From: Sinomonas atrocyanea
GTDB lineage: Bacteria; Actinomycetota; Actinomycetes; Actinomycetales; Micrococcaceae
Assembly (NCBI RefSeq): GCF_030811715.1
Contig: NZ_JAUSRH010000012.1
Location: 62,001-126,000 of the forward strand
Reading direction: 5' to 3'
DNA length: 64,000 bases
The position numbers were made by a program, and so were the translations under genes. Below, in pieces: positions 1-64,000 of the stretch. Each line of letters opens with the position of its first letter. Within the stretch, counting starts at the first letter, position 1. The notes beneath the pieces were generated by a model. That model was given only the letters and a program-made list of their open reading frames with translations, did not search any database and was not told the DNA's origin.

Positions 1-290
1 TCGTAGGCCTCGAGCACGGTGGGGATGCGGCGCAGCCCCGCGACGACCGAGTCGAGCTCGCGGTGCACCACCTCGAGGGTGATGAACGCGACCACGTCGT
101 AGCCGAGGGCCTCGAGGTCCACGTCCCGGCCGCTGCCGCGCAGCACCTCGGCGCGCTCGAGCCGGCGCAGGCGGCTCTGCACCGTGTTGCGGGCCACGCC
201 GACCCGGGCCGCGAGCTCGGCGATCTGGGCCCGCGGCTCCTCGACGAGGGCCAGGACGAGTCGGAGATCGGTTGCGTCCAGTGCGCTCAT
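1..290 (-). CDS. Lrp/AsnC-family transcriptional regulator (5' part only)
   Basis: Reverse-strand gene cut by the window edge, so only about the first 96 residues are visible. The N-terminus is an AsnC-type winged helix-turn-helix: a DATDLRLVLALVEEPRAQ-like first helix, then IAELAARVGVARNTVQSRL as the recognition unit. The start of the ligand-binding (RAM) domain follows (VVAFITLEV). The ATG at 290 is preceded by GGAG six bases upstream. It is divergent from the MFS gene beginning near 391, and a Lrp-like palindrome lies between them, so it probably controls that transporter and itself. The effector amino acid cannot be read from the sequence. Confidence 0.85.
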   Translation of the reverse strand, partial: MSALDATDLRLVLALVEEPRAQIAELAARVGVARNTVQSRLRRLERAEVLRGSGRDVDLEALGYDVVAFITLEVVHRELDSVVAGLRRIPTVLEAY

Positions 291-322
291 TGATCACTCC
301 AGGGTCAGCGGCGGAACGGATT

Positions 323-339
323 TTGATCATCGTGGTCAA
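323..339. promoter_or_regulatory. Lrp-like inverted repeat in a divergent intergenic region
   Basis: TTGATCA-tcg-TGGTCAA is an imperfect 17-bp palindrome (6 of 7 arm positions pair) midway between the divergent Lrp and MFS starts. Lrp/AsnC proteins typically bind sites of this size. Operator function is inferred from position and symmetry. Confidence 0.4.
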
Positions 340-390
340 CAGGGGCCGGACCAGATGATCCTCAGGGCCATTCTGCCCGAACGTGAAGCC

Positions 391-1647
391 ATGACCCTGA
401 TTGCCGAGCTGCGCATGCGGGCGCCCGCGGCCCGGACCGGCTGGGACGCCACGCGCACCATGCGGCTCGTGCTGTCCGGAGCCGTCCTCTTCCTGCTCCT
501 CGTCGGCGCGAACCTCGCGACCCCCTTGTACGCGGGCCTGCAGCAGCGCCTCGGCTACGGCAGCTTCGGCACCGCGGTCGCGTTCGCGAGCTACGTCGTG
601 GCCCTCGTCGGGGTCCTCGTGAGCGCCGGCCACTGGTCCGACCACCTGGGGCGCCGCGCGGCCATGGTCCTGGCCGTCCTTCTCGGCATCGCGGGCAGTG
701 CCGTGTTCGCGTCCGCGGGCTCGCTCGTCCAGCTCTGCGCCGGCCGGGCACTGCAGGGGATGGCCGTAGGCCTGGCCACCGGGGCCTGCGCGGCGGCCCT
801 GCGCGAGCTGCTGCCGCACCGGCCCGAGTGGGCCTCGCGGTTCACGCTGCTCGCCTCCTCGGGCGGGGTCGCGCTGGGGCCGCTCCTCGGCGGGGCCCTG
901 GCCCTCGCCCCGGGTGGCGCGGCCGTGCCGTTCCTCGTCCACACCGCCGCCCTCGCGGCACTGCTGGTACCCCTCGTGCTCGTGCGGGCCCGCCCCGCCC
1001 CGCAGCTTCCCGCGGGCGGCCGGCATGGCCGGGTGCTCGCTCCGCGCAGCCTCCGCGGCGCCCTCCCAGCGCCGCCGGCACGGCGCTCGTTCTGGGTCGC
1101 CGCGGCCACCGGCTTCCTCAGCTTCGCCGTGTTCGGCTACCAGCTCGCCCTCTCGCCGGGCGTCTTCGCCCGCGCGTTCGGCCTCGCGTCCCCGCCCCTG
1201 CTCGGGGCGCTCGCCGGGCTGACCCTCGCGTCCTCGGCGGTGAGCCAGGTGCTCGCCCCGGCCGGCCGGCGTCGTGCCCCGGCGGATGGGCCGCTGGGCC
1301 TCGCGCTGCTCGCGGCCTCCCTCGCCGCCCTCGCGTGGGGCACCGCCACGGGGAGCCCGGCCGTCCTCGTCGTCGCGAGCGTGGCGGCGGGCGCGGGGCA
1401 GGGCACCGCGTTCCGGGCGGGGTTCGACGCCGTCGCGGGGTCGGTGCCGGCGGAGGAGCACGCCCGCACCGTGAGCCTGCTCTATGTCGTGACCTACCTC
1501 GGAAGCGCCGTTCCGGTGGTGGGACTCGGCGCGATCGTCGGGGCCGTGGGCCTGGGGCCGGCGGCCGTCGGCTTCCTGTGCGCTTGCGCCGCGGCGGCGG
1601 CCCTGCTCGCTGCGACCTCCCTGCCCCGCCCCGCGCGGGGGCGCTGA
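391..1647 (+). CDS. MFS transporter
   Basis: Predicted 418-residue, roughly 12-helix major facilitator permease. MFS motif A is visible after the second helix (GHWSDHLGRR, residues about 80-89), and the rest alternates hydrophobic segments with short Arg-rich loops. The length is normal for a drug or metabolite exporter; the substrate cannot be told. The start is uncertain: ATG 391 has a weak GAAG upstream, and an in-frame ATG at 355 with AGGGG upstream would add 12 residues. The divergent Lrp regulator suggests an amino-acid-linked substrate, which is inference. Confidence 0.8.
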   Translation: MTLIAELRMRAPAARTGWDATRTMRLVLSGAVLFLLLVGANLATPLYAGLQQRLGYGSFGTAVAFASYVVALVGVLVSAGHWSDHLGRRAAMVLAVLLGIAGSAVFASAGSLVQLCAGRALQGMAVGLATGACAAALRELLPHRPEWASRFTLLASSGGVALGPLLGGALALAPGGAAVPFLVHTAALAALLVPLVLVRARPAPQLPAGGRHGRVLAPRSLRGALPAPPARRSFWVAAATGFLSFAVFGYQLALSPGVFARAFGLASPPLLGALAGLTLASSAVSQVLAPAGRRRAPADGPLGLALLAASLAALAWGTATGSPAVLVVASVAAGAGQGTAFRAGFDAVAGSVPAEEHARTVSLLYVVTYLGSAVPVVGLGAIVGAVGLGPAAVGFLCACAAAAALLAATSLPRPARGR

Positions 1648-1704
1648 CCCGGCCCCGTCCGCCGGCGCGCCAGGGGGGCCGGGGGAGGCGGGGAGCGGAA
1701 GGCC

Positions 1705-1763
1705 AGCAAAGGAAAGACTGCAAAGAAGTGCTTGCAAAGAAGTGCTTGCAAAGGACTCTTTGC
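1705..1763 (+). repeat. 14-bp tandem half-sites plus palindrome (ArsR operator array)
   Basis: Four head-to-tail 14-bp units begin at 1705, 1719, 1733 and 1747. Each contains GCAAAG; units 2 and 3 are identical (TGCAAAGAAGTGCT). The last GCAAAG (1748-1753) is mirrored by CTTTGC (1758-1763), forming GCAAAGgactCTTTGC. The array overlaps the -35 and spacer of the promoter for the ArsR-like gene at 1781, so it is most simply an autoregulatory multi-site operator. Confidence 0.7.
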
Positions 1764-1774
1764 GAACCTATCCT
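1746..1774 (+). promoter_or_regulatory. Leaderless promoter of the ArsR-like gene
   Basis: TTGCAA (1746-1751), a 17-bp spacer, then TATCCT (1769-1774). The GTG start at 1781 lies six bases beyond the -10, so the transcript would begin at or next to the start codon. No Shine-Dalgarno sequence is present, which agrees with leaderless initiation. Confidence 0.65.
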
Positions 1775-1780
1775 CGAAGA

Positions 1781-2422
1781 GTGGAGACAACCCCAGGTAG
1801 CGGCACCCCCGGCCCCAAGCGGACCGTCGACGTCGCCTCGCTCAAGGCCCTCGCCCATCCGCTGAGGGTGCAGATCCTCGACACCATCTCGCGGCTCGGC
1901 CCCCAGACCTCGGGGACCCTGGCCGAGATCCTGGGCGAGTCCACGGGGGCCACGAGCTACCACCTGCGCCAGCTCGCCCGGCATGACTTCCTGCGGGAGG
2001 TCGAGGGCCGGGGCTCGGCCCGCGAGCGGTGGTGGGACCGCCCCAAGGGCAGCCTCCAGATCGTCACGCGCGAGCTCGCCGACGACCCCGCGACGAGCGA
2101 GGCCGCCCACCTCGTGAGCCGGGAGTTCGAGCACCACAGGGCGGCCGCCCTCGCGGACTTCATGGAGCGCGGCTGGCTCGAGGAGCCGTCCGACTGGTCG
2201 GATTCGGCGCTGGTCAGCACCTCCAATGTCCGCCTCACGGCCGCCCAGCTCGCCGAGGTCTCGGCCAAGCTCGAGGCCTACGCCGAGGAGCTCCTCGCCC
2301 CGTACCGCGGGCAGGACGGCGCCGAGGGCGTCCGCCCCGTCCAGGTCCACATCAACGCCTTCCCCCTCGCCGCCGGCAGGCCCGCCGCCGCGGCCCCGCA
2401 CACCCCCCAGGAGAAGCCATGA
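1781..2422 (+). CDS. ArsR-type helix-turn-helix regulator
   Basis: 213-residue regulator. Residues about 10-80 form the winged helix: SLKALAHPLRVQILDTI is the standard ArsR opening, and STGATSYHLRQLARHDFLREVE is the recognition helix and wing. The C-terminal half is longer than in metal-sensing ArsR proteins and has no Cys/His cluster, so a small-molecule or undefined effector is more likely. The GTG at 1781 was chosen because it sits six bases after a good -10; an upstream GTG at 1742 would place the operator repeats inside the gene. The stop overlaps the next start (ATGA), so the two genes are translationally coupled. Confidence 0.85.
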   Translation: METTPGSGTPGPKRTVDVASLKALAHPLRVQILDTISRLGPQTSGTLAEILGESTGATSYHLRQLARHDFLREVEGRGSARERWWDRPKGSLQIVTRELADDPATSEAAHLVSREFEHHRAAALADFMERGWLEEPSDWSDSALVSTSNVRLTAAQLAEVSAKLEAYAEELLAPYRGQDGAEGVRPVQVHINAFPLAAGRPAAAAPHTPQEKP

Positions 2423-2631
2423 GCACCGCCGCCATCGCCCGTCCAGCAGCCCGTCCCGCCCATCGCACCGCCGCCGAGGAGCTCGCGCTCCGGCTCGGCG
2501 AGGCCCTGGTCGCCTGGGCGGAGCGCCCCCGCCGCGGCGGGATCGACGTCGAGCGCCTCGCGCAGGCGGAGGACCGGCGCGCCGACGCCCGCTTCGCCGA
2601 GCCGCTCGGCCTGCACCACTGGCTGCGCTAG
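2419..2631 (+). CDS. Small protein coupled to the ArsR regulator
   Basis: 70-residue ORF whose ATG overlaps the regulator's stop (ATGA). I do not recognise the family. The sequence is Ala/Arg-rich and soluble, with a helix-prone middle (TAAEELALRLGEALVAWAER) followed by a segment ending in LGLHHWLR. There is no signal peptide, membrane helix or metal motif. Codon use matches the neighbours and the overlap is precise, which favours a real gene. It could be a partner or effector adaptor of the regulator; that is inference. Confidence 0.6.
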   Translation: MSTAAIARPAARPAHRTAAEELALRLGEALVAWAERPRRGGIDVERLAQAEDRRADARFAEPLGLHHWLR

Positions 2632-2665
2632 ACCCACGCCCGCAGGAGCCGGTGGGGCGGAGGAC

Positions 2666-3184
2666 TCAGTCGGGCAGCGGGCCCCTGCCGGGGATCTGCT
2701 CGAAGACGAGCGTCGTCTCGGTGTGCCCCACCACCGGATCGGTCGTCAGGTGGTCCAGGACCCAGTCGCGCAGCTCCTCGGTGCTGCCCACGGCGATGTG
2801 CAGCAGGTAGTCCACCGCACCGGAGGTGTGGAACGTGGCCAGCACGCCCGGGAGCTGCGGCACCCGGGAGGTGAAGGCGTCGATCTGGTCGCGGTCGTGC
2901 GCGCGCAGGCGCACCGAGATGAGCGCCTGCACGCTGCGCCCCACCGCCGAGAGGTCCACCTTGGCCTCGTACCCCGTGATGATGCCGCGCTCGGAGAGCG
3001 AGCGCGTGCGCATGAGCGCCGTCGAGGGGGCGATGCCGACCATCTCGGCAAGCTGCTTGTTCGTCATCCGGGCGTCCTCGACGAGGGCGGCGAGGATCCT
3101 GCGGTCGACCTCGTCGAGGGGCTCGCCGCCCGGAGGATGGTGCCCGGCGGCGGGCTGCGGTCGGCCGGGGCTCGGCGTGGTCAC
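2666..3184 (-). CDS. Lrp/AsnC-family transcriptional regulator
   Basis: 172-residue complete AsnC-type regulator. The HTH is near residues 30-75 (LDEVDRRILAALVEDARMTNKQLAEMV, then APSTALMRTRSL), followed by the RAM effector domain with the usual HTSGAVDYLLHIAV stretch. The GTG at 3184 is fixed by GAGGAGG at 3191-3197; an upstream in-frame start at 3214 lacks such a site. It sits between two MFS loci and runs in the same direction as the MFS gene at 3231-4472, 46 bp downstream of it. Confidence 0.88.
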   Translation of the reverse strand: MTTPSPGRPQPAAGHHPPGGEPLDEVDRRILAALVEDARMTNKQLAEMVGIAPSTALMRTRSLSERGIITGYEAKVDLSAVGRSVQALISVRLRAHDRDQIDAFTSRVPQLPGVLATFHTSGAVDYLLHIAVGSTEELRDWVLDHLTTDPVVGHTETTLVFEQIPGRGPLPD

Positions 3185-3230
3185 GGGTTTCCTCCTCGGT
3201 TGGGGCCTGCCCATGATATGTGAGCGGAGC

Positions 3231-4472
3231 TCAGCGGTCGGAGGGATGCACCGCCCAGGAGGCGACCGCCGTCGTGAGCGCCACCCCTGCGACGCCCAGC
3301 ACGAGCGCGGCCCAGCCCCCCGCGTGGAACACGAGCCCCCCGGCCCAGCCGAGCAGGCTCGAGCCGCCGTAGTAGCCGAGGTTGTACAGGGAGGCGGCCT
3401 GGGCCCTTCCCGCCGGGGCGAGGGCCCCGGTCCAGCCCGAGGCGATCCCGTGGGCGGCGAAGAACCCCGCGGTGAACACGAGCAGGCCGGCCAGGACGGC
3501 CGGGAGCGATTCCGCGACCATCGCGACGGCGCCTGCCGCCATCGCGGCGGTGCTCGCCACGAGCACGGTGCGGCGGCCCCAGCGCTCGCTGAGCCGCGCG
3601 GCGAAGCCGGAGCTGAAGGTCCCTGAGAGGTAGGCGACGAACACGAGGCTCGCCAGGCTCGCCGGGAGCCAGAACGGCGCCGCCTCGAGGCGGAAGCCCA
3701 GGTAGTTGTAGACGGCCACGAAGGAGCCCATGAGCAGGAATGCCTGCGCGTAGAGCATGAGCAGGCGGACGCTGCGCAGCTGTGCGGCGAGCCTGCGCAC
3801 CACCGAGGCCGCGGCGGCGCCGATCCCGCCCGGCGCGCGCGGGGCTGGGGAGAAGCCCCGGGCCCGCGGGGCGAGGATGATGAAGGCGACGGCCGCCCCC
3901 GCCCCGAGCACCGAGACGGCGATGATCCCCAGGCGCCACCCGATCAGGTCCGCGAGCGGGCCGGCGACGAGGCGCCCGGCGAGGCCGCCCACGGTGGTGC
4001 CGGCGATGTAGGTGCCCGCGGCCACGGCGGCGTGGGCCCTGCTGACCTCTTCGCTCAGGTACGCGATCGCGATCGCCGGGACGGAGCCGAGGGCCACGCC
4101 CTCGAGGAAGCGCAGGGCCAGGAGCGCCTCGAAGCTCGGGGCGAGCGGCCCGGCGAGTCCGAGCACGGTCGCCGCGAGGATGCCCCAGCGCATGGCCCCG
4201 ACCCGGCCGATCCGGTCGGCGACGAACGACCACGGCAGGACCGCTACGGCGAGGCCCATCGTCGCGAGGGAGACCGTGAGGGCCGCGCGGGCCGGGTCGA
4301 TGCCGAGCTCGGCGGCGAGGCGGGGGAGGAGGGCCTGGGGCGAGTAGAGCTGGGCGAAGGTGGCCACGCCGGCGAACGCGAGCGCCAGGATGAGCCGCCG
4401 GTAGCCGCGGCTGCCCTTCGGGTGGCCCTGCCATCGTGCCGCTGCTGGTGCTGTGCCGGGGCCTGCGCTCAT
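3231..4472 (-). CDS. MFS transporter
   Basis: 413-residue major facilitator permease, about 12 helices, with motif A FVADRIGRVGAM after helix 2 (residues about 83-94). The layout resembles sugar-efflux or Bcr/CflA-type exporters. The ATG at 4472 lies seven bases after TAGGGT (4485-4480), a leaderless arrangement. The gene is divergent from the LysR regulator at 4558 with an 85-bp shared spacer, the usual design for a LysR-controlled exporter. Substrate unknown. Confidence 0.85.
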   Translation of the reverse strand: MSAGPGTAPAAARWQGHPKGSRGYRRLILALAFAGVATFAQLYSPQALLPRLAAELGIDPARAALTVSLATMGLAVAVLPWSFVADRIGRVGAMRWGILAATVLGLAGPLAPSFEALLALRFLEGVALGSVPAIAIAYLSEEVSRAHAAVAAGTYIAGTTVGGLAGRLVAGPLADLIGWRLGIIAVSVLGAGAAVAFIILAPRARGFSPAPRAPGGIGAAAASVVRRLAAQLRSVRLLMLYAQAFLLMGSFVAVYNYLGFRLEAAPFWLPASLASLVFVAYLSGTFSSGFAARLSERWGRRTVLVASTAAMAAGAVAMVAESLPAVLAGLLVFTAGFFAAHGIASGWTGALAPAGRAQAASLYNLGYYGGSSLLGWAGGLVFHAGGWAALVLGVAGVALTTAVASWAVHPSDR

Positions 4473-4557
4473 GCCTTCCACCCTAGGAACGCCGCGATGC
4501 ATGCGTCCAATACACTTGTCGACAGAATGCATGGCGCGAACGCATAGGTGGTGTGCG
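4473..4557. promoter_or_regulatory. Shared LysR/MFS divergent control region
   Basis: The 85-bp spacer holds two ATGCAT hexamers, an 8-bp palindrome TGTCGACA (4517-4524) between them, and the MFS -10 TAGGGT (4485-4480). LysR proteins bind dyads in such spacers. The exact site is not resolved. Confidence 0.45.
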
Positions 4558-5541
4558 ATGACCTCAGCCAGGCCGCCGGCCCCGCTCCACGGCGAGCTCG
4601 CGAGGCTCCTGCCGCTCCTTCCCGTCCTCGACGCTGTCGGCCAGACCCGCCACGTCACCGCGGCGGCCGAGCTCCTGGGCGTGCCCCAGCCGACGGTGAG
4701 CCGGGCGCTCGCCCGGGCGGCCGGCGTCGTCGGCGCCGAGCTCGTGCGGAAGGAGGGCCGCGGCATCAGGCTCACGGCTGCGGCGGAACAGCTCCTGCCC
4801 GCCGTCCGGACGGCCCTCGAGGAGCTCCAGCGCGGCCTCGATGCGCTCCACGAGCGCGCGCACCAGGCCCGCGGCCTCGTGCGGCTCAGCTTCCAGATGA
4901 CCTTCGGCGAGTCCGCCGTGCCCGTGTTCGTCAGCGGGTTCCGGGCGGACCACCCTGACGTGCGCTTCGAGCTCATCCAGGGCTCCCGCCAGCACTGCCT
5001 CGACACCCTCGCGGACGGCCGGGTGGACCTCGCGATCGTCTCCCCGCGCCCGGAACCCACGCGGGACGTGGACAGCGCCACCCTCCACGTCCAGGGCGTG
5101 CGGCTCGCGGTCCCGGCGGGGCACCGGCTCGCCGGGAGGGCGTCCGTGCGGCTCGCCGAGGTCGCGGACGAGCCGTTCGTCGCGCTCGAGCGCGGCTTCG
5201 GCATGCGCAGCATCCTCGACCGGCTCGGGCGCGACGCCGGCTTCCGGCCGGACATCGCGTTCTCGGGCCAGGATTCCCGCACGCTGCTCGGGCTCGTCTC
5301 GGCGGGGCTGGGCGTGGCGCTCGTGCCGCCCTCGAGCGCGGGGCACGGCGCCGTCTACGGCTCGACGCGCCACGGCGAGGCGCTCGGCTGGGCCGAGCTC
5401 GCCCTCGAGGACGAGGGCGCGTTCCGCGAGATCGGGCTCGTCTGGCCGCGGATCGTCGGCGAGCCGCCGCAGGTGCGCCTCTTCCGCGAGCACGTGCTCG
5501 CGCTCGACGCCGGCCTGCTCGCCGACGCGTTCGGCCGCTAG
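4558..5541 (+). CDS. LysR-family transcriptional regulator
   Basis: 327 residues, typical LysR length. The N-terminal winged HTH spans residues about 15-75 (HVTAAAELLGVPQPTVSRALARA), followed by LTAAAEQLLP and the periplasmic-binding-protein-like effector domain (FRADHPDVRFELIQGS to the end). ATG 4558 has GGTGG about six bases upstream. It is divergent from the MFS exporter and probably activates it when its effector is bound. Effector unknown. Confidence 0.88.
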   Translation: MTSARPPAPLHGELARLLPLLPVLDAVGQTRHVTAAAELLGVPQPTVSRALARAAGVVGAELVRKEGRGIRLTAAAEQLLPAVRTALEELQRGLDALHERAHQARGLVRLSFQMTFGESAVPVFVSGFRADHPDVRFELIQGSRQHCLDTLADGRVDLAIVSPRPEPTRDVDSATLHVQGVRLAVPAGHRLAGRASVRLAEVADEPFVALERGFGMRSILDRLGRDAGFRPDIAFSGQDSRTLLGLVSAGLGVALVPPSSAGHGAVYGSTRHGEALGWAELALEDEGAFREIGLVWPRIVGEPPQVRLFREHVLALDAGLLADAFGR

Positions 5542-5582
5542 GCCGCCCTCGCGCGGGCCCGGCCACGCCGGCGCCGGAGCGC

Positions 5583-6413
5583 TCAGTGCCCGAACGTCTC
5601 CGGATCGGCGGCCTCGGGCCCGTGTCCGTCCAGCGCGTCCAGCGCGGCGAGCTCCTCGCGCGTGAGGTCGAAGCCGAACACGTCGAGGTTCGCCGCGAGC
5701 CGCTCGGGGTGGGCCGACTTCGGGATCGCCACGAGTCCCTGCTGCGTGTGCCAGCGCAGCACGGCCTGGGCCGGCGTCACCCCGTGCGCCTCCGCGGCAG
5801 CGACCACCGCCCGCTCGGCCAGCAGCTCCTGCCCGCGCCCGATCGGCGTGTAGGACTCGGTGACGGTGCCGTGGCCCAGATTGAACGCGCGGGCCTCGTG
5901 CTTGACCCAGTACGGGCTGATCTGGAGCTGGTCGACGTCCGGCGCGACCCCGGTCGAGTCGATGAGCCGCTGCGCGTGCGCGGGGAAGAAGTTGGACGTC
6001 CCGATCGAGCGGACCTTGCCCTCCGCCCGAAGCCTGATCAGCCCCTCCCAGGCCTGCACATAGGTGTCCTGGTCGGGGTTGGGCCAGTGGATGAGGAACA
6101 GGTCCAGGTACTCCACGCCCAGCCTGCGGACTGCGTTCTCCCAGGCGGTGCGGACGCCGTCGGCGCTGTGCCACTCGCGGTTGAACTTCGTGGTGATGAA
6201 CACCTCCCCGCGGTCGAGGCCGGAACGGCGGATGCCCTCGCCGACGCCGGCCTCGTTGCCGTAGTTCTCCGCGGTGTCGACGTGCCTGTAGCCGAGCTCG
6301 AGCGCGGCCGCGACGACGTCGGCGGCCTGGGCGTCGTCGAGGGGCCAGGTCCCGAGGCCAATTTGCGGGATGTGGTGTCCGGACGGAAGCGTGATGAGCG
6401 GTGCCGTTTCCAT
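5583..6413 (-). CDS. Aldo/keto reductase (2,5-diketo-D-gluconate reductase type)
   Basis: 276-residue NADPH-dependent AKR, cytosolic. The catalytic tetrad is intact: D46, Y51 (HVDTAENYGNE), K76 (FITTKF) and H109 (LFLIHWP). IPKSAHPERLAANL is the cofactor-binding tail motif of the bacterial DkgA/DkgB-like group. Length is normal. ATG 6413 lies six bases after TAGGCT (6425-6420), a leaderless arrangement. The gene stands alone, convergent with the LysR gene. The natural carbonyl substrate cannot be inferred. Confidence 0.92.
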   Translation of the reverse strand: METAPLITLPSGHHIPQIGLGTWPLDDAQAADVVAAALELGYRHVDTAENYGNEAGVGEGIRRSGLDRGEVFITTKFNREWHSADGVRTAWENAVRRLGVEYLDLFLIHWPNPDQDTYVQAWEGLIRLRAEGKVRSIGTSNFFPAHAQRLIDSTGVAPDVDQLQISPYWVKHEARAFNLGHGTVTESYTPIGRGQELLAERAVVAAAEAHGVTPAQAVLRWHTQQGLVAIPKSAHPERLAANLDVFGFDLTREELAALDALDGHGPEAADPETFGH

Positions 6414-6469
6414 GGGCCCAGCCTATGACTCCAGCGGCGGATGCGGACCTGGCCGATCGGCGTGCGGGG

Positions 6470-7498
6470 TCAGCGCCCGAAGCGGGCCACCACGTCCGCG
6501 GCCGGCTCGTCCCGCGCCGCGCGCCAGCCGGTCCCGGCCCACAGGCTCGTGCGCTCGGGGCTGCCGGCGCGCACCGAGGCCGCCTTCATCGGGGCCGTGA
6601 GGTGGTGGAGCACTGGATAGGCTGCCGGCGCGTCGGGGAACCTGCGCATGAACCCGTTCTCGAGACCGCGCGCCCACTTGCCCGAGAAGGCGCGGGTCGT
6701 GGCCGTCCGCGCGAAGTCCGGGGCCGCGAGGGCTGCCCGGTGCACCGCGTTCGTCCCCGCCTCCGGCGTGCGCACGAACGCGGTGCCGAGCTGGACCGCG
6801 GCCGCCCCGGCGTCCCGGGCGGCCGCGGCCGCCTCGGGCGTGCCGATCCCGCCGGCGGCCACCAGCGGCAGCCGCGCACCCGCCGCCGAGAGGGCGGCAC
6901 GGACGGCGGCGACGAGCTCGGGGAGGGTGCCCGCGAACGCCGGCAGGCCGAGGAAGGCCCCCGAGTGGCCGCCGGCATCGGGGTGCTGGACGACGAGGGC
7001 GTCCGCGCCGAGCTCGGCGGCGGCGACCGCCTCCTCGGGGCCCGTGACGGTCTGGAGGACGAGTGCTCCCGCAGCCTGGAGGGCCGTCACGGCGCTCCGG
7101 GCCGGCAGCGCGAACGTGAACGAGACTGCAGCCGGGACCCGCCCGAGGAGGAGATCGAGCTTGGCCGGGTACCCGTCGTCGTCCGTCCAGCGTGGCTCCG
7201 GCACGTCCGCTCCCACGGCGGCGGCCTCGGGCAGGAGCCGTTCCCGGAAGGCGAGGACGGCGTCGCGGTCCGCCTCGGCGGGACCCGGCACGAAGAGGTT
7301 GACGCCGAACGGCCGGGCGCCGTCCATCGCGTCGAGCTCCGCGGCGAGCGCCTCGGGCGTCTTGTAGCCGCCCGCGAGGAACCCCAACCCGCCGGCGGCG
7401 CCGACCGCCCGGACCAGGTCGGGCCGGCTCGGCCCTCCCGCCATGGGTGCGGCGACCACGCCGCCTCCGAACAGGTCCACCGGCAGCGTCGCATCCAT
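6470..7498 (-). CDS. Nitronate monooxygenase (2-nitropropane dioxygenase family)
   Basis: 342-residue FMN-dependent TIM-barrel enzyme that would oxidise alkyl nitronates such as propionate-3-nitronate. Visible elements are the N-terminal APMAGGPS flavin loop, QHPDAGGHSGAF with the His expected at the active site, and VAAGGIGTPE plus VQLGTAFVRTPEAG for FMN phosphate binding. Length fits the family. The start at 7498 is six bases after TAGGGT (7510-7505). It is divergent from the sugar-kinase-like gene with only 33 bp between starts. Confidence 0.88.
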   Translation of the reverse strand: MDATLPVDLFGGGVVAAPMAGGPSRPDLVRAVGAAGGLGFLAGGYKTPEALAAELDAMDGARPFGVNLFVPGPAEADRDAVLAFRERLLPEAAAVGADVPEPRWTDDDGYPAKLDLLLGRVPAAVSFTFALPARSAVTALQAAGALVLQTVTGPEEAVAAAELGADALVVQHPDAGGHSGAFLGLPAFAGTLPELVAAVRAALSAAGARLPLVAAGGIGTPEAAAAARDAGAAAVQLGTAFVRTPEAGTNAVHRAALAAPDFARTATTRAFSGKWARGLENGFMRRFPDAPAAYPVLHHLTAPMKAASVRAGSPERTSLWAGTGWRAARDEPAADVVARFGR

Positions 7499-7504
7499 GC
7501 GCCC

Positions 7505-7525
7505 ACCCTACGCGGTCAGTAGGCT
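7505..7525. promoter_or_regulatory. Back-to-back leaderless -10 elements
   Basis: TAGGGT on the reverse strand (7510-7505) serves the nitronate monooxygenase, and TAGGCT on the forward strand (7520-7525) serves the kinase at 7532. Each lies six bases from its start codon. The -35 region of each promoter must fall inside the other gene's first codons. Confidence 0.55.
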
Positions 7526-7531
7526 GGGCAG

Positions 7532-8452
7532 GTGAGCATCCAGACCCCCTCGGCCGGCCCCATGATCGGCCTCGACATCGGCGGCACCAAGACCCGCGGC
7601 ATCAAGGTCGTCGACGGGGAGGTGGTGGCCGATCTCGAGGTCGGCAGCGCCAACGTCCAGAACGTGAGCCGCGAGACCGCGGCAGCCAACCTCGCCGAAC
7701 TCTTCGCGCGGCTCGACGCCGCGGACGCCGCCCTCGTCTTCGCCGGGGCCGGCGGCATCGACACGGCGGCCGACGCCGAGGCGCTCGCCTCGCTGATCCG
7801 CCCGCACGTGCCAGCCGCGAGGGTCGAGGTCGTCCACGACTCGCGCCTCCTGCTCGCCGCCGGCGGCGCCCGGACCGGGGTGGCGGTGATCGCGGGGACC
7901 GGCTCGGCAGCCTGGGGGACGAACGCCGCCGGCGAGGAGGCCCGCGCCGGCGGCTGGGGCTATCTCCTCGGCGACGAGGGCAGCGGGTACTGGCTCGGCC
8001 GCGAGGCCGTCCGCTACAGCCTCCACCGCATGAACCTCGGCCTCGAGCCGGATGCCCTCACCCTCGGCCTGCTGACGGCCACCGGGCTCGCCGAGCCCGG
8101 GGAGCTCATCGCCCACTTCCACTCGCCCGAGACGGGCAGGCGCTACTGGGCGCAGCAGTCACGTGTGGTGACGCAGGCCGCCGACGCCGGGCACGCCGGC
8201 GCCCGCTTCCTGATCGACCAGGCCGCCCACGACCTCGCGCGGATGGCCGCGCAGGTTGCCAACCAGCTCGGGATCGACGGCCCCGTGATCCTCGGCAGCG
8301 GGCTGGGGATGAACGTCCCGCGGCTGCAGGAGGGGTTCCGAGCCGCGCTCGCCGAGCAGGGCATCGACGACGTGCGCGTGCTGGACCGCGACCCCATCTT
8401 CGGCACGATCGAGCTCGCCGCCGGCGCGGACGGGGGAGAACCCCTGCCGTGA
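7532..8452 (+). CDS. N-acetylglucosamine kinase-like protein (BadF/BadG ATPase fold)
   Basis: 306-residue ASKHA kinase. Phosphate-1 motif IGLDIGGTKTRG lies near residue 12, phosphate-2 AGTGSAAWG and the following GGWGYLLGDEGSGYWLG match the BadF/BadG/BcrA/BcrD group that contains GlcNAc kinases, and GPVILGSGLG is the adenosine motif. It would phosphorylate an amino sugar in the cytosol for cell-wall recycling or chitin-sugar use; the exact sugar is inference. GTG 7532 is six bases after a -10, with no Shine-Dalgarno site. Confidence 0.82.
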   Translation: MSIQTPSAGPMIGLDIGGTKTRGIKVVDGEVVADLEVGSANVQNVSRETAAANLAELFARLDAADAALVFAGAGGIDTAADAEALASLIRPHVPAARVEVVHDSRLLLAAGGARTGVAVIAGTGSAAWGTNAAGEEARAGGWGYLLGDEGSGYWLGREAVRYSLHRMNLGLEPDALTLGLLTATGLAEPGELIAHFHSPETGRRYWAQQSRVVTQAADAGHAGARFLIDQAAHDLARMAAQVANQLGIDGPVILGSGLGMNVPRLQEGFRAALAEQGIDDVRVLDRDPIFGTIELAAGADGGEPLP

Positions 8453-8492
8453 GCCTGAACGGCCGCCCGACGGACATGGGGCGGCGGACTCC

Positions 8493-8521
8493 GCAGCACG
8501 CCGGGGCCCGCGGCGTGCTGC
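8493..8521 (+). terminator. Hairpin terminator after the kinase gene
   Basis: Perfect 11-bp stem GCAGCACGCCG / CGGCGTGCTGC with a 7-nt loop, 41 bp past the stop and before the osmoprotectant operon. There is no T-tract. Confidence 0.65.
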
Positions 8522-8578
8522 GCTGATAGGCTCCCCTCAGCACGCCGAGACAGACCGTCAGCGACCATTGAGGTGTAC

Positions 8579-9691
8579 GTGTCCGATCCCATGATCGAGT
8601 TCCACGAGGTGAGCAAGGTCTACGGCGGCCTCAAGGCCGTCGACCGCCTGAGCCTGAGCGTGCCCCGGGGGCAGATCACTGTGTTCGTGGGGCCCTCCGG
8701 ATGCGGAAAGACGACGTCGCTGCGCATGGTCAACCGCATGGTCGAGCCCTCCTCCGGGACCATCACCGTGGACGGCCGCGACGTCGCCGCCGAGCCCGCG
8801 CCGCTCCTGCGCCGGTCCATGGGCTACGTCATGCAGGCGGCAGGGCTCATGCCCCACCGCACGGTCGTGGACAACATCGCCACGGTCCCGCGGCTCAACG
8901 GGGTCTCCCGCGCCGCCGCCCGGGCCCGCGCACGCGAGCTGCTCGACGTCGTCGGGCTTCCGCAGGACCTCGGCGGCCGGTACCCCGCCCAGCTCTCCGG
9001 CGGCCAGCAGCAGCGGGTCGGGGTGGCCCGCGCGCTCGCCGCCGACCCGCCCGTGCTGCTCATGGACGAGCCGTTCAGCGCGGTGGACCCCGTGGTGCGC
9101 CACGAGCTCCAGCAGGAGCTCGTGCGACTGCAGCGCGACCTCGGCAAGACCATCGTCTTCGTCACCCATGACATCGACGAGGCCGTGCTCCTGGGCGACA
9201 GGATCGCGGTGTTCGCCGTCGGGGGCCGGCTCGCACAGGTCGCCGCCCCCGAGGAGCTCCTGCGCGCGCCGGCGGACGACTTCGTCTCCGGCTTCGTGGG
9301 GCGCGACCGAGGCTTCCGCCACCTGGGCTTCTACGACGACTCCGGGCTCGCCGTCGAGCCCGCCGAGACCATCCGCGCGGCGGACGTCCCGTCGGGCCGG
9401 GCGGACGAGTGGGCCGTGGCGCTGGGCGCCGACGGGCGCCCGGTGGGCTGGGCGGGGCCCGCGTTCCCCGGCACCCTCGTCAGCGGCGGCTCCCTCCACC
9501 GCGCCGGCAGCACGCTGCGCTCCGCCCTCGACGCGGCGCTGTCCTCGCCGTCGGGCCGCGGCGTCGTGGTGGACGACACCGGCCGCCTCCTCGGCACCGT
9601 CGGCGCCGCCGAGGTGATCGCGCACGCCGACCGGCGCCGGACCGAGTCCCAGCGTGCCCGCGCCGCCGCCGTCCCGGAGGGCGGCGCCTGA
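8579..9691 (+). CDS. opuCA: Osmoprotectant ABC transporter ATPase
   Basis: 370-residue ATPase energising uptake of glycine betaine, carnitine or choline. Walker A GPSGCGKTT lies near residue 40, the signature LSGGQQQR follows, and Walker B is LLMDEPFSAVDP. After the ABC domain comes a C-terminal regulatory part with one recognisable CBS-like segment (RGVVVDDTGRLLGTVGAAEVIAHA) rather than two clear ones. It is first of four genes, and its TGA overlaps the next ATG. The start is not certain: GTG 8579 has GAGGT just upstream, while GTG 8573 and ATG 8591 are alternatives. A -10 TAGGCT at 8527-8532 may serve the operon. Confidence 0.88.
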   Translation: MSDPMIEFHEVSKVYGGLKAVDRLSLSVPRGQITVFVGPSGCGKTTSLRMVNRMVEPSSGTITVDGRDVAAEPAPLLRRSMGYVMQAAGLMPHRTVVDNIATVPRLNGVSRAAARARARELLDVVGLPQDLGGRYPAQLSGGQQQRVGVARALAADPPVLLMDEPFSAVDPVVRHELQQELVRLQRDLGKTIVFVTHDIDEAVLLGDRIAVFAVGGRLAQVAAPEELLRAPADDFVSGFVGRDRGFRHLGFYDDSGLAVEPAETIRAADVPSGRADEWAVALGADGRPVGWAGPAFPGTLVSGGSLHRAGSTLRSALDAALSSPSGRGVVVDDTGRLLGTVGAAEVIAHADRRRTESQRARAAAVPEGGA

Positions 9692-10359
9692 TGGAGTGGG
9701 CGGTCGCCAACCTGGGCCGGATCCTCTCGCTCACGGGCCAGCACCTTCTCCTGGCCCTGGTCCCGCTCCTCCTCGGGCTGGTCATCAGCCTCCCGCTCGC
9801 GCAGGCCGTCCGCCACCGGCGCGCCTGGCGCACCGGACTGCTGACCCTCAGCTCCGTCCTCTACACCGTTCCCTCGCTCGCACTGTTCATCATCCTCCCG
9901 GTGGTCCTCGGCACGAGGATCCTCGATCCCCTCAACGTGATCGTGGCGCTCACCGTCTACGCCGTCGCGCTCCTCGTCCGGTCCGCGCTCGATGCCCTCG
10001 ACTCGGTGGACGGCGAGCTGAGCCTCGCCGCCGAGGCGCTCGGCCACACCCCGGCGACCCGCTACTTCCGGGTCGACCTGCCGCTCTCGCTGCCGGTGCT
10101 CGTCGCAGGGCTGCGCGCGGTGTCGGTGAGCAACATCTCCCTCGTGAGCGTCGCCGCGCTCGTGGGCATGCCCAACCTCGGCGTCCTCTTCACGGAGGGC
10201 CTCCAGCGGGGCTTCATCACGGAGATCGTCGTCGGACTCGTGGCGATCCTCGTCCTGGCCCTCGTGATGGACCTCGCCCTCGTGCTGGCGGGGCGGCTGC
10301 TCTCACCGTGGGCCCGCCTCGTGGACGGCGCGGGGCAGCGGAAGGCGGCACGCTCATGA
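9691..10359 (+). CDS. opuCB: Osmoprotectant ABC transporter permease
   Basis: 222-residue inner-membrane permease with about five or six helices and the BPD-transporter EAA loop (LSLAAEALGHTPATRYFRVDLPLSLPVL), where the ATPase docks. The start overlaps the ATPase stop (TGATG) and the stop overlaps the next permease (ATGA), so the genes are translationally coupled. It pairs with the second permease at 10356 to form a heterodimeric channel. Confidence 0.87.
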   Translation: MEWAVANLGRILSLTGQHLLLALVPLLLGLVISLPLAQAVRHRRAWRTGLLTLSSVLYTVPSLALFIILPVVLGTRILDPLNVIVALTVYAVALLVRSALDALDSVDGELSLAAEALGHTPATRYFRVDLPLSLPVLVAGLRAVSVSNISLVSVAALVGMPNLGVLFTEGLQRGFITEIVVGLVAILVLALVMDLALVLAGRLLSPWARLVDGAGQRKAARS

Positions 10360-11063
10360 ACCTCCTCGCGCAGACCTGGGCGTGGCTCACCGACCCGATG
10401 AACTGGAGCGGGTACTCCAGCATCCCGGGCCGGCTCGGCGAGCACATCTTCTACACGGTGCTCACCCTCGCCATCGCCGCGGCCATCGCCCTGCCCATCG
10501 GGGCCTACGTGGGCCACACCGGCCGAGGACGCGTGCTCGTGGTCGCCGCTGCGGGCGCCCTGCGGGCAATTCCCACGCTCGGGCTGCTGGTGCTGTTCGT
10601 GCTGCTCGCCGGGATCGGCCTGATGCCCCCGATCTGGGCCCTCGTCATCCTCACCATCCCGCCGCTCCTCGCGGGGACCTACTCGGGCATCGCCGCAGTG
10701 GACCCCGTGGTGGTCGACGCCGCGCGGGCCCAGGGGATGCGCGAGTACCAGGTGCTGCTGCAGGTCGAGCTGCCCAACGCGGTCCCGGTCATCTTCGGCG
10801 GCGCCCGCGCGGCGATCCTGCAGGTGATCGCGACGGCGACCGTCGTGGCCTACACCAACCTCGGCGGACTCGGCCGGTACATCTTCGACGGCCTGGCCCT
10901 CTCCGACTACCCCCAGATGCTCGGCGGCTCGGTGCTCGTGGCCGCCCTCGCCGTCGTGACCGATCTGGTCCTGGGCACGCTCCTGCGCGTCCTGGGACCG
11001 CGCACGTCCTCCGCGCTGGAGGCAGCAGCCCCCGCCGCGGCCGTTACGGAAGGAATGCCATGA
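10356..11063 (+). CDS. opuCD: Osmoprotectant ABC transporter permease
   Basis: 235-residue second permease of the OpuC-type system. Hydrophobic helices alternate with the coupling loop VDAARAQGMREYQVLLQVELP. The N-terminal WLTDPMNWSGYSSIPGR segment is typical of this subunit. ATG overlaps the previous TGA and the TGA overlaps the binding-protein start. The symbol follows the Bacillus convention; CB and CD assignments could be swapped. Confidence 0.85.
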   Translation: MNLLAQTWAWLTDPMNWSGYSSIPGRLGEHIFYTVLTLAIAAAIALPIGAYVGHTGRGRVLVVAAAGALRAIPTLGLLVLFVLLAGIGLMPPIWALVILTIPPLLAGTYSGIAAVDPVVVDAARAQGMREYQVLLQVELPNAVPVIFGGARAAILQVIATATVVAYTNLGGLGRYIFDGLALSDYPQMLGGSVLVAALAVVTDLVLGTLLRVLGPRTSSALEAAAPAAAVTEGMP

Positions 11064-12016
11064 CCCAGCACCCCCTCACCCGCCGCAAGGCGCTGGCCGC
11101 CGCGGCGGCGGGCCTCGGCCTGACCCTGGCCCTGAGCGCCTGCGGCGGCTCCTCGAACCCCCTCAGCACCGGCAGCGCGGCGCCCGCCAGCTCTGGCGGC
11201 GCCGGCAAGGCCCTGGTCATCGGCTCGGCAGACTTCACCGAGAGCCAGATCATCGCCGAGCTGTACGCCGGCGCCCTCAACGCCGCGGGCGTGCAGGCCA
11301 CGACGAAGCCCAACATCGGAGCCCGTGAGGTCTACTACAAGGCCGTGCAGGACGGCTCCATCGATGTGGTCCCCGACTACACCGGCAACCTCCTGCTGTA
11401 CGTGGACCAGAAGGCCACCCAGGTCTCGGCCGCCGACATCGCCGGGGCGCTGCCCGGCAAGCTCCCGCAGGGCCTCGCGATCCTCGACCCGGCCAAGGCC
11501 GAGGACAAGGACGCCATGGTCGTCACCAAGGCCACCGCGGCCAAGTACCAGCTCAAGAGCCTCGAGGACATGGCCAAGGTGTGCGGCGACCTCGTGATCG
11601 GGGCGCCCGCGACCTTCGAGAAGCGCGCCTACGGCCTCCCCGGGCTCAAGGACAAGTACGGCTGCGCCCCCAAGCAGTTCCAGCCGATGAGCGACGGCGG
11701 CGGCCCCGTCACGCTCAAGGCCCTCCTGTCCAACGACATCCAGGTCGCCGACATCTTCACGACCACCCCGTCGATCGCCGACAACGATCTCGTGGTGCTC
11801 GACGATCCGAAGAACAACTTCATCGCGCAGCAGGTGGTCCCGCTCGTGCGGACGGACACCGTCACGGACAAGGCCAAGTCCGTGCTCAACGCGGTCTCCA
11901 AGCAGCTCACCACCGACGACCTCGTGAACCTCAACCGGGCCGTCAGCGGGAACCAGAAGCAGTCCCCGGCCGACGCCGCGAAGGCGTGGCTGAAGGAGAA
12001 GGGCCTCGCCTCCTGA
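11060..12016 (+). CDS. opuCC: Osmoprotectant substrate-binding lipoprotein
   Basis: 318-residue OpuAC-family binding protein. The N-terminus has a twin-arginine-like RRKAL motif followed by a hydrophobic stretch and lipobox LSAC, so it is probably exported, possibly by Tat, and lipid-anchored. The mature start IGSADFTESQIIAELYAGAL and DVVPDYTGNLL are hallmark choline/betaine-binding segments. ATG overlaps the permease stop and is preceded by GGAAGGA. Placing the binding protein last makes its output dependent on translation through the whole operon. Confidence 0.88.
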   Translation: MTQHPLTRRKALAAAAAGLGLTLALSACGGSSNPLSTGSAAPASSGGAGKALVIGSADFTESQIIAELYAGALNAAGVQATTKPNIGAREVYYKAVQDGSIDVVPDYTGNLLLYVDQKATQVSAADIAGALPGKLPQGLAILDPAKAEDKDAMVVTKATAAKYQLKSLEDMAKVCGDLVIGAPATFEKRAYGLPGLKDKYGCAPKQFQPMSDGGGPVTLKALLSNDIQVADIFTTTPSIADNDLVVLDDPKNNFIAQQVVPLVRTDTVTDKAKSVLNAVSKQLTTDDLVNLNRAVSGNQKQSPADAAKAWLKEKGLAS

Positions 12017-12091
12017 CCCTTCCCGGGGCACGCCACAGGGTGTGAGCAGCATCGCACAGGTGCCGCCCACGCCCTGTGGCATATTGGGGGA

Positions 12092-13312
12092 ATGGCCCAG
12101 TTCACGCAGTCCTCCAAGCTCCACAACGTCCTGTACGACATCAGGGGCCCGATCCTGGAGGCTGCCCAGCAGATGGAGGCCGAGGGCCACCGCATCCTCA
12201 AGCTGAACATCGGCAACCCGGCACCGTTCGGCTTCGAGGCGCCGGACGCCATCCTCGTGGACATGATCCGCCACCTCCCGCACGCCCAGGGCTACAGCGA
12301 CTCGCGCGGCATCTTCTCGGCCCGCACGGCGGTCTCGCAGTACTACCAGACACGCGGCATCCAGAACATCCACGTCGACGACATCTACCTCGGCAACGGC
12401 GTCTCCGAGCTCATCACGATGTCCCTCATGGCGCTGCTCGAGCAGGGCGACGAGATCCTCGTCCCGATGCCCGACTACCCGCTGTGGACGGCCTCGGTGT
12501 CGCTGGCCGGCGGCCGCGCCGTCCACTACCTGTGCGACGAGGACCTCGACTGGGAGCCCGACCTCGAGGACCTCGAGTCGAAGATCACCTCGCGCACCAA
12601 GGGCATCGTGGTCATCAACCCGAACAACCCCACCGGGGCGGTCTACTCGGACGCCACGCTCCGCCGGATCGTCGAGCTGGCCGAGAAGCACGGCCTGATC
12701 ATCTTCGCCGACGAGATCTACGAGAAGATCCTCTACGAGGACACGACGCACACCAACCTCGCGGCGTTTACCGGCGAGGACGTGCTCTGCCTGACCTTCT
12801 CCGGCCTGTCGAAGGCCTACCGGGTCTGCGGCTACCGCGCGGGGTGGATGGCCATCTCCGGCCCCAAGAAGGAGGCAGCGGACTACCTCGAGGGCATCAA
12901 CCTGCTGGCGAACATGCGCCTGTGCGCCAACGTTCCGGCACAGCACGCGATCCAGACCGCGCTCGGCGGCTACCAGAGCATCAAGGACCTCATCCTCCCC
13001 GGCGGCCGGCTGCTCGAGCAGCGCAACAAGGCGTACGAGATGCTCAACGCGATCCCCGGGGTCTCGACCAAGCAGGCCAGGGGTGCCCTGTACCTGTTCC
13101 CGCGGCTCGACCCCGAGGTCTACCGGATCCGCGACGACGAGAAGTTCGTCCTCGACCTGCTGCGCGACCAGAAGATCCTCCTCTCCCACGGCCGGGCCTT
13201 CAACTGGCACGCTCCGGACCACTTCCGCATGGTCACGCTGCCGGCCGTGGCGGACATCGAGGAGGCCATCAGCCGTATGGCAGACTTCCTGAGCAGGTAC
13301 AGGGGCAACTGA
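12092..13312 (+). CDS. alaA: Alanine-type aminotransferase (class I)
   Basis: 406-residue PLP enzyme of the AlaA/AlaT branch, converting pyruvate and glutamate to alanine and 2-oxoglutarate. Landmarks are LKLNIGNPAPFGFEAP, INPNNPTGAVY, FADEIYEKILY and the Schiff-base lysine in SGLSKAYRVCGYRAGW. Full length. CATATT lies six bases before ATG 12092 with no Shine-Dalgarno site. It stands alone between the opu operon and ppk2. Confidence 0.9.
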   Translation: MAQFTQSSKLHNVLYDIRGPILEAAQQMEAEGHRILKLNIGNPAPFGFEAPDAILVDMIRHLPHAQGYSDSRGIFSARTAVSQYYQTRGIQNIHVDDIYLGNGVSELITMSLMALLEQGDEILVPMPDYPLWTASVSLAGGRAVHYLCDEDLDWEPDLEDLESKITSRTKGIVVINPNNPTGAVYSDATLRRIVELAEKHGLIIFADEIYEKILYEDTTHTNLAAFTGEDVLCLTFSGLSKAYRVCGYRAGWMAISGPKKEAADYLEGINLLANMRLCANVPAQHAIQTALGGYQSIKDLILPGGRLLEQRNKAYEMLNAIPGVSTKQARGALYLFPRLDPEVYRIRDDEKFVLDLLRDQKILLSHGRAFNWHAPDHFRMVTLPAVADIEEAISRMADFLSRYRGN

Positions 13313-13343
13313 CCCCGGACGGGTCTGACGGCGAGGGGGCCGC

Positions 13344-14207
13344 ATGGGCAAGCGCAAGGCGGGGCACGGCTTCACCGAGGCACCCGAGGACTTCCTCGTG
13401 GTCGGCCCGGACTTCCGGCTGGACCGCATCGACCCCGCCGCGACCCCCGGCTTCACGGGGGGCAAGTCCGACGGCGAGGCGATCCTCGCACAGCGGGATC
13501 CGCACCTCGCCGACCTGCAGGAACGCCTGTTCGCGGAGGGCAAGGGCGGCGGGACCCGCTCGCTCCTGCTCATCCTGCAGGCCATGGACACCGCCGGGAA
13601 GGGCGGAATGATCAGCCACGTGGTCGGTGCCGTCGACGTCCAGGGCGTCCAGCTCGCCGCGTTCAGGGCGCCGACGGACGAGGAGAAGAAGCACGACTTC
13701 CTGTGGCGCGTCGAGAAGCAGCTGCCCGGCCCGGGGATGCTGGGCTGCTTCGACCGGTCCCACTACGAGGACGTCCTCATCCACCGCGTCCACAACTGGG
13801 CCGACGCGACCGAGCTCGAGCGGCGCTACTCCGCCATCCAGGACTTCGAGGCGCACCTGCACGCGTCCGGCACCGAGATCGTCAAGGTCATGCTCCACAT
13901 CAGCCGGGAGGAGCAGCGCCGCCGCCTCGCCGCACGGCTCGACGATCCCACCAAGTACTGGAAGTACAACCCCTCGGACCTTTCCGAGCGCAAGCTCTGG
14001 GGCTCCTACATGGACGCCTACCAGATCGCGATCGAGCGCACGAGCACGCCCTATGCCCCCTGGTACGTCGTCCCGGCGGACAACAAGTGGTACGCGCGGA
14101 TGGTGGTCCAGGAGCTCCTCGTCGCCGCGCTCGAGCGGATGGACCCGCAGTGGCCGGCGCCGGCGTTCGACATCGAGGAGCAGAAGGAGCTGCTGGCGCA
14201 GAGCTGA
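13344..14207 (+). CDS. ppk2: Polyphosphate kinase 2 family protein
   Basis: 287 residues, the size of one-domain PPK2 enzymes that use polyphosphate to phosphorylate nucleotides. Walker A-like QAMDTAGKGGM (residues about 78-88), Walker B with CFDRSHYEDV, and the lid RRRLAARLDDPTKYWKYNPSDL are all present. It could favour ADP or AMP phosphorylation; the sequence does not let me choose. ATG 13344 has GAGGGGG four bases upstream. Confidence 0.88.
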   Translation: MGKRKAGHGFTEAPEDFLVVGPDFRLDRIDPAATPGFTGGKSDGEAILAQRDPHLADLQERLFAEGKGGGTRSLLLILQAMDTAGKGGMISHVVGAVDVQGVQLAAFRAPTDEEKKHDFLWRVEKQLPGPGMLGCFDRSHYEDVLIHRVHNWADATELERRYSAIQDFEAHLHASGTEIVKVMLHISREEQRRRLAARLDDPTKYWKYNPSDLSERKLWGSYMDAYQIAIERTSTPYAPWYVVPADNKWYARMVVQELLVAALERMDPQWPAPAFDIEEQKELLAQS

Positions 14208-14221
14208 CCGCGTCCCGGGGC

Positions 14222-14461
14222 CTAGGCTTCGGCCGCAGCCCCCGCCGAGGTGCCCTCGCCGCGCGCGGCGTCCAGCCGGCGTCGTGCGCCCTCGAGCCAT
14301 TCCTCGCAACGGTTCGCGAGAGCTTCGCCCCGCTCCCAGAGCGCGAGCGACTCCTCCAGGCTCACCCCGCCGGCCTCGAGCCGGGATACGACGGCGACGA
14401 GCTGCTCGCGCGCCTGCTCATAGGAGAGGTCCTCGAACGTCTCCTTGGTGTCCTCACTCAT
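14222..14461 (-). CDS. xseB: Exodeoxyribonuclease VII small subunit
   Basis: 79 residues, the usual XseB length. Residues about 8-60 form the conserved helical hairpin: [39 protein letters not shown], then CEEWL. It binds the large subunit to make the enzyme that degrades single-stranded DNA from both ends. ATG 14461 overlaps the xseA stop by eight bases, so the pair is translationally coupled. Confidence 0.93.
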
Positions 14462-15875
14462 CGGTCGGTCCTTCCTGCGGGGCTGCGGTCTGGGGGGCTG
14501 CGCCGTGGGGCGCGGGGTGGGTGATGTCCGCCAACTGGCCCTCGCTGCGGGCCGCGATGGTCCCGCGGGCGAGCCTGACCCGCAGCGCGGTCCCCGTGGG
14601 GGCGTCCTCGGGGGCGCGCACCACGGCGGCGGCCGGCCCATCGAGGATCTGGACGACCGAGTAGCCGCGGTCTAGGGTCTGCTGCGGTGAGAGGGAGCGG
14701 ACCTGGGCGCGCAGGTGGGCGACGGCGTCGGCCGCGCGGGCGACGGCGCCGCCCACAGCGGACCGCGAGCGCACCCTGAGGCGCTCGAGCTCCTCGTGCC
14801 GGGTGTCCACCATGGTCTGCGGCGCGGCCAGCACGGGCCGGCTCCGGATCGAGGCGAGCCGGTCGGATTCCCGCTCGACGAACAAGCGCACCTGCCGGTC
14901 GATCCGGTCGCGGCACTGCCGCACGCGCAGGAGTTCCTCGGCCACGTCCGGCACGATCCGCTTCGCCGCATCCGTGGGGGTCGAGGCGCGCAGGTCGGCG
15001 ACGTCGTCGAGGATGGGCCGGTCAGCCTCGTGCCCGATGGCGCTGACGACAGGGGTCGCGGCATCGGCCACCGCCCTGACGAGGGACTCGTTGCTGAAGG
15101 CGAGCAGGTCCTCGAGCGAGCCGCCGCCGCGGGCGATCACGATGACGTCGACCTCCGGTCGGGCATCGAGCTCCTTCAGCGCCGCGAGGACCTCGGCCAC
15201 CGCGTTCGTGCCCTGGACCGCGACCTCGCGGACCTCGAAGGCGACGGCGGGCCAGCGCAGGGCCGCGTTGCGCATGACGTCCTTCTTGGCGTCGGAGTCG
15301 CGGCCGGTGATCAGGCCGATCCGGTGGGGGAGGAGCGGCAGGCGCTTCTTTCGCTCCTCGGCGAAGAGCCCCTCGGCGCCGAGCGCCTGGCGCAGGTTCT
15401 CGATGCGGGCCAGCAGGTCACCGAGCCCCACCGGGCGCATGTCCCGCACGGCCATGCTCAGCCGGCCGGTCTTCAGCCACATCTCGGGCTTGACGAGGGC
15501 CACCACGCGGGAGCCGCGCTGGACCGGCTCGCGGAGCCGGGCCATGACGGTGCCCCAGGCGGAGGCTGGCAGGGAGATCTCGGCGTCGACATCGCGGAGC
15601 GTCATGTAGGCGGTCTGGCCGCGGCGCGTCATCTCGATGACCTGCCCCTCGATCCACACGTGGGGCGAACGCTCGATGTGCTCCTTCAGCTTGCGGGAGA
15701 GCACATGGAGCGGCCAGGGATTCTCGGGGCTGGTGTCAGAGGCGCGTGCGGGCAGGGTTGAGGCCTGGCCCTCGCCTGTCCCGTCCCGGGCCTCGTCGCC
15801 GGCTGCTCCCGCCGGGTCCGGGCGGGCGGTGCTGCTCATGGCGTCTGGGCTCATGGAATCTGGGGATGCTTCCAT
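14454..15875 (-). CDS. xseA: Exodeoxyribonuclease VII large subunit
   Basis: 473-residue catalytic subunit. An Asp/Ser/Pro-rich leader of about 50 residues precedes the OB-fold ([23 protein letters not shown]). The nuclease core includes [30 protein letters not shown] and [10 protein letters not shown], all classic XseA signatures. The start ATG 15875 lies seven bases after TATGGT (15888-15883), a leaderless arrangement; an in-frame GTG at 15887 would run into the -10. Convergent with ppk2. Confidence 0.92.
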
Positions 15876-16014
15876 CTCTGCCACCATAGTTCACCACTAT
15901 CACGCCCCTCCGACACTCCGGCGGCCTCAGCGGCCCGCAGCGGCGGCGGCCCGGCGTCGCGGGAGGTGGCATCGGCGTCGCTAGGATGGTGGCGTTGCCG
16001 ACCCCGGGAAGTCC

Positions 16015-16848
16015 ATGCGCTCCGTTTTCTCCGCCCTGTCCATCCTGCTCGCCGTCGTGCTCACTGCGGCCGCCGTCCCCTCGCTGTGGATCGACCGCAA
16101 CGTGGTGGACGAGGGCGGGTTCGTCCGCCTGCTCGAACCGCTGCGGAGCGATTCCGCGTTCCAGTCCTCGCTCGCGACCTCGCTCGGGACCACCGTTGCT
16201 TCGGCCTCCGGCGTCCCCCAGGCTTTCCAGCCGGCGGCGACGCGGCTGGCGAACGAGATCACGAACGGCCTGACCACGGACCCGGGCTTCCCCGCGGCCT
16301 GGGACGAGACGCTGCGCGAGAGCCACCGGCTGAACTTCACCCAGGCCGCGGCGTCGACCTCGGCGTTCACCCTCGAGCTGCGTCCCTTCGTCGATGTGCT
16401 GCTCAAGAGGCTCGGCTCGAGCCTCGGCGTGCAGGCGGGCCAGGCGCCGAGCATCCAGGTTCCGGTGGGCACAGCGCAGCAGCGCTCCTGGCTCACTGCC
16501 GCCCAGGAGGCGGCCTCGTACGCCTGGCCCCTCACGGTGGGCGCCGTGCTCGCCTTCGCGCTCGGGCTCCTGTTCGCACGACGCCGGGGGGTCGCCCTCG
16601 GCTGGTCGGGCCTGGGCCTGCTCCTGGTCGCCGCCGTCCTCGCAGCGGGGGCCTTCCTGGCCTCCGGCGTGGCCTCGGCGCAGGGCGGGTCGGGGAGCGT
16701 CGCCACCGTCTTCGCGACGCGGGCGGGGAAGCTCTTCGCCGACTCGTTCCTGCCGTGGGCGGGGGTCGTGGCCCTCGTGGGGGCCGCCTGCCTCCTGCTC
16801 GCGATCGCGCTCGGCGTCCTGCGGCGTGGGGTCCGCGGCCGCCGGTAG
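16015..16848 (+). CDS. Conserved-looking membrane protein of unknown function
   Basis: 277 residues that I cannot assign to a named family. An N-terminal hydrophobic segment (residues about 4-22) leads into an extracytoplasmic domain of about 150 residues ([19 protein letters not shown]..., [17 protein letters not shown]). Three further helices are near residues 172-190, 200-222 and 243-267, ending in an Arg-rich tail (RRGVRGRR). A leaderless -10 is not in place; TAGGAT at 15982-15987 would give a short leader. The stop lies 10 bp before ispH, whose own promoter overlaps this stop codon. Confidence 0.7.
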
Positions 16849-16858
16849 CATGGAAACC

Positions 16859-17944
16859 ATGAGTGTCACCTCGGTTCCCCTGTCCATGCCCACGGTCCCG
16901 CGGCGGCGCCGCGCGCCTGAGGACGTGGCCGCCGCGGTTCCCGTCTCCGGCGAGAAGAAGGTCCTGCTCGCCGCCCCGCGGGGGTACTGCGCAGGGGTCG
17001 ACCGGGCCGTGATCGCCGTCGAGAAGGCGCTCGAGCACTACGGGGCGCCCGTGTACGTGCGCAAGCAGATCGTCCACAACCGGCACGTCGTCGAGACCCT
17101 CGAGGAGCGCGGCGCCGTCTTCGTCGAGGAGACCGACGAGGTCCCCGAGGGCGCCCTCGTAGTCTTCTCTGCGCACGGGGTGAGCCCCGCCGTCGTGCGC
17201 TCCGCCGAGGAGCGCGGGCTGCGGACCATCGATGCGACGTGCCCGCTCGTGACCAAGGTGCACCGGGAGGCCGTCCGCTTCGCCCGGGACGACTACGAGA
17301 TCCTGCTCATCGGCCACGAGGGCCATGAGGAGGTCGAGGGCACGTACGGCGAGGCCCCGGAGAACACCCAGGTGGTGAACTCGCCCGAGGAAGCCGACAC
17401 CATCCAGGTCAAGGACCCGGACAAGCTCATCTGGCTCTCGCAGACCACGCTCTCCGTCGACGAGACGATGGAGACCGTGCGCCGGCTGCGTGAGCGTTTC
17501 CCCAACCTCCAGGACCCGCCCAGCGACGACATCTGCTATGCGACCTCGAACCGCCAGGCGGCGATCAAGAAGATTGCCCCGCAGGCTGACCTCGTGATCG
17601 TGGTCGGATCGGCCAACTCGTCGAACTCGGTCAGGCTCATGGAAGTGGCCCTCGAGTACGGCGCGAAGGCGGCCTACCGGGTCGACTTCGCCAACGAGGT
17701 GGACGAGTCCTGGTTCGAGGGAGTCGAGACGATCGGCCTGACCTCCGGTGCTTCCGTCCCGGACGTGCTCGTGCAGGACGTCCTGCGGCTCGCCGCCGAG
17801 TACGGCTACGGCACCGTCGAGGAGGTCGTCACCGCGGAGGAGGACATCCTGTTCTCGCTCCCCAAGGAGCTCCGCGCCACCCTGCGCGATGCCGGCGATG
17901 CGAGCCGCGGCCTCGGCGGTCGAGGGCGACGCCCCCAGAGCTGA
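16859..17944 (+). CDS. ispH: 4-hydroxy-3-methylbut-2-enyl diphosphate reductase
   Basis: 361 residues. Last step of the MEP isoprenoid pathway, making IPP and DMAPP with a [4Fe-4S] cluster. The three cluster cysteines are C44 ([12 protein letters not shown]), C128 ([11 protein letters not shown]) and C226 ([11 protein letters not shown]). [13 protein letters not shown] and FSAHGVSP carry the substrate-binding histidines. An extra N-terminal leader of about 33 residues precedes the fold. The ATG at 16859 is seven bases after TAGCAT (16846-16851). Its stop directly abuts the first unit of a 21-bp repeat array. Confidence 0.95.
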
Positions 17945-17945
17945 C

Positions 17946-18008
17946 GCCGAGGTCACCCCGTGGGGCGCCGAGGTCACCCCGTGGGGCGTCGACGTCACCC
18001 CGTGGGGC
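17946..18008 (+). repeat. 21-bp tandem array, left arm (3 units)
   Basis: Three head-to-tail 21-bp units of the form GCCGAGGTCACCCCGTGGGGC start at 17946, 17967 and 17988, beginning two bases after the ispH stop. Differences are confined to a few positions. The reverse complement of this unit matches the units at 18187-18276, so the two arrays face each other. Confidence 0.85.
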
Positions 18009-18078
18009 GCTAAGGGCGGCAGGGGGAGTAGGTCCGCGGGTTCCGGCTCACCCACCGCTGGCGACGCCGACCCGTGAG

Positions 18079-18137
18079 AAGTGCCTCTTTCCACCAGGAG
18101 TGCCCGAAAGCGGCACTTGCCGACGAAAACGGCACTT
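18079..18137. repeat. 19-bp period inverted repeat, nested at the array centre
   Basis: AGTGCC occurs at 18080 and 18099, and its reverse complement GGCACT at 18112 and 18131, both pairs exactly 19 bp apart. Neighbouring bases (CGAAAG, CGAAAAC) also repeat. This forms a second, smaller mirror-image array inside the 21-bp one. Confidence 0.75.
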
Positions 18138-18186
18138 CCGCGGCCGATGACCTGTGACGTCGTCCCGGTCGGGGCGTCCAACACCC

Positions 18187-18276
18187 GACGTCGCGGTCCC
18201 GTGGGGTGACGTCGCGGTCCCAAGGCCCGACGTCGAGTTCCCACGGCGTGACGTCGCGGTCCCAAGGGGTGACGTC
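18187..18276 (+). repeat. 21-bp tandem array, right arm (5 units, inverted relative to the left arm)
   Basis: GACGTC recurs at 18187, 18208, 18229, 18250 and 18271, exactly 21 bp apart, inside units like GACGTCGCGGTCCCGTGGGGT. Looser copies occur at 18156 and 18294. The rest of the 466-bp spacer (18277-18410) holds only GC-rich inverted segments, probably a terminator for rmuC. No credible gene is present: frames through both arrays give only repeated heptapeptides. Confidence 0.85.
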
Positions 18277-18410
18277 GACGGCATGGTCCCCCTGACGTCA
18301 GGCTCAGGCCCCCGGCGACCCGGGCGCCCAGCCCGCGGCCGGGCGCCTCGGTACCCGCCAGAGGCAGGCGGGGCGCCTCGAACCCGCCCGGCTGAGTTCG
18401 CGGGCCGAGG

Positions 18411-19739
18411 TCAGGCCGAATGCATCCGTGAGCCGTCCTCGCCGTCCTCGAGGTCCCGCCCGGCGTCCCCACCGCCACCGCTCCCCGCCGGGACGCCTCC
18501 GAGCGTTCCCGGCAGCGCGGTGATCCCGTTGTCCTTCCACAGCTGCTCGTCGAGCAGTTCGCTTGCACTCAGGACGCGGGGTGTGGTCTCGACGGGCGGC
18601 AGCTCCGGCAAAGTCTCGGGGGAGCCGAGGTCGAGGGCGCTGATCCGGCGCGCGGTCGGGAGGACCCGCGACTCGAGCGCCCCGATGAAGGCGTTGTACC
18701 GTTCCACGGATCCCTTGAGGGAGGACCCGAGGCGGGCCACGTGGCCGCCCATCGTGCTCAGCCGCCCGTAGAGCTGCTGGGAGAGGTCGAACAGCTCGCG
18801 GGCGTTCTCGGTGAGCAGCTCCTGCCGCCAGCCGAAGGCGACACCCTTGAGGAGGGCCATGAGCGTTGCGGGGGACGCGAGCGCCACGTTGCGCCCGAAG
18901 GCGTAGTCGAGGAGGCCGGCGTCGGCCCGGAGGGCCTCGGCGAGGAAGGACTCTGCGGGAAGGAAGCAGACAACCAGTTCTGGACTGGACCCGACGGCCT
19001 CCCAGTACTTCTTGCTGCCCAGGGCGTCAACGTGCGCCCGCAGTGCCTTGGCGTGCTCGGCGAGGTGCCGGTCCCGCTGCGCGATGCCCGCGGGGCTCTG
19101 GTCCTGCGCATGCTCCTGGGCCTTGAGGTACGCCCCGAGCGGGACCTTGGAGTCGACGACGATCTGCTTGCCGCCCGGCAGCTGCACCACGAGGTCGGGC
19201 CTGACCGCCCCGCCGTCGCCCGAGGTCGAGACCTGTTCCGCGAAGTCCACGCGGTCGAGCATCCCCGCAGCCTCCACCACGCGGCGGAGCTGGATCTCGC
19301 CCCACGTGCCGCGGGAGGAGTTGTTCGCGAGGGCCGCAGTCAGGGCGTGCGCCGACTGCAGCAGCGCCGCGTCCGAGGCCCGCGCATCCTGCAGCTGCTG
19401 GGCGAGCTGGCCGAACTGCTCCACCCGGTCCCGCTCCAGCACGGCGACGGCGCGCTGGACGGCGCTGAGCTTCTCGGCCACCGGGGCAAGGGCATGGAGG
19501 ACGGTGTTCTCCTGCTCGTCGATCGAGGTCAGGGCGGCGTTCTGCCGCGCCAGGAGGTCCCGCTCCGCTCCGGCCGCGGCCAGCGCTGCCTCCGCCGACG
19601 CAAGGCGGGACTGCAGCGCGGGGAGGTCGCCGCCGTCGTGCGCGGCCTGCCGCCGCTGCCGGGCGGCCCCGGCCAGCGCCCCGAGCACGAAGGCGAGCAG
19701 CGCCACGAGCACCATCACGAGAATCTGCGTTCCGTCCAT
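18411..19739 (-). CDS. rmuC: DNA recombination protein RmuC
   Basis: 442 residues. One membrane helix at residues about 5-26, then a coiled-coil stretch (residues about 38-115) and the RmuC nuclease-like domain: RGTWGEIQLRRVVEAAGM, VRPDLVVQLPGGKQIVVDSKVPL, and VVCFLPAESFLAEAL. RmuC restrains inversion events at short inverted repeats in E. coli, which is notable beside the mirror-image arrays downstream. The start at 19739 has AACAGT six bases upstream and no Shine-Dalgarno site. The C-terminal 40 residues are Gly/Asp-rich and variable. Confidence 0.9.
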   Translation of the reverse strand: MDGTQILVMVLVALLAFVLGALAGAARQRRQAAHDGGDLPALQSRLASAEAALAAAGAERDLLARQNAALTSIDEQENTVLHALAPVAEKLSAVQRAVAVLERDRVEQFGQLAQQLQDARASDAALLQSAHALTAALANNSSRGTWGEIQLRRVVEAAGMLDRVDFAEQVSTSGDGGAVRPDLVVQLPGGKQIVVDSKVPLGAYLKAQEHAQDQSPAGIAQRDRHLAEHAKALRAHVDALGSKKYWEAVGSSPELVVCFLPAESFLAEALRADAGLLDYAFGRNVALASPATLMALLKGVAFGWRQELLTENARELFDLSQQLYGRLSTMGGHVARLGSSLKGSVERYNAFIGALESRVLPTARRISALDLGSPETLPELPPVETTPRVLSASELLDEQLWKDNGITALPGTLGGVPAGSGGGGDAGRDLEDGEDGSRMHSA

Positions 19740-19812
19740 GGCCCCACTGTTGCATGGGCCACCGACAATTCTCGGCGGGCGCCGCCGGCGGAGGGACCGG
19801 CACCCGCGCCGG

Positions 19813-19818
19813 TATGAT
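19813..19818 (+). promoter_or_regulatory. -10 element of ychF
   Basis: TATGAT, eight bases before the GTG at 19827. Transcription would begin at or next to the start codon. There is no Shine-Dalgarno sequence. Confidence 0.55.
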
Positions 19819-19826
19819 GGATGACC

Positions 19827-20912
19827 GTGGCTCTCACTATCGGAATCGTCGGTCTCCCCAACGTCGGCAAGTCGACGCTCTTCAACGCCCTCACCCGCAA
19901 CCAGGTTCTCGCGGCGAACTACCCGTTCGCCACGATCGAGCCGAACGTGGGCGTGGTGAGCCTCCCGGACCCGCGCCTGGACACTCTCGCCCAGATTTTC
20001 GGCAGCGCCCGCATCCTCCCCGCGACCGTCTCCTTCGTGGACATCGCCGGCATCGTCAAGGGCGCCTCCGAGGGCGAGGGCCTCGGCAACCAGTTCCTGG
20101 CCAACATCCGCGAGGCCCAGGCGATCGCCCAGGTCATCCGTGTCTTCGACGACCCCGACGTGGTGCACGTGGACGGCAAGGTGGACCCGCGCTCCGACAT
20201 GGAGACCATCAATACCGAGCTGATCCTCGCCGACCTGCAGACGATCGAGAAGGCCCTCCCGCGCGTCGAGAAGGAAGTCAAGATCAAGAAGCGCGAGGCC
20301 GCCGAGCTCGCCGCCATCGAGGCCGCGAAGAAGGTCCTCGAGCGCGGCGACACGATCTTCTCCTCGATCGCCTCCGACAAGCTCGACATGGAGCACCTCA
20401 AGGAGCTCAACCTCCTCACCGCCAAGCCCTTCATCTACGTCTTCAACGCGGACGAGGGCATCCTCGGCAGCCCGGAGAAGCAGGCGGAGCTGCGCACCCT
20501 CGTGGCCCCGGCCGACGCCATCTTCCTCGACGCCAAGCTCGAGGCCGACCTCGTCGAGCTCTCCGAGGAAGAGGCCCGCGAGATGCTCGAGATGAACGGC
20601 CAGGACGAGTCCGGCCTGGACCAGCTCGCCCGGGTCGGTTTCCACACCCTCGGCCTCCAGACCTACCTCACGGCTGGCCCGAAGGAGGCCCGCGCCTGGA
20701 CCATCCGGCAGGGCGACACCGCGCCCCAGGCCGCCGGCGTGATCCACTCCGACTTCCAGCGCGGCTTCATCAAGGCCGAGGTCGTGCACTTCCAAGACCT
20801 CGTCGACGCCGGGTCGATGAGCGAGGCGAAGGCCCGCGGCAAGGTCCGGATCGAGGGCAAGGACTACGTGATGGCCGACGGCGACGTGGTGGAGTTCCGC
20901 TTCAACGTCTAG
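19827..20912 (+). CDS. ychF: Redox-regulated ATPase/GTPase YchF (Obg family)
   Basis: 361 residues. P-loop GLPNVGKS at residues 9-16, then switch FATIEPNVGVV, DIAGIVKGASEGEGLGNQFL, the YchF-type NADEG loop, and the C-terminal TGS domain ending FHDFRFNV-like (DVVEFRFNV). YchF binds ribosomes and hydrolyses ATP. An ATG at 19821 is in frame, but GTG 19827 restores the family start xALTIGIVG and fits the leaderless spacing. Confidence 0.94.
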   Translation: MALTIGIVGLPNVGKSTLFNALTRNQVLAANYPFATIEPNVGVVSLPDPRLDTLAQIFGSARILPATVSFVDIAGIVKGASEGEGLGNQFLANIREAQAIAQVIRVFDDPDVVHVDGKVDPRSDMETINTELILADLQTIEKALPRVEKEVKIKKREAAELAAIEAAKKVLERGDTIFSSIASDKLDMEHLKELNLLTAKPFIYVFNADEGILGSPEKQAELRTLVAPADAIFLDAKLEADLVELSEEEAREMLEMNGQDESGLDQLARVGFHTLGLQTYLTAGPKEARAWTIRQGDTAPQAAGVIHSDFQRGFIKAEVVHFQDLVDAGSMSEAKARGKVRIEGKDYVMADGDVVEFRFNV

Positions 20913-20945
20913 TCGCGGCCCGGCTGGAAGCCCTTCAGCCCAGCT

Positions 20946-21014
20946 AAGCGGCGGTGGCAGCGCCGGCTGCGCCCCGGTGTCTTGTGACATCGGTCCGGCC
21001 TGCCACCGCCGCTT
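20946..21014. terminator. Long stem-loop between ychF and the opposing gene
   Basis: AAGCGGCGGTGGCA (20946-20959) pairs perfectly with TGCCACCGCCGCTT (21001-21014). The 41-nt interval contains a smaller hairpin (CCGGTGTC/GACATCGG). It lies between convergent genes and would serve both. Confidence 0.65.
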
Positions 21015-21081
21015 GGCCCTTACCCAGACGGCACGGCCCCGAACGTACCGCTTCTCGGCAGATCCGTTCCGGAGGGCGCCG

Positions 21082-21834
21082 TCAAGCGCCCCACGGGAGG
21101 GCAGCCGGGACGGGCGTCCTCTGCGCGATCGCGGGGGAGAGGGCCTGCGGATCCAGAGTGCGCCGCTCCCGGACGGCGTCGGCGTACAGGTGAGGCTGGT
21201 GGAGGTGCCCGCGGGCGAACGCGGTCACGCTGTCGCCGGGCTCGTCGGCGCTGGACAGCCTCGCCGGGCCGTCGGGGCATTCCGGAGCGAGCGCGAAGGC
21301 CATGAGGAACGCGCCGGCGCGCTCCCGCAGGTCCCTTTCCGCGCTCAGATAGTCGGTCGTGACGAGGGCCGCCGTCCCTTCTTCCGGCGAATCCGCGGGC
21401 CACTCGCCGGTCTCGAACGCGGTGAGCGCGGCCGGCAACGTGCTCTCACGCAGCCCGGGGTCGTCGTCGGTGCCGCTGACCGCGTCGAGCACCTCCCGGT
21501 AGGCGAGGGCGTTGGCAACGTCTGCCTTCAAGGCGGCGCAGGCCGACGGGAGCGCGGACCAGTCGCTGCCGCGGACGCCCCGGTGGTCCTCGACCGCGGC
21601 AGCGAGCCTCTCCACCGCTGCGCCGACGTGGTGCCGGGCTGGCCGCGCCGCGCGCGGGAAATCCTCCAGCAGCAGGTGCACCGCGGCATCCGGGAGGAGG
21701 CCGAGGGCGGTCATCGAGGTGGGCTCGTCGGTGGGCCAGAACGTCCCGTCGAACCGAAGCAGCGTCCCGGTCTCGGGGTCGGAGAGCGGACAGAGCAGGG
21801 ACAGGGCAGCGCGGTAGTCAGGAGCATCGCTCAT
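21082..21834 (-). CDS. Hypothetical protein beside phosphoketolase
   Basis: 250 residues, not recognised. The N-terminus (YRAALSLLCPLSDPETGTLLRFDGTFWPTDEPTS) reads like a compact globular start. The rest is acidic and helical, ending QPHLYADAVRERRTLDPQALSPAIAQR. There is no signal peptide or membrane segment. ATG 21834 is the best start but has no clear Shine-Dalgarno site; an upstream in-frame start at 21867 is possible. It is divergent from the phosphoketolase gene, which may mean shared regulation. Confidence 0.65.
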   Translation of the reverse strand: MSDAPDYRAALSLLCPLSDPETGTLLRFDGTFWPTDEPTSMTALGLLPDAAVHLLLEDFPRAARPARHHVGAAVERLAAAVEDHRGVRGSDWSALPSACAALKADVANALAYREVLDAVSGTDDDPGLRESTLPAALTAFETGEWPADSPEEGTAALVTTDYLSAERDLRERAGAFLMAFALAPECPDGPARLSSADEPGDSVTAFARGHLHQPHLYADAVRERRTLDPQALSPAIAQRTPVPAALPWGA

Positions 21835-22001
21835 GGTGTGACCGTTCCCACAAGCCCGGCCCGGCAAACGTGGCCGCCGAACGCGCCCGGCAAACGGTCA
21901 TGCTCCCGGACACGATCGAGGCAACCTCGCTAGGCTGGGCAGGGACCGGCCGCGGGCGCCAGGCGTCCCGCGGATGCCGATGCCGAAGGCGAGCCTGAGC
22001 C

Positions 22002-24413
22002 ATGACAGCCACCGACGCAGCAACGACACTCACAGACGAGCGCCTCGAGGACCTCCACCGCTGGTGGCGCGCCGCGAATTACCTCTCGGTCGGCCAGATC
22101 TACCTCCGCGACAACCCGATCCTGCGCGGGCCGCTCGAGTCCGCCCACGTCAAGGCGCGCCTGCTGGGCCACTGGGGGACCACCGCCGGCCTGAACTTCA
22201 TCTACGCCCACCTCAACCGGGCCATCATCGAGCGCGACCAGGCGATGCTGTTCGTCACCGGCCCGGGTCACGGCGGTCCGGCCAACGTCGCCAACGCCTA
22301 CCTCGAGGGCACGTACTCGGAGATCTACACCCGCTTCGGCGACGACGAGGACTCCCTGCGCGAGCTGTTCCGGCAGTTCTCCTATCCCGGGGGCATTCCG
22401 AGCCACGCGGCACCCGAGACGCCGGGCTCCATCAGCGAGGGCGGGGAACTGGGCTACTCGCTCGCGCACGCCTTCGGGGCGGCGTTCGACAATCCGGACC
22501 TCGTGGTCGCGTGCGTGGTCGGCGACGGCGAGGCCGAGACGGGGCCGCTGGCCACGAGCTGGCAGTCCACCGCCTTCCTCGATCCGGCGCGGGACGGGGC
22601 CGTCCTGCCGATCCTGCACCTGAACGGGTTCAAGATCGCCAACCCCACCGTCCTCGCGCGGCGCCCCGAGGAGCAGGTCCGCAAGTACTTCGAGGGGCTC
22701 GGGTACGCGCCGCGCTTCGTCACCGTGACCGACCCCTCCGCGCAGGCCCAGGCGCACCGGGACTTCGCCGCTGCGCTCGACGACTGCCTCGAGGGGATCG
22801 CCGCGATCCAGCGCCGCGCCCGCGACGCGGGGGAGCGCCCGGCAGACTCGGTGCCGGAGCCCTGGCCCATGATCGTCTTCCGCTCCCCGAAGGGCTGGAC
22901 GGGCCCGGCCACGGTGGACGGCAAGCCAGTTGAGGGCACGTGGCGCGCCCACCAGGTTCCGCTCAGCGCCGTCCACGAGAACCCCGAGCACCTGGCCCAG
23001 CTCGAGGAGTGGATGTGCTCCTACCGCCCGGAGGAGCTCTTCACGCACGACGGCGCCCGCTCGCCCGAGCTGGCCAGGCTCGCCCCGCGCGGTGACCGCC
23101 GCATGAGCGCCACGCCCTACGCCAACGGCGGCCGGCTGCTGCGCGACCTGCGCCTCCCCGAGCCGACGGCGCACATGGTCCCGGTGGAGGCGCCCGGCGT
23201 CGTGCGTGCGGGGGCGATGGCCAACCTCGGAGGCTGGCTGCGCGAGGTGATCCGCGCGAACCCCACGGACTTCCGGCTGTTCGGCCCGGACGAGACCGCC
23301 TCGAACCGGCTGCAGGACGTCTACGAGGCCACGGACAAGGTCTGGCAGGAGCGGATCGAGGACGTGGACGAGCACCTGGCCCGGGCGGGCCGGGTCATGG
23401 AGGTCCTCAGCGAGCACCTGTGCCAGGGCTGGCTCGAGGGCTACCTGCTCACGGGCCGGCACGGCGTCTTCACCTCCTACGAGGCGTTCGTGCACATCGT
23501 GGACTCGATGTTCAACCAGCACGCCAAATGGCTCAAGGTCCACCGCGAGCTGGCCTGGCGCATGCCGGTGGCCTCGCTGACCTACCTGCTCTCGAGCCAC
23601 GTGTGGCAGCAGGACCACAACGGCTTCTCGCACCAGGACCCCGGCTTCATCGACCACGTGGTCAACAAGAAGGCAGAGGTGGTGCGCGTGTACCTCCCGG
23701 TGGACGCGAACACCCTCGTCTCCACGATGGACCACTGCCTGCGGAGCCGCGACTACGTCAACGTGGTCGTTGCCGGGAAGGCCCCGGCCCTGCAGTGGTT
23801 CGGGCCGGAGGAGGCCCGGCTGCACTGTGCGCGGGGGATCGGGATCCTCGACTTCGCGGGCAGTGAGGTCCCCGGCGAGGAACCGGACGTGGTGCTCGGC
23901 TGCGCGGGCGACGTCCCCACACTGGAGGCCGTGGCCGCAGCGCAGATGCTGCGCCGGGACCTCCCGGACTTGAAGGTGCGCGTGGTCAACGCCGTCGACC
24001 TCATGCGCCTCCAGGACGAGCGCGAGCACCCGCACGGGCTCCCGGACCGGGAGTTCGACGCCCTGTTCACCACCGACCGGCCGGTCGTCTTCGCGTACCA
24101 CGGCTACCCGTGGCTCATCCACCGCCTCACCTACCGGCGTGCGAACCACCGCAACCTCCACGTGCGCGGCTACATCGAGGAGGGCACGACGACGACCCCG
24201 TTCGACATGGCGATGCTGAACCGGATCGACCGGTTCCATCTGGCGATCGATGTCCTCGACCGCGTCCCTGGCCTTGCGGAGCGCTGCGCGGGCCTGCGCC
24301 AGCGGTACCAGGACGATCTCGCGCAGGCGCGGGCGCACACGCGCGAGTTCGGCGAGGACCCCGCGCCGATCCGCGACTGGGCCCTGGGGGAGGGGCCCCG
24401 CTCGAGTGATTGA
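22002..24413 (+). CDS. xfp: Phosphoketolase (xylulose-5-P/fructose-6-P)
   Basis: 803 residues, full length. Thiamine-diphosphate enzyme splitting xylulose-5-phosphate (and often fructose-6-phosphate) with phosphate to acetyl-phosphate plus an aldose phosphate. Landmarks are [23 protein letters not shown] (residues about 87-93), SYPGGIPSH, and the ThDP motif [15 protein letters not shown] near residue 174. Cytosolic. A -10-like TAGGCT at 21930-21935 would give a leader of about 65 nt. No acetate kinase or phosphotransacetylase gene is adjacent, so the acetyl-P sink lies elsewhere. Confidence 0.95.
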
Positions 24414-24694
24414 CGGCCCCGACCTACCGCGGCGTAAGCGCGCGCTCGGCAGGCCGGGAGCGATTGGGAAGTGCCAATCGCGGTCACAATCGAGACCCCC
24501 GCCTCCAGAACATGAAAGATATGTTGCATCTTGATAACGACGCTGATCTGAAACGGAACTTTCGTAGCCACCCCGCTCAGCGGCGGGCTAGTCTGTCGGT
24601 CATGTGAGGCGCGCCACGCCATCCGCTGGGGAAGGCGGGCCCGCCTGCGGCCGGGGTACCGGCACACGTCTACAGAAGCACTAGAGGAGGCGGA
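24414..24694 (+). promoter_or_regulatory. 281-bp leader/promoter region of the peptide ABC operon
   Basis: This spacer holds an AT-richer patch (about 24505-24565) with the dyad AACAT-gaaagat-ATGTT at 24509-24525, a -10-like TAGTCT at 24589-24594, and a Shine-Dalgarno GAGGAGG just before ATG 24695. That implies a leader of about 95 nt. I see no gene in it. Confidence 0.5.
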
Positions 24695-26467
24695 ATGCGT
24701 TTCGGGCGTATTTCCAAGGCGGTGGGCGTCACCGCGGTTGCCGCGGTCGCGCTCAGCGCCTGCGCGACCCAGGGCGGCGGTTCGAACACCAGCACCGCAT
24801 CGGCCGGCGCCAAGCAGGGGGGTACCGTCACGGTCGTCGAGGTGAACGCGTTCAACACGTTCAACTCGAACACTGCTGACGGCAACACCGACATCAACTC
24901 GAAGATCAGCTACCCGACGCACTCGGGGTTCTACTACATCGACAACAAGCTGAACGTCGTCCACAACGACAAGTTCGGCAAGCTCGAGAAGGTCTCGGAC
25001 TCCCCGCTCACCGTCAAGTACACGATCAACGACGGTGTGAAGTGGTCCGACGGCACGCCCGTCACCGCCTATGACGTCGCGCTCCAGTGGGCGGCAGCCT
25101 CGGGCTGGTACGACGACGCCAACCCCAAGGCCAAGACCGGAACCTCCTACTTCTCGACGGCCGGTGACACCACGGGCCTGAACAACACGGAGTTCCCGGA
25201 GGTGTCCTCCGACGGCAAGTCGATGACCCTCAAGTACACCCAGCCGTTCGCCGACTGGGAGATCGCGCTCGGCTCGGTCGTGGACATCCCCTCCAACGTC
25301 GTGGCCAAGCACGCCGGCCTCTCCGACGGCAAGGGGCTCTATGACCTCATGAAGGGCCTGAAGAAGGGCGACCCGGCGAAGCCGCAGCCTGCGAATGAGA
25401 CGCTCAAGAAGGCCGCCGACTTCTACAACACCGGCTTCGACACCAAGACGCTCCCGAGCGACACGAGCCTGTTCCTCTCGAACGGCCCGTTCATCGTCAA
25501 GGACATCGTTCCGGACCAGTCGATGACCCTCGTGCGCAACAAGGACTACAACTGGGGCCCGACCCCGAACGTCGACTCGATCGTCGTCCGCTACATCGGC
25601 TCCTCGCCCGCCCAGGTCCAGGCCCTCAAGAACGGCGAGGCGGACATCATCGCCCCGCAGGCCTCCGCCGACACGATCGAGCAGCTCAAGGCCATCCAGG
25701 GCGTCACGGTCGACCAGGGCAACCAGCTCTCCTACGACCACCTCGACCTGAACTACTCGGGCCCGCTGGCCGACAAGGATGTGCGCACCGCGTTCATGCT
25801 GACGGTCCCGCGCCAGGACATCGTCGACAAGATCATCAAGAAGCTCGATCCGAACGCCAAGCCGCTCGACTCGCAGATCTTCGTCCCGCAGCAGGCGGCG
25901 TACGCGGACACCGTGAAGAACAACGGCTCGGCTGACTTCCAGCAGGTCAACATCGACAAGGCCAAGCAGCTCCTTGCCGGCAAGACCCCGACGATCCGCA
26001 TCATGTACAACAAGGACAACCCGAACCGCGTGGACGCGTACACCCTCATCGCCGCCAACGCGACGAAGGCCGGGTTCAAGATCGTCGACGGCGGCCTCGG
26101 CAAGTCCGACTGGGGCAAGGCGCTCGGCAAGGGCGGCTACGATGCCACGATCTTCGGCTGGATCAACCCGGGCGTGGGCGTCTCCGGCGTCCCGCAGATC
26201 TTCAAGACCGGCAACGGCTCGAACTTCAACCAGTTCTCCGATCCCGAGGCCGACAAGCTCATGGACCAGCTGATCCAGACCACGGACCAGAGCAAGCAGG
26301 TTGACCTCGAGAAGCAGATCGACCAGAAGATCTGGGCCTCTTCGTACGGCCTGCCGCTGTTCCAGTCCGTGGGGGTGGACGCCTACAGCGACAAGGTCAC
26401 CGGCGTGAAGTACATGCCGAACCAGACCGGTGTCTGGTGGAACTTCTGGGAGTGGGCTACCAAGTAG
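24695..26467 (+). CDS. Peptide/oligopeptide ABC transporter substrate-binding lipoprotein
   Basis: 590-residue family-5 (DppA/OppA-like) extracellular binding protein. Signal peptide with lipobox LSAC ending at about residue 24, then a Ser/Thr/Gly linker. Family features include VKWSDGTPVTAYDVALQW, LSNGPFIVKDI, DVRTAFMLTVPRQDIVDK and DPEADKLMDQLIQTTD. It captures peptides outside the membrane for the permeases at 26655 and 28186. The strong GAGGAGG site and a hairpin after the stop suggest it is made in excess of the membrane subunits. Confidence 0.9.
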   Translation: MRFGRISKAVGVTAVAAVALSACATQGGGSNTSTASAGAKQGGTVTVVEVNAFNTFNSNTADGNTDINSKISYPTHSGFYYIDNKLNVVHNDKFGKLEKVSDSPLTVKYTINDGVKWSDGTPVTAYDVALQWAAASGWYDDANPKAKTGTSYFSTAGDTTGLNNTEFPEVSSDGKSMTLKYTQPFADWEIALGSVVDIPSNVVAKHAGLSDGKGLYDLMKGLKKGDPAKPQPANETLKKAADFYNTGFDTKTLPSDTSLFLSNGPFIVKDIVPDQSMTLVRNKDYNWGPTPNVDSIVVRYIGSSPAQVQALKNGEADIIAPQASADTIEQLKAIQGVTVDQGNQLSYDHLDLNYSGPLADKDVRTAFMLTVPRQDIVDKIIKKLDPNAKPLDSQIFVPQQAAYADTVKNNGSADFQQVNIDKAKQLLAGKTPTIRIMYNKDNPNRVDAYTLIAANATKAGFKIVDGGLGKSDWGKALGKGGYDATIFGWINPGVGVSGVPQIFKTGNGSNFNQFSDPEADKLMDQLIQTTDQSKQVDLEKQIDQKIWASSYGLPLFQSVGVDAYSDKVTGVKYMPNQTGVWWNFWEWATK

Positions 26468-26493
26468 CCCCTCGGAGTTCTGATGCGCAGCGG

Positions 26494-26526
26494 AGCGCCG
26501 GGACCGAGCTCGAAGGTCCCGGCGCT
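26494..26526 (+). terminator. Hairpin between binding-protein and permease genes
   Basis: Perfect 12-bp stem AGCGCCGGGACC / GGTCCCGGCGCT with a 9-nt loop, followed by TTTG. Located 27 bp after the binding-protein stop and 129 bp before the permease start. Likely a partial terminator or an mRNA 3'-end stabiliser. Confidence 0.65.
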
Positions 26527-26654
26527 TTGCAGCGCCCCCGGCAGATCCCGCCACCTGCCGACGGGTGCCGCGCCGAACGCGTGGCGAAGCCCTCGGCCCC
26601 CCAGCGCCGCCCCCCATCCTTTCGGGGCGGACCACATTAGAGGTACAACGAAAC

Positions 26655-28184
26655 ATGGTGACTTACGTCGTCCGGCGCCTCATCACCGCAGCACTGATCC
26701 TTCTCGGAGCGTCCTTCCTGGTGTACATCCTCACCGCGCTCTCCGGGGATCCGCTCGAGGAGTTCCGCGCCAGCTCAGCCCCCAATGCCCCCCAGCTCAT
26801 GCAGGCGCGGTCCCAGCTCCTCGACCTGGACACGCCGGCACCCATCCGATACTTCAAGTGGCTCGGCGGTGCCGCCGGGTGCCTCGTCGGCCAGTGTGAC
26901 CTCGGCAAGAACCTCGCAGGCCAGCCGGTCACCCAGGCGCTCGGCCAGGCCCTCGTCCAGACTCTGACCCTCGTCACAGGCGCCACGGTCCTCGCCATCC
27001 TCATCGGCGTCGCGCTTGGCATCATCACCGCCCTGCGCCAGTACAGCGCGCTCGACTACGGCGTGACGTTCATGGCCTTCCTCTTCTTCTCCCTGCCCAT
27101 CTTCTGGGTCGCCGTCCTGCTCAAGGAGTACGGCGCCATCGGGTTCAACAACTTCCTGGCGCACCCCAACATCCCGCTGCCGGTAGCGCTCGGCATAGGG
27201 CTCGTCTTCGGTCTCGTGACCGCGATCGCGGCCGGCGGCACGGCGCGGCGGAGGGCGATCGTCGGGGCCATCGTGTTCGCGTTCGTCGCCATCGTCCTCG
27301 TGATCGCGGACCTCACCCAGTGGTTCCGCTTCCCGGGCCTGGGCCTCGGCGTCATCCTCATCGCGGGCGTGGGCATCGCCTTCGGCGTGACGGTCCTCGC
27401 GGCCGGCCTGCAGAACCGCCGCGCCCTCTACGCGGGGCTGACCACGGTGGTCATCGGGGCCGTCCTGTACTTCCCCATCCAGCCGCTGCTCGACCTCGCC
27501 ACGCCGCTGATGATCATCATCCTCGCGGTCATCACCGTGGCCGTCGGCCTCGCCGCGGGCTACTTCTGGGGCGGGTACGACCGCGGCCAGGGGATGCGCG
27601 TCGGGGCGATCACCGCCTTCATCGTCGCCGGCCTGATCATGCTCGACCGCTTCATGCAGTCGTGGCCCGCCTACTTCGACAGCAGCAAGATCCGCGGCCG
27701 CCCGGTCGCCACGATCGGCGCCTCGACGCCGAACCTCCAGGGCGACTTCTGGGCCTCGGGGATCGATTCCTTCACCCACCTCATCCTCCCCACGGTGGCC
27801 CTCATCCTGGTCTCGCTCGCGAGCTACACGCGCTACACGCGCTCGTCGATGCTCGAGGTCATGAACATGGACTACATCCGCACGGCCCGCGCCAAGGGCG
27901 TGAGCGAGCGCAGCGTCGTCATGCGCCACGCGTTCCGCAACGCGCTCATCCCGATCGCCACCGTGGTCGCGCTGGACATCGGCCAGCTGATCGGCGGAGC
28001 CGTGATCACCGAGACGGTCTTCTCGGTGCGGGGCATGGGCTTCATGTTCCTCGACGGCATCTCGCACGTGGACCCGAACCCGGTCATGGGCGTGTTCCTG
28101 TGCGTGGCCATCACCGCCCTCGTCTTCAATCTCATCGCGGACCTCGTGTACTCCGCGCTCGATCCTCGCGTTAGGGTGAAGTGA
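26655..28184 (+). CDS. Peptide ABC transporter permease, OppB/DppB type, with a large membrane insertion
   Basis: 509 residues, against about 310-340 for typical OppB/DppB. The first part (RRLITAALILLGASFLVYIL, TLTLVTGATVLAILIGVALGIITALR) and the last part (THLILPTVALILVSLASYTRYTRSSMLEVM with MDYIRTARAKGVSERSV, the ATPase-docking EAA loop) are ordinary. Between residues about 175 and 335 lies an inserted block of five or six extra hydrophobic segments. The reading frame is intact throughout and the codon use is uniform. ATG 26655 was chosen because it opens with the conserved permease N-terminus. Confidence 0.88.
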   Translation: MVTYVVRRLITAALILLGASFLVYILTALSGDPLEEFRASSAPNAPQLMQARSQLLDLDTPAPIRYFKWLGGAAGCLVGQCDLGKNLAGQPVTQALGQALVQTLTLVTGATVLAILIGVALGIITALRQYSALDYGVTFMAFLFFSLPIFWVAVLLKEYGAIGFNNFLAHPNIPLPVALGIGLVFGLVTAIAAGGTARRRAIVGAIVFAFVAIVLVIADLTQWFRFPGLGLGVILIAGVGIAFGVTVLAAGLQNRRALYAGLTTVVIGAVLYFPIQPLLDLATPLMIIILAVITVAVGLAAGYFWGGYDRGQGMRVGAITAFIVAGLIMLDRFMQSWPAYFDSSKIRGRPVATIGASTPNLQGDFWASGIDSFTHLILPTVALILVSLASYTRYTRSSMLEVMNMDYIRTARAKGVSERSVVMRHAFRNALIPIATVVALDIGQLIGGAVITETVFSVRGMGFMFLDGISHVDPNPVMGVFLCVAITALVFNLIADLVYSALDPRVRVK

Positions 28185-28185
28185 C

Positions 28186-29394
28186 ATGAGCCAGCAGTCT
28201 CAGCAGCAGGAGACCGTGGCCGGCACCCCGGCCCCCGTCCAGCAGAGCGAGCCGGCGGCGGGCGTCGAGCCCGTGATCGAGGCCAAGGGCCTCAGCCTCG
28301 GGCAGATCGTCCGCAAGCGCTTCTTCGGGCACACGGGCGCGCTCATCGGCCTGGTCGTCTTCGCGGTCATCTTCATCCTCGCCTTCTCCTCCGAGGGGTG
28401 GGGCCCCATCCCCGGCTGGTGGAAGTTCCAGCACGACCAGGTGACCCCGCTCGTCAACGACGGCACCCCCACGTGGACCCTCGCGCCGTTCAGCTTCGGA
28501 GAGCACCCGTTCGGCCAGGACCGGATCGGGCGCGACCTGTTCGCGATGACGATGCGCGGCGCCCAGCAGTCGATCATCATCATGATCATCATCGGCCTCG
28601 TCGCCGGGATCATCGGCGTCGTCGTCGGGGCCCTCGCCGGCTACTTCCGAGGCTGGGTCGAGGCGGTCCTCATGCGCCTGACCGACGTCATCATCATCAT
28701 CCCCGTGCTGCTCCTCGCGGCTGTCATGTCCCAGACGGCCGGCCGCCGCGACTCGGGCACCTGGTTCGCCCAGTTCGCGGCGAACAACGGCGTCGTGGTG
28801 CTCGGCATCTTCCTCGGCCTCGTGGTGTGGGTGGGCCTCGCCCGCCTCGTGCGCGGCGAGTTCCTCTCGCTGCGCGAGCGCGAGTTCGTCGACGCCGCAC
28901 GCATCTCGGGCGCCTCGAACGCGCGGATCATCTTCAAGCACATCCTGCCCAACGCCGTGGGCGTCGTGATCGTCAACGGCACGCTCATCATGTCCTCCGC
29001 CATCCTCCTCGAGACGGCGCTGTCCTACCTGGGCGTCGGAGTCAAGGCGCCGGACACCTCGCTCGGGCTGCTCATCTCCCAGAACCAGGAGGCCTTCTCG
29101 ACGAGGCCGTGGCTCTTCTGGTGGCCGGGCCTGTTCATCGTGCTCATCTGCCTGTGCATCAACTTCATCGGCGACGGCCTGCGCGACGCGTTCGACCCGC
29201 GGCAGAAGAAGTTCAACGCGAAGAAGGCGAAGGCACGCAGCACCCACGCGAGCGCGGGCACTGAGGTCGCCCCGGCCCCCGGGCTGGACGTCGGCGAGGG
29301 TGTGAGCTCCGTGTCCGGCTACGTCCCGGACAGCGAGGCCTTCGGCGGCGCGCCCGAGCGCCGGACCGAGGACCCGACCGGCAGGAACGCGTGA
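28186..29394 (+). CDS. Peptide ABC transporter permease, OppC/DppC type
   Basis: 402-residue second permease, one base after the first. A 45-residue Gln-rich cytosolic leader precedes the first helix (ALIGLVVFAVIFILAF). HPFGQDRIGRDLFAMTMRGAQQSI is the classic OppC segment. The coupling loop is EFVDAARISGASNARIIFKHILPN. An 80-residue hydrophilic tail follows the last helix, longer than usual. Together with the OppB-like subunit it forms the transmembrane pore. Confidence 0.9.
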   Translation: MSQQSQQQETVAGTPAPVQQSEPAAGVEPVIEAKGLSLGQIVRKRFFGHTGALIGLVVFAVIFILAFSSEGWGPIPGWWKFQHDQVTPLVNDGTPTWTLAPFSFGEHPFGQDRIGRDLFAMTMRGAQQSIIIMIIIGLVAGIIGVVVGALAGYFRGWVEAVLMRLTDVIIIIPVLLLAAVMSQTAGRRDSGTWFAQFAANNGVVVLGIFLGLVVWVGLARLVRGEFLSLREREFVDAARISGASNARIIFKHILPNAVGVVIVNGTLIMSSAILLETALSYLGVGVKAPDTSLGLLISQNQEAFSTRPWLFWWPGLFIVLICLCINFIGDGLRDAFDPRQKKFNAKKAKARSTHASAGTEVAPAPGLDVGEGVSSVSGYVPDSEAFGGAPERRTEDPTGRNA

Positions 29395-29431
29395 CGTGCG
29401 CCCCCTGACTTCCCGGCGCCCGCCAGCGGGC

Positions 29432-30058
29432 TCAGGCCAGGATGGTCACCGCGGAGGCCACCGCGAGGACCACACCGAGCGCCAGGATGCCCCACTCCAC
29501 GCGGTGCGACACCGGGGTCTCGTCGGCGCGGCCGGCGGCCACCGCGCCGCGCTCCATGAGTTCGGCCCAGCGGCGGCGCACGAGGATGGCCGCCTGGCCG
29601 GAGACGGTGTTGCCCAGGTCGCCGGGGCGCACCGTGTGCTCGGGGCCGTAGCTGCTCTCGGGCAGACCGGTCAGGTGCTCCGGCTGGGCGCGGCGGGCAC
29701 CGAGAGCGCCCGGCGCGGGCGCGGCCCAGGCGGCGAAGCGTCCCCGGGCCGTGCCGAGGGTCAGGGCGTACTTCGTGTCGACGTAGGCCAGGGCCTCCCA
29801 CGGCACGCCGATGCGGCGGGCGGGGTTGACGAGCTCGACGCCGGCATCGCTCACCACGACGGCCGGGCGCCAGAACAGCGCCCAGCCCGCGTAGGCCATG
29901 AGCGCGAGCGGGGCGACGAAGCGCAGGCCGGGCAGCCCCGCCTGCGCGACCGTGACCACGAGTCCCAGCGCGGCGAGCGCCCACAGCAGGAGGGCCAGCA
30001 GCCTGTTGCTGCGGGCCCGGTAGACGTCGGTCTGGCCGGCATGGTGCATCGCGCTCAT
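29432..30058 (-). CDS. PH-domain-like membrane protein, antisense within the peptide-transport locus
   Basis: 208 residues. Two closely spaced hydrophobic segments at about residues 17-50 precede a bacterial-PH-type domain (RPAVVVSDAGVELVNPARRIGVPWEALAYVDTKYALTL), and one hydrophobic helix closes the C-terminus (WGILALGVVLAVASAVTILA). Function unknown. It is on the opposite strand to the flanking oppC-like and ATPase genes, so the operon is physically split. ATG 30058 has CATCAT seven bases upstream (leaderless style). Confidence 0.72.
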   Translation of the reverse strand: MSAMHHAGQTDVYRARSNRLLALLLWALAALGLVVTVAQAGLPGLRFVAPLALMAYAGWALFWRPAVVVSDAGVELVNPARRIGVPWEALAYVDTKYALTLGTARGRFAAWAAPAPGALGARRAQPEHLTGLPESSYGPEHTVRPGDLGNTVSGQAAILVRRRWAELMERGAVAAGRADETPVSHRVEWGILALGVVLAVASAVTILA

Positions 30059-30152
30059 GCCCCCCATGATGCAGGACGTCGGATCGAATGCAGGATTCCG
30101 CTCCCCGAGCCGAGGTGCTCGGGCGGGGCGGCGGACGGAAGGAAGCACAACG

Positions 30153-32018
30153 ATGGCTGAGAACCTCGGCACGGCGGGGGAGCCCCGCAGGTCCAGGAAC
30201 CGGGGCGAGAAGGTCGCGGCGGACCTGGTGAAGGGCCAGAAGGTCCTCGAGGTCAGCGACCTGAGCGTCGACTTCGGGGTCGAGAAGGAGTGGGTCCCCG
30301 CGGCGATCGGCCTCAACTACGAGGTCAAGGCGGGCGAGGTCCTCGCGATCGTCGGAGAGTCCGGCTCGGGCAAGTCGGCCAGCTCCATGGCGCTCCTCGG
30401 CCTGCTGCCCTCCAACAGCAGGGTCTCGGGCAGCGTCAAGCTCATGGGCAAGGAGCTCATGGGCAAGGACCGCGCGGCCGCGACGCGCAGCGTGCGCGGC
30501 AACGACGTCGCGGTCATCTTCCAGGAGCCGATGACCGCCCTCAACCCCGTGTACACGATCGGCAACCAGATCGTGGAGACCATCCGGCTCCACAGCGCGG
30601 TCTCGCCGGACGAGGCCAAGGCCAAGGCGATCAAGATGCTCGAGCTCGTCGAGCTGCCCGATCCGGTGAAGGCCTTCAAGTCCTACCCGCACCAGCTCTC
30701 GGGGGGCCAGCGCCAGCGCGCGATGATCGCCCAGTCGCTCTCCTGCGACCCGAAGCTGCTCATCGCCGACGAGCCGACCACGGCCCTCGACGTGACCGTG
30801 CAGGCCGAGATCCTCGACCTCATGCGCCACCTCAAGGACAAGCTCAACAGTGCCGTGATCCTCATCACGCACGACATGGGCGTGGTCGCAGACCTCGCCG
30901 ACCGGATCGCCGTGATGCGGCGCGGCCTGATCGTCGAGACGGGCTCGGCCGAGGAGATCTTCCACCGCCCGCAGCACCCCTACACCCAGGCGCTGCTCGC
31001 CGCGGTGCCCCACCTCGGGCAGGGCGGGGAGGGCACTGCGGACGACGTCGACATCACGGCCGCGCTCGCCGCGGCCACCGGCGCGGAGCTCGAGGCGGTG
31101 GACGCGGCCGAGCTCGCCGCCCGCGAGCGGGAGAACGAGCGCGCACTGGCGGCCCACGCGGCCGCGGCGGCGGGGCGCGGGGAACCGGTCCTGTCCCTCG
31201 AGAACGTCGCGATCGAGTACCCCAAGCAGGGGCGGGTCGCAGCGTTCCGCGCTGTGGAGGGCGCGAACCTCACCGTCTACCCCGGCCAGGTCGTCGGCCT
31301 CGTGGGGGAGTCGGGCTCGGGCAAGACGACCATCGGCCGCGCCGCCGTCGGGCTGCTCCCCGTCGCCGAGGGATCGCTCAAGGTCACCGGGCGCGAGATC
31401 TCGAACCTGAAGAAGAACTCGAAGGAGCTCCACGGCATCCGGCGCTCGGTGGGCATGGTGTTCCAGGACCCGTCGTCGTCGCTCAACCCCCGCCTGCCGA
31501 TCGGCGAGTCCATCGGCGAGCCGATGCTCCTCGCCGGTGTGGCGAAGGGCGCCGAGCTGCAGAAGAAGGTCGAGGTGCTCCTGGACCAGGTCGAGCTCCC
31601 GCGCGGATACCGCAACCGGTACCCGCACGAGCTCTCGGGTGGCCAGAAGCAGCGCGTGGGCATCGCCCGTGCGCTCTCGCTCAAGCCCAAGCTCATGGTG
31701 GCCGACGAGCCCACGTCCGCCCTCGACGTGTCCGTGCAGGCCAAGGTGCTCGAGCTGTTCCAGGCGCTTCAGAAGGAGCTCGGGTTCGCGTGCCTCTTCG
31801 TCACCCATGACCTCGCCGTGATCGACGTGCTCGCCGACTACATCTGCGTCATGCAGCGCGGCCGCATCGTCGAGCAGGGCTCGCGCGATGCGATCCTCCG
31901 CAACCCGCAGGAGGCGTACACGCAGCGCCTGCTCGCGGCGGTCCCGCTGCCCGATCCGGAGAAGCAGCGCGAGCGGCGCGAGCTGCGCGAGCTGCTCGCC
32001 ACGAGCGGCATCGACTGA
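30153..32018 (+). CDS. Fused dipeptide ABC transporter ATPase (DppD-DppF type)
   Basis: 621 residues with two complete ABC modules. Module 1: Walker A GESGSGKS 68-75, LSGGQ 182-186, Walker B IADEP with H-loop ITHD. Module 2: Walker A 385-392, LSGGQ 494-498. Each carries the OppD/F tail with HPYTQALLAAVP and AYTQRLLAAVP. An Ala/Glu-rich linker of about 55 residues joins them. It energises the permeases upstream. The Shine-Dalgarno GGAAGGAA is clear. Because the antisense gene intervenes, it probably has its own promoter in the 94-bp spacer. Confidence 0.92.
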   Translation: MAENLGTAGEPRRSRNRGEKVAADLVKGQKVLEVSDLSVDFGVEKEWVPAAIGLNYEVKAGEVLAIVGESGSGKSASSMALLGLLPSNSRVSGSVKLMGKELMGKDRAAATRSVRGNDVAVIFQEPMTALNPVYTIGNQIVETIRLHSAVSPDEAKAKAIKMLELVELPDPVKAFKSYPHQLSGGQRQRAMIAQSLSCDPKLLIADEPTTALDVTVQAEILDLMRHLKDKLNSAVILITHDMGVVADLADRIAVMRRGLIVETGSAEEIFHRPQHPYTQALLAAVPHLGQGGEGTADDVDITAALAAATGAELEAVDAAELAARERENERALAAHAAAAAGRGEPVLSLENVAIEYPKQGRVAAFRAVEGANLTVYPGQVVGLVGESGSGKTTIGRAAVGLLPVAEGSLKVTGREISNLKKNSKELHGIRRSVGMVFQDPSSSLNPRLPIGESIGEPMLLAGVAKGAELQKKVEVLLDQVELPRGYRNRYPHELSGGQKQRVGIARALSLKPKLMVADEPTSALDVSVQAKVLELFQALQKELGFACLFVTHDLAVIDVLADYICVMQRGRIVEQGSRDAILRNPQEAYTQRLLAAVPLPDPEKQRERRELRELLATSGID

Positions 32019-32043
32019 CGCGGCCGTCCCGCGCGGGACGGGG

Positions 32044-32092
32044 ACGACGACGGAGGGGAACCTGCCAGCGGCAGGTTCCCCTCCGTCGTCGT
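32044..32092. terminator. 23-bp perfect-stem terminator
   Basis: Left arm 32044-32066 begins ACGACGACGG; the right arm 32070-32092 is its exact complement, with a 3-nt loop AGC. It lies between convergent genes (ATPase and SGNH lipoprotein) and can work on both strands. No T-tract. Confidence 0.85.
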
Positions 32093-32105
32093 GCGCCGCC
32101 TCCCG

Positions 32106-32981
32106 CTAGGTGATGCCCAGGCCCTGCTTCTCCAGCGCTGCGGCGAGGACCGGGGCGAGCCGGGCACGGCCGGCCGGCTTGAGGTGGACGCGGTCCGCGA
32201 GCTGGTCCTTGAGGTGGTAGCGGGAGATCCAGTCGCCGCAGCTGATGAACGGGACGCCCAGGCCGTCCGCCGTGCGCCGCAGCAGGGTGTCCACGCGGTT
32301 GCGTCGCCCGCCGCCGTCGGCAGCCGCGCGGGCGAGCGTGCCCACCATGACGATCCGCGAGCCGGGATAGGTGCGGCGCAGCTCGGCGACGAGGGTCCGG
32401 GCGCCGGAGGCGATCGCCGCGTTGCCGGACCCGCGGGAGGCGTCGTTGCCGCCGCCCTCGACGACCACGAGGCGGGGTGTGCCCGCGGGCAGGCGCCAGT
32501 CTCCGCGCCGCAGCGCCTCCACGTAGGCATGCGTCCGCCGGTTGCCCACTGAGTACCCGGTGCCGCCGGCGCCCGCGAAGTACACCGAGTAGCCCGCCCC
32601 CCGGAGGCCGCCGCGCACCCAGCTGTCCTGCGGGACGGACTGCGAGTCGCCGATGAGCACGGCCGTGCGGGAGAGGTCCCCGAGGACCGGCTCGACGCGC
32701 TGGGTGAGCGGGTCCACCCAGAGCGAGCCGAGTGGGAGGTACCGGGCGGGCGTGAGCCGGCGCGCCGTCGTCGTGCGCGGGGAGGTGACCAGCGGCGCGC
32801 TGCCGAAGAAGACGGGCCCGGGGTTGCCCGCATACCGGGCCGGCGCGGGGGCCGGGAGCTGCGGCGCCGAGGACGGGGCGGGGAGGACCTGCGAGGCCTC
32901 GCAGCCTGTGAGGAGGACGGCCAGGAGCGCCACGATCACGGCCGCGGCCGAGCGGTTCGCGCGACGTGGGGCTCGGTCCAT
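32106..32981 (-). CDS. SGNH-hydrolase-like lipoprotein
   Basis: 291 residues. Signal peptide with lipobox LTGC (C27), then a Pro/Ala-rich linker, so the protein is anchored outside the membrane. SGNH/GDSL blocks are present: GDS at 111-113, GGND at 177-180, and DRVH with catalytic Asp263 and His266. It would act as an esterase or acyl hydrolase on envelope components or extracellular substrates; the real substrate is unknown. AAAGGA precedes ATG 32981. Confidence 0.82.
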   Translation of the reverse strand: MDRAPRRANRSAAAVIVALLAVLLTGCEASQVLPAPSSAPQLPAPAPARYAGNPGPVFFGSAPLVTSPRTTTARRLTPARYLPLGSLWVDPLTQRVEPVLGDLSRTAVLIGDSQSVPQDSWVRGGLRGAGYSVYFAGAGGTGYSVGNRRTHAYVEALRRGDWRLPAGTPRLVVVEGGGNDASRGSGNAAIASGARTLVAELRRTYPGSRIVMVGTLARAAADGGGRRNRVDTLLRRTADGLGVPFISCGDWISRYHLKDQLADRVHLKPAGRARLAPVLAAALEKQGLGIT

Positions 32982-33083
32982 GCCTGTCCTTTGTGAGAGT
33001 CGATCGTCACTATCATGCGTCTCACGAGCCACATTGCACCAATGCCCAAGGACCCTGCGGACGGGCAGGTCCCGCCGAGAGAG

Positions 33084-33089
33084 TAAAAT
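33084..33089 (+). promoter_or_regulatory. -10 element and leader of typA
   Basis: TAAAAT in the 222-bp divergent spacer (32982-33203), about 115 nt before typA. The leader contains a GC hairpin around 33131-33166 (CCGGCCCGAC facing GTCGGGCGCCGG). No convincing -35 was found and no gene is seen in the spacer. Confidence 0.45.
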
Positions 33090-33203
33090 TGTCTGTGCTG
33101 GCCCTCTACGGGGTCTGTTCCGCTGTGCCTCCGGCCCGACCCGACGGGTCCCGCGTCGGGCGCCGGACAAAGTCGCGAACCACCCGAATCGAGCCTCACG
33201 CGT

Positions 33204-35129
<1,926 letters not shown>

Positions 35130-35140
35130 CCCTCCACCCG

Positions 35141-35312
35141 TTTCGGGTACGCATCCCGTCGCCTTTTCGGCATTTCGGGTACGACGCCGGCCGGCGCCTT
35201 CCACGCGGAAGGTGCCGGCCGGCGTCGTTCGTGTACCCGGAACGGGAAAACCGCTACGAGATGCGTACCCGAAACGGGAAAACCGCGACGAGATGCGTAC
35301 CCGAAACGCAGA
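35141..35312. repeat. 32-bp mirror-image tandem array flanking a terminator
   Basis: GGGTAC occurs at 35145 and 35177, and its inverse GTACCC at 35233, 35265 and 35297; all neighbouring copies are exactly 32 bp apart. The right-hand units read CGAAACGGGAAAACCGCG-ACGAGATGCGTACC with few changes, and the left-hand unit aligns to their reverse complement. The arms face each other across the hairpin at 35182-35227. Confidence 0.85.
35182..35227. terminator. 21-bp stem terminator after typA
   Basis: Left arm 35182-35202 (starting CGACGCCGG) pairs with 35207-35227 across a 4-nt loop, with a single G-T wobble. It sits between convergent typA and arsR-type genes, at the centre of the 32-bp mirror-image array. 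Confidence 0.8.
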
Positions 35313-35359
35313 GGGGGCGGGGCGGGGGATGATGCGGGGATGGCCGGCGGGGCGCCGGG

Positions 35360-35851
35360 TCAGTCTGCCGTGGGGTCCCGGTGGTGGGCGATCATGAGGG
35401 ACGTGGCCTCCCCGTCGGGGTCGCTCGGCATAGCTACGTACTCGTCGACGACCTCGCGCAGCCGGGCCATGAGCTCGGACCGGTGCTGCTCGTTGAGCCT
35501 CAGCCCGAGCCGCCAGACCTCGATGTCCTCGGGGGAGAGGGCTGCGGTCTCCTGCACGAACGTCTCGATCAGGACGGGGGAGACGTCGTCGACCTTCTGG
35601 CTCCAGGACTTGCGGGTCGCGAGGTACGGCACCTCTTTGGCCCCGCGGTTTCCGCGCCGCTCCGGGAGCGCCTCGAGGAACCCAGTGGCCACTAGCGTGC
35701 GCACATGGTGGAGGCACGAGGCGGGATTGATGCCGAGGAGGTCGGCGATCTCCTTGTTGGTGCGGGGGTGGTGGAGGCACATGCGCAGGATGCGCAGCCG
35801 CAGCGGGGAGCTGAGCGCTCGGCCCTTGGCCGCCTCGTCCGACTGGGTCAT
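35360..35851 (-). CDS. ArsR-type HTH repressor of the adjacent MFS exporter
   Basis: 163 residues. Winged HTH in the first 80 residues (SSPLRLRILRMCLHHPRTNKEIADLLGINPASCLHHVRTL), then a helical C-terminal part resembling PadR/ArsR-like hybrid regulators. There is no metal-binding Cys pair. ATG 35851 is six bases after TAGAGT (35863-35858), a leaderless start. It is divergent from the MFS gene, with a perfect palindrome between them covering both promoters, so it very likely represses both. Confidence 0.88.
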   Translation of the reverse strand: MTQSDEAAKGRALSSPLRLRILRMCLHHPRTNKEIADLLGINPASCLHHVRTLVATGFLEALPERRGNRGAKEVPYLATRKSWSQKVDDVSPVLIETFVQETAALSPEDIEVWRLGLRLNEQHRSELMARLREVVDEYVAMPSDPDGEATSLMIAHHRDPTAD

Positions 35852-35869
35852 GGAACCACTCTAGCCGCG

Positions 35870-35893
35870 AGTGATTGACAGTTCTCAATCACT
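35870..35893. promoter_or_regulatory. Perfect 9+9 bp operator palindrome
   Basis: AGTGATTGA-cagttc-TCAATCACT, symmetric over 24 bp. It overlaps the TTGACA -35 of the MFS promoter and the TTGAGA -35 (35888-35883) of the divergent repressor. Predicted site for the ArsR-type protein. Confidence 0.8.
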
Positions 35894-35904
35894 GGGCCCA
35901 CACT
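35875..35904 (+). promoter_or_regulatory. Leaderless promoter of the MFS gene
   Basis: Consensus -35 TTGACA (35875-35880), 18-bp spacer, -10 CACACT (35899-35904), then six bases to ATG 35911. The -35 lies inside the operator palindrome. Confidence 0.7.
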
Positions 35905-35910
35905 GGCCGC

Positions 35911-37185
35911 ATGGCCTCCCGCACCTCCGGCGACCTGGCTTCCAACGCCCTCGTCCGCAGCCGCTCATTCCTCGCTTTCTGGACCGGACAGGGGATCAGC
36001 CAGCTCGGCGTCCAGCTGGGCCAGCTCGCGCTCCCTGTGCTCGCCGTGAGCCTGCTCGGAGCCGGCGAGATGGACCTCGGTGTGCTCAACGCCGCCGCGA
36101 TGGCAGCTTTCCTCGTGGTGGGGCTGCCCGCCGGCGCCTGGGTGGACCGCTGGCTCAAGCGGCGCACCATGATCCGGGCCGATCTCGTCCGGATGGCCGC
36201 GATGCTCGCGGTCCCGGTGCTGTGGTGGGCGGGGGCGCTGCAGATGTGGCACCTGTACGTCGTCGCGGCCGTCGTGGGAGTGGCCACCGTGTTCTTCGAT
36301 GTGGCGTACCAGAGCTACATCCCCCTCCTCGTGCCCCGTGCCCAGGTCTCCGAGGCCAACGGCAAGCTCGAGGCCACCGCCCAGGTCGCGCGCATGGGCG
36401 GTCCGGCCCTCGGTGGGTTCCTGCTGACCCTCGTGAGCGCGCCCGTGCTGTTCGCCGCCGAGGCGGGCGGGTACCTCGCCTCCGCCCTGTGCCTGACGAG
36501 GGTCCACGACACCGAGGAGCCCGCCGCGCCCCGCGAGGGCAGCAGCCTGGTGGCCGAGATCCGCGAGGGGGCGGCTTTCGTGGCGACCCACCGCCTGATC
36601 CGGCGCATCGTCGCCAGCACCGCGACCAGCAACCTCTTCTCCTCGCTCGCCTACGTCCTGATGCCGCTCGTGATCCTCCGGGAGCTGGGCCTCGGCCCGG
36701 CGGGGCTCGGCGTCATGCTCTCGATCGGGTCCGTGGGCGGCCTCCTCGGCGCCTTGGCGACGCCGCGGCTCGCCGCGCTCACGGGCGAGGGCCCGCTCCT
36801 GCCGCTCGGGCTCATGGTGGGCGGCTGCGCGGTGGTCCTCTTCCCGCTCGCCCTCGCCGCCGGGCCGGGCCCGCTGGCGCTCGTCCTGCTCAGCGTGGGG
36901 GAGTTCGCCATGAGCTTCGGGGTGATCGTCTACAACGTCATGCAGGTCAGCATGCGCCAGCGCGTCTGCCCGCCCCGGCTCCTCGGGCGCATGAACGCCT
37001 CGATCCGCTGCGTGGTGTGGGGGGTCATGCCGATCGGCTCGCTGCTCGGCGGCTGGCTCGGGGAGCGGTGGGGCCTCGTCCCGACCCTGTGGGTCGGCAT
37101 CGCGGGACAGCTCCTGGCGGTCCTTCCCGTCGCGCTCGGCCCCTTCTTCCGGCTCCGGACCCTGCCCGACGCGGTCGAGGAGTAG
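35911..37185 (+). CDS. MFS transporter (drug-efflux type)
   Basis: 424 residues, about 12 helices, resembling the MFS_3/macrolide-efflux group. Motif A is LPAGAWVDRWLKRRTMIR after helix 2. EANGKLEATAQVARMGGPALGGFL is typical of this branch. It is controlled with the ArsR-type repressor from a shared operator, which suggests an inducible exporter whose substrate (or a related compound) is the inducer. Convergent with the TetR gene, 22 bp apart. Confidence 0.87.
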   Translation: MASRTSGDLASNALVRSRSFLAFWTGQGISQLGVQLGQLALPVLAVSLLGAGEMDLGVLNAAAMAAFLVVGLPAGAWVDRWLKRRTMIRADLVRMAAMLAVPVLWWAGALQMWHLYVVAAVVGVATVFFDVAYQSYIPLLVPRAQVSEANGKLEATAQVARMGGPALGGFLLTLVSAPVLFAAEAGGYLASALCLTRVHDTEEPAAPREGSSLVAEIREGAAFVATHRLIRRIVASTATSNLFSSLAYVLMPLVILRELGLGPAGLGVMLSIGSVGGLLGALATPRLAALTGEGPLLPLGLMVGGCAVVLFPLALAAGPGPLALVLLSVGEFAMSFGVIVYNVMQVSMRQRVCPPRLLGRMNASIRCVVWGVMPIGSLLGGWLGERWGLVPTLWVGIAGQLLAVLPVALGPFFRLRTLPDAVEE

Positions 37186-37207
37186 CGGGCGGGCTGGCCG
37201 CGGCCCC

Positions 37208-37807
37208 TCAGAGCCTCTGGTCGCGGAGGGAGTTGACCATGCCGTGCAGGGACGCCTCCAGGAACCGGACCACGTCGTCGGCACCCGTGTCCCGCTCGAT
37301 CGCCAGGCTGATCAGGGTCTCCTCGGCGAAGGCCACCCAGGACCGCAGCGCGATGCGGAGCAGCTCGGTGTCCGGCAGCCCCAGCTCGATGAAGGAGTCC
37401 GACAGCCGCTCCGCGTTCAGCTCCCGCGACTCGTCCACGATCTTCCGCACGGCCGGGTCACCGCTGGCGGTGCCCCTGACCAGCGAGTAGAAGGTGCCGC
37501 GGTGCTCCTGCACAAAGAGGGTGATCCTCAGCAGCGTGTCCCGGATCCGCTCCCGCGGCGCGAGCTCCTGACGGGGAGCGCTCGCGACGAGCAGGCTGTC
37601 CCTCGCCGTCGTGACCACTGCGAGGTGCATGCCCTGACGGGTCTCGAAGTAGTGGAACACGAGCGGGCGCGAGACGCCGGCCCGGCGGGCGAGCTCGTCC
37701 ATGGTGAGCTCGTCCAGTGTGTGGTCGGTCAGGAAGTTCACTCCGACCGCGACGAGCTGCGCCCTCCGGTCCTGGGGGCTGAGGCGGGCGCGGTGCGGTT
37801 CGGACAC
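37208..37807 (-). CDS. TetR-family regulator of the DUF6230/DUF6114 operon
   Basis: 199 residues. HTH at about residues 14-60 (RAQLVAVGVNFLTDHTLDELTMDELARRAGVSRPLVFHYF). The C-terminal ligand domain is all-helical. GTG 37807 lies seven bases after TAGACT (37820-37815), a leaderless start. It is divergent from the secreted-protein operon, and a 5-5-5 palindrome in the spacer is the likely binding site. Confidence 0.87.
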   Translation of the reverse strand: MSEPHRARLSPQDRRAQLVAVGVNFLTDHTLDELTMDELARRAGVSRPLVFHYFETRQGMHLAVVTTARDSLLVASAPRQELAPRERIRDTLLRITLFVQEHRGTFYSLVRGTASGDPAVRKIVDESRELNAERLSDSFIELGLPDTELLRIALRSWVAFAEETLISLAIERDTGADDVVRFLEASLHGMVNSLRDQRL

Positions 37808-37851
37808 AGCAGAAAGTCTACTGATCGGTGGGCCAGTACCTGGGACCCCTA

Positions 37852-37881
37852 TTGACTAGCTGTCAACAGGCTCGGTATCTT
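37852..37881 (+). promoter_or_regulatory. Promoter and TetR operator of the DUF6230 operon
   Basis: -35 TTGACT (37852-37857), 18-bp spacer, -10 TATCTT (37876-37881). TTGAC-tagct-GTCAA (37852-37866) is a perfect inverted repeat covering the -35. The first gene follows with a leader of about 40 nt and an AGGAGGA ribosome site. Confidence 0.7.
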
Positions 37882-37928
37882 CGACGAGTTCCCCGCCGCC
37901 CCGGGCGGGCCCTGTTCCAGGAGGATCA

Positions 37929-38543
37929 ATGAAGTTCCCCGTCTCGCAGCGCGTCCGCAGGATGCGCGCGTCCCACGCTGGCCGCATCATCCTCGTCGCG
38001 GTGCCCGCGGCCCTTGCCGCCTCGCTCCTGATGGGCGGCGTCGCCGAGGGCGCGGTGCCCGTCTCCTTCGCCGTATCCGGCAGCCAGTTCCAGATCGGCG
38101 CCTCCAAGCTCAGCGGAACCGGGTTCTCCCAGTACGCCGGCGTCGCCAAGGACACCGAGGGCAAGGAGCACGCCGTCGCGATCGCGAACATCAAGAGCGC
38201 CACCCTCTCCGACCTGTGCCAGGCGGTGGTCACCGAGACCCCGCTGGGCAAGGTGGGCGTGCTCATCAAGGCCGGCGGCGGGAACAGCCCGGCCTCCGCG
38301 TCCGATCTGCAGATCGGCATGACCGGGCTGAAGGGCGATGCGGCCTTCGGCAACATCCGCATCGGTGTCGACGCCTCGACCGTCAACACCGCTGCGAAGG
38401 GCTCGGTGGGCGACTTCGCGCAGGACTCCGGCAGCATCACGATCAACAACCTGCAGCAGACCGCCTGGAGCACTCAGGCTTCGGTGTTCACCCTGACCGG
38501 GATGAGCATGCAGCTGACGGACGGGTCCAAGGGATGCTTCTGA
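37929..38543 (+). CDS. Secreted DUF6230-family protein
   Basis: 204 residues. Basic N-terminus (KFPVSQRVRRMRASHAGR), a hydrophobic helix (IILVAVPAALAASLLMGGV) and a probable cleavage site after VAEGA, so it is exported. The mature part (VPVSFAVSGSQFQIGASKLSG, LCQAVVTETPLGKVGVLIKAGGG, TINNLQQTAWST, ending GCF) matches my memory of the DUF6230 family, often mislabelled cholesterol esterase in streptomycetes. Two cysteines (SDLCQ and the C-terminal C) could form a disulfide. No catalytic triad is visible. First gene of a three-gene operon. Confidence 0.82.
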   Translation: MKFPVSQRVRRMRASHAGRIILVAVPAALAASLLMGGVAEGAVPVSFAVSGSQFQIGASKLSGTGFSQYAGVAKDTEGKEHAVAIANIKSATLSDLCQAVVTETPLGKVGVLIKAGGGNSPASASDLQIGMTGLKGDAAFGNIRIGVDASTVNTAAKGSVGDFAQDSGSITINNLQQTAWSTQASVFTLTGMSMQLTDGSKGCF

Positions 38544-38578
38544 CGTCTCGCGCAGCCATGACGAGGGAGACCGCACCC

Positions 38579-39004
38579 ATGACCACGGACCACGGCGTCC
38601 CCGCGCTGTCCCGCAGCGCGACGGCAAGCGGCGGGGCCCGCGGATTCCGGCACTGGCGCCGGGGCCGTCCGTTCATCGGCGGCCTGCTGGCCGCCCTCGG
38701 CGGGGTGGAGATGTTCTTCTCCGGGCAGCTCGACCTCGGCCACCTGCACATCCAGCTCGGCATCGAGGGCCTCCAGGCCACGGTCATCCCGATCGCGCTG
38801 GTGCTGCTGGGGGTCCTGTCGGTGACCATGCCGGCGCACCACGTCTTCTACGGCATCCTGACCCTCGTGGTCGCGATCTACTCCCTCGTCGGCGTGAACA
38901 TGGGCGGCTTCATCGTCGGCATGCTCCTCTCGGGAGCCGGGGGAGTGCTGGTCGTCGCGTGGATGGGCCCGGCGGAGGCCAGGCGGGGAAAGAGGGCGGA
39001 GTGA
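38579..39004 (+). CDS. DUF6114-family small membrane protein
   Basis: 141 residues. A cytosolic, Arg-rich leader ending FRHWRRGRPFIGG precedes four hydrophobic segments ([69 protein letters not shown]). RRGRPFxGG and FYGILTLVVAIYS are DUF6114 hallmarks as I know them. ATG 38579 was chosen because GAGGGAG is suitably placed; ATG 38558 would add seven residues. Overlaps the next gene by four bases. Confidence 0.82.
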   Translation: MTTDHGVPALSRSATASGGARGFRHWRRGRPFIGGLLAALGGVEMFFSGQLDLGHLHIQLGIEGLQATVIPIALVLLGVLSVTMPAHHVFYGILTLVVAIYSLVGVNMGGFIVGMLLSGAGGVLVVAWMGPAEARRGKRAE

Positions 39005-39777
39005 GCCTGCGCCGCACCCGCGCCGTGGCCGCCGTCCTGACCGGCTCGGTCCTCGCGCTGCCCTTCACCCTCGGAGCCGCGCGCGCCCCTGACAGCGTCC
39101 CGACGGCGCTCTGCGTGCCGCTCCTGGTCTCCTGCCCCACCTCGACGCCGAGCCCCTCGGCGCCGGGGGCGGGCACCCCCACCCAGGCCCCGGCCGCTCC
39201 CGGGCCCCTTCCCTCCGTCCCCGGCACCCTGCTGCCCGGGCTCGGGTCAAGCCCCAGCGTGCCGGCGGTTCCGGGCGCGGGGTCGACGGCGAGCCCTACC
39301 CCCACCGCGACCCCCGAGCCCACCTCCAGCGCGCCGGTGCCGGCGCCCCGGGACGGCGGGACGCCGGTGTTCACCAAGACCCCGGCCTCCATGGGCTCCC
39401 AGGGCCTGTCCTTCACTGGCCTCAGTTCGGTCAGCATCGTCACGGTGCCGACCGCCGACGGCAGCGGCCAGCGCGCCCTGAAGATCACCGCCGACTCGAT
39501 CACCATCACGGGGTTCACCCTCACCGTGCGGCAGCCCCACGGCCCCGGCCTCGTGACCTCTGCGGACAAGATGGTGCTCAGCGGGCATGTCAGCGTCTAC
39601 CTCGGATCGGTCACGGGCACGACCTCCAACGGGCGCAGCCTGGCGCTCGGCACCGACACGCCCCCGCCGCTCGACGACGTCGCGCCAGGCCTCCTTCGGG
39701 TCACCATGGGCCTGGTCGGTGCCACGGCGGATTCGATCAGCTACACCAACACCAACCAGCGGATGGTGCAGCCCTAG
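39001..39777 (+). CDS. Secreted protein with Pro/Ser/Thr-rich linker, third gene of the DUF6230 operon
   Basis: 258 residues. Signal peptide (LRRTRAVAAVLTGSVLALPFTLGAARA), a short Cys-containing segment (ALCVPLLVSCPT), a linker of about 80 residues rich in Pro, Ser, Thr and Ala, then a C-terminal domain (FTGLSSVSIVTVP, ALKITADSITITGF, DKMVLSGHVSVYLGSV). That domain echoes the beta-rich style of the DUF6230 protein. GTG 39001 overlaps the previous stop (GTGA). Its stop overlaps the stop of the opposing gene. Probably acts at the cell surface with its two operon partners. Confidence 0.75.
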   Translation: MSLRRTRAVAAVLTGSVLALPFTLGAARAPDSVPTALCVPLLVSCPTSTPSPSAPGAGTPTQAPAAPGPLPSVPGTLLPGLGSSPSVPAVPGAGSTASPTPTATPEPTSSAPVPAPRDGGTPVFTKTPASMGSQGLSFTGLSSVSIVTVPTADGSGQRALKITADSITITGFTLTVRQPHGPGLVTSADKMVLSGHVSVYLGSVTGTTSNGRSLALGTDTPPPLDDVAPGLLRVTMGLVGATADSISYTNTNQRMVQP

Positions 39778-40013
39778 CCCTCAGACCCCCGCCGGCCACG
39801 TCGTTGCGGCGGGGGAGGCACGGGCTTCGCCGCCGCAACGTCGCCGAGGCGCACGACGGCGGTGCCGCGCCTCGTGCGCACGGTGACGGTCTCGCCGTCG
39901 CACGCCACCAGATCCCCGAGCGCGTCGGTGAACCCGCCCGGCACCCGCGACCGCACGACCACGCGCGTGCCGAGCGGGAGGGAACGGAGGAGGTCCGCCG
40001 GGGTGGAGGGCAT
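39774..40013 (-). CDS. Stand-alone SH3-like domain, probable remnant of an acetyltransferase
   Basis: 79 residues: PADLLRSLPLGTRVVVRSRV, FTDALGDLVACDGETVTVRTRRG, VVRLGDVAAAKPVPPPP. From memory, in related actinobacteria this small beta-barrel is the N-terminal part of a GNAT-type protein of about 300 residues encoded beside fdxA. Here it stops right after VPPPPQRRGRRGSEG and no acetyltransferase fold follows. ATG 40013 is five bases after TACGAT (leaderless style). It could be a functional mini-protein or a truncated gene. Confidence 0.7.
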   Translation of the reverse strand: MPSTPADLLRSLPLGTRVVVRSRVPGGFTDALGDLVACDGETVTVRTRRGTAVVRLGDVAAAKPVPPPPQRRGRRGSEG

Positions 40014-40052
40014 GCTCCATCGTAGGCACCGTCGCCGCGGCCCCGTGTGACG

Positions 40053-40083
40053 TTGGAGTGGCGGCGGCCGGGCGATAGATAAT
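40053..40083 (+). promoter_or_regulatory. Promoter of fdxA
   Basis: TTGGAG (40053-40058) and GATAAT (40078-40083) with a 19-bp spacer; TAGATA at 40076 would give 17 bp. The leader is about 40 nt and carries a GAGAGGGTGG ribosome site before GTG 40129. Confidence 0.5.
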
Positions 40084-40128
40084 AGGCTCAATCGGCCCGG
40101 TAGTAGTGGTGGAAGAGAGGGTGGCACC

Positions 40129-40455
40129 GTGACATACGTGATCGCACAGCCGTGCGTGGATGTGAAGGACAAGGCCTGCGTCGAGGAGTGTCCCGTCGAC
40201 TGCATCTACGAGGGCGAGCGGTCCCTGTACATCCACCCGGACGAATGCGTCGACTGCGGCGCGTGCGAGCCCGTGTGCCCGGTCGAGGCCATCTACTACG
40301 AGGACGACGTCCCGGACGAGTGGAGCGACTACTACAAGGCCAACGTCGAGTTCTTCGATGACCTCGGTTCGCCCGGCGGTGCCGCGAAGCTCGGCAACAC
40401 CCACAAGGACCATCCCCTCGTGGCGGCCCTCCCGCCGCAGAGCGCCGACAGCTGA
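40129..40455 (+). CDS. fdxA: Seven-iron ferredoxin FdxA
   Basis: 108 residues, cytosolic electron carrier with a [3Fe-4S] and a [4Fe-4S] cluster. Cysteines at 9, 17, 21, 25, 40, 43, 46 and 50. By analogy with Azotobacter FdI, 9/17/50 would hold the 3Fe and 21/40/43/46 the 4Fe cluster, with 25 free. The C-terminal extension ([18 protein letters not shown]) is the actinobacterial FdxA hallmark. Three bases separate it from dapC, a pairing conserved in this phylum. Confidence 0.95.
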
Positions 40456-40457
40456 GC

Positions 40458-41612
40458 GTGCGGAACGGACCCAGCTCTACCCGGCAGTTCGGCCTCGACC
40501 TGCCCGACTACCCGTGGGAGGCCATGGCGCCCTACCGGGCGAAGGCGGCCGAGCACCCGGGCGGCGTCGTCAACCTCTCGATCGGCACGCCGGTCGATCC
40601 CACCCCGGAGGTGGTGCAGGAGGCCCTGCGCGCCGCCGCGGACGCCCCCGGCTACCCGACCGTGCACGGGACGACCGCGCTGCGCGAGGCCGTCGTCGAG
40701 TGGTTCGCCCGCCGCCGTGGGGTGACGGGGCTGGACGAGCAGGCGGTCATGCCCACCGTCGGCTCGAAGGAGCTCGTGGCGTGGCTGCCGTTCCTGCTCG
40801 GGCTCGGCGAGGGCGACGTCGTCGTCCGGCCCACCGTCGCCTACCCGACCTACGACATCGGCGCGCGCCTCGCCGGCGCGACCGCGGTCGCCGCGGACAG
40901 CCTAGAGGAGCTCGACGACGCCACGCGGGCCAGGGTCCGCCTCGTCTGGGTCAATTCGCCCGGCAACCCCACCGGCGCGGTGCGGGACGCCGCCGAGCTG
41001 CGCACCGTCGTCGACCGTGCGCGGGAGCTCGGCGCCGTGGTGGCCTCGGACGAGTGCTACGCCGAGCTCGGATGGGGGGCGTGGGACGCCCAGCGCGGCG
41101 GCGAGCCGGTCCCGTCCGTGCTGGACCCACGGGTGAGTGGCGGCGACATGACCGGACTCCTCAGCGTGTACTCGCTGAGCAAGCAGTCCAACCTGGCCGG
41201 GTACCGCGCGGCGTTCGTCGCCGGCGCCCCGGAGCTCATGCCCAACCTCGTCAACAGCCGCAAGCACGCGGGCATGATCATGCCGTACCCCGTGCAGGAG
41301 GCCATGCGCGTGGCCCTCGGCGACGAGGCCCACGTCCTCGCCCAGAAGGACCTCTACCGGTCCCGGCGCGAGCGGCTCCTGCCCGCCCTCGAGGCGTTCG
41401 GCCTCACACTCTCGCACTCGGAGGCGGGCCTGTACCTGTGGTGCACCGCGGGCGAGGACACGTGGGCGACCGTGGGGCGGCTCGCGGGGCTCGGCATCGT
41501 CGTCGGCCCGGGCGTCTTCTACGGCGAGGCCGGCCACGGGTTCGTGCGGGTGGCCCTCACGGGCACCGACGAGCGCATCGACGCCGCCGTGGAGAGGCTC
41601 ACAGAGCGCTAG
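40458..41612 (+). CDS. dapC: Succinyldiaminopimelate transaminase
   Basis: 384-residue PLP aminotransferase making N-succinyl-LL-2,6-diaminopimelate in the DAP/lysine pathway. Landmarks: VNLSIGTPVDPTPEVVQ, the GYPTVHGTTALREAVVEWF segment, NSPGNPTGAV, SDECYAELGW and the PLP lysine in SLSKQSNLAGYR. GTG 40458 follows the fdxA stop by two bases, so they share a transcript. The dapD and dapE partners are 6-8 kb downstream. Confidence 0.93.
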   Translation: MRNGPSSTRQFGLDLPDYPWEAMAPYRAKAAEHPGGVVNLSIGTPVDPTPEVVQEALRAAADAPGYPTVHGTTALREAVVEWFARRRGVTGLDEQAVMPTVGSKELVAWLPFLLGLGEGDVVVRPTVAYPTYDIGARLAGATAVAADSLEELDDATRARVRLVWVNSPGNPTGAVRDAAELRTVVDRARELGAVVASDECYAELGWGAWDAQRGGEPVPSVLDPRVSGGDMTGLLSVYSLSKQSNLAGYRAAFVAGAPELMPNLVNSRKHAGMIMPYPVQEAMRVALGDEAHVLAQKDLYRSRRERLLPALEAFGLTLSHSEAGLYLWCTAGEDTWATVGRLAGLGIVVGPGVFYGEAGHGFVRVALTGTDERIDAAVERLTER

Positions 41613-41737
41613 CGGGCGCGGGTCCCGGCGCGGTCCCCGGGGCCGGCCGTAGGCCACAGGACCGCCGGTATCAATTAGTCCCGAGAACGATCTGGGAGTA
41701 GCTTTAGAGGGTTGCGAGCTACCCATGAAGGGGAACC

Positions 41738-43021
<1,284 letters not shown>

Positions 43022-43040
43022 CCCCTCGGGGTCTCGGGTG

Positions 43041-43086
43041 CGACGACGGCCGGTGCCTTCCGCTGGGAAGGCACCGGCCGTCGTCG
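43041..43086. terminator. 21-bp perfect-stem bidirectional terminator
   Basis: Left arm 43041-43061 (starting CGACGACGGCC) and right arm 43066-43086 are exact complements with loop GCTG. Between convergent gltA and galE. The outer arms nearly match the terminators at 32044 and 35182. Confidence 0.88.
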
Positions 43087-43096
43087 TACTCCGGGG

Positions 43097-44113
43097 TCAG
43101 GAGGCCTGGTAGCCCATGGGGTTGTTCTTCTGCCAGCGCCAGTGGTCCTCGCACATCTGCTCGATAGTGCGGGTGGTGGCCCAGCCGAGGTCCCGGTGGG
43201 CTGCGGAGGCGTCGGCCCAGAAGGCCGGGAGGTCGCCGGCGCGGCGGGGCGCGATCTCGTAGGGGATGGGCTCGCCCACGGCCTTCTCGAAGGCGTGGTG
43301 CATCTCGAGCACGCTCGTGCCCATGCCGGAGCCGAGGTTCCAGCGGTGCACGCCGTCGTGGTCGCGGAGGTAGTCCAGCGCGGCGGCGTGGCCCTCGGCG
43401 AGGTCGACGACGTGGATGAAGTCGCGCTGGCAGGTGCCGTCCGGGGTGTCGTAGTCGCCGCCGAACACCATGAGCTTCTCGCGCCGCCCCACGGCGACCT
43501 GCGCGATGAACGGGACGAGGTTGTTCGGGATGCCCTGTGGGTCCTCGCCGATGAGGCCGGAGGAGTGCGCGCCGACCGGGTTGAAGTAGCGCAGCAGTGC
43601 TATGCGCCAGGCCGGGTCGGAGGCGCCGAGGTCGGTGAGGATGTCCTCGATCTGCTCCTTGGTTCGCCCGTACGGGTTCATGGCGCCGATCTCCATCGAC
43701 TCCACGTAGGGGATGGGATTGCGGTCGCCGTAGACGGTGGCCGAGGAGGAGAAGACGATGGTGCGCACGCCGCGGCGCTCCATGACCCGCAGGAGCGCGA
43801 TCGTGCCGGCGACGTTGTTGAAGTAGTACTCAAGCGGGATCTGCGCCGACTCGCCCACGGCCTTGAGGCCGGCGAAGTGGATCACGGCCTCGGGCGAGTG
43901 CTCCGCGAAGACCGCATCGAGGGCGTCCTCGTCCGTGATGTCCGCCTGGACGAACGCGGCCTCGCGCCCCGCCAGTCCGGCGACGCGTCGGAGGGCCTCC
44001 GGGCTCGAGTTGGAGAGGTTGTCGACCGCGACGACGTCGTGCCCGGCTTCGAGGAGGGTCAGGACCGTGTGGGAGCCGATGTAGCCGGTGCCACCGGTGA
44101 CGAGGATGCGCAT
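43097..44113 (-). CDS. galE: UDP-glucose 4-epimerase
   Basis: 338 residues, extended SDR enzyme interconverting UDP-glucose and UDP-galactose. NAD motif GGTGYIGSHT at 7-16, catalytic S124 in FSSSATVYG, Y148 and K152 (YGRTK). C-terminal RRAGDLPAFWADASAA is family-typical. ATG 44113 is seven bases after TAGGAT (44126-44121) and gives the conserved start MRILVTGG; an ATG three codons upstream lies between -10 and start. Confidence 0.95.
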   Translation of the reverse strand: MRILVTGGTGYIGSHTVLTLLEAGHDVVAVDNLSNSSPEALRRVAGLAGREAAFVQADITDEDALDAVFAEHSPEAVIHFAGLKAVGESAQIPLEYYFNNVAGTIALLRVMERRGVRTIVFSSSATVYGDRNPIPYVESMEIGAMNPYGRTKEQIEDILTDLGASDPAWRIALLRYFNPVGAHSSGLIGEDPQGIPNNLVPFIAQVAVGRREKLMVFGGDYDTPDGTCQRDFIHVVDLAEGHAAALDYLRDHDGVHRWNLGSGMGTSVLEMHHAFEKAVGEPIPYEIAPRRAGDLPAFWADASAAHRDLGWATTRTIEQMCEDHWRWQKNNPMGYQAS

Positions 44114-44207
44114 GGGCCCCATCCTATCGAGATCACCGCAGCGGCGGCGGGGGTGCTGCGCCGCGCCCCGCGGCCGCCAGGGCGCACAAGTGTGCTAGGA
44201 ACAAGGG

Positions 44208-44834
44208 GTGCCCAGAAACGTGGACGCGGCCCTGCGCCGCCAGCAGATCGTGGAGGCGGTCAAGAGGATCGTCGTGGCCGACGGCCTGGGGCGCGTCTCG
44301 CTGCGGGAGGTCGCGGCCGAGGCGGGCCTCGTCGTCGGGTCGGTGCGGCACTACTTCGCCACCTCGGCCCAGCTCGCGGCGCACGCCTTCGAGGCGGTCA
44401 CGGACGGCGTCCTCGCCCGGCTCGAGGCAGCGGCGGCCGAGCCGTCCGCTGTGACCGATGAGGTCGTCGTGGCACAGCTGTGCCAGCTCCTGCCCCTCGA
44501 TGAGGGCCGCGCCGTGGACCTGTGCGTGTGGACGGAGTTCAAGCTCGCGGCCCGCACGCGGCCCGAGCTGGGTGCCGAGGCGGAGCGGAGCCACCGTGCC
44601 GTCGCGGCGACGCTCGGACGCGCACTGGTGCGCCTGCGTCCCGGGCTCGGCCAGGAGGACCTCGTGCGGGAAGCCGAGCGGCTCCTGGCCACCGTCGAGG
44701 GCCTCGGCCTGCACGCCATGCTGCACGGCAGGTGGCTCGATGCGGACCTGTGCACGGACGTCCTCCGGGCGCAGGTCGCGAGCATCGGACTCGCCGGCGC
44801 CGGGGCCCCGTGTGCCGCGGCGGGAATACACTGA
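44208..44834 (+). CDS. TetR-family regulator
   Basis: 208 residues. HTH at residues about 10-57 (RRQQIVEAVKRIVVADGLGRVSLREVAAEAGLVVGSVRHYF) and a helical C-terminal domain resembling the TetR_C_6 group (CVWTEFKLAARTRPELGAEAERSHR). GTG 44208 has TAGGAA six bases before it, a poor -10. Divergent from galE and 29 bp upstream of a hypothetical gene it may regulate. No clear operator was found. Confidence 0.85.
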   Translation: MPRNVDAALRRQQIVEAVKRIVVADGLGRVSLREVAAEAGLVVGSVRHYFATSAQLAAHAFEAVTDGVLARLEAAAAEPSAVTDEVVVAQLCQLLPLDEGRAVDLCVWTEFKLAARTRPELGAEAERSHRAVAATLGRALVRLRPGLGQEDLVREAERLLATVEGLGLHAMLHGRWLDADLCTDVLRAQVASIGLAGAGAPCAAAGIH

Positions 44835-44863
44835 GAGAAGACCGGCAAGGAAGCGAATAACCC

Positions 44864-45475
44864 ATGCACCACACCGGAGGACCCGGCTGGCGGATCACGA
44901 TGGACACGTCTGGCCCCCTGCTCCTCGCGCTCTACCTCAAGGACCATGCGGGGCTCACCGGGGCCGGGATGCCACCCGTGGCCGCGGCGCAGCCGCGGGT
45001 CCGCGAGGCAGACCATCATCAGCTCATGCAGCACGTGGGCGGCCTTCCGGCCCTCCGGCGCGAGTGGGAGGCATGGTGGCAGCACCTCATCGAGAGCCAC
45101 CCCGAGATGACCCCCGCCGTGGAGCCCCCGGGGTTCCCCGCCTTCGGCGCGACGCCCGCCCTGCAGCGCTCCCTCCAGGCCCACTTCGGGGCGGCCCTCA
45201 CGTGGGCGCGCGAGCGGCGGGCCGAGTACGAGCGGCTCGAGAAGGAGCGCGAGGCCAGCGGTGCCACTTCGGTGCTGCGGGAGGTCGTCGAGGAGCGCCA
45301 GCTCGAGGTCGGCCCGTCGGCCAAGGACTTCACCCTGACCATCATCGAGCTTCCCCTGTCCGAGGACCGGGCGTGGCTCGTCAACGCGGACAAGGTCATC
45401 ATGAGCCAGGGGCTTCTCGCGGACCCCGAGGCGTTCAGGAGCTACCTCACCCCGGTCGTCGAGATCCTCGTCTGA
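44864..45475 (+). CDS. Hypothetical cytosolic protein downstream of TetR
   Basis: 203 residues, family not recognised. No signal peptide or membrane span. A Trp-rich helical middle (LRREWEAWWQHLIE) is followed by a Glu/Arg helix (WARERRAEYERLEKEREASG) and a beta-rich C-terminus (DFTLTIIELPLSEDRAWLVNADKVIMSQGLL). TACACT at 44827-44832 and AAGGAAG at 44846-44852 supply a promoter and ribosome site. An in-frame ATG at 44900 is the alternative start. Likely co-regulated with the TetR gene. Confidence 0.7.
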   Translation: MHHTGGPGWRITMDTSGPLLLALYLKDHAGLTGAGMPPVAAAQPRVREADHHQLMQHVGGLPALRREWEAWWQHLIESHPEMTPAVEPPGFPAFGATPALQRSLQAHFGAALTWARERRAEYERLEKEREASGATSVLREVVEERQLEVGPSAKDFTLTIIELPLSEDRAWLVNADKVIMSQGLLADPEAFRSYLTPVVEILV

Positions 45476-45482
45476 GAGCGCG

Positions 45483-46331
45483 TCAGGGTGCCGCGGCCAC
45501 CGTCACGGTCACGGTGCCTTCGGGCGCGGCGGAGTCGGTCCAGCCCTTGTTCCCGTCCCGGATCCAGCTGTGTCCGGCATAGTCGACCTGGGTGACCGCC
45601 AGCTGCTTGGCGTTGGCCACCGCCCACTGGGCCACCGACCAGCCCTCGGCGCCCTGGGCCCGCACCGTGACCGTCCGGCCGCCGGCGGCCGCGGGCAGCG
45701 CGCCGTAGGCTGCCGTCAGCTGCGACCTGACGGCGGACGGGTCGCCGGCGGCCTCCGGCTTCCGCAGCGTGCAGGTCAGCGCCGCCTCTGACTGGCCGGT
45801 GAGGGCCGAGGCGAAGGCGCGGCCCGTGTCCTCGTGCTGGGCGTAGGCCTCGGGGAAGCCGGAGCGCTGGACCTCCTGGGCGGCCTCCGTGATCGAGAGG
45901 TCCTGGTAGCCGCGGATCTTGACCAGCCCGTCGTAGAACGCGTTCGTCGCGTACTCCGGGTCCATGATCTGCGCCTCGGTGCCCCACCCCTGGGAGGGGC
46001 GCTGCTGGAAGAGCCCCCTGGAGTCGGGGCCGGCCCTGTCGCCGTAGCTGAGGTTGCGCAGCTTGGACTCCTGCAGGGCCGTCGCGATCGCGATCGTGGC
46101 GGCCCGCGGGGGCAGGCCGCGCCGGACCGAGATCGCCGCGATGAGCGAGGCATTGGCCGCCTGGTCGGTGGCGAGCTGCTGCTGGGAGTCGCCGAGCGGG
46201 GCCGTGCAGCCCTCGACGATGGGCTTGTCATTCCGGTTCAGCACGAGCGAGGTGATGTAGATCCCCACGCCGGCCAGCGCGAGGGCCACGAGGACGGTGA
46301 GGGCACGCCGCACTCTGCGGGCGTTGGCCAT
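45483..46331 (-). CDS. Membrane-anchored lysozyme/transglycosylase-like protein
   Basis: 282 residues. One N-terminal membrane helix (ALTVLVALALAGVGIYITSLVL), then an extracytoplasmic domain. ATALQESKLRNLSYGDRAGPDSRGLFQQRPSQGWG and the following DPEYATNAFYDGL look like the catalytic-Glu region of lysozyme-superfamily folds, with E near residue 88 as the candidate acid. The C-terminal 90 residues (TVTVRAQGAEGWSVAQWAVANAKQ, VDYAGHSW) are a separate module common in Micrococcaceae. AAGGAG precedes ATG 46331. Enzymatic activity is inferred, not shown. Confidence 0.7.
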   Translation of the reverse strand: MANARRVRRALTVLVALALAGVGIYITSLVLNRNDKPIVEGCTAPLGDSQQQLATDQAANASLIAAISVRRGLPPRAATIAIATALQESKLRNLSYGDRAGPDSRGLFQQRPSQGWGTEAQIMDPEYATNAFYDGLVKIRGYQDLSITEAAQEVQRSGFPEAYAQHEDTGRAFASALTGQSEAALTCTLRKPEAAGDPSAVRSQLTAAYGALPAAAGGRTVTVRAQGAEGWSVAQWAVANAKQLAVTQVDYAGHSWIRDGNKGWTDSAAPEGTVTVTVAAAP

Positions 46332-46409
46332 CCGGGGACTCCTTGCTTCTGACGAGGGGGGCAGGGGCGGCCGGCGCCGTGCGCGGGCCGCCCCGGGACG
46401 CGGGGAGCG

Positions 46410-47429
46410 TCAGTTGGCGTGCAGGGCCTCGTTGAGCTCGACCGTCTGGCCGTTGCGGGGGAGCGCCTCGACCTGACCGGTCGTGGAGTTGCGGCGGAAC
46501 AGGAGGTTCGACTGGCCCGAGAGTTCGACGGCCTTGACGACCTTCTCCGCGTTCTCGCCGAAGGCATCCTTGAAGCCGCCGATGCGCACCCGCGTCCCGG
46601 CGGTGACGTAGAGGCCCGCCTCGACCACGGAATCGTCGCCGATCGAGATGCCCACGCCGGAGTTCGCGCCGAGGAGCACGCGCTCGCCGAGGGCGATCCG
46701 CTCGCGGCCGCCGCCGGACAGCGTGCCCATGATGGACGCCCCGCCGCCCACGTCGGTCCCGTCGCCCACCACGACGCCGGCGGAGATGCGGCCCTCGACC
46801 ATCGAGGTGCCCAGAGTGCCGGCGTTGAAGTTCACGAAGCCCTCGTGCATCACGGTGGTCCCCTCGGCGAGGTGGGCGCCGAGGCGCACGCGGTCGGCGT
46901 CGGCGATGCGGACCCCGGAGGGCACGACGTAGTCGACCATGCGCGGGAACTTGTCCACGCCGAAGACCGTGACGGCGCCGCGGCGCCGCAGCCGGGCGCG
47001 CGTGGCCTCGAAGCCTGCCGGGTGGCACGGGCCGAAGTTGGTCCACACGACGTTCGGCAGCTTGCCGAACACGCCGTCGAGGTTGACCGTGTTCGGGCGC
47101 ACGAGCCTGTGGGAGAGGAGGTGGAGGCGCAGGTAGGCGTCCGCGGTGTCGGCAGGGGCCTGTTCGAGGTCGATCTGGACGAAGACCACCTTGGTCTGCG
47201 TGCCCCGATCGGCGTCGGCGCCGTGCTCCGCGGCCTCCACGAGCTCGGCCGGGGCGGCGTCGACAACGGCGTCGTCCGCGAGGTGTTCGGCGGCCTCGCC
47301 GAGTGCCGGGGCGGGGAACCACACGTCGAGCACGGTGGCCTCGTCGGCTCCGGTCGCAGAGGGTGCCACGTGGATCGTGGCGAGGCCGAAGCCGTGGGCG
47401 GCGCGGGGTGCGGCAGGGGTCTCAGTCAT
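46410..47429 (-). CDS. dapD: Tetrahydrodipicolinate N-succinyltransferase (actinobacterial DapD)
   Basis: 339 residues. Uses succinyl-CoA on 2,3,4,5-tetrahydropyridine-2,6-dicarboxylate in DAP/lysine synthesis. The C-terminal half is a left-handed beta-helix of hexapeptide repeats ([65 protein letters not shown]). The N-terminal domain is the actinobacterial type. ATG 47429 is seven bases after TAGACT (47442-47437); an in-frame start at 47468 is less likely. Divergent from dapE. Confidence 0.94.
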
Positions 47430-47436
47430 GGTTCCC

Positions 47437-47492
47437 AGTCTATCGGCGGCCGTGCGGCCGTTCGGCATCGCGCAGGCCGCCAGAACTATGCT
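47437..47492. promoter_or_regulatory. Divergent dapD/dapE leaderless promoters
   Basis: In the 69-bp spacer, TAGACT (47442-47437, reverse) serves dapD with a 7-nt gap, and TATGCT (47487-47492, forward) serves dapE with a 6-nt gap to GTG 47499. The two -35 regions face each other, so one regulator or competition could set both. Confidence 0.65.
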
Positions 47493-47498
47493 GGGCGG

Positions 47499-48653
47499 GT
47501 GACTTCACCAGCCCCCGCGGACCTTGACCTGACGCAGGACGTCGCCCTCCTCACCGCCGCGCTCCTCGACATCAGGAGCGTCTCGGGCGAGGAGACGGCC
47601 CTCGCAGACGCGATCGAGCGCGCGCTGCGCGCCCAGACCTCGCTGTCGATCACGCGCGACGGCGATGCGATCGTCGCGCGCTCCGGGCTCGGCCGGAGCG
47701 AGCGGGTCATCCTCGCGGGCCACATCGACACCGTTCCGCTGCCTGCCGTCGACGGCGCGCGGGGCACCGTCCCGTCGTCGTGGGACGGCGAACCGGGGGA
47801 GGGGACGCTGTGGGGCCGCGGCGCGACCGATATGAAGGGCGGCGTTGCTGTCCAGCTCGCCCTCGCCGCCCGCCTGTTCCCGGCCGCCGGGACGCACGAC
47901 GCCGGCGCCTCGCCGGCCGCTGCGGCGTCCCCGAGCCGGGACGTCACCTTCGTCTTCTACGACCACGAGGAGGTCGAGGCCTCCAAGAGCGGGCTGGGAC
48001 GCCTCGCGGCGCACCACCCGGACCTGCTGGCCGGCGACTTCGCGATCCTCCTCGAGCCCACCAACGGCACGGTGGAGGGCGGCTGCAACGGCACGCTGCG
48101 CGTCGAGGTGTCGACCGTCGGGGAGGCCGCACACTCGGCCCGTGCCTGGATGGGCCGCAACGCGATCCACGCGGCCGCCCCCATCCTCGCCCGCCTCGCC
48201 GACTACTCTCCGGCGACCGTGACCGTGGACGGCCTCGACTTCCGGGAGGGCCTCAATGCGGTGGGGATCTCCGGGGGGACTGCCGGGAACGTCATCCCGG
48301 ACCGCTGCACGGTCACCGTCAACTACCGCTTCGCGCCGGACAAGGGGCTCGAGGAGGCGGAGGCCGTGGTGCGGACCCTCCTGGCGGGCTTCGAGGTGGT
48401 CCGCACCGACGGGGCCTCCGGAGCCCGGCCCGGGCTGAACCACCCCGCGGCGGCCGCGTTCGTCGCCGCCGTGGGCCGGGACCCGCTGCCCAAGTACGGG
48501 TGGACGGATGTGGCGAGGTTCTCCCAGCTCGGCGTGCCGGCCGTCAACTTCGGACCCGGCGATGCGCTCCTGGCCCACAAGGACGACGAGCGGGTCGAGG
48601 CGGCCGCCGTCCGGGAGTGCCTCACGTCCCTCGAGGCCTGGCTCCGCGCTTAA
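47499..48653 (+). CDS. dapE: Succinyl-diaminopimelate desuccinylase
   Basis: 384-residue M20 metallopeptidase releasing succinate to give LL-DAP. Metal-site segments: [40 protein letters not shown] and [13 protein letters not shown]. The dimerisation domain ([20 protein letters not shown]) is intact, and the last ligand is in [15 protein letters not shown] 47499 is set by the leaderless -10. Its stop begins a repeat-filled spacer facing gluD. Confidence 0.94.
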
Positions 48654-48659
48654 ACGTCT

Positions 48660-48737
48660 CTGGGAGTCAGCTCCTGTGAGTCATCTCCAGCGGATGGGCC
48701 CGCAGGACGTGACTCCCAGAAGGTGACTCCCAGAAGG
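48660..48737. repeat. 14-bp mirror-image tandem array between dapE and gluD
   Basis: Left side: CTGGGAGTCAGCTC (48660-48673) and CTGTGAGTCATCTC (48674-48687). Right side: TGACTCCCAGAAGG twice (48710-48723, 48724-48737). The left units are reverse-complement relatives of the right ones, period 14 on both sides. The space between convergent genes is almost wholly this element, so it probably also acts as a terminator. Confidence 0.82.
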
Positions 48738-48743
48738 GGCGTG

Positions 48744-49616
48744 TCAGATCTGCGCGGCGGCGTCCTGGGCCGCTGCCATGGCGGTGCCCTTGCGGGCCCC
48801 GGAAACGCGCTGGCTCCTGCGGAGGCGGCTCTCTGCGAACTTCGCAAGGCCGGAGAGGATCAGGCACATGCCCACGTACAGCACACCGGCCACGATCGCC
48901 GCGGGGACGATCGGTGAGCCGTACTGCGCCTGCGAGCCGAAGTACTTCGCCTGGAACAGGATCTCGTTGTAGGTGACGATGAAGCCCAGGGCGGTGTCCT
49001 TGAGCGTCACGACGAGCTGGGAGATGATCACCGGCAGCATCGAGCGCACGGCCTGCGGCAGCAGGATGGACTGCATGACCTGGGACTTGCGCAGGCCGAT
49101 GGCGTACCCGGCCTCCCGTTGGCCCTTGGGGAGGGCCTCGATGCCCGCGCGGAAGACCTCGGCGAGCACCGAGCCGTTGTAGAGGATCAGCGCGATCGCC
49201 ACGGCGACGAACGGCGGCCAGTTCACACCGAAGAGCGGCGGGAGCCCGTAGTAGATCATCATCATGAGGATCAGCACGGGGATCGCGCGGAACAGCTCCG
49301 TGAACCAGTGGAAAGGACGGGACACCCACGGGCGGTCGGAGAGCCGGCCGATGGCCAGGGCCATGCCGAGCACGAGGCTGCCCACGGCGGCCACCGCGAA
49401 AGCCGAGAGGGTCGCCCCGATGGCGTTGAGGATGGTCTGCTGGACGAGCGGGAACGTGAAGATCTTCCACTTCGCGGCGCTGAACTGGCCGGTCTGCGCG
49501 AAGCGCCACACGATGAAGCCGAGGATCGCGAGGATCACGAGGGTGCCCACGATCCCGAGCACGAGGTGGCGGGTGCGGGCCTTGGGGCCGGGGGCGTCGT
49601 AGAGGACGGAGCTCAT
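48744..49616 (-). CDS. gluD: Glutamate ABC transporter permease GluD
   Basis: 290-residue inner-membrane permease of the polar-amino-acid (HisM) family with the coupling loop EALPKGQREAGYAIGLRKSQVMQSILLPQA. About five or six helices and a basic C-terminal tail. ATG 49616 overlaps the gluC stop (ATGA) and has GGAAGG upstream. Last gene of gluABCD, the order known from Corynebacterium. Confidence 0.9.
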   Translation of the reverse strand: MSSVLYDAPGPKARTRHLVLGIVGTLVILAILGFIVWRFAQTGQFSAAKWKIFTFPLVQQTILNAIGATLSAFAVAAVGSLVLGMALAIGRLSDRPWVSRPFHWFTELFRAIPVLILMMMIYYGLPPLFGVNWPPFVAVAIALILYNGSVLAEVFRAGIEALPKGQREAGYAIGLRKSQVMQSILLPQAVRSMLPVIISQLVVTLKDTALGFIVTYNEILFQAKYFGSQAQYGSPIVPAAIVAGVLYVGMCLILSGLAKFAESRLRRSQRVSGARKGTAMAAAQDAAAQI

Positions 49617-50260
49617 CGGGCCACCTTCCACTTCTGCTCGAAGTAGCGCTGGATCTGGGCGAGGATCAGGACGAGGATCACGAAGAACAGGGCCACCCAG
49701 AGGAGGCCCTCCATGGCGGGGTAGCCGCGCTCGGAGAGGTTCGCCCGGATCGCGCCTGCCTCGGCGACCGAGAAGCCGGCCGCGACGGTCGTGTTCTTCA
49801 GGAGCGCGATGAGCACGCTGAAGAGCGGCGGCAGCACCGAGCGGAAGGCCTGGGGGAGGATCACGAGCGTGAGGGTCTGTGCGAACGGCAGGCCGATGGC
49901 GCGTGCGGCCTCGGCCTGGCCGACGGGAACCGTGTTGATGCCGGAGCGGAGCACCTCGGCCACGTAGGTCGCGGTGTACAGGCTCAGGCCGATCGTCGCC
50001 GCGGTCATGAAGTCGATCTCGGGGAGGCCGAGCTTCGGGTACCCGAGCGCGAAGAAGAACAGCACGAGCGTCAGCGGCGTGTTGCGGACGATGTTGACGT
50101 AGAGGGTCCCGAAGGCCCGCAGGGCCGGCACGGGGGAGACGCGCATGGCGCCCACGATCGTGCCGAGGATCAGGGCGAACAGCCCGGAGACCAGGAACAG
50201 GATGATCGTGTTCTTGAACCCGGTCGTGAAGAGGTCGAGATTGTCGAGGAGGGTGCTCAC
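49613..50260 (-). CDS. gluC: Glutamate ABC transporter permease GluC
   Basis: 215-residue permease partner of GluD. TGFKNTIILFLVSGLFALILGTIVGAM and the loop VPVGQAEAARAIGLPFAQTLTLVILPQA are HisM-type signatures. GTG 50260 follows CGAAGG. Coupled to gluD by ATGA. A strong hairpin lies between it and gluB. Confidence 0.9.
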   Translation of the reverse strand: MSTLLDNLDLFTTGFKNTIILFLVSGLFALILGTIVGAMRVSPVPALRAFGTLYVNIVRNTPLTLVLFFFALGYPKLGLPEIDFMTAATIGLSLYTATYVAEVLRSGINTVPVGQAEAARAIGLPFAQTLTLVILPQAFRSVLPPLFSVLIALLKNTTVAAGFSVAEAGAIRANLSERGYPAMEGLLWVALFFVILVLILAQIQRYFEQKWKVAR

Positions 50261-50288
50261 GGCAGCCTTCGCTTTCTAGCCGAAACGG

Positions 50289-50321
50289 CGGTGGGCGGGG
50301 CGCCGAACGCCCCGCCCACCG
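50289..50321 (-). terminator. Hairpin between gluB and gluC
   Basis: Perfect 14-bp stem CGGTGGGCGGGGCG / CGCCCCGCCCACCG with a 5-nt loop, seven bases after the gluB stop. Same position as the hairpin after the peptide-binding-protein gene: likely lowers permease expression relative to the binding protein. Confidence 0.7.
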
Positions 50322-50327
50322 TGCCTG

Positions 50328-51233
50328 TCAGTAGTTGTCGACGGCGGGCTGCTCGACCTTCGTGCCCGACTTGCCGAGCGTCGAGTCATAGATCTTCTGC
50401 CACGTGTCCTTGCCCTTGGTCAGGGTGTCGTTGAAGAACTTGCGCAGAGCCGTGTCGCCCTTCGGCAGGCCGATGCCGTACTTCTCGGTCGTGAACGGCT
50501 GGCCGACCACCTTGAGCGCGTCCGGCTCCTGGGCGGCGTAGCCGAGCAGGATTGCCTGGTCGGTCGTGACGGCGTCCGTCTGGCCGTTCTTGAGGGCCTC
50601 GACGCACTGCGAGTACGTGTCGAACTCGGTGGTCTTGGTCTGCGGGAAGTTCGCCTTGATGTTCTGGATCGGGGTCGAACCGGTCGCCGAGCAGACGTTC
50701 TTGCCGGCGAGGTCCTTCTCGCTGTTGATCGTCGTGTTGTCCTTCTTCACGAGAAGGCCCTGGCCCGTGATGAAGTACGGGCCGGCGAAGTCGACCTGCT
50801 TCTTGCGCTTGTCGGTGATGGAGTATGTGCCGACGTAGAAGTTGATGTCGCCGTTCTGGATGGCGGACTCGCGGTTGGCGGACGGGATCGGCTTGAACTC
50901 GATCTTGTCCGCGCCGTAGCCGAGCGAGGCGGCCATCCACTTGGCGATCTCGATGTCGAAGCCGCTGTACTCACCGGTGGCCGCGTCCTTGAACCCGAGC
51001 CCGGGCTGGTCCTGCTTGACGCCGATCGTCACCTTGCCGGCCGACTTGATCTTGTCGAACGTCGGGCTGCCGGTGAGGGAGACGTTGTTGGCGACGGTGT
51101 ACGGGGCGGCGGACTCCGAGGAGCCCCCGCCCGATCCGCCGGAGCCGCCGGAACCGCCGCAGGCGGACAGGGTGAGTGCGAAGGCCGCAGCGGCGGCGGT
51201 CAGCACGGCCTTCTTGGTGCGGAAGAGTGCCAT
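50328..51233 (-). CDS. gluB: Glutamate-binding lipoprotein GluB
   Basis: 301-residue periplasmic-type solute-binding protein family 3. Signal peptide with lipobox LSAC, then a Gly/Ser linker. TIGVKQDQPGLGFKDAATGEYSGFDIEIAKWMA and FAGPYFITGQGLLVKKD are the family motifs, and GKNVCSATGSTPIQNI includes the usual glutamate-site region. AAAGGA precedes ATG 51233. Confidence 0.92.
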   Translation of the reverse strand: MALFRTKKAVLTAAAAAFALTLSACGGSGGSGGSGGGSSESAAPYTVANNVSLTGSPTFDKIKSAGKVTIGVKQDQPGLGFKDAATGEYSGFDIEIAKWMAASLGYGADKIEFKPIPSANRESAIQNGDINFYVGTYSITDKRKKQVDFAGPYFITGQGLLVKKDNTTINSEKDLAGKNVCSATGSTPIQNIKANFPQTKTTEFDTYSQCVEALKNGQTDAVTTDQAILLGYAAQEPDALKVVGQPFTTEKYGIGLPKGDTALRKFFNDTLTKGKDTWQKIYDSTLGKSGTKVEQPAVDNY

Positions 51234-51297
51234 GGTAGAGCGTTCCTTTCTTCACGGGCCGTCCGGGCCCGGGTGCAAAGCGGAAGGTGATGGAGGG

Positions 51298-52053
51298 TCA
51301 GTGGGTGAGCAGCTTGGAGAGGAAGTCCTTCGCGCGGCTGCTCTGCGGGTTCGTGAAGAACTCCTCGGGCTTGGCCTGCTCGACGATCTGGCCGTCCGCC
51401 ATGAAGACGACGCGGTCCGCGGCCTTGCGCGCAAACCCCATCTCGTGGGTCACGACGATCATCGTCATGCCCTCCTTCGCGAGCTGCACCATGACGTCGA
51501 GCACCTCATTGATCATCTCCGGGTCAAGCGCCGAGGTGGGCTCGTCGAACAGCATGACCTTGGGCTTCATCGCCAGGGCACGCGCGATTGCCACGCGCTG
51601 CTGCTGCCCGCCGGAGAGCTGGGCCGGCAGCTTCGGGGCCTGGTGCCCCACGCCGACCCGCTCGAGGAGGGCCATGGCCTCGCGCTCGGCGGTGGCCTTG
51701 TCCACGCCCTTGACCTTGATCGGGCCGAGGGTGACGTTCTCGAGGATCGTCTTGTGGGCGAAGAGGTTGAAGGACTGGAAGACCATGCCGACGTCGGCCC
51801 TCAGCCGCGCGAGCTCCTTCCCCTCCTCGGGGAGCTTCTTGCCGTCGATGGAGATCTCACCGGCCTCGATCGTCTCGAGGCGGTTGATCGCCCGGCACAG
51901 CGTCGACTTGCCCGAGCCGGAGGGGCCGATGACCACAACGACCTCGCCCTTGTTGACATCCAGGTTGATGTCCTGGAGCACATGGAGCTGGCCGTAATGC
52001 TTGTTCACGCCCTTGACAGAGACGAGCGGGGTCGCCGATGTGTCGGTAGTCAT
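51298..52053 (-). CDS. gluA: Glutamate ABC transporter ATPase GluA
   Basis: 251 residues, single ABC module. Walker [10 protein letters not shown] near residue 43, signature [15 protein letters not shown], Walker [15 protein letters not shown]-loop [11 protein letters not shown]. First gene of gluABCD. ATG 52053 lies six bases after TACATT (52065-52060), so the operon mRNA is probably leaderless. Divergent from the LOG gene, 91 bp apart. Confidence 0.94.
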
Positions 52054-52144
52054 AGGGAAAATGTAACGGAGAATGCCCGATGCGGCGCGACGGCCCGTGG
52101 GGGCATGCCTGAATCGTGATTGAAGCGAGACTAGCCTTGGGTGC

Positions 52145-53020
52145 ATGAGCACCGAATCCCAGCAGGGCAGCGAGCCGGACGCCGCGCAGACCCCGGCACG
52201 CAACGGAGCCCACGTCCCGTGGCGGCGGAAGGGCCCGATCGAGCTGCGCAGGCGCCAGACGCAGCAGGGCACCGCAGACCAGCATCTCCTCGACACCAAG
52301 GGAGCGGGACGGTTCGTCCATACCGATCCCTGGCGTGTGATGAGGATCCAGAGCGAGTTCGTCGAGGGATTCGGCGCGCTCGCGGAGCTCGGGCCCGCGG
52401 TGAGCGTCTTCGGCTCCGCCCGCACGAAGCCGGGCACGGCCTATTACGAGACCGGGGTGGCCATCGGGCGCCTGCTCGCGGAATCCGGCGTCGCCGTGAT
52501 CACGGGAGGCGGCCCGGGCTCGATGGAGGCGGCGAACCGCGGGGCGGTCGAGGGATCGGGCACGTCCGTGGGGCTCGGCATCGAGCTGCCCTTCGAGACC
52601 GGGCTCAACTCGTGGGTCGACCTCGGGGTGAACTTCCGCTACTTCTTCGCCCGCAAGACGATGTTCGTGAAGTACGCCCACGGCTTCATCGTCCTGCCCG
52701 GCGGCCTCGGCACCCTCGATGAGCTGTTCGAGGCGATGGTGCTCGTCCAGACCGGCAAGGTCACGCAGTTCCCGATCGTCCTGGTCGGCTCGGACTTCTG
52801 GAACCCGCTCGTCGACTGGATCCGCGCCACCCTCGTGGGCGAGGGCATGATTTCCGAGTCCGACCTCGACCTCATCGCGGTGGTGGATGACCCCGAGGCC
52901 GCCGTGGACCACGTCCTCAAGGGCCTGGGTGCCGTGGAGCGGCGCGGCGGCATGTTCGGCAACGCGGATCCGGACTACGACGAGGATCCGGACATCGAGG
53001 GCACCGCGGAGGGCGCGTGA
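52145..53020 (+). CDS. LOG-family (TIGR00730) Rossmann-fold protein
   Basis: 291 residues. The lysine-decarboxylase-like/LOG signature [14 protein letters not shown] is present, with [12 protein letters not shown] and [16 protein letters not shown]. Members hydrolyse nucleotide 5'-monophosphates (cytokinin riboside phosphates or related purine nucleotides); the bacterial role is often unknown. A 50-residue leader precedes the fold. ATG 52145 is seven bases after TAGCCT (52132-52137). Its stop overlaps the DivIVA-like gene. Confidence 0.9.
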
Positions 53021-53364
53021 GCTTCTTCCTCGTCTTCGTCGCGATCGCCCTGGCCGGGGGCCTCGCGTGGTTCGCGGTCGACGTCGGCCGCGCCGCCTCC
53101 GGCAGGCGGGCAGGCACCCCTGCGCCGGCCCCCCGGGGGCTCGAAGAGCCTCCGACCGGGCTGCCGCCGGTCTACCTGCCCGAGCACCCCAACCCCGAGG
53201 ACGTCGATGCCGTCCGGTTCGCGCTCGCTTTCCGCGGCTACCGCATGGACCAGGTCGACGAGGTGCTCGCCCGGCTGCGCGACCGCATCGGCGTGCAGGC
53301 GGCGCTCATCCACGCGCTCACCGAGCAGCTCAAGTCCGCCAAGGAGCACAGCGGTGGTGACTGA
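53017..53364 (+). CDS. Small membrane-anchored DivIVA-like protein
   Basis: 115 residues. One N-terminal membrane helix (FFLVFVAIALAGGLAWFAV), a Pro-rich linker, then a DivIVA-domain segment (ALAFRGYRMDQVDEVLARLRDRI) ending in a short coiled coil. It would sense or mark the membrane at poles or septa. GTG 53017 overlaps the LOG stop, and its own end overlaps the next gene by 11 bases, so three genes form a tight operon. Confidence 0.82.
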   Translation: MSFFLVFVAIALAGGLAWFAVDVGRAASGRRAGTPAPAPRGLEEPPTGLPPVYLPEHPNPEDVDAVRFALAFRGYRMDQVDEVLARLRDRIGVQAALIHALTEQLKSAKEHSGGD

Positions 53365-54619
53365 GGCGATGACGGGCGTCGAGGAGAGCCGGGACACGGG
53401 CCGGACGAGCGCCGTGCACCGCGCCCTGGCCTCGTTCGTGCGGGCCGGCGCGGCCCGCTTCCGGGCGCTGCCGTGGTGGGTCCAGGTGGTGTCCGTGTAT
53501 GCGGTGAGCCGGGTCGTGGGCTTCTGCATCATCTCGGCCGCCGCGCTCCAGCAGGGCCACAACCCCTGGTTCCCGGCGCAGCCCGACTACTGGCACTTCG
53601 TGCAGATCTGGGACTCGGAGTGGTACGGCCGGATCGTCCAGAACGGCTACCCGTCCGTGCTCCCGCACACGCCGACCGGCGCCGTGAAGGAGAACGCGTG
53701 GGCGTTCTACCCGGTGTACCCCCTGGTGGTCCGCGCCCTCAGCGCCGTCTTCGGCATGCCGTGGCAGGCCTGGGCGCAGATCGTCGCCCTCGTCGCCGGA
53801 TTCGGCGCTGCCCTGGTCCTCTACCGGCTGTTCCGCCTCCGCGCCGGCCACGACACCGCGATGTGGGGCGTCGCCTTTGTGGCGTTCTTCCCGGTGTCGG
53901 CCATCCTGCAGATTCCGTACGCGGAGTCGCTCGGCCTGCTGTTCCTCGCCTGGGCGCTGCTCTGGGTCGTCGAGCGCCGCTACCTGGCCGCCATGCCCAT
54001 TGTCGCGCTCATGGCGCTCACCAGGCCGGTGGGCGTGCCGTTCGCGCTCATGCTCGCCGGCGTCTTCGTGGTGCGGGCTGCGCGCCGCCGTGCCGAGGGG
54101 ACGACGCCGGGGGAGCTGGCGCGGCTGGCGGCCCTCACGGTCGTCGGAGGTGCTTCGGCGGCGGCCTGGCCGGCGATCGCGTGGGCCGTCACGGGCGTAC
54201 CCGATGCGTACACGAGCACCGAGGCGGTCTGGCGGAACCAGGCCCTAGTGCCGTTCCTGCCGTGGTTCGACACGGGCCAGTACCTGTTCGGGCCGGTGAT
54301 GGGGCCCATCGCCCCGTTCGTCCTCGTGGCGGTGATGGCCCTCTACCTCACGAGCGCCCACGTGCGCCGGGTCGGCCTCGAGATGCAGCTGTGGTGCGGC
54401 GCCTACGTCGCCTACCTGCTGGCGTTCCTGTACCCCCAGACGAGCACGTTCCGGATGATGCTGCCGCTCGTCCCACTGGCCCTCGCGGCCGCCGGGCTCT
54501 CCCGCTCCCGCGCCTACCGCTGGACCACACTCGTGATGTTCGTGCTGCTGCAGATCGTCTGGGTCGTGTGGCTGTGGGTGTGGTTCCCCCTCCCGAGTGG
54601 GGGCGACTGGGCGCCCTAG
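53354..54619 (+). CDS. PIG-V-like GT-C mannosyltransferase (integral membrane)
   Basis: 421 residues, about 9-10 helices. The first loop carries IWDSEWYGRIVQNGYP, the W-D-x-x-W-Y motif of GT-C glycosyltransferases that take lipid-linked sugar, with the acidic Asp as catalytic base. AFYPVYPLVVRAL and IPYAESLGLLFLAWAL follow the family plan. It probably adds mannose or another hexose to an envelope glycolipid or protein. The start is GTG 53354, placed eight bases after AAGGAG; GTG 53357 is the alternative. Confidence 0.82.
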   Translation: MVTEAMTGVEESRDTGRTSAVHRALASFVRAGAARFRALPWWVQVVSVYAVSRVVGFCIISAAALQQGHNPWFPAQPDYWHFVQIWDSEWYGRIVQNGYPSVLPHTPTGAVKENAWAFYPVYPLVVRALSAVFGMPWQAWAQIVALVAGFGAALVLYRLFRLRAGHDTAMWGVAFVAFFPVSAILQIPYAESLGLLFLAWALLWVVERRYLAAMPIVALMALTRPVGVPFALMLAGVFVVRAARRRAEGTTPGELARLAALTVVGGASAAAWPAIAWAVTGVPDAYTSTEAVWRNQALVPFLPWFDTGQYLFGPVMGPIAPFVLVAVMALYLTSAHVRRVGLEMQLWCGAYVAYLLAFLYPQTSTFRMMLPLVPLALAAAGLSRSRAYRWTTLVMFVLLQIVWVVWLWVWFPLPSGGDWAP

Positions 54620-54731
54620 GACGCCACATGATCGGCACGCCCGTTCCGGTTGCTCCCGGGCACGAGGTATGCCGGCTGGTAATGTTGTCAGCAGCACATC
54701 GTGCGGATGACCGACTGGAGGGGAAGAGCAC

Positions 54732-54899
54732 ATGGCAGCCATGAAACCGCGTACCGGGGACGGGCCGATGGAGGTCACCAAGGAGGGCCGGAGCCTGATC
54801 ATGCGGGTGCCCCTCGAGGGCGGCGGTCGGCTGGTCGTCGAGCTCAACGCCGATGAGGCCGCGGAGCTGCGGGAGTGCCTCGTCGGCGTCACCCAGTAG
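54732..54899 (+). CDS. DUF3117-family small protein
   Basis: 55 residues: it opens MAAMKPRTGDGPMEVTKEG and continues MRVPLEGGGRLVVELNADEA. This matches the small, highly conserved actinobacterial family I know as DUF3117; the function is unknown. Shine-Dalgarno GGAGGGGAAG is strong, and a -10-like TAATGT lies at 54680-54685. A terminator follows directly, so it is probably a monocistronic, well-expressed gene. Confidence 0.88.
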   Translation: MAAMKPRTGDGPMEVTKEGRSLIMRVPLEGGGRLVVELNADEAAELRECLVGVTQ

Positions 54900-54924
54900 C
54901 GCCGCCCGACTTACCACGCGCGTT

Positions 54925-54956
54925 CAAAGGGCCGGTCCCAGGGGGCCGGCCCTTTG
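54925..54956. terminator. Terminator after the DUF3117 gene
   Basis: CAAAGGGCCGG (54925-54935) pairs with CCGGCCCTTTG (54946-54956), loop 10 nt, with extra GC pairing possible. Ends in TTTG on both strands, fitting its place between convergent genes. Confidence 0.8.
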
Positions 54957-54973
54957 TCATGCCCGGCCCTCTG

Positions 54974-55609
54974 TCATGCCCGGCGCGCCGCCACGATGAG
55001 CCCGTCGCCCGTGGGCAGGATTGCGGCGGTCAGCCGCTCGTCCGAGCGGAGGGCGCGGTGCAGCTCGCGCAGCCGCACCGTGGTCGGCTCTCGGTGGGCT
55101 GGATTGGAGACGCGGTCGCGGTCGAGGGCGTCGTTGACGACGAGAAGCCCGCCGGGGCGCAGGAGCCGGATCCCCTGCTCCGCGTAGAGGAGCGCATTGG
55201 GCTTGTCCGCGTCGATGAACACGAGATCGTAGGCCCCGTCGGTGAGCCGGGGGAGGACCGCGGCGGCCCTGCCGGGAATGGTGCGCACCCGGCTCGTGAG
55301 CAGGCCCGCCTCCGCGAAGGCCTCGCGGGCGGCCTTGAGATGCTCCACATCCCTGTCGATCGTCGTGAACACGGCATGGGACGCCAGGCCCCGGAGGATG
55401 CACAGCCCCGAGACTCCGGCGCCCGAGCCGACCTCCACTGCGGCGTGCGCCTTCGACGATGCGGCGAGCACCGTCAGCACCGCGCCGACGCCGGCGCTCA
55501 CCGCCGTCACACCCAGTTCGTAGGAGCGCTCCCGGGCCCGGTCCATCACGATGTCCTCGGACGCGAACGCCTCGGTGTAGGACCAGCTGGTGGACTTGTC
55601 GGAGGTCAT
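54974..55609 (-). CDS. O-methyltransferase (SAM-dependent, CCoAOMT-like)
   Basis: 211 residues. SAM motif [14 protein letters not shown], acidic post-[13 protein letters not shown], and [14 protein letters not shown] with the metal-binding Asp of the catechol/caffeoyl-CoA group. Divergent from sigE, as Rv1220c is from sigE in Mycobacterium tuberculosis. Substrate unknown. Confidence 0.87.
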
Positions 55610-55779
55610 GCCTGCTTTCGCCTCAGTTTCGCTTCACGCGGGGAGTTCCGCGGGGGTGGGGGAGCTGGTCAAGCCTATCGCCCCGGGAGCCTGTACGCTG
55701 GCGGCGGAACCCCGAGCGAACTCCCAGCCTGCACTGGAACAATGGGGTTTCCGATCACCAACGGAGCGAAGGCAGGTGT

Positions 55780-56436
55780 GTGGACGTGTCAGCTGGATCG
55801 GCTGCGGCCACCCAGACCCCCCAGGCGCCTGACGGCCAGTCCCCGGACGGCCGGATCCCAGACGGCCAGCCCTGGGTCCCACCGACGTGGGAAGAGGTGG
55901 TCTCCCAGCACTCCGCGAAGGTGTACCGGCTCGCCTACCGCCTCACCGGCAACCAGCATGACGCCGAGGACCTCACGCAGGAGGTCTTCGTGCGGGTGTT
56001 CCGTTCCCTGGAGAACTTCAAGCCGGGGACACTCGACGGCTGGCTGCACCGGATCACCACGAACCTCTTCCTCGACCAGGCCCGCCGCAAGGGCCGCATC
56101 CGCTTCGATGCCCTCGCCGAGGATGCCGAGTCGCGTCTGCCGGGACGTGAGCCCGGCCCCGAGCGCAGCTACGAGATGAACAATCTGGACCTCGACGTCC
56201 AGGCCGCCCTCGAGGAGCTCCCGCCGGACTTCCGCGCCGCCGTGGTGCTCTGCGACCTCGAGGGCCTCTCGTACGACGAGGTGGCGGATGCCCTGGGCGT
56301 GAAGCTCGGCACCGTCCGCAGCCGGATCCACCGCGGCAGGACCCTCCTGCGCGAGAAGCTGGCGCACCGAGACCCCCGTCGGGGTGCGGCCAAGAAGCGC
56401 CTCGCACTTCCGCGCGTGGCCCGCGGCACGCGCTGA
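55780..56436 (+). CDS. sigE: ECF RNA polymerase sigma factor SigE
   Basis: 218 residues. A 40-residue leader precedes region 2 ([52 protein letters not shown]) and region 4 ([52 protein letters not shown]). The neighbours (methyltransferase upstream, zinc anti-sigma factor, TatB, Mrp) identify it as the envelope-stress SigE. GTG 55780 has AAGG seven bases upstream; GTG 55786 is a second option. The 170-bp upstream region contains TACGCT at 55694 but no convincing SigE-type autoregulatory promoter. Confidence 0.92.
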
Positions 56437-56445
56437 GGCGGCTGG

Positions 56446-56961
56446 ATGGGCATGCCACGCTGGAGCAGCCTGCTCCCCGATGACCACCCCGCGTCCGGAG
56501 ACCACATCCGGGGCTGTCCGGAGTGCCGGGGACGGCTCGAGACGGAGCGCCGCTACCTGGCGTCCCTGCGCCAGGTGCGCGTGCCGAGCGCGAGCGATGC
56601 ACTGCAGGAGCGCCTGCTCGAGCGGACGCGGTACCTCGCCGCGCAGGCCGAGCTCGCTGAGAGGACCCCTCCGCGGTCCCGGGCCCGCTGCGCCGTGCGG
56701 CTCGGCCTCACAGCCCTGGCCGGCGCGGCTGCCTGCGCCGCGGCGCTCGCCGTGACGGCCTACGCCGTGGCGGGCGACCCCGGCCCCCAGGGGACGGCCG
56801 GCAACGGGGCCGCGGCGTTCGTCCGGACATCGCCCGGCACCGGCCCGGCGGTCCGCCCCGCACCCGGTACTTCGGCCCAGACCGCGGCCCACTCGGACGA
56901 CCCCCTCAACCGGCTGGGGCGGGGGCTCCTGGTGGTCGTCGGTGCCTCGGGCCGCCCCTGA
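56446..56961 (+). CDS. rseA: Zinc-binding anti-sigma factor (RseA-like)
   Basis: 171 residues. H20-xxx-C24-xx-C27 (DHIRGCPECR) is the ZAS zinc site that binds ECF sigma factors. A helical sigma-binding part follows, then one membrane helix (LTALAGAAACAAALAVTAYAV, residues about 90-110) and a Gly/Pro/Ala-rich extracytoplasmic tail. The mycobacterial RseA is cytosolic; the membrane span here implies signal-triggered proteolysis. Nine bases after sigE. ATG 56452 is an alternative start. Confidence 0.83.
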   Translation: MGMPRWSSLLPDDHPASGDHIRGCPECRGRLETERRYLASLRQVRVPSASDALQERLLERTRYLAAQAELAERTPPRSRARCAVRLGLTALAGAAACAAALAVTAYAVAGDPGPQGTAGNGAAAFVRTSPGTGPAVRPAPGTSAQTAAHSDDPLNRLGRGLLVVVGASGRP

Positions 56962-57018
56962 TGGAGCGCTCCGCGCTGGAATCGCAGGCCCGCTCGGGCA
57001 GAAGGTAGTGTTGCACGC

Positions 57019-57402
57019 GTGTTCGGAATCAACGGCCCGGAGTTCCTCATCCTGCTGGTCATCGGCGTCCTCGTGATCGGCCCCAAGCGGCTCCCCGAAT
57101 ACACCCAGAAGCTCGCGAATATCGTCAAGGAGCTGCGCCGCATGGCTGCCGGGGCGAAGGAGCAGCTCAAGGAGGAGACCGGGGTCGACCTCAGCGAGGT
57201 GGACTGGCGCAAGTACGACCCCCGCCAGTACGACCCCCGCAAGATCATCCGGGACGCACTGCTGGACGATGACGCTCCCAGCGCGCCGCCGGCGCAGGCC
57301 CCAGCCGTGGCCGCTGCCGCCACCGCCGCCAGCATTCCCGCACCGCTCGTCGAGCGCCTGGCGGCAGGGGAGAACGCCCCGTTCGACTCCGAGGCGACCT
57401 GA
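57019..57402 (+). CDS. tatB: Sec-independent translocase subunit TatB
   Basis: 127 residues. FGINGPEFLILLVIGVLVIGPKRLPEYTQKLA is the N-terminal helix, Gly-Pro hinge and amphipathic helix. The longer tail (residues 60-127, WRKYDPRQYDPRK then Ala/Pro-rich) and the sigE neighbourhood favour TatB over TatA. It receives Tat substrates at the membrane, and the OpuC binding lipoprotein is a possible client. GTG 57019 is seven bases after TAGTGT (57006-57011). The htrA gene that sits between rseA and tatB in mycobacteria is absent. Confidence 0.9.
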   Translation: MFGINGPEFLILLVIGVLVIGPKRLPEYTQKLANIVKELRRMAAGAKEQLKEETGVDLSEVDWRKYDPRQYDPRKIIRDALLDDDAPSAPPAQAPAVAAAATAASIPAPLVERLAAGENAPFDSEAT

Positions 57403-57411
57403 TCGGAGCCC

Positions 57412-58530
57412 TCAGACGGCGGGGGTGACGCCCAGACGGCGCCCGGCCAGGTTCCGGGGGACGGCGGCGAGCCGGTCCGCGACGGCACGCAGCGCCACGG
57501 CCGCCGGGGATCCCGGATCGCCGAGCACAATCGGCGTGCCGGCATCGCCTCCCGCGCGCAGCCCGACGTCCAGGGGCACCTGGCCCAGCAGGCCGACCGA
57601 GGCACCGAGCGCGGCAGTGAGCCGCTCGGCGACGCGCTGCCCCCCGCCCGAGCCGAAGACGTCCATCACGGTCCCGTCCGGGAGCGTGAGGCCGGACATG
57701 TTCTCGATCACGCCCACGACCTTCTGCCCGGTCTGCGCTGACACCGTTCCCGCCCGTTCGGCGACTTCGGCGGCAGCGGCCTGCGGCGTCGTCACGACGA
57801 GCAGCTCGGCGTTCGGCAGCAGCTGGGAGACGGAGATGGCCACGTCTCCGGTGCCGGGGGGCAGGTCGAGGAAGAGGACGTCGAGGTCCCCGAAGTAGAC
57901 GTCGCCGAGGAACTGCTCGAGTGCCCGGTGCAGCATGGGGCCCCGCCACGCGACGGGCTGGTTGCCCTCGACGAACATGCCGATGGAGATCACCTTCACC
58001 CCGTGGGCGATCGGCGGCAGGATCATGTCGTCCACCTGGGTCGGCCTTCCGGTGACCCCCAGCAGGCCGGGCACGGAGAAGCCGTGCACGTCCGCGTCGA
58101 CGATCCCGACCCGCAGCCCGCGGGCGGCCAGCTCGCACGCGAGGTTCACGGTGACCGACGACTTGCCGACGCCGCCCTTGCCGCTGGCGACCGCGAAGAC
58201 CTTGGTCAGCGAGTCGGGCCGGCTGAAGGGGATGCCCCGGCCGGGGCGGAGCCGCTCCTTGAGCTCCCGGCGCTGCTCGGGCGTCATGACGTCGAGCTCG
58301 ACCACGGCCTCCTCCACGCCGGGGACCCCGCGGAGCGCGGCCGCCACGTCCTTCTCGATCGTGTCCCGCAGCGGGCAGCCGGCGATGGTGAGGAGCACGC
58401 CCACGGTGACCCGGCCGCCGTCGACCGTCACGGACCGCAGCATGCCGAGCTCGTCGATGGGCCGGCGCAGCTCGGGGTCGAGGACGCCGTGCAGGGCCGC
58501 GCGGACGGCCTCGTCGGACACGGCGCTCAC
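57412..58530 (-). CDS. mrp: Mrp/ApbC-type Fe-S carrier P-loop ATPase
   Basis: 372 residues. N-terminal MIP18/DUF59 domain (VLDPELRRPIDELGMLRSV, AGCPLRDTIEKDV), then the P-loop domain with GKGGVGKS at 117-124, DADVHGFSVPGLLG, and FLDLPPGTGD. The C-terminal CxxC that binds Fe-S in many Mrp proteins is missing: the stretch reads ENMSGLTLPDGTVMDVFGSGGG. One Cys remains in the DUF59 part. GTG 58530 overlaps the DUF1003 stop, forming an operon with the two genes upstream. Confidence 0.92.
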   Translation of the reverse strand: MSAVSDEAVRAALHGVLDPELRRPIDELGMLRSVTVDGGRVTVGVLLTIAGCPLRDTIEKDVAAALRGVPGVEEAVVELDVMTPEQRRELKERLRPGRGIPFSRPDSLTKVFAVASGKGGVGKSSVTVNLACELAARGLRVGIVDADVHGFSVPGLLGVTGRPTQVDDMILPPIAHGVKVISIGMFVEGNQPVAWRGPMLHRALEQFLGDVYFGDLDVLFLDLPPGTGDVAISVSQLLPNAELLVVTTPQAAAAEVAERAGTVSAQTGQKVVGVIENMSGLTLPDGTVMDVFGSGGGQRVAERLTAALGASVGLLGQVPLDVGLRAGGDAGTPIVLGDPGSPAAVALRAVADRLAAVPRNLAGRRLGVTPAV

Positions 58531-59129
58531 TCGGCGACCCCGCTCTCGCGGACGCGGGGGAGCTGCTGCGTGCGGAGGCTGCGCTGCCGGCGGTCCCTGC
58601 GCGGCTTGGCCTCGGACCGCTCCTCCGGGTCTGGCTCCTCCTGCTCGGAGGACAGGTCCTCGAGGAGGGAGCGCAGCTCGCCGCGCACGAAGTCGCGGGT
58701 CGCCACCTCGCGCAGGGCCAGACGCAGCGAGGCGAGTTCTCGGGTGAGGTACTCGGTGTCGGCGAGGCTGCGCTCGTTGCGCGAGCGGTCCTGCTCGATC
58801 TGGACGCGGTCCCGGTCGTCCTGCCGGTTCTGGGCCAGGAGGATGAGCGGGGCGGCGTACGAGGCCTGCAGCGAGAGCAGGAGGGTGAGCAGCGTGTAGT
58901 TCAGCGACCGCGGGTCGAACTGCATCGACTCTGGGGCGAAGGTGTTCCAGCCCAGCCACACGACACAGAACAGCGTCATGTAGAGGAGGAAGCGCGGCGT
59001 GCCCATGTAGCGGGCGAAGCTCTCGGCGAAGCGGCCGAATGCATCCGGGTCGGGACTGAGGCGGGGGAGGAGCCTGCTTCGCTGCTCGAGGGGGGTGTCC
59101 AGACCGGGCAGCTTGCGGGGCTCAGCCAA
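58527..59129 (-). CDS. DUF1003-family membrane protein
   Basis: 200 residues. Two central membrane helices (RFLLYMTLFCVVWLGWNTF and YTLLTLLLSLQASYAAPLILLAQNRQDDRD, the DUF1003 signature) are followed by a coiled-coil-like, charged tail. Function unknown. It starts with TTG at 59129, overlapping the upstream stop by eight bases, with GGAGGA four bases before: unusual but well supported. Confidence 0.85.
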   Translation of the reverse strand: MAEPRKLPGLDTPLEQRSRLLPRLSPDPDAFGRFAESFARYMGTPRFLLYMTLFCVVWLGWNTFAPESMQFDPRSLNYTLLTLLLSLQASYAAPLILLAQNRQDDRDRVQIEQDRSRNERSLADTEYLTRELASLRLALREVATRDFVRGELRSLLEDLSSEQEEPDPEERSEAKPRRDRRQRSLRTQQLPRVRESGVAE

Positions 59130-60399
59130 AGCGTCCTCCGAACTTCTTCACAGGCTCGCCGTCCTCGTGCACGCGCCAGTCGTCGGGCAGGAGGTGATCG
59201 AGGAGGTCGTCGACGGTCACCGCTCCCACGAGACGGCCGTCCGCGTTGACGACGGCAATCGAATTGAGGTTGTACTGGGCCATCGTGCGCGCCACATCGC
59301 TGATCGAGTCGAGGTCCTTCATCGGCTCGAGATCCTTGTCCACGATCGACCCGAGCTGCTCCGGCGGAGCGCTGCGCAGGAGCTGCTGGATGTGGACCGT
59401 GCCGAGGTAGCGGCCCGTGGGGGTCTCGAGCGGAGGGCGGCAGATGAAGATGGCAGAGGCGAGGGCCGGGCTCAGCTCCTCGCGCCGCACGTGGGCCAAG
59501 GCCTCGGCGACCGTGGCCTCGGGCGGCAGGATGACCGGGACGGGGGTCATGACTGAGCCGGCGGTGCCCTCGTCGTACTGCAGGAGGCGGCGCACATCCT
59601 CGGCCTCCTCCGGCTCCATCAGCTGGAGCAGCTCCTCGGCCTTCTCGGCGGGGAGGTCGGCGAGGAGGTCGGCGGCGTCGTCCGGGTCCATCTCCTCGAG
59701 CACGTCGGCGGCGCGCTCGACGTCGAGGGCCGAGAGGATCTCCACCTGGTCGTCCTCGGGGAGCTCCTGGAGCACGTCGGCGAGGCGCTCGTCCTGGAGC
59801 TCCGAGACGACCTCGAACCTGCGCTGGTCGCTCATCTCCTGCATCGCATCGGCGAAGTCCGCCGGCTTGAGGTCCTCGTGCGTGGCCAGGAACTGGGTGG
59901 CGCCGCGAGTCTGCCCGGCCGCGTGGCGCGTGTCCTCCCAGTCGACGAGGATCGTCTCGCCGCGCCGCAGGCTCCTGAGCCCGCGGCCGGAGATGAGGCG
60001 GCGGACGAAGAGCTTGCTCACGAGCCAGTCGCCGTTGCGCTGCTGGTCCATCGCGAGGTCCTCGATGGCCGCCTGGCTCCCGTCCTCGACGAGGACCACG
60101 TGGCGGTCGAACATGTCGCCCAGCACGAGCTGCTCGGCTCCGCGCTGCTCGAACCGGCGGAGGTTGATGAGGCCGGTCGTGATGATCTGGGACTGGTCCA
60201 TGCTCGTCACCCGGGTCATCGGGACGAACACCCGCCGCTTGCCCGGCACCTCGACGACGATGCCCACCGCCTGCGGGGGACGCCCGCCGCGGGGGATGAC
60301 GACGACGTCGCGCAGCCGCCCGACCCTGTCTCCTGCAGGGTCGAAGACGTCGAGGCCGAGCAGCCTGGCGACGAAGATACGCGTGGGGGTCCAACTCAC
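59122..60399 (-). CDS. MgtE N-domain/CBS protein without a transport domain
   Basis: 425 residues. A PRC-barrel-like start (FVARLLGLDVFDPAGDRVGRLRDVVV) is followed by the helical MgtE-N superhelix (LPEDDQVEILSALDVERAADVLEEMDPDDAADLLADLPAEKAEELL) and a CBS pair (EGTAGSVMTPVPVILPP, LNSIAVVNADGRLVGAVTVDDLLDHLL). The five-helix Mg2+ channel of MgtE is absent, so it is more likely a sensor or partner. GTG 60399 lies six bases after TAGATT (60411-60406). Rv1232c is the likely mycobacterial counterpart. Confidence 0.88.
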   Translation of the reverse strand: MSWTPTRIFVARLLGLDVFDPAGDRVGRLRDVVVIPRGGRPPQAVGIVVEVPGKRRVFVPMTRVTSMDQSQIITTGLINLRRFEQRGAEQLVLGDMFDRHVVLVEDGSQAAIEDLAMDQQRNGDWLVSKLFVRRLISGRGLRSLRRGETILVDWEDTRHAAGQTRGATQFLATHEDLKPADFADAMQEMSDQRRFEVVSELQDERLADVLQELPEDDQVEILSALDVERAADVLEEMDPDDAADLLADLPAEKAEELLQLMEPEEAEDVRRLLQYDEGTAGSVMTPVPVILPPEATVAEALAHVRREELSPALASAIFICRPPLETPTGRYLGTVHIQQLLRSAPPEQLGSIVDKDLEPMKDLDSISDVARTMAQYNLNSIAVVNADGRLVGAVTVDDLLDHLLPDDWRVHEDGEPVKKFGGRFG

Positions 60400-60427
60400 C
60401 TGTCTAATCTACTCCAGAGCAATCTCA

Positions 60428-60444
60428 CCGCTCACTCTGAGCGG
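60428..60444. promoter_or_regulatory. Inverted repeat in the divergent stress-gene spacer
   Basis: CCGCTCA-ctc-TGAGCGG, perfect 7+7 bp, lies between the MgtE-N/CBS promoter and the general stress gene. It could be an operator for either or both. Confidence 0.45.
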
Positions 60445-60485
60445 AAAGCGGCACGGCGTGGAGGAAGACGGGTAAGAATAGGGAC

Positions 60486-61535
60486 ATGTCCAACATGTTC
60501 GGTTCCGCCAAGCCCACTGACGAGGCCCGCGCGCTCCCGCAGGGCGAAACCGTCGGTTCCTACACCTCCTATCTGGATGCGCAGAAGGCGGTGGACTACC
60601 TCGCCGACCAGCAGTTCCCGGTCGAGCTCGTCGCCATCGTCGGCAACGAGCTCAAGCTCGTCGAGCGGGTGACGGGGCGCCTGTCCTACCCGCGGGTCGC
60701 CCTCAACGGCGCGCTCAGCGGCATGTGGTTCGGCCTCTTCGTGGGGGTGCTGCTCTCCTTCTTCACCCCGAACGGCAGCTACTTCTCGATCATCACGTCC
60801 GTGCTGATGGGCGCCGCGTTCTTCATGCTCTTCGGGATCGTGACCTATGCGATGCAGCGCGGCAAGCGCGACTTCACGTCCACGAGCCAGGTCATTGCGA
60901 GCAACTACGACGTCGTGGTGGGCCATGAGGTTGCCCACGAGGCGCGGCGGCTCCTCGCCCAGCTGCCCATGGGGCAGGGCATGGCCCACGGCGGCTGGGG
61001 CCAGACCGGCGGATACGGCCAAGGCGGCGGGTACGGCCAGGGCGGCGGGTACAACCAGGGCGGCTACGGCCAGCATGGGCAGGACTGGGGCCAGGGCGGC
61101 CACGGCCAGCAGGGGTACGGCCAGCAGGGGTACGGCCAGCAGGGACACGGCGACCAGGGGTACGGCCAGCAGTGGCAGCCCCCGCAGCAGGAGGAGCCGA
61201 AGCGCCCCACCGGCTGGACCGACCCGTACGGGGTGCACGCAGGCCAGACCGAGGGCCAGCAGGGGCAGCCCGAGGTCCAGCAGGCCCCGCAGCCGGCCCC
61301 CGAGCCCCGTCCGGGTTACCACGACCTGCCCGATGGCCGGCCGCAGTACGGCATCCGCGTCGAGCCGGAGCACGCCCAGCAGCACCAGGGCAGCGTCCCC
61401 GCCAACGACGCGGGGCAGCAGGAAGCCCGCGGTGAGCAGGAAGTCCACGAGGAGGCCCGGGGCGAGGATGCCGCCACGGAGCATCGCGGCGAGGGCCAGC
61501 CGAGGCACGACGACGACTCCCACCGGGGCGCGTAG
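60486..61535 (+). CDS. General stress protein with Gly/Gln/Tyr-rich tail
   Basis: 349 residues. Residues about 22-70 form a YflT/17M-like domain ([30 protein letters not shown]), followed by two membrane helices (about 79-98 and 103-122). From residue about 168 the protein becomes low-complexity: repeated YGQGG/YGQQG units, then Pro/Gln/Glu-rich to the C-terminus. ATG 60486 has AAGAAT six bases upstream (leaderless style). The tail is in frame and codon-consistent, with short DNA repeats as expected for such a region. Confidence 0.85.
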
Positions 61536-61559
61536 CTCGCCGCACACACCGCGCACCGA

Positions 61560-61599
61560 CAGGGGCGCCGGCCGGGTGATGAACCGGCCGGCGCCCCTG
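61560..61599. terminator. 16-bp stem bidirectional terminator
   Basis: CAGGGGCGCCGGCCGG (61560-61575) and its exact complement (61584-61599), loop GTGATGAA. Between convergent stress and aminopeptidase genes. Confidence 0.8.
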
Positions 61600-61616
61600 C
61601 GCATGCACGGGTCAGG

Positions 61617-63191
61617 TCAGAGCAGCGAGGCCATCCAGGCTTCGACGTCATCTGGCGTGCGCGGCAGGGCCTCGCTGAGGTTCACCGGGCCACCGGCGGT
61701 CATGAGGACGTCGTCCTCGATGCGCACGCCGATCCCGCGGTACTCGGCCGGGATCGCGAGGTCCTCGGCCTTGAAGTAGAGGCCCGGCTCGATCGTGAAC
61801 ACCATGCCCGGAGCCAGCTCGCCGTCGAGGTAGAGCTCGCGGCGCGCCTGTGCGCAGTCGTGCACGTCGAGGCCGAGGTGGTGGCTCGTGCCGTGCGGCA
61901 TCCACCGGCGGTGCTGCTGCCCGGCGTCCGAGAGCGCCTCCTGTGCCGAGACGGGGAGGATGCCCCACTCTTCGAGGCGCGCGGCGAGGACCTCCATCGC
62001 GGCGGCATGGATCTGGCGGAACTTCACCCCCGGACGCGCGGCGGCGAACGCGGCGTCCGCGGCGTCGAGGACCGCCTGGTACACCCGGCGCTGGACCTCC
62101 GAGAATGTCCCGCTCACCGGCAGGGTGCGGGTCACGTCTGCGGTGTAGAGCGACTCGGCCTCCACGCCGGCATCGACCAGGAGCAGCTCGCCCTCGCGCA
62201 CCGGGCCGTTGTTGCGGATCCAGTGCAGCACGGTGGCGTTGTTGCCCGACGCGGCGATCGTCTCGTAGCCGAGGTCGTTGCCCTCCTCGCGGGCCTTCGC
62301 GAAGAACGCTCCCTCGACCACCCGCTCGCCGCGGCGGTGGGCCAGCGCGCGGGGCAGGGCCCGGATGATCTCCTCGAAGCCGGCCGCGGTCGCGGCCACG
62401 GCCTCGCGCATCTGGGCCACCTCCCACTCGTCCTTGGCCAGGCGCAGCTCGGACAGTGCCTCGGTCAGCTGGTCGTCGAGGGCGTCCAACACGGACAGGT
62501 CCAGCGACTCGGGATCCTTGGCGGTGTTGTAGCGCGCAGTGTCGACGAGGGCGTCGATGTCCTCGTGCACCTTGCGGACCAGGCGCACCGAGATGCCCCC
62601 GATCTCCGGGGCGCCCACGCCCTTGGTGAGCGCGGCCTCGAGGCCGTCGAGGTGCGCGGTGGCGATGCCCAGGCGGGCCTCGAGCTCGGCGAGCGTGGGG
62701 CGCGCGCCGATCCAGAACTCGCCGGAACGGGCGTCGGCATAGAACTGCTCGGTGTCCCGTCCGGCGAGCGGGCGGAAGTACAGCGTGGCACTGTGGTGAC
62801 CGCCGTCGTCGCCCGTGCCCTCGTCGACTGGTTCGAGGATGAGCACGGCGTCGGGCTCGTGGTCGACGCCCAGGCCGGTCAGGTGCGCGAAGGCGGAGTG
62901 GGGGCGGAAGCGGTAGTCGGTGTCGTTCGAGCGGACCTTGAGCGGGCCTGCCGGGATGACGAGCCGCTCGCCGGGGAACCGGTCGGAGATGGCGCGACGG
63001 CGTCGGGCCGCATGCTCGGCGACGGCGTCCCTGCCGGGCAGGGAGCCCTCGGACGGCGCCCAGCCGGACGCCATGAACGCCTTGAATGCCTCGGAAGTGG
63101 GCCGCTGGGACCGGTTGTTCACCCGGTCGTCGATCGGCTGCGCCTGCGGCTGGCCGTTGGGATCTGGAACTGCGGGATCTGAAACACTCAC
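61617..63191 (-). CDS. pepP: Xaa-Pro aminopeptidase (M24B)
   Basis: 524 residues. An N-terminal creatinase-like domain (FRPHSAFAHLTGLG, LYFRPLAGRDTEQFY) is followed by the pita-bread fold. Metal ligands are visible: the two Asp in LLLVDAGVEAESLYTADVTRTLP, His in HHLGLDVHD, Glu in FTIEPGLYF and in RIEDDVL. It removes N-terminal residues before proline. The start GTG 63191 follows GAAGAATGAAGAA; a start at 63236 would add 15 unconserved residues. Confidence 0.92.
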   Translation of the reverse strand: MSVSDPAVPDPNGQPQAQPIDDRVNNRSQRPTSEAFKAFMASGWAPSEGSLPGRDAVAEHAARRRRAISDRFPGERLVIPAGPLKVRSNDTDYRFRPHSAFAHLTGLGVDHEPDAVLILEPVDEGTGDDGGHHSATLYFRPLAGRDTEQFYADARSGEFWIGARPTLAELEARLGIATAHLDGLEAALTKGVGAPEIGGISVRLVRKVHEDIDALVDTARYNTAKDPESLDLSVLDALDDQLTEALSELRLAKDEWEVAQMREAVAATAAGFEEIIRALPRALAHRRGERVVEGAFFAKAREEGNDLGYETIAASGNNATVLHWIRNNGPVREGELLLVDAGVEAESLYTADVTRTLPVSGTFSEVQRRVYQAVLDAADAAFAAARPGVKFRQIHAAAMEVLAARLEEWGILPVSAQEALSDAGQQHRRWMPHGTSHHLGLDVHDCAQARRELYLDGELAPGMVFTIEPGLYFKAEDLAIPAEYRGIGVRIEDDVLMTAGGPVNLSEALPRTPDDVEAWMASLL

Positions 63192-63250
63192 TTCTTCATT
63201 CTTCCACTGGGGTGCGCGTTGTCCAGAGGCCCCCACCCGCCGCCCCGGGC

Positions 63251-63256
63251 TATCGT
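63251..63256 (+). promoter_or_regulatory. -10 element of the PHP gene
   Basis: TATCGT, six bases before GTG 63263. Leaderless layout. Confidence 0.55.
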
Positions 63257-63262
63257 GGGGGC

Positions 63263-64000
63263 GTGAGGATCGATCTGCACGCCCACTCGACGGTGTCCGA
63301 CGGCACCGAGACCCCCGCGGAGCTCGTGGGAGCGGCCGCCGAGGCGGGCATCGACGTCCTCGCGATCACCGACCACGACTCCACGTCGGGCTGGGAGGAC
63401 GCGGGCGCGGCGGCCCGGCGCCTCGGGGTGGCGCTCGTGCCGGGCATGGAGGTCTCGTGCCGCACCCCCGAGGGCATCAGCGTCCACGTCCTGAGCTACC
63501 TGCACGACCCCGCGCACCCCGGGCTCCTCGAGGAGGTCACCAAGGCCCGTGATGCGCGGCTCTCCCGCGCCGAGCACATGGTCTCGCTGCTTGCCGAGGA
63601 CTATCCGCTCTCGTGGGACGACGTCACGCGCCACCTGGCTCCCGGGGCCACGGTGGGCCGGCCGCACATCGCCGACGCCCTCGTCGCGGCGGGCCTGGTC
63701 GGCGACCGCACCGAGGCGTTCGCCACGATCCTGTCCTCGCGCTCGCGGTACTTCGTGCAGCACTACGCGCCCGAGCCCGCGCTGGCCGTCTCCCTCATCC
63801 GCGCCGCCGGGGGAGTGCCGGTGTTCGCGCACCCCGTGGCGTCGGCGCGGGGCCGCACGGTCGGCGAGCCCGTCTACCGGGCGATGATCGACGCCGGCCT
63901 GGCCGGGCTCGAGGTCTACCACCGCGACAACCCGGAGGACCGCCGCCCGTTCCTGCTCGATCTGGCGGCCGAGAACGGCCTCTTCGTCACCGGATCGTCC
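63263..64000 (+). CDS. PHP-domain phosphoesterase (3' end outside the window)
   Basis: First 246 residues of a polymerase/histidinol-phosphatase-type hydrolase. Metal motifs: DLHAHSTVSDGT (HxH), ITDHDST, GMEVSC and FAHPVA. The arrangement matches the YciV/TrpH group, whose E. coli member is a 5'-3' exoribonuclease or nucleoside 3',5'-bisphosphatase. Cytosolic. Divergent from pepP. The C-terminal metal His and end are not visible. Confidence 0.88.
   Translation, partial: MRIDLHAHSTVSDGTETPAELVGAAAEAGIDVLAITDHDSTSGWEDAGAAARRLGVALVPGMEVSCRTPEGISVHVLSYLHDPAHPGLLEEVTKARDARLSRAEHMVSLLAEDYPLSWDDVTRHLAPGATVGRPHIADALVAAGLVGDRTEAFATILSSRSRYFVQHYAPEPALAVSLIRAAGGVPVFAHPVASARGRTVGEPVYRAMIDAGLAGLEVYHRDNPEDRRPFLLDLAAENGLFVTGSS

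Follow-up and report, generated by a model that had tools for sequence, protein, structure and literature searches.

The window, that is, the whole stretch of 64,000 nucleotides that was analysed, contains two opposed arms of 21-bp tandem units in the spacer between ispH and rmuC. The locus is composed of the following features:

16880..17944, + strand: ispH (LytB family; Pfam PF02401, E 4e-96; present in the ORF list and the gene calls)
17945..18010, + strand: left arm, three units of 21 bp with the consensus GCCGAGGTCACCCCGTGGGGC, in sense orientation directly after the ispH stop
18074..18142, no strand: inner conserved hairpin, a possible bidirectional terminator of ispH and rmuC (25-pair consensus structure, inverted repeats)
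18187..18277, - strand: right arm, four to five inverted 21-bp units pointing at the left arm
18411..19739, - strand: rmuC, convergent to ispH (Pfam PF02646, E 4.2e-86)

Position 16880 is the start of the stretch used for ispH, and a codon-usage gene caller placed the start at 16925; the stop codon is TGA (17942-17944). The location between ispH and rmuC in a genome of the Micrococcaceae type, as given in the earlier note on this DNA, agrees with the Pfam matches (LYTB and RmuC) and with the relatives. By IspH, the closest named relative among the best 80 of 570 loci was Sinomonas cellulolyticus (94% identity), records of the own genome being possibly absent from this set.

TRF delimited the left arm to 17945-18010 (3.1 copies of 21 bp, 93% matches), in agreement with an independent repeat search, and the right arm to 18187-18277 (4.3 copies of 21 bp, 80% matches). 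In the right arm the hexamer GACGTC could be read from the sequence at 18187, 18208, 18229, 18250 and 18271. Three units rightward of the ispH stop and inverted units from 18187 at 21-bp spacing are thus what the earlier note had described. Together the two arms constitute an inverted repeat of 65 nt that is 75% complementary. The spelling of the units differs between them as judged by eye, and the idea that one arm is a recent copy of the other was rejected. The best lag-21 score in 17941-18300 was 40 of 42, whereas 500 dinucleotide shuffles gave a mean of 22.9 and a maximum of 27 (lags 12-40).

An inner inverted array with 19-bp spacing had also been proposed. Its motifs are present as described (AGTGCC at 18080 and 18099, GGCACT at 18112 and 18131), but the lag-19 score was 25, which falls within the range of the 500 dinucleotide shuffles, and the inner part is therefore unsupported as an array by itself; spacing too regular for chance applies to the outer lag and not to the inner one. 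The inner 19-bp part is better read as a conserved hairpin than as a second array. G005, G004 and G013 retain this hairpin in the corresponding spacer, and in the alignment of four genus genomes it comprises 25 pairs, five of which have changes on both sides. The proportion of paired cells in the alignment (90%) was reached by 4 of 500 shuffles, the five two-sided pairs by 12, the covariation score by 15 and the further pair types by 158. For four sequences, these values give the hairpin moderate support. The own-genome loci, 428,316 bases in all with small overlaps, contained no second copy of the exact pair AAGTGCC/GGCACTT. The half-site CGAAAACGGCACTTC, at up to two mismatches, gave six genome matches and one for the reversed control; two of the six lie at the ispH-rmuC locus and one each in the array loci L022 and L030, so that some relation of the inner hairpin to other array loci is conceivable.

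With regard to known classes, positions 17000-19500 gave no Rfam match at E values up to 1, and a known RNA family was rejected. The earlier note had named a decayed coding gene in relatives as a possible refutation. No such gene is recognisable by eye between the ispH stop and rmuC in the genus spacers inspected, and a decayed heptapeptide-repeat gene was rejected because, by eye, these spacers are non-coding and variable in length. The idea of seven-residue repeats was nevertheless apt in a way, as the 21-bp unit is translated elsewhere as in-frame heptapeptides.

Dispersal in the genome and the genus

Rather than the unique nested element implied earlier, the locus is one member of a dispersed family: the motif GACGTCACCCCGTGGG had 67 matches in the own genome at no more than one mismatch, compared with none for the reversed control, and a 19-base pattern had 72 matches at no more than three mismatches, compared with five reversed. 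On contig C12 as a whole, 21 bp was the commonest period, with seven lag-21 stretches (six under the threshold used for the 100-kb samples, which differs) and no more than two at each of the other lags between 8 and 60; the block-shuffled control had no lag-21 stretch. Unbiased 100-kb samples held four lag-21 stretches in G003, two in G014, six in G004 (one being a masked run of N), one in G013 and three in G011. No 21-bp array reached the threshold in the corresponding samples of G002 and G009, and the family is therefore sparse in part of the genus. The arrays are a real, genus-wide phenomenon. An assembly artefact, another possible refutation named in the earlier note, is unlikely because the single-contig genomes G003 and G004 hold arrays of the same kind, and a special link to rmuC is unsupported, since arrays lie next to or within many unrelated genes.

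By eye, no array follows ispH in six genomes of the genus (G001, G006, G007, G008, G009 and G012), and G005 and G013 have only one unit there. Outside the genus, a weak spacer repeat (of one period or another between 14 and 31) was present in 8 of 80 ispH loci of named relatives, and a single 100-kb sample from another genus (G027) contained one weak lag-21 stretch. The exact 14-mer GCCGAGGTCACCCC is also present in a different genus of the family, as a compact pair of inverted copies separated by 6 bp (G060:C3:85190-85223), possibly a single-unit ancestor or a chance terminator.

Several other repeats were observed. The window carries a tandem repeat of about 32 bp with GTACCCGAAACGGG at 35219-35325, between genes ending at 35129 (+) and 35360 (-), and the GTACCCGA core, spaced by 31-32 bp, also occurs in G009 and G011, with inverted arrays in G009. 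A 14-bp tandem repeat (GCAAAGAAGTGCTT) lies at 1696-1763 of the window between two co-directional called genes, and 15- and 18-bp repeats at 60985-61187 lie in a Q/G-rich reading frame and are probably ordinary low-complexity coding repeats. At about 7710-7850 of L196 (G014:C1, about 147710-147850), 22-bp inverted arrays with GGGGTCTCTGGC have the same architecture built from another unit.

Placement, orientation and predicted stems

The own-genome survey covered 29 stretches, nearly all of them picked by motif (the exceptions being the window and the rest of contig C12), with gene borders taken from the codon-usage gene caller. An arm was defined as at least two units, single-unit arms of this first family being left out. 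The 29 stretches held 49 tandem arms, of which 34 were intergenic and 15 lay in frame inside 12 called genes. Opposite adjacent arms within 1.5 kb faced inward in all 15 cases. In parts of ten other genus genomes we counted 14 inward pairs and one outward pair, many of them orthologous and so not independent; the outward pair lay between two inward ones. The 5' neighbour of the intergenic arms was the stop of a sense gene in 26 of 34 cases and the start of an antisense gene in the other eight. Sixteen of these arms were found no more than 20 bp after a sense stop and none that close to an antisense start, and in 30 of the 34 the 5' distance to a gene border was shorter than the 3' distance. 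At the window locus the flanking genes are convergent.

An arm is thus usually anchored, with its 5' end nearest to the end of a gene or the border of a domain, and extends from there into free space. Two arms anchored in this way at one locus therefore face inward and can pair with each other in a long stem. For spacers, anchoring of this kind accounts for the inward-facing arms; for single linkers it does so less well, which is a weakness of the explanation favoured below. Inward arms would also fit 3'-end extension, as expected if the repeats were added by a reverse transcriptase from a template (telomerase-like, or by a retron or DGR). We consider this extremely improbable: of the 15 genus genomes only G002 had an RVT_1 match, G000 having none, with the control search positive in 3 of 14 reference genomes, and without RVT_1 in G000 repeats derived by reverse transcription are refuted unless the enzyme lies outside RVT_1.

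A second family with 21-bp spacing, GACATGACCCCTCAACG, had 134 own-genome matches at up to three mismatches, compared with four reversed; one of its loci, with GGGACATGACCCCTCAACGCT, is at 6731-6849 of L138, which corresponds to about 30130-30250 of contig C12 and lies beyond the window. For comparison, 21 stretches were taken from the listed matches; there, 28 arms lay between convergent genes, nine between co-directional genes, one between divergent genes and three in called genes. Convergent spacers hence held 28 of 38 intergenic arms, compared with 26 of 122 gene intervals on C12, arms of the same spacer not being independent. Six pairs of this family were inward and seven outward (single units counted). 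As the second family has no fixed order, the inward order belongs to the first family and not to such stems generally.

In the RNA predicted for the ispH-rmuC locus, 62% of the left arm pairs with the right arm (z -4.3, 40 shuffles), and folding of the spacer on the two strands gave z values of -3.9 and -2.9. Six chosen paired loci had z values from -3.3 to -6.7 against 40 shuffles, with 43-83% of the left arm paired with the right. It should be kept in mind that inverted repeats form stems by construction, which lessens the weight of these values for the favoured explanation. No U-tract terminator was found in 17800-18500 or anywhere in the window's initial 20 kb, for which shuffles gave 2.9, so transcription there probably ends otherwise. 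An intrinsic terminator, in the sense of a GC-rich hairpin followed by a T-run, was rejected for the array locus, where none was found. In the relatives L036 and L040, which belong to other genera, hairpins of the ordinary kind followed by T-runs could be seen by eye at the same place. Arrays inside genes cannot be terminators, and position alone is therefore no proof of terminator function.

A Pfam family was found for 11 of the 12 array-bearing genes, the exception being L023. The hosts include dihydrolipoamide acyltransferase E2, a PabB-like chorismate-binding fusion, a PRTase/StiP protein, an HrpA-like helicase (with the array within DUF3418), a DsbD-like protein, MazG and a DEAD helicase; some N-terminal arrays counted as in-gene (e.g. 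in L129) may lie upstream of the true start. The unit corresponds to seven codons and is open in five of its six frames, as read by hand. In linker 1 of E2, the heptapeptides are of the EVTPSGA type in G014, G003 and G004, the AEVGSGD type in G002 and the AEMGARA type in G011, and in linker 2 they are of the GVTSAPQ, TPASADR and APISAAQ types, differing by species; the E2 linkers of G001, G006, G007 and G009 are unrelated. The unit number in linker 2 of the PabB-like protein is four for G000, six for G014, eight for G003 and about four for G004, and no run of at least three such units was seen in the other 11 genus genomes (all by eye). Since the unit is seven codons long, linkers are lengthened between enzyme domains in the acyltransferase E2 and the PabB-like protein, and genome noise is thereby coupled to protein architecture.

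Dialects, copy number and candidate origins

The pattern GCCGAGGTCACCCC occurred 34 times in G000, 50 times in G003, 105 in G004, 42 in G014, 12 in G005, 11 in G013 and 6 in G012. The other eight genus genomes had no more than two matches each, and 63 genomes from outside the genus had 0 to 4. GCCGAGRTCGGGTC was found in G002 (23), G008 (13) and G010 (13), with 0 to 3 matches in each of the 12 remaining genomes of the genus and no more than 2 elsewhere, and GCCGARRTGGGGTC in G011 (19) and G002 (6), with 0 to 1 in the remaining 13 and a maximum of 3 beyond the genus. For G001, G006, G007 and G009, all three dialect patterns added up to 0 to 2 matches. G002, with its different dialect, falls within the CACCCC clade in a tree of three proteins, where support is modest (0.67 and 0.40 at two nodes).

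The units were compared at three loci; of 45 arms, the 30 that had three units or more were used, and G003 was not entered. They differed by 4.28 mismatches between loci within a genome (36 comparisons) and by 7.02 at the same locus across genomes (145 comparisons), and in the dialect permutation test none of 5000 permutations was as extreme; an unfiltered version over 14 nt showed a weaker difference (3.43 versus 4.21 mismatches). We read these spellings as indicating concerted evolution of the dispersed sites. Repeats that share, and jointly change, their spelling genome-wide require some means of copying short stretches from one site to distant others. Copy number also varies: about 17 units were counted by eye in the ispH spacer of G014 and six to seven in that of G003, within flanks that are 97.9-99.8% identical. 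Because copy number is unequal in near-identical genomes, the process should be directly observable by resequencing.

The explanation that we favour, with slightly better than even confidence, is a dispersed 21-bp array family that would grow by slippage and be copied between loci, its stems and hairpin being putative terminators or 3'-end protectors. Local slippage would lengthen the arms, while units copied among loci by recombination or microhomology template switching would acquire a homogenised spelling. In spacers, the arms and inner hairpin would provide a stem at both transcript ends, and might act as a bidirectional terminator without a U-tract or protect the 3' ends. Inside genes the repeats would be tolerated, because 21 bp make seven codons and most unit frames are open. 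A further statement, to which we give slightly less than even credence, is that a species-specific 21-bp repeat is written into dispersed sites including in-frame linkers, and rewritten at many of them when the dialect changes, through a mechanism that employs neither a Y1 transposase nor an RVT_1 reverse transcriptase and leaves the arms inward; it would then represent a new kind of repeat, evolving in concert and building both linkers and gene-end hairpins.

The arrays could instead be selfish or neutral repeat DNA, spread through errors of replication and recombination and functionless, with gene ends and linkers merely tolerant. The in-frame arrays within 12 called genes, the different copy numbers in near-identical genomes, the near lack of dialect matches in G001, G006, G007 and G009, and the existence of orthologous linkers without arrays all agree with this. 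The strict inward order and the tight placement after stop codons would nevertheless need some polar mechanism, and a similar spelling is maintained genome-wide, so that we regard functionless repeats as possible but on the whole doubtful.

The unit might also be the site of a putative dedicated DNA- or RNA-binding protein, whose specificity the dialects would track. DNA-uptake-sequence dialects follow changes in protein specificity, and a spacing of 21 bp would bring the sites onto one helix face. The 21-bp period is common to several different unit sequences, G009, G011 and the window also have periods of 31-32 bp, close to three turns of the helix, and the dialects are genome-wide, as such a site would suggest. 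Coding linkers, however, are an odd place for regulation and 22-bp arrays are also present (G014), and we judge a binding site unlikely.

Comparison with known repeat systems

Bidirectional terminators at convergent genes are a known kind of element. The Sinomonas arrays resemble them in position and hairpin, but their stem has no U-tract and is made from tandem units that also occur in genes. A CRISPR array was rejected, as there are no unique spacers between the 21-bp units, which run head-to-tail; the earlier note was right to set the locus apart both from CRISPR and from classic REP/BIME, the units being non-palindromic. No published description of such arrays was found among the matches listed in the open-access literature that was searched. 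The array family may be a previously undescribed variant of dispersed prokaryotic repeats, with a function that we infer from sequence.

Prokaryotic satellites likewise form scattered tandem-repeat families, for which transposition of non-coding satellites has been proposed; neither inward-facing pairs nor dialects are described in the accessible part of that source (PMC6749651). The TAACTGA direct repeats of Beggiatoaceae are also short and genome-wide, and repeats inside reading frames are a topic of the same paper, but they lie mostly just 5' of start codons, whereas the Sinomonas arrays follow stop codons (PMC4679880). The heptamer repeats of Xanthomonas and Nostoc come close in placement, being dispersed short tandem arrays with the nearest ORF on the 5' side, near sense-strand stops and occasionally in inverted pairs. 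They are 7-bp, G-rich, proposed to form G-quadruplexes and under-represented in genes, in contrast to the Sinomonas units, which are 21 bp long, have dialects and are found in genes in 15 of 49 sampled arms (PMC4692102).

REP and BIME elements and Rickettsia palindromic elements are dispersed, near the 3' ends of convergent and co-directional genes, paired in opposite orientations and in some cases in frame (PMC3733652). REPs also occur no more than 20 bp from a 3' end, in the spacers of convergent genes and, in frame, within genes (PMC3733652), a placement similar to that of our arrays, 16 of 34 intergenic arms being as close to a sense stop. It is, however, very improbable that the arrays are REP/BIME proper, moved by a RAYT-type Y1 transposase. 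Four single 21-nt units did not fold clearly better than shuffles (z +0.99, +0.27, +0.85 and -0.85), and none is a palindrome of 20-40 bp as in REP/BIME. The RAYT (Y1) transposase domain PF01797 (Y1_Tnp) was absent from all 15 genus genomes, the control search being positive in 5 of 14 reference genomes. In the same source, CGTC REPs are without a dedicated transposase, and the transposase of GTAG REPs is thought to copy repeats between sites (PMC3733652). The 21-bp arrays differ from the elements described there in being tandem with a fixed period and non-palindromic, in having species dialects and an inward order, and in that no Y1 was found in the genus. They would be best read as REP-like dispersed repeats with non-palindromic units and without a Y1 transposase, homogenised genome-wide and forming terminator-like stems at gene ends.
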